Shown one piece after another: positions 1 through 35,094 of a stretch of DNA of 35,094 nucleotides. A program made the position numbers and the translations under genes. The notes below the pieces were generated by a model. The model had not been told where the DNA came from. It saw only the letters and a program-made list of their open reading frames with translations, and did not search any database. Position 1 is the first letter of the stretch. Each line of letters begins with the position of its first letter. The DNA lies in contig JAISEL010000097.1 in the NCBI GenBank assembly GCA_031264185.1, positions 1-35,094 on the forward strand. The letters run 5' to 3'. Origin of the DNA: Deltaproteobacteria bacterium. GTDB taxonomy: Bacteria; Desulfobacterota; Desulfarculia; Adiutricales; Adiutricaceae.

Positions 1-335
1 CTCTGATAACCGGGGCCGGACTTGCTCCAGGGCTGGGTATTTTCCCCCACTTCGCCGTCATACGTTACAGTCGTATTGTCCTGAACCTTAATCTTAATCC
101 GGCCGTCCTGGGAAGAAAGACTGACTTCACCGCCGCCGATCAAACGAACCGACTGACCTGGGTAAAGCCTCTGCCCTTCCCTGGCCGCCGAACTTCGGCC
201 TCGTTCTATTATTTCGGCTTTGCCGGCAATTTTTAAGACAGAGACTTGGCTGTCCTTGGCCAAAACAGCCTGCGATAAGCCCGTAAGGGCAAGTAAGAGG
301 ACCAAAAAAACGGCCGAGTATCTGACTTTGCTCAT
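1..335 (-). CDS. FecR-domain-like exported protein, 5' part (gene runs off the left edge)
   Basis: The minus frame starting at ATG 335 stays open to the window edge (111 codons). Residues 1-26 form a signal peptide: K/R near the start, a hydrophobic VFLVLLLALTGL core, and an AVLA/KD cleavage site. The mature part has the FecR-type pattern: GKAEI, then G-RLYPGQSVRLIGGGEVSL, then DGRIKIKVQDNTTV. FecR-like domains usually sit in the periplasm in signalling or in surface proteins; the role here is unknown. A GGAG Shine-Dalgarno 8 nt before ATG supports this start. A longer overlapping reading frame at 127-372 is a shadow, because this frame alone gives a signal peptide. Family assignment is from pattern only. 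Confidence 0.7.
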   Translation of the reverse strand, partial: MSKVRYSAVFLVLLLALTGLSQAVLAKDSQVSVLKIAGKAEIIERGRSSAAREGQRLYPGQSVRLIGGGEVSLSSQDGRIKIKVQDNTTVTYDGEVGENTQPWSKSGPGYQ

Positions 336-406
336 CTAAAATCTCCAAACAATAAGAAAACCACTGCGCCAAAAGCTACCACAATCAGCAGACACGGTCA
401 CCGAAC

Positions 407-430
407 CTTAAAATTGCCCTTAAAATTGCC
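407..430. repeat. 12-bp perfect tandem duplication
   Basis: CTTAAAATTGCC occurs at 407-418 and again at 419-430. It probably arose by replication slippage in non-coding DNA. Confidence 0.9.
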
Positions 431-611
431 ACAGACCGGACCATCAAAAAAACTCCTTCATTTTAGATCCAGACTAACATCAGCAACTAGTCAGCGGCCA
501 ATTGGCTTAAAGTATAAAAAAATTACCTATTATAAAATATATTTAACAAAAATGAATTTATTTATATTGCTTGTTTGAACATTAATTATGCTGTTTTATT
601 TATTTTTTTAA

Positions 612-704
612 TATTACCTCGGCGGATTATTATGATAATCTATTTCTTTATTGATTTTACCTTATGGTGATTTGTTTGTTTCAAAATTATCCGCCGGGGT
701 AATA
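612..704 (-). mobile_element. MITE copy 1 (93 bp, TA-flanked)
   Basis: The ends are inverted repeats of about 24 nt (left TATTACCTCGGCGGATTATT, right end the complement of TATTACCCCGGCGGATAATT). TA flanks both sides, as expected for a TA target duplication. It differs from copy 4 at a single base and is inverted relative to copies 2 and 3. It has no coding capacity, so it must be moved in trans. TA target duplications are typical of IS630/Tc1-mariner transposases, and an IS630 relic lies at 19423-19680. Confidence 0.85.
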
Positions 705-1046
705 ATTAAGATATTATTAAATGCATATTCTATCAAATTAATTAATTGTCTTTAAGTATCTTATGATCTATAATCCTGCCTGTCAAGATACAGCTTGCGG
801 GAATTGCAGACAGCTTAATAGGTTAGTGAGGCCTTCGCCAAACCTACCTGTTTTCAGAAGTTGAGTTAAAAAATAATAATATCAAATACTTATAAATGCA
901 CTTTTCTAAAAACCGGACTTACTGCGAGGCAGTCATTAACAGCCGGTCAAAAATAGATCATGTTTTCATGCAGTTGTTTAGTTGACAAGATGTATACCGG
1001 GTGTCAAAATGTTTTCAAAATTTTGACCCCTGAGGAGTGCTAGTCT

Positions 1047-1457
1047 ATGACATATTCTAATCAGGCTTGTCCTAACAAGGACTGTGCGGATTCCGGCAGG
1101 GCTGGGGGGAAATACTGCCTCATGCCGCAAATACTGGAAACTTCATGACAAAAACCGCCTTTATTGCGAACTTGCGGGAAACGCTTCGCCGCAACTCAAA
1201 ATACCGCTCTTTTTTGGGGCTCACTGTCCCGGGATCGAATTGAGCTGGTTGTTCATGATGCAGAGGAAGGCATGGGCGTTAGAGCCACAACCCAGACTCT
1301 TTGGCGTCAGTACAGCCAGTTTAAGGCAAGTCATTAATAAGGGGCGCGACAATGCCAAAAATTCTTTGGCGGAATGGTGGAATCGCTTCAAATGACAGAA
1401 GTCCAGGTCTATGAGATGCTGACTTTAATCAAAAGAAGACAGATACTGAAAAAATAA
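1047..1457 (+). pseudogene. Broken zinc-finger-type (IS1-like) transposase
   Basis: ATG 1047 follows a GAGGAG Shine-Dalgarno. Frame 1 begins with a CPNKDC zinc-finger motif and hits a stop after about 33 codons. The similarity then continues in a second frame (KNRLYC) and a third (IELVVHDAEEGMGVRATTQ followed by LWRQYSQFK, then a stop). It ends with a KRRQILKK tail at 1457. The order Cys-rich finger, then IELV-xx-EGMGVRATT, resembles the N-terminal DNA-binding half of IS1/IS1595-like transposases. At least two frameshifts and stops make it non-functional. The catalytic DDE/DDN half was not found downstream. Confidence 0.55.
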
Positions 1458-3008
1458 GCTGCAGCAAGGATACGCAGAAACCCGGCTCCGGGCAGCCACA
1501 AACACTTTTGTCCGCCTCCGGCTGCGCAGTCACGTGGAGTTTTGGAAATTTCCGTCAATAGACATTCTCCCAATTCTTCACCTTCTCTGAGGGAAAAACC
1601 GTTATTTGCGGTAATTCCGGCGTCAAGTCTTCTGGGCGCGGGCGGTGTGCGTCTATCACCCTCTTCGTTTTCGAATAGCGGCCGGCGATGGCGAAAACCG
1701 GTCTTCCCAAGGCCGAGTGATAGCCGAACAAAACAGCGGTGAATCCTCCTCATCTTATAGACAAATTCCCAAACACCACGGAAAGACATACCCGATCATG
1801 CTCCAGCACCGGGCCTCCCTCCTTTCGAAGTGCGGCAGTTATGGCTGCATCATTTTTATTGTCCGTCATAATACTGCCTTGCTTTTATATCTAAGATGGG
1901 CATAATAATAACAAGAAGAAGGTATGTCTTATGAGCGGTGAAAACTCACCATTATTGCTAAACATGACCGGCTTCCGTTTAAACACTTCTGATGGTTGCC
2001 GCTTCCGCTTCCAGGGCGCCGCAGGTCAAAAAGCCAAGTTCGGCTTAAAACACAGCCGCCGGAAAAAAATCAGCACGGATAACCAAGTATCTTCATCAAG
2101 GCGGTCAAAGCCATAAACAAGGGTCAGGTCCTGATCGTCATTCTCCGGCATCATAGTGAAGCCCCTGGATCTCAAGGCTAAGTTGATTACTGAGATTGAC
2201 ATCGCTGATCCAAGCGGTCTCAGACCGTACAGCGGCTGACTCTGCAAAATTTACGGCGGCGCTGCCGATAAAAGTGCACATTTTGTCAAGCCAAAACAGA
2301 TGACCCGTACCGGGCACAAATAAATCTGTTTCCATGCGGTAACGCTGGGGTTGAAAATCAATGCTTACAAAATCACTGTATTCATATTTTAGGAAATACT
2401 CGCCGGTGAAGATCTGGCAACTTAAGGCATATTGGTTTTTAAATAGATTTCCGATTAATTTGGGCGGCTCAGGCCATTTAGTTGGTCAAAATTTGCGCTG
2501 TAAAGGCATTAGGAGTCCGCCGTCTTCCCTGACATCATTCCGCCAAGGGTTAAAATTGTCACTCTGCCATCCTTGAACTATTGAACAGTTGAACGCCTGT
2601 TACAGCACCAGCTTGAGGAAGGATCTCACCGGAAGAATAAGTCCCACGGACAGACCAGCGGGAGCGCCAGGCCAAATCCTGGCCCGTAATTGCTGAAAAC
2701 CTGAATTATACACTCTCTTTTGAAGATAGAAGGTCAGAAAAAAAGGCCGAGTTGCTGATTGAACGGCAGGTAACGTTTGGGACAGAGGCCGGTGTTCCGG
2801 TTCACATCAAATAGTTCCCTCTTCCACTGCTTATGCTTCTTATAAAAGCGGAGCAATCGCAGCCGGCAGCTCCAGGATACCCGCCCGGCCCGTAAGGTTA
2901 TGCTCACGGCTAAACTCCTGACTGACCAAAGAAGCTCGGGGCGTTTAAATTTAGGCCGGACTGAAATGTCTGGCCAAAATTAATATTGCACCCGAAAAAA
3001 GTTCTGCC
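1458..3008. other. Eroded region without an intact gene
   Basis: Neither strand has a convincing gene. Short open stretches exist but have no start signals or coherent domains. Examples are a plus-strand piece containing IKAVKAINKGQVLIVI near 2095-2150, and one ending LLIERQVTFGTEAGVPVHIK at about 2814. They look like patches of one or more decayed genes in several frames. The region lies downstream of the type VI operon, where a secreted effector often sits, so a lost effector is possible but not shown. Confidence 0.5.
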
Positions 3009-6000
3009 CTAAACGGTCCTGCCGACTTTCAGGCAGGTCATGTTTAAGTCAGCCTGGGAAAACAGAGTGTATTTATCAATTGTGGTCCGAAAGAGATCGG
3101 CTGCGTACAGGCTGGCTCCGGTGAAATCAGCCCCGGACAGGTCGGCACCGCCTAAAACTGCCTTAAACAGATCGGCCCTGACCAGTCTGGCGCCTTTTAA
3201 GCTGGCCCCGAATAAGCCGGTTTCCTTTAAAACGGCCCCGGAAAAATTAGTTCCGCTTAAATCCGCTCCGCCTAAATCGGCTTTAGAGGCCTTGACCCCG
3301 ATAAATTTGGCGCCTTTGGCCTGGGAATTAAAAAGAAGAAAGTCGTTTAAATCGGACAGGGACAAATCGGCCCCGGCCAGCTGGCAGGCTAAAATCCGCA
3401 GATTAATACCCTGAACTCTGGTCAGATCGGCGCCGGCTAAATTGCTTTCTTCCATGTAAGCCTGATCTAATTTGGCTCCAGACAGATTGGCGCCCTTTAA
3501 AATGACTTTAGTAAAACCGGCTCCGGCCAGTTCGGCTCCGGAAAAATCGGCTTTCTCCAGGGACATATCCCTGAATAAGGCCCCTGTTAAAACGGCCCCT
3601 TTGAACCGGCCCGAGACCAGGGTTTTGGCCAGAACCGCTCCGGGGGCCTTAAGGCCGGAAAGATCCAAAGCCTGCATATCGGCTCCGCTCAGATCGGCTC
3701 CGGTCAAATTAATTCCGGCCACTTTGGCAGAACCGAAAACGGCTCCGGTTAATATGGCTGAAGTCAGATTGGCTCCGGTTAAATTGCTCCGGTCAAGCTT
3801 AACTCCCTCTAAAACCGCCCCGCTGAAATCGGCTCCCGCCAGACCGGCCCCGGATAAATCTGACATCCTTAAGTCCGCGCCTTTAAAATTGCGGCCGGCC
3901 AGGTTAAGATCCTTCAAATCCAGGCCGGCTAAAGCCTTGCCTTCAAAAGAAGCCCAGGAATCGGCCAGATATTTTTCTACCTCCTGGCGGTCGGTAAAAA
4001 CAGCCGGATCTTTGGCCTCGGCGTCTTTATCTTCAGGCTTAGGGCCGGCAGTCTGTTCGGGTTCTTTCGGTTCAGGGGGCTTGGGCGGAGATGACTTAAT
4101 GTCCAGTGGCTGGGGATTTAAAATGTCCAGAGTCCCTATTACGGCCAAAATCTTCGGGTTACTGAGTCCGGCCATTAAAGCGATATCCTTAAGGGAATTT
4201 ACGTCAGCCGGGGGGGCTTTTCTTAAAGTATGGATTTGAGGCAGAGCGGCGGCCAGTTCCTGGTGCTCGGGATCCAAAGCCAATGTATCCAATGCCCGGC
4301 CCAGATCGTCATCGCTCCAGGCAATTTTTTTTATGTCCTGAGAGTTTTTTTGGAACTTACCGGCCATGGTCCCTGGAAAAAGACCCATAGCCGCATCCAG
4401 TTCCGGGCCTAATGAGGCTAAATGGGCGTTTTTCTCAGCCCAGGAGAGATCTTTAGTGATCTCGGAAGAGGCATCCAGCTTTTCCAGAGCGGCCAGAACC
4501 TGTTCTCCATTATCCGGACTGAGTCCCAAAGCGGCCCAGTCAAATGCGGGCGGATTGGCCAGCGCCTCCAGTTGGGAAGGCGTTAAAAAGGCCTGAAGCT
4601 GTTTGGCCGGGTCACCGGAAAAAAGAAATTTAATTTTCTGGGCCAGTTCGCTTCCCGCCTGAGGGGAAACGCCGATTAAAGCGGCTAATTCCTGGCCGTA
4701 CCGGTCGACGGCCTCAAAAAAATCAGCCTGGGTTTCAAAAGCCGTCTGATCCGGCAGGGGCAAAGAAGCTGCCTTTTGCAGGTCAGAAGCCGTCTGAGGC
4801 GAAAAGCCCTGACTTATTAAATGCTCTTGCACACCCGCTTCGGACGGATTGACCCCGGCCGCCATTTTTTCTATCCTGGTCATGTCCTGAGTGTTTTTTT
4901 CTATCCTGGCGGCCACATCGCTCATTTGCAAGTCGCTCAGACCACCGGCCGCCAGAGCGGAGCTGATCTCCGGCCAGGATTCGGCTAAAATATCCTGGGC
5001 TTTCCGGCCGACCTGAGCCATGGCAGGCGGGGGGGCCAATTTGGGAGGCTCAGGCAACTTAGAATCCTGAGGCCTGACGGCCACGGAAGACTTGGCTTCC
5101 GGCGCCGGCGGACTTTTAGGAGCCTCTGATTCCAACGGCGGCGGCGGCATTAAAGGCGCCTCCTCGGCCTTGACCGCTATAGCCCGGGCCAGAAGAATAT
5201 CGGCCGATTCAGGCTTACTGTCCAACGGCTCCAAAACGGCCAAAAGAGTTTCAATGTCTGAGGCCTTCTGGTCAGCCGCCTTAACCGAGGCGTGCCAGAA
5301 AATTAAGGCGCTCTCAAAAGCCGGGAAGAGCCAGACTGTATCTAAATTAGGCGCGACTTCCGAAACCTTATAATCCTTATTATCACTTCTCCTTAACATT
5401 ATCCGCAGCCTTAAACCCGGCAGTGCCGCCGATAAAACGCCTCCCTCCGGCCGGACATTTTTAAGATAAAGCCTTTCGTCACCTCGGAAGAATCCGGAAC
5501 CTAAGATCTGGGCCTTTTGGGCTAAATTAAAAAAACCGTAATCAAAATCCGGCGGAAATCCGGGCCAGTATTTGTTCTGCCACTCATCGTCAAAAGTGCC
5601 CAAATTTTTAAGTCCGGCCGTTGTTCTCGGACAGGGCAAAGGCGAAGCCGGTCCGTCTGCGACCTGACCTTGACCGCCGTCTGAATCCGGCCGGAACTCA
5701 AAAACCTGAGGCGAAGTCAGAGTCCCCATCGGACCGGCCGTTTCGCCAGGTTTTATGCCGTAGGGGTTTAAAGCCTCATCGTAAAACGTTTTACCCCAGC
5801 TTAATGGCATTTCATTAAAAGATAAAGGCCCCTGTTTTTCGTATTTTTCCCCAATGACCAAAAAATCCCTGGCCAGTGTTCCGACCTTAAGCGAGACATG
5901 AACCGGCTGGGCCGAGGCGTTGGAACTGACAGGGTAAGCTGAACAGGCGCAGAGAAACTCGCCCTGTTTTTTGCTTATCCCTGAGTCCAACGAAAGACCT

Positions 6001-6176
6001 TGAGCCTGATACGGCAGAAGAGACAAAACCGCTGAGGCGTAGACTGAGGCCGGGTCAAGGACTGACCCGTCACGGAGAGACAGGCCCAGAGCAAAAGTCA
6101 GGGCCAGACGGTCCAATCCCCGGTGCAGATAATTTTGCCCGGTAAGAAACAGACTGTTCGGCAGGATTTTTTTCAT
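3009..6176 (-). CDS. DUF2169 protein fused to a pentapeptide-repeat domain (T6SS accessory)
   Basis: 1055 residues and the last gene of the operon, 9 nt after vgrG. Residues about 20-315 match DUF2169: a GEFL motif, the NPYGIKPGE segment, then FDDEWQ-WPGFPPDFDYGFFN, FRGDERLYLKNVRPEG and LPGLRLRI. DUF2169 proteins are encoded with VgrG and PAAR-like proteins and are thought to act as adaptors or chaperones loading effectors on the spike. A Pro/Ala-rich linker (about 340-390) and a helical Ala/Leu-rich section (about 390-720) follow. Residues about 745-1040 are consecutive pentapeptide repeats of A(D/N)LSG type, predicted to form a right-handed quadrilateral beta-helix. The ATG is preceded by GAGACAG. 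Cytoplasmic or spike-associated; target unknown. Confidence 0.85.
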   Translation of the reverse strand: MKKILPNSLFLTGQNYLHRGLDRLALTFALGLSLRDGSVLDPASVYASAVLSLLPYQAQGLSLDSGISKKQGEFLCACSAYPVSSNASAQPVHVSLKVGTLARDFLVIGEKYEKQGPLSFNEMPLSWGKTFYDEALNPYGIKPGETAGPMGTLTSPQVFEFRPDSDGGQGQVADGPASPLPCPRTTAGLKNLGTFDDEWQNKYWPGFPPDFDYGFFNLAQKAQILGSGFFRGDERLYLKNVRPEGGVLSAALPGLRLRIMLRRSDNKDYKVSEVAPNLDTVWLFPAFESALIFWHASVKAADQKASDIETLLAVLEPLDSKPESADILLARAIAVKAEEAPLMPPPPLESEAPKSPPAPEAKSSVAVRPQDSKLPEPPKLAPPPAMAQVGRKAQDILAESWPEISSALAAGGLSDLQMSDVAARIEKNTQDMTRIEKMAAGVNPSEAGVQEHLISQGFSPQTASDLQKAASLPLPDQTAFETQADFFEAVDRYGQELAALIGVSPQAGSELAQKIKFLFSGDPAKQLQAFLTPSQLEALANPPAFDWAALGLSPDNGEQVLAALEKLDASSEITKDLSWAEKNAHLASLGPELDAAMGLFPGTMAGKFQKNSQDIKKIAWSDDDLGRALDTLALDPEHQELAAALPQIHTLRKAPPADVNSLKDIALMAGLSNPKILAVIGTLDILNPQPLDIKSSPPKPPEPKEPEQTAGPKPEDKDAEAKDPAVFTDRQEVEKYLADSWASFEGKALAGLDLKDLNLAGRNFKGADLRMSDLSGAGLAGADFSGAVLEGVKLDRSNLTGANLTSAILTGAVFGSAKVAGINLTGADLSGADMQALDLSGLKAPGAVLAKTLVSGRFKGAVLTGALFRDMSLEKADFSGAELAGAGFTKVILKGANLSGAKLDQAYMEESNLAGADLTRVQGINLRILACQLAGADLSLSDLNDFLLFNSQAKGAKFIGVKASKADLGGADLSGTNFSGAVLKETGLFGASLKGARLVRADLFKAVLGGADLSGADFTGASLYAADLFRTTIDKYTLFSQADLNMTCLKVGRTV

Positions 6177-6185
6177 AGTTCTGTC

Positions 6186-9100
6186 TCAACCAAGCATAAT
6201 GGCGGCGCTGGATATCTTAACGCTCACGGCTCCGACGGAATGGGTTATGCCCGAGGCATCCAGGGCCATTTTGTTAGCCCCGACCTGGATGGCGATCTGG
6301 ACTGAATTTTTCAAATTGACCGCGCTAGGACCCAAAGTCAGGCAGGAATTGGGATTCAAGGCCAGTTTAACCGATGCGGACTCCATGGTCAGACCGGCTT
6401 GGGCGTTGAGCTGCATCACGGCTTTGGTGTTTTCCTGAAGCGCTATTTTGGTGTTCTGGCCCTCCTGAACAGTAGTCCCGGCTTCAGCCAAAGTGATCCG
6501 CCGGTCCAAAGGTCCTCCGGGTCTTATATTTCCGTTCTGAATAAGCTCAATGTTGCTGGCATCTGTTGTCTGAAGTGTAATATGATTGCCGCCTCCTATG
6601 GTCTTTAAAAGTATGCCCGAAGTCATCACGGGATCATAGTCGACCGGCACCTGCGCTCCCAGTTGGTGAACGGCCGCATCCAAAAGAATTCCTAAGGCTA
6701 CGACCTTGTCCGGCCCGTCGGGCAGATCGTACCAAATAGAGTATAATCCTCTCAGGTTCTGATAAATTCCTCTGTGTAACTCATACACTAATTCATTCGG
6801 TTCGTCCACACCGGCTATTAGCTGGATCTGTTTGCCGCTTTTGGCCACCAGAGCTTCAAAGGACTGGAGACTAATCTCAAGGGCTCTGGTCCGGGCCAAT
6901 TCGGCGTTAATTAAGACCGTTTTTGAGGTCTTGTAACTGGGGGTGGGGGTGGAGGCGCCGCCGTAGAGATTCTTCAAAACCTCCGGCTTCAGCAAATCAG
7001 TCGGGGCGTTATCTTCCGAAATGCCGTGCCTTAAGACATCACCCAGGGAAGCCACGGCAGATTCTATGATGGCCGGGCCGTAGCCGGACACGGAGACGGC
7101 ATCATTGGACTTTATATTGACGTAGGAATCGGAGTTATGGATTAAAATACCTTTGGCCGGGCCGCTAAAGTTCCCCATCGCCTTAAGCAAAACATATTCC
7201 GAAAGGAATTGGGCAATGACATCCACCGCTTTTGAGCCGTCGGCCAGGCCGACGGCAAAACGCTTCATAAACTTAGTATCACCAGTCGGGGCAGCATCCA
7301 ACTGACTGTAGTCGCCTTCGTGGTCTGCGTACTCATTGTAATCGTCATAATTGCGGTGGCCAGTATCCGCATCTTTGGTGGCGGTCACGAGATTGCCCAG
7401 CAGCATGCAGATATTGACCATGTTCTTACTGGTGTCTATTTTACTTTTCAGGGCCGATTTAGCCCCGGCCCCGGAAGCCAGCAGACTTACCAAGTTGGAG
7501 TGCGGTCTGACCGGCGATGCCTCCAATTCTTTCTTGGCCGCCAAAAAAGAATGAAACTTGCTGATAGCCTCCAGACTCAAACTCAGAACTCCGCCGGCTT
7601 TGGTGGCTATAGCCGAAGGCTTGGTAGGGCTTTTATCGCTTTTCGTCTGATCGTCCCCTAAAGAGGCTCCCTCATCGTAAGCTACCTTTATTGTTTGAAG
7701 AAACGCAGCCAACTTCACATAAGAGTCAGAGTCAACACTGATTACATGCTGGGTGCCGGACACGAACGAGGTTTTGTTGGCCGTAGAGGTCGAGGAGTTG
7801 AAGTTGATTATATTAAAATCATCGGCCTGAATAAGGGCATTGGTCGGATTTTGGAGCTTGGAGGTAAAAACAATGGCCCCCCGGTCAGAACCGCTGGTGA
7901 AAGACATTTTCTGGCTCTCGGAATCGTCGGAAAAAAGAAGGGAGCTGCCGCCTTTTGTACCTAATCCGCTAAAGGTCCGGGTGGACGAATTTACGACATT
8001 GTTTGTTTCAGCATTGGCCACAGCTCCGGCTATAACCGGCCGATCGGGATTGCCGTCCACAAACGTCAGAAGGACCTCCGCTCCGGGAGTGAGAGGAAAA
8101 TTCTGGCCGTACCCGCTGCCGACGTAAGGCTGGGCCATACGGATCCAGGCAGAAGCTTTGCCGCCGCCCCGGCCGGAGATATCCAAAGGCAGTAAAATTT
8201 TATAGCGGCCGTAACCGTCGATTTCCGGGGACTGACCGCTCCCGGCCCCGTCAATCCAGGCCGTAATGGAACCGGCAATTTTTTTGCGCGGTATAGTCCT
8301 CTGGGGCCGGTACTGCGTACTGAGCTTAACGGCCGTCAGGTGATGGGTGAAATTTGTATCCTCATATTCCAAATCCAGGCCCAGCTGCGAGGCTATACGG
8401 CCGGCCTGGGACCCGGAAAAATCGGTCCGAACCGTCAGATAGCGGTCATTAAAGCCGCCCCAGGGATGGCCGGACAGAGTAAACGTCAGTCCAGGTTTAA
8501 AGCCCGGCACATAGGTGGCTAAAAAACAGCTTTCCGAGGCCGTTAAAAATTCTTCTTTGCGGATATTGCCCAGACGCCGCCCTTCGGCTTCGGTCGTGAA
8601 GTTTTCTCCGTAAAGATGGATCTCCCCCCGGCCCCGCTCGGAAACCTCAATCAGGACTTCCAAAGGCCGGTTGGGATCTTCCCAGTTGTAATCTTTTAGC
8701 AAAAGAGTTCCGGGTGGCATTTGGTTTTCGGCCCGAAAATCAAATGCCACCGGATTAAGATCGGCCGGATTAAGACCAGAGGCGGTGACGTAAGTTAAAT
8801 TCAGTTCATTGTCCCCGTCCAGAATTGGGGGGAACTGGACTGAAGAATCGGTAATAACGGCCACCTCTCCGTCCTGGGTCTGGTCGAAATAAAGTCCCAA
8901 GCCCTCAAACTGCATGGTCCGCAAGACAAAATCCAAAAGATCCTCGTCGTACTGAAAAACAAATTCTCTTTGGGGATAACCGCCGTTTTGAGCCTCAAGG
9001 CGGTACCTGTCCGGGGCCAGACCGCCGAACTTAAAACTTTCTTTTATGACATCCAGACTGGTTAAATCCAAATGGATACGGTTTTGGATCTGACCGGCTA

Positions 9101-9443
9101 AAAGGCCCAAAGATGGCACCAGCTCCAGTTCCAAAAGCGTATAGCTGCCGGCCTGGATCCCGCAGGTCAGTTTGGTCAGAATTCCGGTCCAGACTGTCCT
9201 GGAAGCCTGAGCCCCTGGCCCGGTGTGGCTGCCGCCGTTATCGACAGTCAAAGAGCCGGGGGTGGCAAAAAAATCTGACCACTGGGCATTTTTCAGAGCC
9301 GCAGTCGGCACCAGCACTGTCACCGACAGACGGTAGAGGCTGTTTAATGCGGCTTGCCCGGAAAACTTCAGGACCTGGACGCTTATTTCCGGATGGGAAA
9401 CAAAAGTAAAACTGAAAGTTACTGGATTTGCTGCGTTGGCCAT
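6186..9443 (-). CDS. vgrG: VgrG type VI secretion spike protein, long form
   Basis: 1085 residues from ATG 9443, which has GGGG 8 nt upstream; a TTG four codons earlier is less likely. The N-terminal third is gp27-like, with a FQYDEDLLDFVLRTMQFEGL core around residue 175. The gp5-like OB-fold module follows: a DGYGRYKILLPLD segment, WIRMAQPYVGSGYG and PGAEVLLTFVDGNPDRPVI, the last a VgrG hallmark. After about residue 490 comes a long tail. It begins with the usual SRTFSGLGTKGGSSLLFSDD stretch. An unusual 300-residue helix-rich insertion follows (about 590-900) before the repetitive beta-prism-like end. VgrG trimers form the puncturing tip. The insertion could be a cargo-binding or effector part; no catalytic motif was recognised. 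Confidence 0.92.
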   Translation of the reverse strand: MANAANPVTFSFTFVSHPEISVQVLKFSGQAALNSLYRLSVTVLVPTAALKNAQWSDFFATPGSLTVDNGGSHTGPGAQASRTVWTGILTKLTCGIQAGSYTLLELELVPSLGLLAGQIQNRIHLDLTSLDVIKESFKFGGLAPDRYRLEAQNGGYPQREFVFQYDEDLLDFVLRTMQFEGLGLYFDQTQDGEVAVITDSSVQFPPILDGDNELNLTYVTASGLNPADLNPVAFDFRAENQMPPGTLLLKDYNWEDPNRPLEVLIEVSERGRGEIHLYGENFTTEAEGRRLGNIRKEEFLTASESCFLATYVPGFKPGLTFTLSGHPWGGFNDRYLTVRTDFSGSQAGRIASQLGLDLEYEDTNFTHHLTAVKLSTQYRPQRTIPRKKIAGSITAWIDGAGSGQSPEIDGYGRYKILLPLDISGRGGGKASAWIRMAQPYVGSGYGQNFPLTPGAEVLLTFVDGNPDRPVIAGAVANAETNNVVNSSTRTFSGLGTKGGSSLLFSDDSESQKMSFTSGSDRGAIVFTSKLQNPTNALIQADDFNIINFNSSTSTANKTSFVSGTQHVISVDSDSYVKLAAFLQTIKVAYDEGASLGDDQTKSDKSPTKPSAIATKAGGVLSLSLEAISKFHSFLAAKKELEASPVRPHSNLVSLLASGAGAKSALKSKIDTSKNMVNICMLLGNLVTATKDADTGHRNYDDYNEYADHEGDYSQLDAAPTGDTKFMKRFAVGLADGSKAVDVIAQFLSEYVLLKAMGNFSGPAKGILIHNSDSYVNIKSNDAVSVSGYGPAIIESAVASLGDVLRHGISEDNAPTDLLKPEVLKNLYGGASTPTPSYKTSKTVLINAELARTRALEISLQSFEALVAKSGKQIQLIAGVDEPNELVYELHRGIYQNLRGLYSIWYDLPDGPDKVVALGILLDAAVHQLGAQVPVDYDPVMTSGILLKTIGGGNHITLQTTDASNIELIQNGNIRPGGPLDRRITLAEAGTTVQEGQNTKIALQENTKAVMQLNAQAGLTMESASVKLALNPNSCLTLGPSAVNLKNSVQIAIQVGANKMALDASGITHSVGAVSVKISSAAIMLG

Positions 9444-9555
9444 GATTCGCCCCAAATAAGGTCAAACATAAACCACTGACCTTATGGATATGTAGTTGGA
9501 TTTAAAATTTCCGAAAAATTCGCCGGACAAACTGACTGCATTTATGCCTGTAATT

Positions 9556-10995
9556 TTAACGCACCACAAAATCGACTTCGTCCAGCCGGCCCACCAGAGA
9601 AAGAGTAAACGAAGCGCCCATAAACGTCAGATGAGGGCGGACATAAAGGGCCATCTGGCGCCAGCCCGGCACACCCGGGACATCCCGGACCTCAACCCGG
9701 GCTTGCCTGAGTGGCCGGCGGCCTCTCAGTTCCGGGGACGGACTGTCCATGTCGGTCACATACTGGTTCAGCCAGGCGTTCAATTCCTTTTCAATAACCT
9801 GCCGGTCTTTCCAGGTGCCGATATTCTCCCGCTGGATAACTTTTATATAGTGGGCCAGGCGGTTGACAATCATCATGTAAGGCAGAATGGTGGAGACGAG
9901 ATAGTTGAAAGACGCCTCTTCCCCGCCGCCGGTATCGTCTCGGAATGATTTAGGAATCAGAACAGTGGGGGCCGAATAGACCGCCGCCTGACTGGGATTT
10001 TCCCGAAGCGAGACCGAAATAAAGCCGCTGTTGGCCAGAGTCTGCTCCATCCTTTCGCCGATTCTGGCCTCCAGAGGAATGCGGCTCTGGACACGGCCCA
10101 TTGATTCGTAGTGCCACGATTCCAAGCCTTCTATCAGACCGCCCCCGTCTAAACCGGTAACATTGGTGCACCATCGGTATTTAGCAAAGCTTTTGGCCAT
10201 CAAAACGCCCATTAGAACCGATGAATAGCCCCAGACATATGAAGTTTCGGCCTCGGTGCTTTCATCGTAATTAAACCCTGGCCACCTTCTGGACCTGGGA
10301 TTGTAGGGTATCCGGGTCAGGAACCCGGGCATGACCAAAGCCAGGTAGCGGGAATTCTCCTGATTTCTCAATGCCTGCCAGGCCGAGTAATTGGGCTGAG
10401 ACAAAATGGCCTCCAAATCCTGGACGGCCATAAGTTCCCCCCAGGACTTAAGCCCGAAAAAATCGGCGGCCACCGAAACCACAAAAGGAGCGTGAGCCAG
10501 AGCGCCTAAATTGGCCATGGCCCGCATTAAGGACAGATCTTCAGGCTGACTGGACAGTTCGTAAGCGCCTATGATCACTCCGTAAGGCTGACCTCCGAAC
10601 TGGCCGTACTCCATGGAGTAAATCTTACGGAACATTGACGAGCGAATTATCTCCGGAGCCTCGGAAAAATCCTCGCAGACTTCGCTTTTCTGGGCATCCA
10701 AAAGATAGACCTCAATATTTTCCCGGCTGTCGGCCCGGTCGACCAGGTACTTTAAAGACCTCCACGTCCTTTCCACATCCAAAAAATCCGGATGGTGGAG
10801 AATGGCGTCCAATTGACGGCCAAGAGCCGAATCCAAACCGGCCACCAGCCCGTCAATTTCCAGAAGCGTCCGGTTAAGATCGGCAAAATTAGGCTCCATG
10901 GGCAAAGCAAAAGCTAAAGCTTTAACCAAAGACTCCTTACCGTCGTCGGACAGATCGGCCAGCAGACCTTCCAGACAGGAGTTGCCTGAAGTCAA
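9556..10995 (-). CDS. TssC-like T6SS sheath large subunit, orphan copy
   Basis: 479 residues, about normal TssC length. Family landmarks appear in order: LDAILHHPDFLDVERTWRSL, then VYLLDA, then FRKIYSMEYGQFGGQPYGVI. Further on come HAPFVVSVAADFFGL, SRYLALVMPGFLTRIPYN, WCTNVTGLDGGGLIEGLE and the AHYIKVIQRENIGTW segment. It ends with VPGVPGW and LYVRPH. TssC normally forms the contractile sheath with TssB, but no tssB is here. It sits between the PAAR-like and VgrG genes. The start is TTG (no ATG fits), and TTGA overlaps the stop of the DUF4150 gene by 4 nt, so the two are probably translationally coupled. It may be a specialised sheath-like or adaptor paralogue. Confidence 0.9.
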   Translation of the reverse strand: MTSGNSCLEGLLADLSDDGKESLVKALAFALPMEPNFADLNRTLLEIDGLVAGLDSALGRQLDAILHHPDFLDVERTWRSLKYLVDRADSRENIEVYLLDAQKSEVCEDFSEAPEIIRSSMFRKIYSMEYGQFGGQPYGVIIGAYELSSQPEDLSLMRAMANLGALAHAPFVVSVAADFFGLKSWGELMAVQDLEAILSQPNYSAWQALRNQENSRYLALVMPGFLTRIPYNPRSRRWPGFNYDESTEAETSYVWGYSSVLMGVLMAKSFAKYRWCTNVTGLDGGGLIEGLESWHYESMGRVQSRIPLEARIGERMEQTLANSGFISVSLRENPSQAAVYSAPTVLIPKSFRDDTGGGEEASFNYLVSTILPYMMIVNRLAHYIKVIQRENIGTWKDRQVIEKELNAWLNQYVTDMDSPSPELRGRRPLRQARVEVRDVPGVPGWRQMALYVRPHLTFMGASFTLSLVGRLDEVDFVVR

Positions 10996-11405
10996 TTGGC
11001 TATCACCTTGACCTGGGCACCCATGGGACAGGAGCCGGTGGTGTTGAAAAGAGCGTCCCCGTTATGGAAAGTCATTGCTCCCTGGGACACTGCCCTTTTG
11101 CCTTCCAAAAAGACTTTCAAACTGGCCGTGGCCGGTGAAAATGTCCCCGGCCCTATGAATTTTCCGGAAACAACCCCGCCTGCGGTGCCGGCCTCATCGC
11201 CCTGGGACATGGGCACTTTGCTCTGGGCGGTCAGGCCCTGGGCTCCATCAATTAAGACTTTCTGGGAGGCTGTGGAAGGATCGGCCTGATTGAGCTGAAA
11301 CATATTGGGCAGAGGCATGGGCACCGGCCCGGCCGGGGACGGCACCTTGCAGACATCCGGAGCCAGAAACGTGGCCATTCCGCCTTTGACAGTCAAAGCA
11401 AACAT
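10992..11405 (-). CDS. DUF4150 PAAR-like protein
   Basis: 137 residues. The DUF4150 layout is clear: the VCKVPSPAGPVPMPLPNM segment near the start, then KVLIDG, MSQGDEAGTAGGVVSG, KVFLEGK and a closing CPMGAQVKVI. DUF4150 proteins are PAAR-like tips that cap VgrG. This one has no extra toxin domain. It lies 4 nt after the DUF3540 gene and overlaps the TssC-like gene by 4 nt. Upstream TTGGGAT is a weak ribosome site. Confidence 0.9.
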   Translation of the reverse strand: MFALTVKGGMATFLAPDVCKVPSPAGPVPMPLPNMFQLNQADPSTASQKVLIDGAQGLTAQSKVPMSQGDEAGTAGGVVSGKFIGPGTFSPATASLKVFLEGKRAVSQGAMTFHNGDALFNTTGSCPMGAQVKVIAN

Positions 11406-11409
11406 AATT

Positions 11410-12015
11410 TTATCCCAACCTTAAATCCCGCCCGTCAATTTTGACCGATCCGCTGGCTTTTAAATCCAGGCCTTCAGCCCTGGCCATAAGATCCTCCTGA
11501 GCCGTAATCCGAATCGACTGACCGGAAACTTTGGCCGCCCCGTCAACTTTTAAAGTCAGGTTATGGGACGTGCCCAAAAACGACCTGCAGACCGAGGACA
11601 CCAGACCGGCCAGGCAGTGGACGATCCGGAAATCCAGTTTTAAAAGGCGCCCGAAGAGACTGACCTGATCGGCTTTAAACTGGATTTTTTGCGTGTCTAC
11701 TGAAAAATGTTTTGTCTTAAAGCCTAAATCGGCTGACTCAATAACCACCCGGTCCGGCAGATTAAGGGCGGCTTTTTTGGTCAGGGTCCTTTCCAGAACA
11801 GCCGTAATATAGACTTTTTCCCGGTCAAAATAAGCCAGAACCAGATCGCCTTTTTCCGGAACCAGGAGACAGGAGGACGCCATTCGGGCTTCAAACAAAG
11901 CTTCACCGTCGGAGATTAAAAAGCCGCCTTCTTTGGCCTCAGCCAGGCGGACTGTCTTTAATCCCAAGGGGAGTCTTTCCTCCGGCAGAAGATCGGAATT
12001 AACAGCTAAGGGCAT
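11410..12015 (-). CDS. DUF3540 protein (T6SS accessory)
   Basis: 201 residues. The DUF3540 pattern is visible: an N-terminal beta domain ending LVLAYFDREKVYITAVLER, then the LNLPDRVVIESADLGFKTKH segment, then a helix containing LLKLDFRIVHCLAGLV. The final repeated strands end in GSVKIDGRDLRLG. The family occurs with DUF2169, DUF4150 and VgrG in type VI islands; its biochemical role is unknown. A GAGG Shine-Dalgarno lies 6 nt before ATG. It is second in the operon. Confidence 0.88.
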   Translation of the reverse strand: MPLAVNSDLLPEERLPLGLKTVRLAEAKEGGFLISDGEALFEARMASSCLLVPEKGDLVLAYFDREKVYITAVLERTLTKKAALNLPDRVVIESADLGFKTKHFSVDTQKIQFKADQVSLFGRLLKLDFRIVHCLAGLVSSVCRSFLGTSHNLTLKVDGAAKVSGQSIRITAQEDLMARAEGLDLKASGSVKIDGRDLRLG

Positions 12016-12053
12016 ACTTACCTCAAAACTTCAGGCGGAACGCCTGTAAAAAA

Positions 12054-12983
12054 TCAGGCCGGTCGGGTCTGAAAATCTTCAGCCCTGGCCAGATCCGGAT
12101 CAGTAAAACGGGCGCCGTCGGTCCGCCCGGCGGCCGAAAGTTCAAGATCTACGGTCCGGTGAAAATTGGCATAGGAAAAATCGGCCCCGGCTAAAACGGC
12201 CAAAGAAAACCTGGCCTGGGAAAAATCGCTGTAAGGACTGAGCAGACCTTTTAAATTGGCGTGACTTAAATCGGCTCCGGAAAAAATAGCCTTGTCGGCC
12301 CGAGCGTTACTTAAATCGGCTCCGGCCAGTTTAGCTTCCCGAAAAAAAGCCCCGGTCAAAGTCTGGCCTCTTAATTTGGCCCCGGTCAGATCGCTTTTAG
12401 AAAAATTGGCGCAGGTCAGATCTGTATCTTTGGCCAGAAGGCCCAAAAGTTTAGTTTGCGTGGCCTGAAGCTGAACAGCCGAGGTGCTTTCCAAGCTGAT
12501 GTCCTCAAAAGCCGATTGCCGGATGATCAAAAGTTCCAATTTCGAGCCTTTAAAGCAAGCAGATCCGAACCGGCAGCCGTGCAGAAGGCCTGACGATAAA
12601 TCGGCTTTAAAAAAGTGGGCTCTGGGGCTGAAGTCACAGTTAAAAAACGTCACCCGGCTGAAATTTATCCCGGCAAAGTCTCCCCCGGTCAGTAAACAGT
12701 CTTTGAAACTGGCCCGGCTGAAATCTGCCTGGCTAAGGGAACCTAAAAATTTGGTCCTTAAAAAGCTGTTGCCGGAAAAAACAGCCCCTATAAAGTCGGT
12801 ATTTTGAAAAACGCAGTCCACAAACCGGACATCATTAAACGAGGCTCCAGATAAAGAACAGCTATCAAAGACCAGAGAGCTGAAGTCCATGCCTGAAAAA
12901 CTCTGGCCGCCAAGATCCAAGCCGGCCAGAGGACGCCCATGATTCATATGTTCGGTTATTAGACCTAAAATATCCTGGGACAT
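12054..12983 (-). CDS. Pentapeptide-repeat protein (T6SS island)
   Basis: 309 residues, nearly all A(D/N)F/L-type pentapeptides from about residue 25 (SFSGMDFSS, SLSGASF, then later ADLSNARADKAIFSGADLSH). The result should be a single beta-helix rod with no catalytic domain. Cys-rich repeats in the middle (DSCSL, VDCVF, KDCLL, NCDF) differ from the Gly/Ala-rich repeats at the end. It is the first gene of the operon, with GAGGG before the ATG. Together with the fusion protein at 3009-6176, the operon encodes two pentapeptide rods, which may be structural partners in loading. That pairing is inferred from context only. Confidence 0.85.
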   Translation of the reverse strand: MSQDILGLITEHMNHGRPLAGLDLGGQSFSGMDFSSLVFDSCSLSGASFNDVRFVDCVFQNTDFIGAVFSGNSFLRTKFLGSLSQADFSRASFKDCLLTGGDFAGINFSRVTFFNCDFSPRAHFFKADLSSGLLHGCRFGSACFKGSKLELLIIRQSAFEDISLESTSAVQLQATQTKLLGLLAKDTDLTCANFSKSDLTGAKLRGQTLTGAFFREAKLAGADLSNARADKAIFSGADLSHANLKGLLSPYSDFSQARFSLAVLAGADFSYANFHRTVDLELSAAGRTDGARFTDPDLARAEDFQTRPA

Positions 12984-14438
12984 GTAAGACCCTCTGGAAC
13001 GATTGGTTGGAGACCTTGAGATTATGACCGGCAGTTATTCAATTAATTTTATAAATTATTATATTTAGCAGCATTTGACTGTTTTAAAATACAGTTTTAT
13101 CCATAAATGATTTACCAATAAATCAAAACCAAAACAACAGCAAAATTGAATCTGAAAATTGACTGCCGCCATCTCTGTCTGGTCAGGGGCTGGGGAGCCA
13201 GGCGAGAAATTAGCATTTTAAGAACCAAATTATGACTCTATCCTACTGTAAATCTTGATAAATATCAAGCCTTGAATGCTTTTAATTTCCGGCCCAGGCG
13301 ATTTTTAGGCGCCTAATAAGTAATCAGGGGAACATTGGCACTAACTGTACCTTGGTCCAACCGGAAGTCAGGACATAACTTCCCAAATGTTTTGAGTCCT
13401 GATCAGACCAGATAATATAAGCAAGCCTGATAGATTTCAAGTAAATTTTTTGTAAAACAGTAAATTATTACTAATATTATTGTAATATTTTACTTTGAAT
13501 AATAAGCTTATCGTCAGTAATGAAATGTAAATAATCCTCTAATGAATCAACGGCCTGAGTAAAATTTTTTTGACATGAAGATTAAGTATCAGTGTCCTTA
13601 TGTTTTTGGCCTGTTTGTCCGGACTTGGAAAATATCGGCAGAAGGTTCATAAATTTTTGAGCCATGGAACATTTCACTTTTTTAATGGTCAGATAAATAT
13701 GGCCTATTGTCCTGCCTTCCCTGAGACTTCCTGAACAAAAGCCGGCACATATACTTTCCCTGGCCGGGGCCGGGGAACCGTATTTTACAGCCTAGCTTTT
13801 CCGCTCCGCTCACAATCCTTTCCGGCTAATTTTCAAATAAAAAGCATTACAATTATCTCTATATAAAACTATTATATTTTTTAAACTTAACATTATTAAT
13901 CTATTTTCAAAATTTATTGGTTCCAAGGCTCTATCCGCATCCGCAAATTGGAGGAGGCCTCCGGCTCTGTTTATTAGCTTACGGATTTTCTCCAGGAAAA
14001 CGCTCTCTTTTGAAGGTGCCTTTTTTGAACTAATATCTTGACGCTTCCGTAAAGCTCCGTTAGTGGACAATTTCTGCTTTTTAGCCTCAAGCCTTCAGAA
14101 TGTTCCGATCTTGGCCTGAAACTTGGGCTCCCGGACATTGGATTAAATGCTATTTTTCATTTTCCTCCCCGGATCCTTTGGTATTGGTGAAGAAAATTCT
14201 TTACAGTACATATCAAAATCTGGAATTATAATTTGGAATAATGGCCAACACCGGCCGAGGATTAAAGCAAAAACTGGAGACAACGTTTAGAGCTCATAAT
14301 CAGGACCAGGCGGACTATGCCAGGCAGCTCCAAGTATATTCCTGAGTATTTTGCAAAAGAAATGAAAAGCAATTTCTGAACAGTAAACTCAACTATAATA
14401 TCTCTTAATTTCTCTTACTGCTGCCTGCGGAGCGAATT
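12984..14438. other. Divergent intergenic region, no intact gene
   Basis: This separates the minus-strand T6SS operon from the plus-strand WYL-rtcB operon. A TATAAT on the minus strand (13058-13063) could serve the T6SS operon, but no good -35 is seen. Small hairpins include CTTGAT/ATCAAG near 13255-13270, TCAGGAC/GTCCTGA near 13370-13400, and a GC-rich TTTCCC/GGGGAA hairpin at 13755-13777. A minus-strand TTG-started 86-codon frame (13810-14070, containing KIRKLINRAGGLLQFADADR) has no ribosome site and is probably a remnant. Confidence 0.5.
14394..14399 (+). promoter_or_regulatory. Possible -10 box of the WYL-rtcB-prfH operon
   Basis: A perfect TATAAT lies 40 nt upstream of the GTG start of the WYL gene. 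The only -35 candidate is the poor TTTCTG about 15 nt upstream. Confidence 0.3.
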
Positions 14439-15437
14439 GTGCCAGATAAATGGGATGAAGCCAAACCGGCGGAAAAACTGCTGTCTCTCTACAGCCTGCT
14501 GATGATCTCCAGGCGGAAATTGAGTCTGACCGAACTTTCCAGTGAGCTTAAGTGTTCCAAACAGGCAGTTCTCCGTTTAATTACCCAGCTGGAGGCCTCC
14601 AGGTGCGGTAAAGTGATTCTTTCCAAACAGGGCCGGGAAAATATGTACCGTTTGGACCGACCCAAAGAAATACCCAAATTGTCTTTGACCTCTGACGGCA
14701 TCAGAGAATTAGCCATGTGCCGCAATTTCCTCTGCCATGTTCTGCCGCCTGACATAAGAAAAAGTTTGGATTCGACCATTCGCCAGGCCTCTGTCTTTGT
14801 CCCTGAGGGGATCGATCCCACCCGGGTCATCCATTTAGGACGGGCGGCCATCAGAGGCCGAATTGATTACACTCCTTTTGCCGAAACTCTGGAAACCTTA
14901 ATAAAGGCCATCTCTGACCGCCGGATATGCGATGTGACTTACCGCCCTAATTTAAAAGGGCCGGTCAAGAAGTACGCGTTCGCTCCAAAGCAATTGACGG
15001 CTTTTCACGAAGCCCTGTACGTGGACGGCTGGATGCTGGATAAAAAAGATCAGAGCCGTCTTTATGACAACCCCGCACTTTTGGCTGTCCACCGCTTCCA
15101 ATCGGTGGAAATCTCAGGACGTTCCAGCTCTAAGTTGCCGGGCATTGAGCAGGAAGAAATCGGTTTTGGTCTGATAGGCGAACCTTTTAAGGCCAAAATT
15201 AAATTCAGTTCCGAAGCCTCTACTTATGTGGCCGAAAGGGAGTGGAGTCTGGACGAGGAAAAAATCATCCACAATGACGGCACTTTAACATTGAGTTTGA
15301 CGGCCAAAAGCTCAGAAGAGTTAATTTCCTGGATCCTAAGTTTCGGTGACCGGGCTACTGTCCTTTTTCCCAAATGGCTGAGGCGGGAAGTAATGGCAAA
15401 AATAGAAAATTTGCTGAATAACTACTCAAAAGATTGA
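14439..15437 (+). CDS. WYL-domain transcriptional regulator of the RNA-repair operon
   Basis: 332 residues starting at GTG (CGGAGC 6 nt upstream). Residues about 8-70 form a winged helix-turn-helix, with the recognition region around KCSKQAVLRLITQLEASRCG. Residues about 145-225 match a WYL domain: YRPNLKGPVKKYAFAPKQLT, then LYVDGW where the Trp-Tyr-Leu triad normally lies. A C-terminal WCX-like region follows (FKAKIKFSSEA to LFPKWLRREV). WYL proteins often sense nucleic acid or nucleotide ligands. Its position directly upstream of a AAA gene, rtcB and prfH suggests that it controls them in response to RNA damage. A dead paralogue lies at 18751-19390. Confidence 0.85.
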   Translation: MPDKWDEAKPAEKLLSLYSLLMISRRKLSLTELSSELKCSKQAVLRLITQLEASRCGKVILSKQGRENMYRLDRPKEIPKLSLTSDGIRELAMCRNFLCHVLPPDIRKSLDSTIRQASVFVPEGIDPTRVIHLGRAAIRGRIDYTPFAETLETLIKAISDRRICDVTYRPNLKGPVKKYAFAPKQLTAFHEALYVDGWMLDKKDQSRLYDNPALLAVHRFQSVEISGRSSSKLPGIEQEEIGFGLIGEPFKAKIKFSSEASTYVAEREWSLDEEKIIHNDGTLTLSLTAKSSEELISWILSFGDRATVLFPKWLRREVMAKIENLLNNYSKD

Positions 15438-15467
15438 CATAAGCACTGACTGAAGGAGAGGGGGCTT

Positions 15468-16328
15468 TTGGCGAGTATGTTGAGGCGGCCACTCCGGGTG
15501 CGCCATAGGGATCCACCGACTGAATAGTTACATTTGGCGTTAATCAACGACGGGAACCGAAGATCCCTAAATGGCCAGTCAGAGGAGCCTTTTGCTCTGG
15601 ACGGAGTCTGTCTCAAAGGCCCAATGTATGAATTTTTGGACCGCCTGTAAAATATGACTCCATCTTGAGAAGCGGTAAGCCGGCTGAACCGGGCGGAGGG
15701 AACATTTTTGTTTCACGGCCCGCCTGGAACCGGTAAATCCGCTCTGGCCAAGCATATTGCCGGCACCTTAGAAATGAAATGCCGCTTGACCAAAGCTAAC
15801 GGTCTGCTAAACTCTTTCGTCGGCGGGGCGGAAAAACGGGTCAACGGGGCTTTTCAAAAGACTCAGCAAGACGAGGCCGTTTTAATAATTGACGAAACCG
15901 ACAGCTTTCTTTTTGACCGCAATACGTCCGTATGCTCCTGGGAAACATCCGCTGTCAACCAATTTCTGATCTGTTTGGAGGAATGCCGGTCAATTTGCGT
16001 CTGTACCGCCAACCGTTTGGAAATGCTCGATCCGGCGGCCATCAGGCGTTTCAGCCGTAAGGTTGAGTTCACTTATCCCTCTCAGGTTCAGCTCAGATCT
16101 CTCTGCCGGACTCCATTATCTCCTCTGGCCGGCTCAGACCCGGATGACAATGATTTGAAAGCCCTGGATTCAATGACCATAACTGCTCCAGGCGATTTTC
16201 ACGCTGTCAAAGCCAAATACTGGCTGGCCGCCCCCGGCGCCCTGAAGCACTCGGAACTTATTGGGGCTCTGGCTCAGGAAGAAAAACTTAAGAAGGAAGA
16301 TTTCCAAAAGCGGGTTGGATTTCAATAG
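15468..16328 (+). pseudogene. AAA ATPase, N-terminal half broken by three nonsense codons
   Basis: One unshifted frame runs from TTG 15468 (after GGAGAGGGGG) to 16328. It is broken by TAG 15525-15527, TAA 15648-15650 and TGA 15666-15668. The last open part gives a good AAA core: LFHGPPGTGKSALAKHIAG (Walker A), VLIIDETDSF (Walker B), and a TANRLEMLDPAAIRRFSRKV sensor/arginine-finger region. The C-terminus KKEDFQKRVGFQ looks complete. The upstream peptide SEEPFALDGVCLKGPMYEFL looks like real coding sequence interrupted by stops. A short protein could still start at TTG 15708, but it would begin only 3 residues before the P-loop. The start lies 30 nt after the WYL stop and the end 8 nt before rtcB, so it was an operon member. 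A nonsense-decayed gene is most likely. Confidence 0.75.
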
Positions 16329-16336
16329 GAACGGAT

Positions 16337-17413
16337 ATGACGGTTAAAATAATGACCAACGACGGACTTTGGCTGGAGGGCGGTGCCCTGAAACAGCTGG
16401 AGACTTTGGACCGCTACCCTGGGGTTGAACTGGTGGCCGGTCTGCCGGATCTCCACGGCGGACGCTCCCCGGTCGGTCTGGCTCTTTTGGGACGTGATTT
16501 TGTCTATCCCTACGTGGTGGGTAACGATATCGGCTGCGGCATGGCTCTTTGGGAAACCGATATTCCGATCCGCAAATTTAAACTCGACAAAGCCGAAAAG
16601 ACTTTGACTGCTTTTGGCCGCCTGGGCAGGCTGGACGAAGACGAACTGGCTGAGTACAGCTCTTTGATAGGTTCCTTTGATCATCGGTCAGACATCGGCA
16701 CCATAGGCGGCGGCAATCACTTTGCCGAATTTCAAAAAATAGAGACTGTCTTAGAGCCCGAGACAGCCGATAAATTATCCCTCAGTCAGGACAAAATATT
16801 CCTTTTGATCCACACCGGCTCCCGCAGTTTAGGTCAATCCATCCTTAACGCCTTTAGCAGCGAAACCGGCTATGAACTGACCTCCGCAGAGGCCGGAGAA
16901 TATCTCAGTCAGCACACTCTGGCCATGAATTGGGCCGTTTTAAACAGACGGTTGGTTGCCGAAAGACTGCTGACCAAATTGGGCGGAAGCTGCCGGCTGA
17001 TTTTGGATTTGCCCCATAATTTCGTCGAACGCCGCGGCCCAAACCTTATCCACCGCAAAGGAGCAGTCTCTTCGGAAAGGGGGCCGGTCCTGCTGCCAGG
17101 CTCAAGAGGCGCTTTTTCCTATATTTTAGAGCCTGAGCCGGACACTTCGGTCTGGGCTTACTCCCTGTCTCACGGGGCAGGCCGCAAGTGGGCAAGATCA
17201 ATGTGCCGGGAACGTCTTTCCAAAAAAAAGATGAAAACAGATCTGACCAGGACCGAGCTGGGCAGCCGGGTAATCTGCTATGAAGCCGAACTTCTTTTTC
17301 AGGAAGCTCCGGAGGCTTATAAAAACATCCAGTCAGTCATTGAGGCCATGGTCGCCAATCAGGCGGCTAGGACGGCCATAGTCTTCAGACCTCTTTTAAC
17401 GTTCAAAGGCTGA
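16337..17413 (+). CDS. rtcB: RNA-splicing ligase RtcB family protein (PrfH-linked type)
   Basis: 358 residues, shorter than housekeeping RtcB (about 400-480). RtcB joins 2',3'-cyclic phosphate (or 3'-phosphate) and 5'-OH RNA ends using GTP and Mn2+. Metal- and GMP-binding motifs are present: PDLHGG (37-42), GNDIGCG (62-68, Cys67 metal ligand), GTIGGGNHFAEF (121-132), HTGSRSLG (159-166), LPHN (225-228) and the guanylated His in SHGAGR (His279). Start ATG has AGGAA upstream. It lies 8 nt after the AAA frame and 10 nt before prfH. In the known RtcB2-PrfH pairing, the ligase reseals 16S rRNA cleaved in the decoding centre after PrfH has released the stalled peptide. That role here is inferred from family and neighbours. 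Confidence 0.93.
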   Translation: MTVKIMTNDGLWLEGGALKQLETLDRYPGVELVAGLPDLHGGRSPVGLALLGRDFVYPYVVGNDIGCGMALWETDIPIRKFKLDKAEKTLTAFGRLGRLDEDELAEYSSLIGSFDHRSDIGTIGGGNHFAEFQKIETVLEPETADKLSLSQDKIFLLIHTGSRSLGQSILNAFSSETGYELTSAEAGEYLSQHTLAMNWAVLNRRLVAERLLTKLGGSCRLILDLPHNFVERRGPNLIHRKGAVSSERGPVLLPGSRGAFSYILEPEPDTSVWAYSLSHGAGRKWARSMCRERLSKKKMKTDLTRTELGSRVICYEAELLFQEAPEAYKNIQSVIEAMVANQAARTAIVFRPLLTFKG

Positions 17414-17423
17414 GGAGAGAAAA

Positions 17424-18113
17424 TTGAAAAACTGGCAACTAAGTTCCGGCCGAGGACCGGCGGAATGCGAATTGGCTGTGGGTCTGTACCTTAAGTACCT
17501 GGCTGCCGAATATCCGGCATTGAAGGTACTGTCCTGCCAGGGCGAACACGAGGTAACCGCCGGTGGTCTTAGGTTCACCGCTTATCAGAGCGTCACTTTG
17601 AGCCTGCCGCCGGACATAAGGCTGCCAGAGGGGAGCTTAAAATGGAAGAGCAAAAGCCCTTTCCGGCCCAACCACGGCCGCCAAAATTGGTTTTTTCAGA
17701 TCAGTTCTGTTCAGGATGCCGTCAACCTCCCATTTGAAAACAAAATGAAAAAAGCTGACATTAAAAGCCGGGATCTGCGCTTTGAGACCTTCCGAAGTCC
17801 AGGTAAAGGCGGCCAAAACGTTAACAAAGTTGAAACCGGGGTAAGAGTTGAGCATTTGCCCTCAGGCCTCATCGCTGCCTCCATCACGGCCAGAACCCAG
17901 CAGGGCAACAAAAGTCTAGCCGTAGAGCGTCTCGTGGAAAAAATGAATGCCAAAAATATGGCCCGGGCCTGTCAGATAAAAAAAGTTCAGAGACACCTTC
18001 ATGATGAACTGATCAGAGGCAACCAGGTCCAGACGTTTGAGGGTTTAGATTTTAAGCCGGTCAATAGTGACCGGGATACCGGGGATGACCAGATTAAATG
18101 TAAACAGACTTAA
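17424..18113 (+). CDS. prfH: Peptide chain release factor homologue PrfH
   Basis: 229 residues from TTG 17424 with GAGGAG 6 nt upstream. The N-terminus WQLSSGRGPAECELAV and the central HGRQNWFFQI are PrfH hallmarks. The peptidyl-hydrolysis loop RSPGKGGQNVNK has the GGQ at residues 129-131. It lacks the stop-codon-recognition domain of RF1/RF2, as the family does. The C-terminus is basic and Gln-rich (RARACQIKKVQRHLH-like), longer than in E. coli PrfH. PrfH releases nascent chains from ribosomes damaged in the 30S decoding centre. It is the last operon gene, with MITE copy 2 starting 57 nt after its stop. Confidence 0.93.
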   Translation: MKNWQLSSGRGPAECELAVGLYLKYLAAEYPALKVLSCQGEHEVTAGGLRFTAYQSVTLSLPPDIRLPEGSLKWKSKSPFRPNHGRQNWFFQISSVQDAVNLPFENKMKKADIKSRDLRFETFRSPGKGGQNVNKVETGVRVEHLPSGLIAASITARTQQGNKSLAVERLVEKMNAKNMARACQIKKVQRHLHDELIRGNQVQTFEGLDFKPVNSDRDTGDDQIKCKQT

Positions 18114-18169
18114 TATAGGACTATATACAATTTTTATCCTCTATCGCACCAAATTACCTCCAATGGAAC

Positions 18170-18272
18170 TATTACTCCGGCGGATAATTTTGACCATAGA
18201 TAAAATTAAATGCGCGAAAGTCAAGGTGAACCCGAAGAAAATAGATTCTCATAATTATCCGCCGGGGTAATA
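18170..18272 (+). mobile_element. MITE copy 2 (103 bp, TA-flanked)
   Basis: Same ends as copies 1, 3 and 4 (TATTACTCCGGCGGATAATT and its near-complement), with TA on both sides. Its interior matches copy 3, and it is inverted relative to copies 1 and 4. It lies just downstream of prfH, where its hairpin could act as an mRNA 3' end or stabiliser. Confidence 0.85.
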
Positions 18273-18384
18273 TCAAAAAATAGTCGATAATCCAAGTATC
18301 ACCCCAACCGGCAATTACGGACTCTAAAATTATGGCCCAAAAACAGAAGACAAGGCTGGATTTGGGCAGAAAGATTTTTAAGCT

Positions 18385-18410
18385 TTCTGACCGAATCGGT
18401 CAGAATTTTT
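18385..18410 (+). terminator. Intrinsic terminator after the rtcB-prfH operon
   Basis: TTCTGACC-GAATC-GGTCAGAA forms an 8-bp stem with a 5-nt loop, followed by TTTTT. It lies 270 nt after the prfH stop. The rest of 18273-18749 shows no gene. Confidence 0.6.
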
Positions 18411-18750
18411 CGGCCAATTTATGTCTTTTTGAAATATCCAGTGGTTCACTTTATTTTAAGCCATAATTCTCAGTTTTTTTGTTGGGTCGTTTTACTAACT
18501 GCCCGTAAATACAGGAATAAATTATTTCTTTACTATCTGTAAATATGGAATGAAAAAATTGAATAATATACAATATGAATTTGGCTGAAAAACCCGGAGT
18601 GATTTTTCCGGCTTTTCCTCCAAATTTTGACCAATTCGGACCCTAAGCCTGCTACAAGATAATTTATCCATAGTCCTGAATTGATCGAAGCCAAAGTGTC
18701 AGTATGTGGTTCAACAACCAAATAATCAATACTAATTCTTAGATGGATTA

Positions 18751-19390
18751 ATGGAACAAAAAAGGGGCGGACTCTAAACCGGCCGAAAAGTCACTGTCGC
18801 TGTGCACATTATTGATGTCCTCCAGAAACCAGAAACGAACTAAGCCTAAAAGACATTTTAAAAAAATGCCGGACCGCTCCAAACAAACTGTCTTGCGCCT
18901 GAACAGCCAACTGGAAACCTCAAGATTTGGCAAAACAGTCCTTAACAAGAAAGGCCTGGAATCATACTGCAGTTTAAACAGCAAACTCAAAGATCTTTCC
19001 AGGGCAAACTTGACTCCGGAAGGTCTTAAGGAACTGGCTTTATGCCGCAATTTCTTAAGTCATATTCTGCCTGCTGAAATGGAAAAAATCTGAACTCTTA
19101 TCCAGGCTACCGCTTTTGCCCCGGAGGGAGTCGATCTAAGTCAAGTTAACCAAACGGGGCGAGCAGCCTTCAGAGGCCGCATTGATTATTCGCCTTTTGC
19201 CGGCAGCAGGTATGCTGGAGACCTTAATCAAAGCAGTATCTCACAAGGCATCTTTGAAGGGTCCGGTCAGTAAGTTCTAATTTGCCCGCAAACAGTTGAC
19301 TGTTCTTCACGAGGCTCTTTATGTTGACGGCTGGACCGTAACCAAAGGAGAAGAGAAACTTCTATTCCCACGGCATGAAATTCTGATAAT
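18751..19390 (+). pseudogene. Decayed duplicate of the WYL regulator
   Basis: Fragments in changing frames match the intact WYL protein in order. They are KPAEKSLSLCTLLMSSR (for KPAEKLLSLYSLLMISR), KQTVLRLNSQLETSRFGKTV, then LALCRNFLSHILPAEMEKI followed by a stop at 19091. Similarity continues with APEGVD, GRAAFRGRIDYSPFAG and, after a frameshift, LHEALYVDGW. The match ends near 19390, just before an IS630 remnant (19423-19680), and the C-terminal third is lost. A second rtcB-type locus, or a tandem duplication of the regulator, once stood here. Confidence 0.85.
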
Positions 19391-19422
19391 GCTGCAAACC
19401 GTAATTATTGCAGAAATTTAAG

Positions 19423-19680
19423 CTAATACCATTTGGCATAACCAACTTTTTCGTGGTCATATGTATTTATTATTTTTTGTGAATCATTTTGCAGTCCCTT
19501 AATGGTTTTTCGGATATTTGTATTAAGATCATCTGTTCATGAGGCTGAGATCACTTGCGTAGATCGCCTTTTAATATATTGTTTGGATACTCATCAGGGT
19601 CTAACTCTGGTGAATATGGGAGGCAGATAAAAAATCTCAATTCTGTCATGATGACCTTTTAGCTCAAAGGACGTTTCCAA
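19423..19680 (-). pseudogene. IS630-family transposase, C-terminal remnant
   Basis: Reading the minus strand from about 19680 gives HHDRIEIFYLP, then PYSPELDPDEYPNNILKGD after a one-base frameshift. The tail LQNDSQKIINTYDHEKVGYA follows and ends at a stop (19423-19425). FYLPPYSPELNPDE with the final DDE glutamate is the IS630 signature. The rest of the transposase and both element ends are missing. IS630 enzymes insert at TA, the same target signature as the four MITEs. Confidence 0.75.
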
Positions 19681-19699
19681 TTTATATATTTTTGATTCG

Positions 19700-21787
19700 A
19701 GAGGCGGCCAGACTGTCGCCAGCCCGACCCGTACAAAAATTATTCTGGAAGGCCGGGATTTGGCCGCTAAAAAACTGCATCCAGACTTGAATAAAAGACC
19801 AGATGCCTCGACTTCGTCTGGATATGATGTAACAGGAAAAAAATGGACTTCAATAATAACCCGTTTAATACTTTAACCGCCACAACCAGAGACAACCAGG
19901 TAACCTGCTGAGGATCAGGGAACTGACCGAGGAACGCAGCGGAACGCAGCCTCGTCATAGACCCTGCTGCCTGTTCGGCCGCCAGTGCCGAATTAACTAA
20001 TCCCAGAAAACGTTCGACCTCCGAAGTAGCCTGGCTCCCTGGAATCAACCCGCAAACGTCCAAAGAACTGATGGATACTTTAATAACAAGTCCAAAAGCC
20101 TTACTAAACACGGATAATTTACCGCCAATGGCTAAGGCCAATTTGCTGACCTCAGCGCTGGTTCGTCTGCCCGACACTTTCCAAAGATGAGACCGTCGGC
20201 TGGGCTGTTAAACTGGCTTATGAGTTTGAAAATATTCATCCGTATAAATTTGCCGCCGACATCAGCGAAGACCGAATAGCCGCCGGTTTTTCCATAATTA
20301 CAAATCTTTCACTTTTAAAAGATTAAATACATCAGAGACGGCGGTATTTTGGGATATCATTGATTCTGCTTTCAACAGACTAAACCCAGATGAACAGGTA
20401 ACGGCCATAACCGAAATGGTCGAATCGGCAACCGAGGGCGGAAATGACCGGAGCCCAAGCCTGATTGACGATCTGGTTGATATCTATGAAATTGAAATCC
20501 AGAATTTTCTCGGCCGGGAAGAGACCAGTATAAAAGAAATGATCGGACACATCCGCTCTATATGTACCTCTAAAAATCCATCTCCTTACTTGATTCCTCT
20601 GAGCTGCGACTAGTAAAAGCAGCCAAGAATCGGGCGGCCGCAGCCCGCCCGATTCAGGTGAGCGCCAAAAGCCGCAGCTTAGAGCATGAACAAAGTATTA
20701 AACTGGCCGCAACTATCAGAGACATGACCCTTTTTTTATCCAAATATCCCAAAAGTTTATCCAAATATCCCAAAAGGCTGATTTTTTTCTCTGCCAATTA
20801 TGACAATGCTGAAGGACATTTTTCCCGGAACTGACATAACGGCTGATCTGACCGCCGAAGACGCTGCGGATCTGAAAGATCCAGCCAATTTCCGTACTCA
20901 TCTCCAAAAATAAGCAATAATCTTTAACGAACAATGGGCCCGGAAAATAGCATACGAAGCCTCAGTTGGCGCTATTCCTAAAAAATCTTCGTATTTCACC
21001 GTAAACCACTGACTGGGACGGAAAAAGCTTACCGGCTGAGTCAATTAAAGCCGTCCGCTTGGGAGCCGCCAAAAAATCCGCTAACGGAATTTATACCGGC
21101 ACCTTCTGCGCTATTTACCTATTTACCTGACTTATGATATATACACCAATTTCATTAAGAGCTTGTGGGACGCAGTTGCCGCTGTTTTGCTGGATGACTG
21201 CCTGCGCCAACTTCGTTCCGGTGAAACATGTACATTCGGTTCGTCGGTCATTAACGGCAAGGGCATTTTCCTTAAAAGGAAAAATTTTCCCTCTCGGAAA
21301 AAACGTTTTTTGCCCCTGGAGTGAAGTGACTGTCTGGAACGGTCCGGACTCTTTCTGTATTGGAAAAAAATGACAAAAGTCTGTCTGTTTCTTTTTCCTA
21401 TCTGAAACAGGATAATATTAACATTTTAGAGGGAGCTGTCCGGACGTGCCTGAAAAAAGGAGGCATTCGGCTCAGCAGCCTATAAGATATGAAAAGATAA
21501 GCAGCAACTGCCAAAACCGCAAATTTAATGATCCGGCCTATCCGGCTTCATAAAAACCGCTTTTGAAACCATGTACCTGAGCCGCATACGCCTCATATAA
21601 TATCCGGGCCCGCCTCAGGGGACAGCTCATATTTCTTCGTCCTGCAACCGGCCCCGCCGTTTGTCTCAAAGACGGGAAATCCACTATACCTCACAGCCTG
21701 AAAGTGGCTGAAGAAGGCCTATAAAACACTAAACTTCCGGCCCGATTCCGGCCGACAATTGGGCCTGACTGACCGAAACCGTAAAAT
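19700..21787 (+). pseudogene. Large multiply frameshifted gene, family not recognised
   Basis: Protein-like blocks occur on the plus strand in all three frames. They include TKIILEGRDLAAKKLHPDLN (about 19730), DETVGWAVKLAYEFENIHPY (about 20190), a 65-codon piece at 20416-20613 containing LIDDLVDIYEIEIQNFLG, RLIFFSANYDNAEGHF (about 20780), and AESIKAVRLGAAKKSANGIY (about 21045). They end before a terminator at 21788, so one or two genes of up to about 2 kb appear to have decayed by indels. I could not name the family. No ribosome site or intact start remains. Confidence 0.5.
20735..20776. repeat. 21-bp perfect tandem duplication
   Basis: A 21-bp unit beginning TTTATCCAAATATCCC occurs at 20735-20755 and 20756-20776. 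It adds seven codons in frame to the relic gene. It is a slippage product typical of a decaying locus. Confidence 0.9.
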
Positions 21788-21820
21788 CCCAGACCTGACC
21801 TTCGGTCTGGGGCTAATTTT
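21788..21820 (+). terminator. Intrinsic terminator of the decayed gene
   Basis: CCCAGACC-TGACCTTC-GGTCTGGG is a perfect 8-bp stem followed by a T-rich tract (AATTTTCT). It sits directly upstream of the sulfate-operon promoter and insulates it from upstream transcription. Confidence 0.6.
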
Positions 21821-21823
21821 CTC

Positions 21824-21853
21824 TTGACAAGCCCTAATTGGTTTTATTATATT
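21824..21853 (+). promoter_or_regulatory. Sigma-70-type promoter of the sulfate operon
   Basis: A consensus TTGACA -35 (21824-21829) is followed by TATATT (21848-21853, 18-nt spacer) or TATTAT (21845-21850, 15-nt spacer). It would give a leader of about 270 nt before sbp. Confidence 0.6.
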
Positions 21854-21859
21854 GGCCGA

Positions 21860-22129
21860 TAGTTCAATGGTTAAGGTACCCTTAAATTGGGCGGATTATT
21901 TTGGGTTAGCTCAGAGCGGACCCCTCGGGCCGAAAATCATAGGGTGCCAAAATCCGGACCGAAAAATTTAAAGGTTGATCAGACACTCTGAAGACCAAAC
22001 CGACTGGCTTAAACCGGTCGGCCAAAACTAAAGTAATCACATCAACCGGTTGATCTTCAAAATGAAGACCGAAGGAGCCAAATTTGGCCCCCTCGGTTTT
22101 TTTTTGACTATCGACCCCCGGAGGAACGG
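21860..22129 (+). promoter_or_regulatory. Structured 5' leader of the sulfate operon, probable attenuator
   Basis: The leader holds a CCGACTGG-CTTAAA-CCGGTCGG hairpin (21999-22020). It has two copies of GGTTGATC-(7 or 8 nt)-TGAAGACC (21973-21996 and 22048-22070), and a 14-bp palindrome ATCAACCGGTTGAT (22041-22054). ATCAACC (22041-22047) can pair with the first GGTTGAT, enclosing the hairpin. A terminator follows at 22068, so two alternative folds are possible, as expected of a transcriptional attenuator. I recognise no known riboswitch class (SAM, T-box or cobalamin). No short peptide with Cys or Met codons was identified. The ligand is unknown. Confidence 0.5.
22068..22105 (+). terminator. 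Intrinsic terminator inside the sulfate-operon leader
   Basis: ACCGA-AGG-A-GCC, loop AAATTT, then GGC-CCCC-TCGGT and nine Ts. It ends 14 nt before the GGAGGA ribosome site of sbp, so it must be read through for the operon to be expressed. Confidence 0.75.
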
Positions 22130-23134
22130 ATGTTTAAGCGAATTTTTACCATGCTCTCGGTTACGGCTCTGCTTACGGTCTTCACGGCTACGGCTCGGGC
22201 CGATCAGGAATTGACCAACGTCTCCTACGACCCCACCAGGGAACTCTACGAAGCCTATAATACTGCCTTCCAGAAGTACTGGCAGGAGACTAAAAAAGAA
22301 AAAGTCACCGTTGTCCAGTCCCACGGCGGTTCAGCCAAACAGGCCCGCTCGGTCATTGAGGGCAATGAAGCCGATGTGGTCACCCTAGCCCTGGCTATTG
22401 ACATCACGGCCGTTGAGGAGGCCGGACTGATCCAGAAAGGCTGGCAGAAAAAATTGCCCAATAACAGCTCCCCTTATACCTCAACCATTGTCTTCCTGGT
22501 CCGTAAAGGGAACCCCAAAAAGATTATTGACTGGGGCGATCTGGCCAGAGAAGGGGTCGGCGTCATCACCCCCAACCCCAAGACGTCCGGCGGAGCCCGC
22601 TGGAACTATCTGGCCGCCTGGGCCTGGGGAGACAAGGAATACAGTCATGACGAAACCAAAGTCCTCGCCTATATCAAAAAGGTCTTTGACAATGTTCTGG
22701 TCTTAGACAGCGGAGCCAGAGGCTCGACCAATACCTTTGTCCAAAACGGCCAGGGCGATGTGCTTTTGGCCTGGGAAAACGAGGCTTATCTGTCCTTGGC
22801 CGAACGGCCCGGCGAGTTTGAGATTGTTACCCCTCCGACGAGCATCTTAGCCGAACCGCCGGTGGCGATCGTTGATACCTATGTGGATAAAAAAGGCACC
22901 CGGGAGCTGGCCACCGAATACCTCAAATATCTCTACTCCGACGAAGGCCAGAGAATAGCCGGCCAGCACTATTACAGGCCGTCAAATCCGGAGATCATCA
23001 AAGAATTCACCAAATATTTTGATTTGAACTTAAAGCTCATCACCATCGACGACCCCCTTTTGGGGGGTTGGGAAACGGCTCAAAAAAAGCACTTCAGCGA
23101 CGGCGGCGTCTTTGACCGGATCTACACTAAGTAA
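22130..23134 (+). CDS. sbp: Sulfate ABC transporter periplasmic binding protein
   Basis: 334 residues. The signal peptide (1-24, core [15 protein letters not shown], cut after ARA/DQ) is followed by the Sbp/CysP fold: [20 protein letters not shown], then a [18 protein letters not shown] sulfate-loop region. Further landmarks are [30 protein letters not shown] and the Ser/Thr-rich hinge [20 protein letters not shown]. It captures sulfate (or thiosulfate) in the periplasm and hands it to CysTW. A strong GGAGGA site lies 6 nt before ATG. It is separated from cysT by 184 nt with a large hairpin, consistent with higher expression of the binding protein. Sbp and CysP cannot be told apart with certainty here. 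Confidence 0.93.
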
Positions 23135-23161
23135 CGGCCTGACCTCTAATTTAACACCCAG

Positions 23162-23197
23162 AGTCCGCCTCCCCGGCCGCCCAGGGGAGAGCGGACT
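23162..23197 (+). other. Large hairpin between sbp and cysT
   Basis: AGTCCGC plus CTCCCC pairs with GGGGAG, a bulged A, and GCGGACT (13 bp, 9-nt loop GGCCGCCCA). No T-tract follows, so it is more likely an mRNA-stabilising or partial-termination element than a full terminator. A TATAAT at 23213-23218 lacks a -35 partner. Confidence 0.6.
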
Positions 23198-23318
23198 GTC
23201 AGAAAATGCGCCTATAATACGGGGTTAAATCTTAATTTATCAGATCTAAACAACACCAAAAGCCGTATTTTTGGAAAATAATTACCGGACGTAGGCTTAA
23301 AAAATCCGGGGAGGGACT

Positions 23319-24152
23319 GTGAGTCAGACGCGCCAATCAAAAAAAGTCATACCAGGCTTCGGACTGACCATGGGGATCACTATGAGTTATGTCGGCTTCT
23401 TCGTCTTAATCCCCATGATTTCCATGGCCTTGCAGGCCGCTCAGTTAAGTTTCAAGGAAATCGTCCAGGTGGCCACCGATGCCCGAGTCCTGTCCAGTTA
23501 CAAAGTCAGTTTCGGCTGTTCTTTTCTGGCCGCCGCCATAAACGTCGTTTTCGGAACCATACTGGCCTGGGTTCTCGTCCGCTACCGTTTCCCCGGACGG
23601 CGCTTAATTGACGGCTTAATTGAGCTGCCCTTTGCTTTGCCGACCGCCGTAGCCGGAATCGCTCTGACCTCTCTGACGACCGACAAAGGCTGGATTGGCC
23701 AACCTCTGTCTCATCTTGGCATATCAGTTGCCTACACAAAAGTAGGCATTGTGACGGCTCTAACTTTTATAACCCTGCCTTTTATGGTCAGATCCGTCCA
23801 GCCGGTCTTAGAGCAGCTATCCCCGGACTACGAGGAAGCCGGAAGGACTCTGGGGGCCGGCAGTTTTACCATTTTCCGGAAAATAGTCCTGCCGGAACTG
23901 AAACCGGCCGTAATGACCGGCTTTTCTCTGGCCCTGGCCAGGGGTCTGGGCGAATACGGCAGCGTCATCTTCATTGCCGGCAACAAGCCTTTCCAAACCG
24001 AAATAGCCCCTCTTATGATCGTTACCCGGCTGGAAGAATTTCTGTACGGACAGGCCACAGCTGTAGCTATGTTCATGCTTTTTGCTTCGTTTATGATCAT
24101 GTTTATGGTCAATCGGCTTCAGATCAGGGCGGCCAGATTCGTGGAAAACTAA
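23319..24152 (+). CDS. cysT: Sulfate ABC transporter permease, CysT/CysU subunit
   Basis: 277 residues from GTG (GGGAGGG 4 nt upstream). About six membrane helices. Landmarks are FGTILAWVLVRYRFPGRR near residue 70, ELPFALPTAVAGIAL, then the EAA cytoplasmic loop for contact with CysA: EEAGRTLGAGSFTIFRKIVL (residues about 170-190), followed by a GEYGSVIFIAGN motif. With CysW it forms the inner-membrane sulfate channel. Confidence 0.93.
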   Translation: MSQTRQSKKVIPGFGLTMGITMSYVGFFVLIPMISMALQAAQLSFKEIVQVATDARVLSSYKVSFGCSFLAAAINVVFGTILAWVLVRYRFPGRRLIDGLIELPFALPTAVAGIALTSLTTDKGWIGQPLSHLGISVAYTKVGIVTALTFITLPFMVRSVQPVLEQLSPDYEEAGRTLGAGSFTIFRKIVLPELKPAVMTGFSLALARGLGEYGSVIFIAGNKPFQTEIAPLMIVTRLEEFLYGQATAVAMFMLFASFMIMFMVNRLQIRAARFVEN

Positions 24153-24229
24153 ACTCTTTTAAATCGATTAAAATAATTGTTCAGCTTTACAGCCTTCAAA
24201 TTTTTTTAATTGCCGACAAGGGACACAAA

Positions 24230-25096
24230 ATGCCTCCCAGCCAAACGGTTAAGATCGGCGCCGAAAGCCGGCGCCAGGAAAATCCCTTCATTAAAAACGC
24301 TTTGATTGTCATAAGCCTTCTATTCACTTTGCTGATGCTCGTCATGCCCCTTCTGGTAGTAGTGACCCAGGCATTTGGGGCAGGCTGGGCCAATTTTGCC
24401 CGGGCCGTGACTGACACATTTACAGTTAAAGCCCTTCAGCTGACCCTATTGACCACCGTCATCGCCGTGGCTGCCAATACTCTTTTTGGGCTTACCGCCG
24501 CCTGGTGTCTGACCCGTTACCGTTACCGGGGCCAAAGTCTTTTGATTACCATGATCGATCTGCCTTTTGCCGTATCCCCGATTATTGCCGGGCTCATCTT
24601 TATTTTAACATACGGCCGGCTGGGCTGGACTCATTCTTTCCTGGAAGCCCATAATCTTAAGATCGTTTTTGCTGCGCCTGGCATAGTCATGGCGACAATT
24701 TTTGTCACCATTCCCTTTGTGGCCAGGGAGATAATTCCGGTCTTAACGGCCCGGGGCACCGATGAGGAGCAGGCGGCCGTTTTAATGGGAGCCGGTTTCT
24801 TCCGGACATTCTTTTACGTCACCCTGCCCCATATCCGCTGGGCTTTGGTTTACAGCGTCATTTTATGTACAGCCAGGGCTATGGGGGAATTCGGTGCTGT
24901 CTCGGTCGTCTCGGGTCATCTGAGAGGCAAAACCAACACCCTGCCTCTCCATATAGAAATATTATACAACGAACATCATTATCGGGAGGCATTTGCCGTG
25001 TCGGCAATTTTAGTCATTACCTCCATAGTCATCCTGACTGCCAGAAGTGTGGTGGAGCGCATAGCCAAAAAAGAGGTGAATCAAAGTGTTCGTTGA
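24230..25096 (+). CDS. cysW: Sulfate ABC transporter permease, CysW subunit
   Basis: 288 residues. Hydrophobic helices start at ALIVISLLFTLLMLVMPLLV. DLPFAVSPIIAGLIFILTYG and the EAA loop EEQAAVLMGAGFFRTFFYVT are typical of CysW, followed by MGEFGAVSVVSGHLRGKTNT. The ATG has AAGGGAC 5-8 nt upstream. Its 3' end overlaps the GTG of cysA by 11 nt, so the two are probably co-translated. It partners CysT in the membrane. Confidence 0.93.
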   Translation: MPPSQTVKIGAESRRQENPFIKNALIVISLLFTLLMLVMPLLVVVTQAFGAGWANFARAVTDTFTVKALQLTLLTTVIAVAANTLFGLTAAWCLTRYRYRGQSLLITMIDLPFAVSPIIAGLIFILTYGRLGWTHSFLEAHNLKIVFAAPGIVMATIFVTIPFVAREIIPVLTARGTDEEQAAVLMGAGFFRTFFYVTLPHIRWALVYSVILCTARAMGEFGAVSVVSGHLRGKTNTLPLHIEILYNEHHYREAFAVSAILVITSIVILTARSVVERIAKKEVNQSVR

Positions 25097-26156
25097 ACTG
25101 AAGGAAATCTCCAAAAGGTTCGGGAATTTTGAGGCAACCAAAAAAGTCAGCTTCAGTCTGGAAAAAGGGACTCTGGCCGCCCTGCTGGGACCCAGCGGCA
25201 GCGGCAAAACGACTATTCTCCGGATGATCGCCGGTTTGGAAACTCCGGACAGCGGCGACATATTTCTGGACGGCCAGTCCATAACCAGGCTGGAACCCAG
25301 CCGCCGAGGCATTGGCTTTGTTTTCCAGAACTACGCTCTTTTCAGGTATATGACTGTTTTTGAAAACATCGCCTTCGGTCTTAAGACTCAAAAGACACCC
25401 AGGGCCAAAATAAAAGAAAAAATAAACGAACTTTTGTCTTTAATCGGTCTGGAGGATCTGGCCGGCCGCTATCCGGCCCAGCTGTCCGGCGGTCAGAAGC
25501 AGAGAGTGGCGTTTGCCCGGGCTCTGGCTCCCAATCCCCGGATTTTGCTTTTAGACGAACCCTTTGCGGCCATTGACGCCAAAGTCCGCCGGGAACTCCG
25601 GACCTGGCTGAGGAGGATGATCAGCCTGCTGAAAATCACCAGCATCTTTGTCACCCACGACCAGTCCGAAGCAATTGAAGTAGCCGACCGAATCATTGTC
25701 ACCAATTCAGGCCGGGTGGAGCAGACCGGTGCCCCGGTTGAACTCTACCGGACACCAGCGACTCCTTTTGTGGCCCAGTTCATCGGCGAGTCTACGGTCA
25801 TCCGGGATTACGGCCGTCTGGTGGGTTTTGAAAACGCTCCCAGGGAATCAGAATGCGCCGTGCGACCGGAATTTATCCGGCTCTACGCTCAGGGGGAACC
25901 GATCCAACTGGAGAACACCGTTCAGGACGGCCAAATCGAGTCTCTGGCTTTTCGCGGAGATGTTCTGCAAGTAACCGTCAGCGTACGAGGGTTTTCCCTG
26001 GCCACCGGCTACTCTTTGGAACGGCCGCCGCTGGCGGTCGGCCAGACGGTTAAAGTCATGATCTACCGTGTCTATGCCTTTAAAGAAGGCAAAGCCGAAC
26101 TGGTCGGCAACCGGCTTCTGGCCAACGGCGGCGGAGGCTATAACTTCCAGATTTGA
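25086..26156 (+). CDS. cysA: Sulfate ABC transporter ATPase CysA
   Basis: 356 residues starting at GTG inside the end of cysW. Walker A GPSGSGKTT (about residues 36-44), Q-loop FVFQNYALF, signature LSGGQKQRVAFARAL, Walker B ILLLDEPFAAID and switch His in FVTHDQSEA are all intact. A C-terminal TOBE-like regulatory domain follows (about 240-350: CAVRPEFIRL, FRGDVLQVTVSV). It hydrolyses ATP for sulfate import at the cytoplasmic face of CysTW. Confidence 0.94.
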   Translation: MFVELKEISKRFGNFEATKKVSFSLEKGTLAALLGPSGSGKTTILRMIAGLETPDSGDIFLDGQSITRLEPSRRGIGFVFQNYALFRYMTVFENIAFGLKTQKTPRAKIKEKINELLSLIGLEDLAGRYPAQLSGGQKQRVAFARALAPNPRILLLDEPFAAIDAKVRRELRTWLRRMISLLKITSIFVTHDQSEAIEVADRIIVTNSGRVEQTGAPVELYRTPATPFVAQFIGESTVIRDYGRLVGFENAPRESECAVRPEFIRLYAQGEPIQLENTVQDGQIESLAFRGDVLQVTVSVRGFSLATGYSLERPPLAVGQTVKVMIYRVYAFKEGKAELVGNRLLANGGGGYNFQI

Positions 26157-26243
26157 CCACGGCCAGGGCGCTGAAGGCTTTGGTGATTACAAATCAACTC
26201 AGGAGCTTAGGTTAATAAACAGGAATCAGGTGACAAAAATCCT

Positions 26244-27977
26244 ATGCTGACCCATAAAAACCTGGAATTTGAGGCTTTAATTATCGGAGGCGGGGCGGCC
26301 GGCTGTCTGGCAGCCATAAAATTAAGCCAAAAGGGAATTAAAGTCGCCTTACTTGAAAAGGCCTTTTTAAAAAGGAGCGGCTGCCTGGCGGCCGGAGTCA
26401 ATGCTTTGAACGCTTATATCGGCCAAAGAAAGACCCCTCTGGATTATGCCCGATACGCGCTGAATGATGCCCACGGTCTGGCCAGATTTGATCTCCTCTT
26501 ATCCATGGCCGAAAAACTTAATAAGCAAGTCTCTTTTCTGGAATCAATCGGTCTGACGGTTCATAAAGACCAAACCGGCCGCTATGCAGAGAGAGGCTGG
26601 CGGAACCTCCGGGTCAACGGGGAAAACATAAAACCCTTACTGGCCGAAGCGGTCTTCAGGGCTCAAAACGTAACTGTCCTGGAAAGAACGAACGCCACCC
26701 ACCTTTTGGCATTACCGGGCCGGGTTCTAGGGGCGGCCGCCCTGAGCCGGAACGAAGAAGCCATCCTATTTATCAAAAGCCGGGCTATCTTGATAGCCAC
26801 CGGCGGAGCGGCCGGCCTATACCGACCTCCTAACCCCGGTCTGACCAATCACCGGCTATGGTACTCGCCTTTTAATACCGGCGGGGGGCTGGCCATGGGC
26901 ATTAAAGCCGGAGCCGAGATGACCACTTTGGAGATGCGCTTTGTGGCTCTCCGCTGCCGAGATACTTTTGCTCCCACCGGAACATTGGCTCTGGGAGCCA
27001 TGGCCGAACAGACAAACTCTTTCGGCCGGGAATATGAAGCCGACTACGGCCGGACCACTTCCCAAAGAGTCCTGGGGGCCAGAAGAGAAATTGAAGCCGG
27101 ACGCGGTCCCTGTTATCTCCAGGCCGAGTTTGACCGGGAAGCCAAGGAGCAGCTCTATAAAGCCTATCTCAACATGAGTCCGCTTCAAACTCTGAAGTTT
27201 TTGGAGGCCGAACGAAATACCCCATTTTCTTACCCCCTGTCCTTAAGAGTCGAAATCGCTTCCAGTGAGCCTTACGTTCAGGGAGGTCATACAGCCGGGG
27301 GGTTCTGGGTCGATACCAATCGCCGGACCACGTTAAAGGGACTGTGGGCAGCCGGAGATGCAGCCGGCGGAGCCCCCCAGAAATATGTGACCGGAGCCAT
27401 GGCCGAAGCCGAGATAGCCGCCGATGACATGGCCGGTCATTTAAACCGAGATAAAAACCCAAAAATAAAAATTCAGCATAACTTCTCAGTAACCCAGGCC
27501 CAGGACAATGAGACATATGCCCTGCTCTGCCGGAAGATTCAAGAAGAACTGGAGCATCACTTTAAAACTCCGCCAGGAGTCATCACTGACCGCAATTTGA
27601 CGGAAGCCCTCCAAAAAACCATGGACCTGTATGCCGGCGGTCTTGGTACGGGCTATCGCTACAGCCTGGCCGAACTTAGGGAGGCTAAGAAAACCCTTAA
27701 AACCTTAGAAGAACTGAGCCGGGATCTGCCCGCCTCGGACATAAGGGATTTACTGAACCTCTGGGAAGTCCGGGAAAAACTGGTTGTGGCTCAAAGCTTA
27801 GTTGAACATCTGTCCGCCCGCCGGGAAACCCGCTGGCCGGGTTTTGGAGAATTCACCGATTTTCCGGAAAAAGACGACAGCTTTTTGGTTTACATAAATT
27901 CTGCCCTGAAAGAACAGGGCGGCCTTAAAATCATCCGCCGACCCATAGTCAGGGTCGAACGTTACGAACATGAATAA
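26244..27977 (+). CDS. Adenylylsulfate (APS) reductase alpha-subunit-like flavoprotein
   Basis: 577 residues of the fumarate reductase/AprA flavoprotein family. The FAD-binding motif ALIIGGGAAGCLAAIKL is at about 11-27. SGCLAAGVNALNAYIG and AILIATGGAAGLYRPPNPG resemble AprA, as do TGGGLAMGIKAGAEMTTLEM and the late GLWAAGDAAGGAPQKYVTGA FAD contact. Dissimilatory AprA is longer (about 650), and this length resembles the proteins in clostridial-type assimilatory clusters. With the ferredoxin-like partner 27 nt downstream and cysDN next, the likely reaction is APS + 2e- to sulfite + AMP. Its start has only a weak ribosome site (CAGGTG). A different dicarboxylate substrate cannot be excluded from sequence alone. 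Confidence 0.82.
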   Translation: MLTHKNLEFEALIIGGGAAGCLAAIKLSQKGIKVALLEKAFLKRSGCLAAGVNALNAYIGQRKTPLDYARYALNDAHGLARFDLLLSMAEKLNKQVSFLESIGLTVHKDQTGRYAERGWRNLRVNGENIKPLLAEAVFRAQNVTVLERTNATHLLALPGRVLGAAALSRNEEAILFIKSRAILIATGGAAGLYRPPNPGLTNHRLWYSPFNTGGGLAMGIKAGAEMTTLEMRFVALRCRDTFAPTGTLALGAMAEQTNSFGREYEADYGRTTSQRVLGARREIEAGRGPCYLQAEFDREAKEQLYKAYLNMSPLQTLKFLEAERNTPFSYPLSLRVEIASSEPYVQGGHTAGGFWVDTNRRTTLKGLWAAGDAAGGAPQKYVTGAMAEAEIAADDMAGHLNRDKNPKIKIQHNFSVTQAQDNETYALLCRKIQEELEHHFKTPPGVITDRNLTEALQKTMDLYAGGLGTGYRYSLAELREAKKTLKTLEELSRDLPASDIRDLLNLWEVREKLVVAQSLVEHLSARRETRWPGFGEFTDFPEKDDSFLVYINSALKEQGGLKIIRRPIVRVERYEHE

Positions 27978-28004
27978 TCTGCCCATAATATTTAGGAGAC
28001 AGCG

Positions 28005-28340
28005 GTGAGCGTCTTTATTGACCAGAATACCTGCTTAGGCTGCGGCCATTGCTTAAATGTCTGCCCTGGAGACCTGATAACCCTGACTGACCGTAATACA
28101 GCCCTGATTAATGAACCTGAACGCTGCTGGTCCTGCGCGGCCTGCCTCAAAAGCTGTCCTCATGGCAGTCTAAAACTTTTTTTAAGTCCTTCTTTGGGCG
28201 GCCGGGGGCTGTTACTTACCGCCAGACTAAAAGCCCCGTCTTCTGATAACAAAAAAGCCGGCCCTATCCGCTGGACCGTCTCCGGGCCGGATCATTTAAC
28301 CGAAATTATTACCGACCCCATACGGACTGACGGTTACTGA
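28005..28340 (+). CDS. APS reductase beta-subunit-like ferredoxin, two [4Fe-4S]
   Basis: 111 residues from GTG (AGGAGA 6 nt upstream). Two cluster motifs are present: CLGCGHCLNVCP (residues 11-22) and CWSCAACLKSCP (about 42-53). The AprB-like C-terminal part follows (RWTVSGPD and HLTEIITDPIRT) but is shorter than the dissimilatory AprB tail. It should pass electrons to the flavoprotein encoded just upstream. Being compact and lacking a membrane anchor, it probably acts in the cytoplasm. Confidence 0.85.
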   Translation: MSVFIDQNTCLGCGHCLNVCPGDLITLTDRNTALINEPERCWSCAACLKSCPHGSLKLFLSPSLGGRGLLLTARLKAPSSDNKKAGPIRWTVSGPDHLTEIITDPIRTDGY

Positions 28341-28414
28341 ACCCCACTGCGGCCGCTGGGCCAACGATTAATTAAACAGGTTATGACAGTCCTGATTGAA
28401 AGGAACAGCCTTCT

Positions 28415-29215
28415 ATGGACCATATCCAATCTTTGGAAGCCTACAGTATATTCATCCTACGGGAAGCCAAAAGCAGACTGGGCCGCCTAGGTCTTTTGTG
28501 GTCCATCGGCAAGGACTCAACCGTACTTCTGTGGCTGGCTAAAAAAGCCTTCTTCGGTCACTGCCCTTTCCCATTTATTCACGTGGACACCGGCTACAAA
28601 ATCCCGGAAATGATTTCTTACCGCGATAAAGTGGTCAAAGAGCTGGGGCTGGAACTGATAGTTCATCAAAATAAAGAGGCCCTAGCCGACGGTATGGGCC
28701 CGGACAAAGGACGCCTTGTCTGCTGCCAGGCTTTAAAGACCGGGGCCTTAAACGATATGACCAGAACTTACGGCTTTGACGGTCTGATTGTCGGAGTCCG
28801 CCGGGATGAGGAAGGATCAAGATCCAAAGAAAGAGTTTTTTCCGAAAGAAACCAATCCGACGAGTGGGACTATACCAATCAGCCTCCGGAACTCTGGGGC
28901 CAGTTTAAGACTGATTTTCCAAAAGGGCACCATATCAGGGTTCATCCTCTTCTACAGTGGAACGAGATTGATATCTGGCGCTACATTGAGGCCGAAAACA
29001 TTCCGGTCATAGACCTCTATTTTACCAAAAACGGCCGCCGGTTCCGTTCTTTGGGCTGCGCTCCCTGCACGGGCAGGATTAAAAGTGAGGCTTCAAATGT
29101 TTCGGAAATAATTGAGGAGCTTAAAAACACGAACACCGGAGAAAGAGACGGCCGGGCCCAGGACCAGGCCGACCCCTACGCCATGCAGAAACTTAGAAAA
29201 GACGGGTACATGTGA
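28415..29215 (+). CDS. cysD: Sulfate adenylyltransferase small subunit CysD
   Basis: 266 residues. The PP-loop has SIGKDST (residues about 30-36) where SGGKDS is usual. It is followed by FIHVDTGYKIPEMI, CCQALKTGAL, then VGVRRDEEGSRSKERVFS. The C-terminal FRSLGCAPCTG and a YMQKLRKDGYM-like tail are normal for CysD. It makes APS from ATP and sulfate, driven by the CysN GTPase. The gene lies 74 nt after the ferredoxin gene, has AAGGAA before ATG, and its stop overlaps the cysN start. Confidence 0.94.
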   Translation: MDHIQSLEAYSIFILREAKSRLGRLGLLWSIGKDSTVLLWLAKKAFFGHCPFPFIHVDTGYKIPEMISYRDKVVKELGLELIVHQNKEALADGMGPDKGRLVCCQALKTGALNDMTRTYGFDGLIVGVRRDEEGSRSKERVFSERNQSDEWDYTNQPPELWGQFKTDFPKGHHIRVHPLLQWNEIDIWRYIEAENIPVIDLYFTKNGRRFRSLGCAPCTGRIKSEASNVSEIIEELKNTNTGERDGRAQDQADPYAMQKLRKDGYM

Positions 29216-30945
29216 TGACGAACAAAGCACAATACATGACCCCGGAGGTCAAAGTCCGGGAAAGACTTAAACTGGTTTTCACCGGCCACGTAGATCACGG
29301 CAAATCCACGGTCATCGGCCGTCTTCTGTACGACACCAATTCTTTGAACCGGGGAATCATCGACAAGGTCAAAAAGATCTCAGCCGAAACCGGTCAACCC
29401 TTTGAGTTTGCCTTCCTTTTAGATGCCTTTGAAGAAGAGCAGAAACAGGGGATCACCATCGACACAACCCAGCTCCAGTTCAAAACCGAAAAGCGCGACT
29501 ACGTCATTATAGACGCTCCTGGCCATAAAGAATTTTTAAAAAACATGATCTCCGGGGCTGCGGACGCCGAAGCGGCATTTCTGGTAATTGACGCCGCCAG
29601 AGGGCTGGAAGAGCAGTCCAGACGCCACGCTCACATGCTGGCACTTTTGGGCCTGAACCAAATCGGGGTCATAGTCAATAAGATGGATCTGGTCCAATAC
29701 GACCGGATGACCTATGAAAAAATAGTGGCCGAAATCTCCCAGTTCTTAGCCAATCTGGGCCTAGAGACCTCCGTTTGCCTTCCTCTTTCGGCTCTTTCCG
29801 GTCAAAACATCGTTGAACCTTCCCCCGAATTGGCCTGGAGCAATGGTCCGACCTTAATTGAAGCCCTGGACAGTCTGGCCAAAGGGACCGAAGATGACCT
29901 TAGCTTCCGTCTGCCTCTACAGGATGTTTATAAATTTGACGACCGGCGAATCTTAGTCGGCCGAATAGAAGCCGGAAGTATCAAAATAGGCGACCGGGTG
30001 GCCTTAAGTCCGGGGCGAAAAGTCACCACCGTAACTAAACTGGCTGCCTGGCTTGCCCGGGACGAAAAAACCAGGGCCCACGCCGGAGAATCGGTCGGGC
30101 TCATGGTTTCTGACGAATTCTTTAACCGCCGAGGAGAGGTGGTCAGTTCGGCGGAAAAACCTCCACTGGTCAGCCAACGTTTTAAAGCCTCTATTTTCTG
30201 GATGGGCCGCTCCCCTCTTATACCTGGACACCATTATAAACTGAAGCTGGCCACATCGGAGACGGAAGCCTGGGTCTCTGAAATCATCCATCTAATAGAC
30301 TCTGCCACCTTAGACGCCCTCCCCCCAACCAATAACCGGGTCGGCTTCAACGAAGTGGCTTTAGTGGAGATGAATCTGTCAAAACCGATCGCCCTGGATC
30401 TCTTCAGTTCCCATAAGGCCACCGGCCGTTTTGTTCTGATCAGCAGTTTTGACGTAGTCGGCGGCGGTATAATCACCTGGGCAGAGGATACCGGAGACGT
30501 TAAATACGGCTTTATTCACGGTCAATTAAAGGCCAGATGTGAGGTGTTTGAAGAATATTACTATAATGCCGACGAAATGGCTGTCAACAAAATAGCCCAG
30601 GAAAAACCTCTGTACACCATTGGCGATCTCGTACCCCTGACCGGTCAAAGCTACGTCTACCCGGAATTTTTTGATATTGTCATTTTCCGGGATCTGGTGG
30701 CCGTCAAGATTCGGGCGGGCCAAGTGGCCGATATTTTGCCGCTTTCAGACTACGCCTTTCAGGGCTGGCCTCTGGTTAACGGCCGCGGCTTTGGGGTCAT
30801 GGTCCGATCCCAGGATGACTGGCTCCGGGCCAAAGCCGATTTAGCTACCCTGACTTCCGAAAATCAGACGGCCCGGGTTCAGCGCTGGCTGGACTTTAAC
30901 ACATATAGGCACATACCCATCGGGGTCCATGACTACAGCATTTAA
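29215..30945 (+). CDS. cysN: Sulfate adenylyltransferase GTPase subunit CysN with a C-terminal extension
   Basis: 576 residues from ATG 29215, overlapping the cysD stop by one base; GTG 29212 is an alternative. GTPase motifs: GHVDHGKST (24-32), DAPGHKEF and NKMDLV, then two beta-barrels as in EF-Tu/CysN ending near residue 425 (VVGGGIITWAEDTGD). E. coli CysN stops around 475 residues. CysNC fusions instead carry an APS kinase of about 190 residues with a P-loop. Here about 150 extra residues follow (FIHGQLKARCEVFEEYYYNA to IPIGVHDYSI) with no kinase P-loop. They are therefore not CysC, and their function is unknown. Without APS kinase in the cluster, APS itself is probably the substrate reduced. 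Confidence 0.92.
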   Translation: MTNKAQYMTPEVKVRERLKLVFTGHVDHGKSTVIGRLLYDTNSLNRGIIDKVKKISAETGQPFEFAFLLDAFEEEQKQGITIDTTQLQFKTEKRDYVIIDAPGHKEFLKNMISGAADAEAAFLVIDAARGLEEQSRRHAHMLALLGLNQIGVIVNKMDLVQYDRMTYEKIVAEISQFLANLGLETSVCLPLSALSGQNIVEPSPELAWSNGPTLIEALDSLAKGTEDDLSFRLPLQDVYKFDDRRILVGRIEAGSIKIGDRVALSPGRKVTTVTKLAAWLARDEKTRAHAGESVGLMVSDEFFNRRGEVVSSAEKPPLVSQRFKASIFWMGRSPLIPGHHYKLKLATSETEAWVSEIIHLIDSATLDALPPTNNRVGFNEVALVEMNLSKPIALDLFSSHKATGRFVLISSFDVVGGGIITWAEDTGDVKYGFIHGQLKARCEVFEEYYYNADEMAVNKIAQEKPLYTIGDLVPLTGQSYVYPEFFDIVIFRDLVAVKIRAGQVADILPLSDYAFQGWPLVNGRGFGVMVRSQDDWLRAKADLATLTSENQTARVQRWLDFNTYRHIPIGVHDYSI

Positions 30946-31011
30946 TTTTCAGCCGCTCTCCTGGCTGTTTAAGCTGCCTGAATTGTGATATCCGGAATAA
31001 AGGATTTCCAC

Positions 31012-31037
31012 GGGTATATTAAATACCCTCCTGTTTT
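31012..31037 (+). terminator. Intrinsic terminator after cysN
   Basis: GGGTAT-ATTAA-ATACCC (6-bp stem) followed by CCTCCTG and TTTTT, 67 nt after the cysN stop. It is a modest terminator that closes the sulfate operon. Confidence 0.5.
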
Positions 31038-31531
31038 TAAATAATTTGATATTAATCATCTTAATATCAATAATCTACTTAAATTGATAAAATTACTGCA
31101 ATTAACAGCCGAATATCATCGGGCAAGAAAACGAGATTTGGGTATACAGCTTCCAGAAATAAAATTGAATTTGTTGAGATTACAGGGGATTTTGAGGATA
31201 TAACGCTCCTGGGTCTGGGACACGAAGGGTGCCGTCTGACTTCGTTCGTGTACGGTTACGGTGAATTTATTTTTCAGAGAGAAGGGAAGGTTCTGGGGTG
31301 AGCGGATGTTGGCTACCGGAAGTAAAATTGATTGGATTTTGGATTTGGGTTTTAAAGGTCTGATGGGGGAATAATGGGTTGCCAGGTTAAATTAAAAATT
31401 GGCTCCGCCGATAAAAGGATTTTCTGGTTATAATACTCCAAAGTCCGGGTCACTGTTGGCGACCTTAATAAATCAGGAAACGCTTACTCAGCCGATGAAA
31501 TAAAAATAAGTTAAACAACTTATAAATAAAT
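31038..31531. other. Intergenic region with one unexplained open stretch
   Basis: No gene with a start is seen. A plus-strand frame is open from about 31089 to the stop at 31300-31302 (about 70 codons, including RNKIEFVEITGDFEDITLLG and LGHEGCRLTSFVYGYGEF). It has no ATG, GTG or TTG at a plausible place and no ribosome site, so it is probably the tail of a lost gene. Confidence 0.45.
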
Positions 31532-31765
31532 TTACTTAACCCAATTAGTAATAAAAATTCCTGCTATTACTCCGGCGGATAATTTTGACCATGATAAAAT
31601 TAAATACGTGAAAGTCAATGTGAAACCGAAGAATAAATAGATTCCCATAATTATCCGCCGGGGTAATAACAATATGGCAATACTGATTATAGTGCTAGTA
31701 ATAACTGATGAATGGAAATTCTTTACTGATAACTGTTCTTTAATTTGCTGACTCAACTCGGACAT
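31532..31765 (-). CDS. Small single-pass membrane protein ORF, split in frame by MITE copy 3
   Basis: From ATG 31765 the frame runs 77 codons. The first 32 or so are MSELSQQIKEQLSVKNF plus the start of a hydrophobic helix (VITSTIISIAIL). The next 34 codons come from the MITE, and the last codons give AGIFITNWVK. Deleting the MITE and one TA rejoins the helix perfectly into a 43-residue peptide with one membrane span. Upstream in-frame codons RLENGLRSK extend the amphipathic helix, so the ancestral protein may have been a longer coiled-coil/membrane protein cut at the junction near 31795. Whether the present ORF is expressed is unknown. AGGT upstream is a weak ribosome site. Confidence 0.45.
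   Translation of the reverse strand: MSELSQQIKEQLSVKNFHSSVITSTIISIAILLLPRRIIMGIYLFFGFTLTFTYLILSWSKLSAGVIAGIFITNWVK
31565..31668 (+). mobile_element. MITE copy 3 (104 bp, TA-flanked)
   Basis: Ends TATTACTCCGGCGGATAATT and the complement of TATTACCCCGGCGGATAATT, with TA on both sides. Same orientation and subfamily as copy 2, though several bases differ. It adds 102 nt net (34 codons) to the minus-strand ORF 31532-31765 without a stop. Confidence 0.85.
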
Positions 31766-31766
31766 T

Positions 31767-32660
31767 TTGGACCTAAGACCATTCTCAAGCCTGAACAAGA
31801 ATGATGATAAAGATTCCCTGCGTTTGATTCTATTAAGAGCATACAGCGGCGATCACTATTCACGAGCGACTGCGTCCAAAAATATTGAGATAGATTCCCC
31901 GAGGGTGAACATATTAGTAAGCACTCAATATGGCTGCGTAATTGATTTTTATAATAAGAAAGCTTACCAAGAGTCTGGCTTCTTAGGCAGATTCCTGCCT
32001 ATTTTCATCAATCCAGATGCTTACCCAATTTTAGACTCAAATGCAGATCTAAATTATAAGCAACAGCATGAATTAATGAAAAATAAATTAAGAGAGACCA
32101 TTCAATATTTGTATCTTATTAATAGCAGCACATCCAAACCTCCTTCTTTAGTAGAAGTATCTGATAGCGCAAAAAGGCTTAATATAGATTTTCGTCATTA
32201 CAATGATTGGAGAGCTAAAAATTCCCACCAGCATATGGCTCCATTCATGGGGAAACTGCATGGAACAGCGGCGAGATTAGCCTGTATTTTAATGAACCTT
32301 GATCTTAACCGTCCTGATTTTGTCATTAACGATGCTCACATGTCTAAGGCCATTGAAATAGCCAATGAATTAGTTGAGCATACTGATTATTTAACTGGCC
32401 CTTTTAATTTAAGAATCATAAATATCGCTGATAGATTAGAACAATGGTATATACGGTATATTAGAAATAACAACATCCCGTTTTTTGAATACCGGGAGGC
32501 TAAACAGGCTTTAAGCTCAAGCGTTAAGCATGAAGAACTGCAAGCTGCTTTAGATCTTTTAGTAAGATATAATCACTTGCTAAAAATTCCTGGAGAAAAA
32601 AGAGCTTTTGTTTACGTCGTTCACCCTGGGTTATTATGCCATCCTAATTTACCTTACTGA
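31767..32660 (+). pseudogene. DUF3987 protein, C-terminal fragment
   Basis: The open frame of 297 codons begins at a TTG without a ribosome site. Real similarity seems to start near SLRLILLRAYSGDHYSR (about 31815). DUF3987 landmarks follow: a SPRVNILVSTQYGCV strand, ESGFLGRFLPIFI (the R/SGFLARFL motif), then a helical C-terminus with HGTAARLACILMNL. DUF3987 proteins are primase/helicase-linked genes of phages and integrative elements. The N-terminal half (with the P-loop) is missing, cut at the junction with the small membrane-protein ORF. Low GC and codon use unlike the sulfate operon indicate foreign origin. Confidence 0.65.
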
Positions 32661-33188
32661 ATATCAAATCCAAAATTGGCCGTATAATTCACCAGCAACT
32701 CAGATGGCTATATATTAATGAATAGAGCAGATTAGATAATCTGCCAGCTACTGCCGGAATCAGGTTCTCCAGATTTTTTTCAATTAGCTGAGAGGAATGT
32801 ATGCCTACATCCCGGATTAGCATTACCTGATATGCCGCCTAAATCAAAATTATAGCTATAGTCTCTTTTTTGAACCTTAATTGATGGCCTTATTTTGGCC
32901 CCAATTTCCCTCTAAAATACCATGGCCGAGATCCTGAAAATCGTCTACAAATCAAATGTAGACGGTTTTCAATATGCTTATTGCGAATTTTTGCCATTAA
33001 GTTGGCTGAGTATTACGGATCTTCCTTTCTTAATAAAAATAAGGCCTTAAATTCGAGCAACTATTACGCTGTCCATTTCAGATTCTTTAAGTGAAAAACA
33101 TTGAAACCCAGTTTTAAAAAGCAATCAACATTCGCCTGGCTGAAGATCTAAATGACTAATAATTATTAGTTAGGTAATAGCCATTTTT
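32661..33188. other. AT-rich non-coding stretch with a long inverted repeat
   Basis: No gene is seen. Arms of 15 nt (TGAAAATCGTCTACA at 32935-32949 and TGTAGACGGTTTTCA at 32957-32971) pair fully, with one G-U and a 7-nt loop. A smaller GCAGAT/ATCTGC hairpin lies near 32727-32744. Neither has a T-tract. They may be regulatory or replication-related sites of the mobile island. Confidence 0.5.
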
Positions 33189-33461
33189 TTAATATTGAAA
33201 AGTTGATCTGTAAGAATTTTTCTGAAATTTATTGGAATAATATTTATAATTTTTAAGCCATGAAATAAAACTCTTCTTTTCATAGCAGACTTTCTTGCCA
33301 ATGACAGTCTTATTTTGGGGACCTTGATGTTTTGAATCTAAATTGCGTAAGGAATTAGGTGAAATAATATTGCCAATCAAACGTGAAGCTTCCTGTCGGC
33401 TAAAAACAAGAGGCATTTGTCTCTCTAATTCGTCAAAAAATGTAGATGCATCTTGATTCAT
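33189..33461 (-). CDS. Small excisionase/AlpA-like DNA-binding protein
   Basis: 90 residues with a strong AAGGAG site 7 nt before ATG. The core VFSRQEASRLIGNIISPNSLRNLDSKHQ looks like a MerR/AlpA-type winged helix, followed by a wing KTVIGKKVCYEKKSFISWL, then a basic tail. Such proteins are excisionases or small regulators of phages, plasmids and integrative elements. It lies between DUF3987 and SSB-like genes, which fits a mobile island. The exact role is inferred. Confidence 0.6.
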   Translation of the reverse strand: MNQDASTFFDELERQMPLVFSRQEASRLIGNIISPNSLRNLDSKHQGPQNKTVIGKKVCYEKKSFISWLKNYKYYSNKFQKNSYRSTFQY

Positions 33462-33645
33462 GTGTTCTCCTTGAGTATTTTACGAATAACTAACAAGAAC
33501 CTTTAATTCCTGACAAAACAATGGTAAAAAATTAATGCTAAAACATGATAGCTATGTTAGCCGCTGAAAAATAATCTGTTGGTTAAGCAATAAAATTTGA
33601 TCAAAACTAAGAGTGTTCTTATTATAACATAATGACTGTCTGTTA

Positions 33646-33984
33646 TTAAAAATTTGGAAAGCCAGGCTCTTCAAAAAATTCATTGTCTTCCTGGATGATT
33701 TTGGTTATCCTGATTTTATTAACAGGCCGCATCTGACCTGTTATTTTGTCAGTATAATACTCTTGGTACAGTGCGCCTTCTATTAAAACTTCCGTTCCCG
33801 GTGACAATTTAGAGATGCTTTCGGCAATTTCATTATAAGCGGTAGCTAAGTAATTACAGGTTTTATTGCCAAATTTTGTCGATACTTTTGAGTTGATAGC
33901 TTTATTGCCATTATGCTTTAATGTTAGGATTTTACCCGGATCTACAAGTTTTACGGTTAACATCAATTTGTTTACTTGCCGCAT
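33646..33984 (-). CDS. SSB-like single-stranded DNA-binding (OB-fold) protein
   Basis: 112 residues with GAGG 9 nt before the ATG. The strand order LMLTVKLVDPGKILTLKHNG, NYLATAYNEIAESISKLSPG, then TEVLIEGALYQEYYTDKITG and KIRITKIIQE matches the SSB fold. It lacks the long glycine-rich tail and ends in acidic, aromatic EDNEFFEEPGFPNF, a possible partner-binding tip. Probably a mobile-element SSB rather than the housekeeping one. Its start directly abuts the stop of the interrupted mini-ORF at 33985-34168. Confidence 0.72.
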   Translation of the reverse strand: MRQVNKLMLTVKLVDPGKILTLKHNGNKAINSKVSTKFGNKTCNYLATAYNEIAESISKLSPGTEVLIEGALYQEYYTDKITGQMRPVNKIRITKIIQEDNEFFEEPGFPNF

Positions 33985-34168
33985 TTAAATGCACCTCGCT
34001 TCTATAGAATATACGTTTAAGATTAAATCGAATAGATTATTATTACCTCGGCGGATTATTATGATAATCTATTTCTTTATTGATTTTACCTTATGGTGAT
34101 TTGTTTGTATCAAAATTATCCGCCGGGGTAATAATTAAAATTTCTATGACAGTAAAACGTTGGGTCAT
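33985..34168 (-). pseudogene. 30-codon ORF upstream of the SSB-like gene, interrupted by MITE copy 4
   Basis: A strong AGGAGG site precedes ATG 34168, which reads MTQRFTVIEILI and then enters the MITE, where it ends after 25 codons. Removing the MITE plus one TA restores 30 codons ending at TAA 33985-33987, immediately before the SSB-like ATG. The restored tail includes NNLFDLILNVYSIEARCI. The layout (strong ribosome site, stop abutting the next start) suggests a translationally coupled leader peptide or small protein. No family recognised. Confidence 0.5.
34041..34133 (-). mobile_element. MITE copy 4 (93 bp, TA-flanked)
   Basis: Identical to copy 1 except for one base (T to A at 34109), 33 kb away. 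Same orientation as copy 1, inverted relative to copies 2 and 3. TA lies at both ends. It splits the mini-ORF upstream of the SSB-like gene. Near-identity with copy 1 indicates recent movement. Confidence 0.87.
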
Positions 34169-34591
34169 TAGTTCCTCCTCTCTAAGGTGAAAAAGTTGAC
34201 TGTAATCTTCGTGAAACATACGGAGTTTTTTATGTACAAAAACTAAATAATGAATAATGAACTTATTTTTTAATTCTAGGTATCACCATTAATCACATAT
34301 AATAGCTGGGAATTTTTTTGCCTCAAACTTTGAAATAAAAGACTGGCAACAAGACTGCGGTGCAGTATTATGATATATTCGTGGGAAATTTAAATGACAA
34401 AACCTCTTTCAATCTTTGGTACCACGACATCTCCAGATTGGCACCTCCAGCTCTGGCTATGTCTGAGGTGTTTTTTGAGAAACTTTTTTCCAAAAAGTAA
34501 TCATTGACAACAGAGGATCAATAAGCGAGTATTAATTAAAGAATTGAGGATTTTTCAATCATCCGACTAAAATCCAGCCATGGGGACAGGA
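34169..34591. other. Intergenic region with a short plus-strand open fragment
   Basis: It should hold the promoter of the minus-strand SSB-like operon. A plus frame is open from 34339 to TAA 34498-34500; it includes YYDIFVGNLNDKTSFNLWYH and RLAPPALAMSEVFFEKLF. The peptide looks natural, with possible GTG starts at 34360 and 34381, but no good ribosome site. It is probably the tail of a lost gene, or a small protein of about 40 residues. Confidence 0.4.
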
Positions 34592-35094
34592 ATGAAAGAA
34601 ATACCAATCGGCATTCAAACATTTAAAGAACTCATACTAGGCAGCTACGTTTACGCCGACAAAACTCAGTATGTCTATGAAATGGCCAGAAAGGGCAAGG
34701 CCTATTTTTTATCCCGCCCAAGGAGGTTCGGAAAGTCTCTTCTTTTGAGTACTTTTGAGGCGCTTTTCAGCGGGCCGCCTGACCCTGACGGACCGCCCCA
34801 GGGCTTATTTTCCGACTTATGGATCGGGAAGCATTCGGATTACGATTTCAGCCAAAAATATCCTGTTATCTCCTTGTCAATGTCCACCGGTTATTCCACC
34901 CCTGAGCGTCTTGAAGCGACGATTCTCAAAAATTTGAAAAAGATAAGTGATTCCGAGAGGTTAGGAATTAATCCAACTATTCCGGGCACCGACTTAGCGG
35001 AAATTATAGAAAGTTTGTCTGAAAAGTACAACAAACAAGCTGTGGTCTTAATTGACGAATACGATGTCCCGGTCAGTGAAAACTTAGATAATCC
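34592..35094 (+). CDS. AAA-ATPase-like protein (PF09820 type), 5' part
   Basis: ATG 34592 has GGGGACAGG upstream. An in-frame ATG at 34580 lacks a ribosome site. The frame is open to the window end (167 codons). The family opening is IPIGIQTFKELILGSYVYAD with KTQYVYEMARKGKAYFLSRP, followed by the Walker A-like RRFGKSLLLSTF. A Walker B-like VVLIDEYDVPV occurs near residue 160. Full-length members (about 500-600 residues) end with a PD-(D/E)XK nuclease-like domain, not in this window. The family is common and multicopy in gut bacteria; its function is unsettled. Confidence 0.88.
   Translation, partial: MKEIPIGIQTFKELILGSYVYADKTQYVYEMARKGKAYFLSRPRRFGKSLLLSTFEALFSGPPDPDGPPQGLFSDLWIGKHSDYDFSQKYPVISLSMSTGYSTPERLEATILKNLKKISDSERLGINPTIPGTDLAEIIESLSEKYNKQAVVLIDEYDVPVSENLDN

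What the first reader, a model, noticed from the sequence alone, without database searches (positions are those of the whole stretch)
14439..18113. RtcB-PrfH RNA-repair/ribosome-rescue module with a WYL regulator and a AAA partner
Seen: WYL regulator, AAA frame, RtcB with all metal and GMP motifs, and PrfH with GGQ lie head to tail with gaps of 8-30 nt. Known: PrfH releases peptides from ribosomes cut in the 16S decoding centre, and its RtcB partner reseals the break. Inference: WYL plus AAA form a damage-sensing or remodelling arm not described for the well-studied E. coli rtc system, where RtcR is used.
Basis: partly seen in the sequence, partly recalled or inferred. Interest (0 to 1): 0.75.

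Follow-up and report, generated by a model that had tools for sequence, protein, structure and literature searches.

The report
Ribosome-repair pair beside broken AAA gene
This is an intact two-gene kit of a known type for rescuing and resealing toxin-cut ribosomes, next to a regulator gene and the broken remains of an ATPase gene; regulator and ATPase form a widespread pair of their own that only occasionally sits beside the repair kit.

Summary
WYL, RtcB and PrfH are present and intact at the stated places. RtcB is the PrfH-linked kind (TIGR03073, over its cut-off) and PrfH has its GGQ motif. About 468 N-terminal residues are gone, two in-frame stops precede the P-loop, and the gap to WYL is 270 nt, not 8-30. 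It is most likely a pseudogene.

One relative (genome G340, another genus) has an intact tight operon tandem-AAA / WYL / rtcB / prfH. AU tests indicate that the two neighbourhoods were assembled independently. The other 24 rtcB2-type loci examined have neither WYL nor tandem-AAA nearby. By contrast, tandem-AAA genes have a WYL gene within 5 kb in 34 of 54 loci, including Pseudomonadota plasmids, and rtcB2 nearby in only 2 of 54.

So WYL + tandem-AAA is a real recurrent module, but not a dedicated arm of RtcB-PrfH, and in this genome its AAA half is probably dead. Most likely function here: a standard RtcB2-PrfH ribosome rescue-and-repair pair under WYL control (control inferred).

The parts
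14439..15437 (+). WYL-WCX transcription regulator, HTH_11 + WYL + WCX, GTG start, intact
   Evidence: Pfam PF08279, PF13280, PF25583 over cut-off; 60% identical to the WYL next to rtcB in G340, 56% to a second copy on contig C7 of the same genome
15528..15668 (+). remnant of the linker/AAA2 N-terminal part of a tandem-AAA gene, ended by TAA 15648-15650 and TGA 15666-15668
   Evidence: ungapped tblastn of intact G340 AAA residues 469 onward through both stops
15669..16328 (+). remaining AAA2 domain of the tandem-AAA gene (Walker A, Walker B, sensor 1 and arginine residues kept); about 468 N-terminal residues (N domain and AAA1) missing; probable pseudogene; TTG 15708 is the first usable start
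   Evidence: PF00004 E 1.2e-24; 51-57% identical to intact copies; conserved columns largely kept
16337..17413 (+). RtcB2-type RNA ligase (PrfH-linked kind), intact
   Evidence: TIGR03073 373 bits, cut-off 271.8; PRK09588 414 bits, cut-off 407; active-site residues read from sequence, solved RtcBs align
17424..18113 (+). PrfH peptide chain release factor with GGQ (residues 129-131), TTG start, intact
   Evidence: TIGR03072 139 bits, cut-off 166.65; PDB 9mor and 7sa4, both PrfH, are the best matches
18752..19421 (+). degenerate second WYL gene (in-frame stops, frameshift), pseudogene
   Evidence: tblastn 45-49% identity in two frames with stops

Best explanation
The locus carries a complete RtcB2-PrfH pair. 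PrfH would enter ribosomes whose 16S decoding centre was cut by a ribotoxin and hydrolyse the peptidyl-tRNA; RtcB2 would then reseal the 2',3'-cyclic phosphate / 5'-OH break (steps known for E. coli ATCC 25922, inferred here from homology). The upstream WYL-WCX protein is most likely a ligand-responsive transcription regulator of the downstream genes, by analogy a repressor relieved by nucleic-acid damage products (inferred). WYL came with a tandem-AAA partner as a separate two-gene conflict-island module. In this genome the AAA gene has lost its N-terminal domain and first ATPase domain and carries two stops, so it is probably not part of a working mechanism, although its 3' end still joins WYL to rtcB on one strand. 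In the relative G340 the AAA is intact; there a Cdc48-like double-ring ATPase may assist, for example by remodelling damaged ribosomal or toxin-bound complexes (speculative).
For: RtcB and PrfH families and motifs. 24 of 26 rtcB2 loci examined have prfH beside them. The E. coli pair protects from colicin E3 (PMC9223846). AAA truncation and stops, no other close copy in the genome. Intact AAA-WYL-rtcB-prfH operon in G340. Tandem AAA with WYL in 34 of 54 loci, with rtcB2 in 2 of 54; WYL near tandem AAA against WYL near rtcB2 control loci, Fisher p about 9e-8. WYL-WCX regulators of defence genes: CapW represses CBASS (PMC9122588).
Against: The AAA fragment keeps its catalytic motifs and a 219-codon open frame, has a good Shine-Dalgarno before TTG 15708 and ends 8 nt before rtcB, so a shortened single-AAA product cannot be excluded. 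Its excess of private substitutions over WYL is only suggestive (47 against 37 in AAA2; 53 against 68 in WYL; chi-square p about 0.09 worked by hand). No expression data; no palindromic operator was found upstream of WYL and the promoter scan was at chance level. PrfH scores under the curated cut-off.
Confidence: 0.75

Rival explanations
1. One reading: WYL, AAA and RtcB-PrfH form one dedicated four-gene ribosome-damage response, with AAA and WYL as sensing/remodelling arm, in the window as well.
For: Same-strand, tight spacing in the window and in G340, where AAA is intact; two apparently independent juxtapositions of the same WYL/AAA subfamily with rtcB-prfH would be unlikely by random placement.
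Against: Window AAA lacks about 468 residues and has two in-frame stops; 24 of 26 rtcB2 loci lack both partners; AAA occurs without rtcB2 nearby in 52 of 54 loci.
Confidence: 0.15
2. The shortened AAA is a functional single-ring ATPase made from TTG 15708 and translationally coupled to rtcB.
For: GGAGG 8 nt before TTG 15708; catalytic motifs and 219 open codons kept; 8-nt gap to rtcB.
Against: The start falls inside the first strand of the P-loop domain; the part before it is lost; the full-length relatives aligned have two AAA domains with both P-loops invariant; stop-interrupted or broken AAA copies occur elsewhere in the family (L124, L136).
Confidence: 0.12
3. rtcB-prfH sits beside AAA-WYL only because both are mobile conflict genes that pile up in the same islands; no shared regulation.
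For: Sporadic, independent assembly; different gene order in the two genomes; AAA-WYL next to BREX-2, Sir2, ADP-ribosylglycohydrolase and nuclease genes on plasmids.
Against: Operon-like same-strand spacing (about 0-50 nt) in G340; in both loci rtcB directly follows the module on the same strand.
Confidence: 0.35

Closest known systems
RtcB2-PrfH (RFH) operon of E. coli ATCC 25922 and sporadic other bacteria
   Same: RtcB ligase of the PrfH-linked family directly upstream of PrfH, same strand, short gap; same motifs; sporadic occurrence
   Different: Here preceded by a WYL-WCX regulator and an AAA remnant; Burroughs and Aravind 2019 (PMC6514570) list TPR, pol-beta NTase and zinc-ribbon accessory genes in the main text, not WYL or tandem AAA (the supplement could not be read)
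E. coli RtcR-RtcBA repair system
   Same: RtcB ligase under a dedicated regulator that may sense RNA damage
   Different: RtcR is a CARF sigma-54 activator with a different domain make-up; here WYL-WCX, no RtcA, a different RtcB subfamily, and PrfH
CapW / BrxR family WYL-WCX regulators of defence systems
   Same: HTH + WYL + WCX order; next to conflict genes; a tandem-AAA/WYL pair lies beside BREX-2 in Sphaerotilus
   Different: Sequence distant (no PDB match at E 0.01); no palindromic operator found
ADP-ribosylglycohydrolase-centred conflict systems with WYL regulator (PMC9503650, section 3.8)
   Same: Two plasmid AAA-WYL pairs are followed by an ADP-ribosylglycohydrolase and a PD-(D/E)XK nuclease (Leisingera, Fuscovulum)
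   Different: That paper's main text does not mention AAA; no ADP-ribose enzyme in the window operon
Cdc48/p97-like type II AAA ATPases
   Same: Two AAA domains in tandem; best PDB sequence matches are Cdc48/VCP
   Different: About 250-residue N-terminal region without a Pfam match, bacterial, associated with WYL; the window copy has only the second AAA domain

Membership tests
RtcB2-PrfH module | RtcB of the release-factor-linked family | tested here: met
   TIGR03073 373 bits against cut-off 271.8; PRK09588 414 against 407
RtcB2-PrfH module | PrfH family by curated score | tested here: inconclusive
   TIGR03072 139 bits, cut-off 166.65; 8 of the 9 rtcB-linked prfH genes of the same family also score below that cut-off; best PDB matches are PrfH
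RtcB2-PrfH module | GGQ motif, no RF1/RF2 N-terminal domain, gene directly downstream of rtcB | tested here: met
   GGQ at residues 129-131, 229 aa length, 10-nt gap
RtcB2-PrfH module | acts on ribosomes cut in the 16S decoding centre | not testable with these tools
   needs biochemistry
RtcB ligase | metal-binding and guanylylated histidine residues | tested here: met
   D64, C67, N127, H128, H159, H227, H279 in sequence; blocks around H128, H159, H227 and H279 align to a solved RtcB
CapW/BrxR-type WYL regulator | HTH-WYL-WCX architecture | tested here: met
   PF08279, PF13280, PF25583
CapW/BrxR-type WYL regulator | palindromic operator in the promoter region | tested here: not met
   no inverted repeat found at 14071-14440; a weak test, but not filed as a member
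tandem-AAA/WYL module | ~700-750 aa protein with two AAA domains | tested here: not met
   window keeps only AAA2, two stops; intact in G340, L033 and L089
tandem-AAA/WYL module | WYL gene within 5 kb | tested here: met
   231 nt from WYL stop to the remaining AAA frame; over all loci 34 of 54
RtcR-RtcBA system | RtcR (CARF-sigma54 activator) and RtcA | tested here: not met
   neither present among the four frames or the adjacent genes scanned

The most novel reading that the evidence does not exclude
Tandem-AAA + WYL is a general, mobile conflict-response switch whose downstream slot takes interchangeable damage-reversal enzymes (ADP-ribosylglycohydrolase, Sir2, and, at least twice independently, RtcB2-PrfH ribosome repair), the WYL protein sensing damage products and the double-ring ATPase extracting or remodelling damaged complexes.
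Probability: 0.2. Interest if true: 0.65.

Novelty: new variant of a known kind. Interest (0 to 1): 0.4.

Why it matters
How RtcB-PrfH pairs are switched on is, to my knowledge, not established. A WYL regulator next to the pair gives a testable candidate. The wider result, a WYL/tandem-AAA pair seen in 34 of 54 loci across distant bacteria and on plasmids, points to an uncharacterised conflict module.

Tried and rejected
Rfam scan and tRNA search of the window: nothing. Viral contigs with the AAA fragment: none. Read-through of the AAA stops by a changed genetic code: rejected, because TGA, TAG and TAA all end neighbouring frames (WYL and RtcB TGA, AAA TAG, PrfH TAA). Mere sequencing error: unlikely, since two stops and about 468 missing residues coincide. 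Shared ancestry of the four-gene arrangement in window and G340: rejected by AU tests. AAA next to rtcB-prfH in a Bacillota MAG (L042): a different AAA with AAA_lid_6. Promoter scan at chance level. Full text of Burroughs and Aravind 2016 (NAR) and Tian 2022 (PNAS) was not held.

Full report
What is there. WYL (14439-15437), RtcB (16337-17413) and PrfH (17424-18113) are intact open frames on the + strand. WYL has HTH_11, WYL and WCX domains over Pfam cut-offs. RtcB is of the PrfH-linked family, over both NCBIfam cut-offs. PrfH scores 139 bits on TIGR03072, under the 166.65 cut-off, but so do 8 of the 9 rtcB-linked prfH genes of the same family, and its best PDB matches are the two solved PrfH sequences.

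The AAA frame is a remnant. The open frame 15669-16328 matches only the C-terminal third of a ~750-aa protein. The intact relative in G340 (L033:3957-6197, minus strand) aligns from residue 469 without a gap through TAA 15648-15650 and TGA 15666-15668. The N-terminal domain and the first AAA domain were not found in the window and have no close copy elsewhere in the genome. The remaining AAA2 keeps Walker A, Walker B, sensor 1 and arginine residues, and deviates from family-conserved columns about as often as intact close copies (7 against 5-6 of 24). It has more private substitutions than the neighbouring WYL would predict, but only weakly so. This fits a fairly recent loss. A shortened product from TTG 15708 cannot be excluded. 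A degenerate second WYL copy lies downstream of prfH.

Relatives of the arrangement. In G340, another genus of the same family, the order is tandem AAA (747 aa), WYL, rtcB, prfH, then a second, more distant WYL gene, all on one strand with short gaps. Eight other genomes of the family carry rtcB2 without either partner nearby; in one of them, G399, only 711 bp upstream are on the contig, so distant linkage there is unknown. Sixteen loci outside the family (genome contigs and plasmids) also lack both. In total 2 of 26 rtcB2 loci have WYL and tandem AAA within 5 kb; 24 of 26 have prfH. The two without prfH are G417 (L097) and L045, whose rtcB2 is cut by the contig end.

Independent assembly. The window RtcB is sister to that of G399 (100/99), and a window + G340 clade is rejected (AU p 0.0003). 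The window WYL is sister to a second WYL in its own genome (98/99), and a window + G340 clade is rejected (p 0.003). Gene order also differs. The WYL tree has few rows, and an earlier tree with the pseudogene included was unresolved, so this is good but not final evidence.

The WYL/tandem-AAA module. Tandem-AAA matches were found in 19 of 37 family genomes, often in 2-4 tandem copies, in 29 of 395 genomes of the phylum at a strict threshold, and on plasmids of Desulfosarcina and many Pseudomonadota. A WYL gene lies within 5 kb in 11 of 21 family loci, 13 of 20 other phylum loci and 10 of 13 plasmid loci: 34 of 54, 30 of them within 1.5 kb, most often divergent outside the family. These 54 were chosen as best matches, not at random. 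The rtcB2 loci serve as controls (Fisher p about 9e-8). Plasmid neighbours include ADP-ribosylglycohydrolase (Leisingera, Fuscovulum), Sir2 and a BREX-2 locus (Sphaerotilus), and PD-(D/E)XK nucleases. Many pairs have no obvious cargo.

Interpretation. RtcB2-PrfH is a known counter-ribotoxin pair; deleting it makes E. coli ATCC 25922 sensitive to colicin E3 (PMC9223846). Accretion of accessory genes around it is known (PMC6514570), but WYL and tandem AAA are not in that paper's main-text list. WYL-WCX regulators are known repressors of defence operons (CapW, PMC9122588) and co-localise with defence islands (PMC9122601). So here WYL is most plausibly a regulator of rtcB-prfH, and AAA a dead relic of the imported module. 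The alternative that the neighbours merely share an island remains open. The novel reading, a general WYL/AAA switch with exchangeable repair cargo, is not excluded and has two apparently independent juxtapositions in its favour.

Limits. The window is from a draft assembly (166 contigs, 97% complete). No expression, binding or biochemical data were available. No structure was predicted.

Noticed in passing
window 18170-18272 (also 31566): A ~103-bp inverted-repeat element (24-nt arms, 92% complementary) directly downstream of prfH; its arm ATTACYCCGGCGGATAATT occurs 130 times forward and 132 times reverse in the genome (control 0), so roughly 130 MITE- or REP-like elements, some at contig ends.
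   Followed up: partly
L033:5600-6199 and L089:3700-4299: The N-terminal region of both intact tandem-AAA genes drops to 17-38% GC inside genes otherwise of 54-74% GC, the same in both paralogues. Perhaps a swapped or fast-changing recognition domain. Unexplained.
   Followed up: partly
window 3009-12983: Type VI secretion genes on the - strand end 1.5 kb upstream of the WYL gene: DUF2169 with pentapeptide repeats, baseplate-hub/VgrG-like, VipB sheath, PAAR-like, DUF3540, pentapeptide protein.
   Followed up: partly
L124, L127, L128, L131, L136: Tandem-AAA genes occur in arrays of 2-4 head-to-tail copies with broken copies among them, a sign of rapid turnover.
   Followed up: partly
L120:9049-10429, L123:12646-15824, L134:241-1696: A family of ~208-aa proteins (two members scanned, no Pfam match) lies beside tandem-AAA genes in 2-4 tandem copies.
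   Followed up: partly
L089:8078-9139: A DUF932 protein lies about 1 kb downstream of an AAA-WYL pair that has no rtcB.
   Followed up: no
L043:9068-9607: An SF0329-family gene (PF25753) sits between rtcB and prfH in a Defluviitaleaceae genome.
   Followed up: no
L097:6511-7602: G417 has an rtcB2-type gene without a neighbouring prfH.
   Followed up: no
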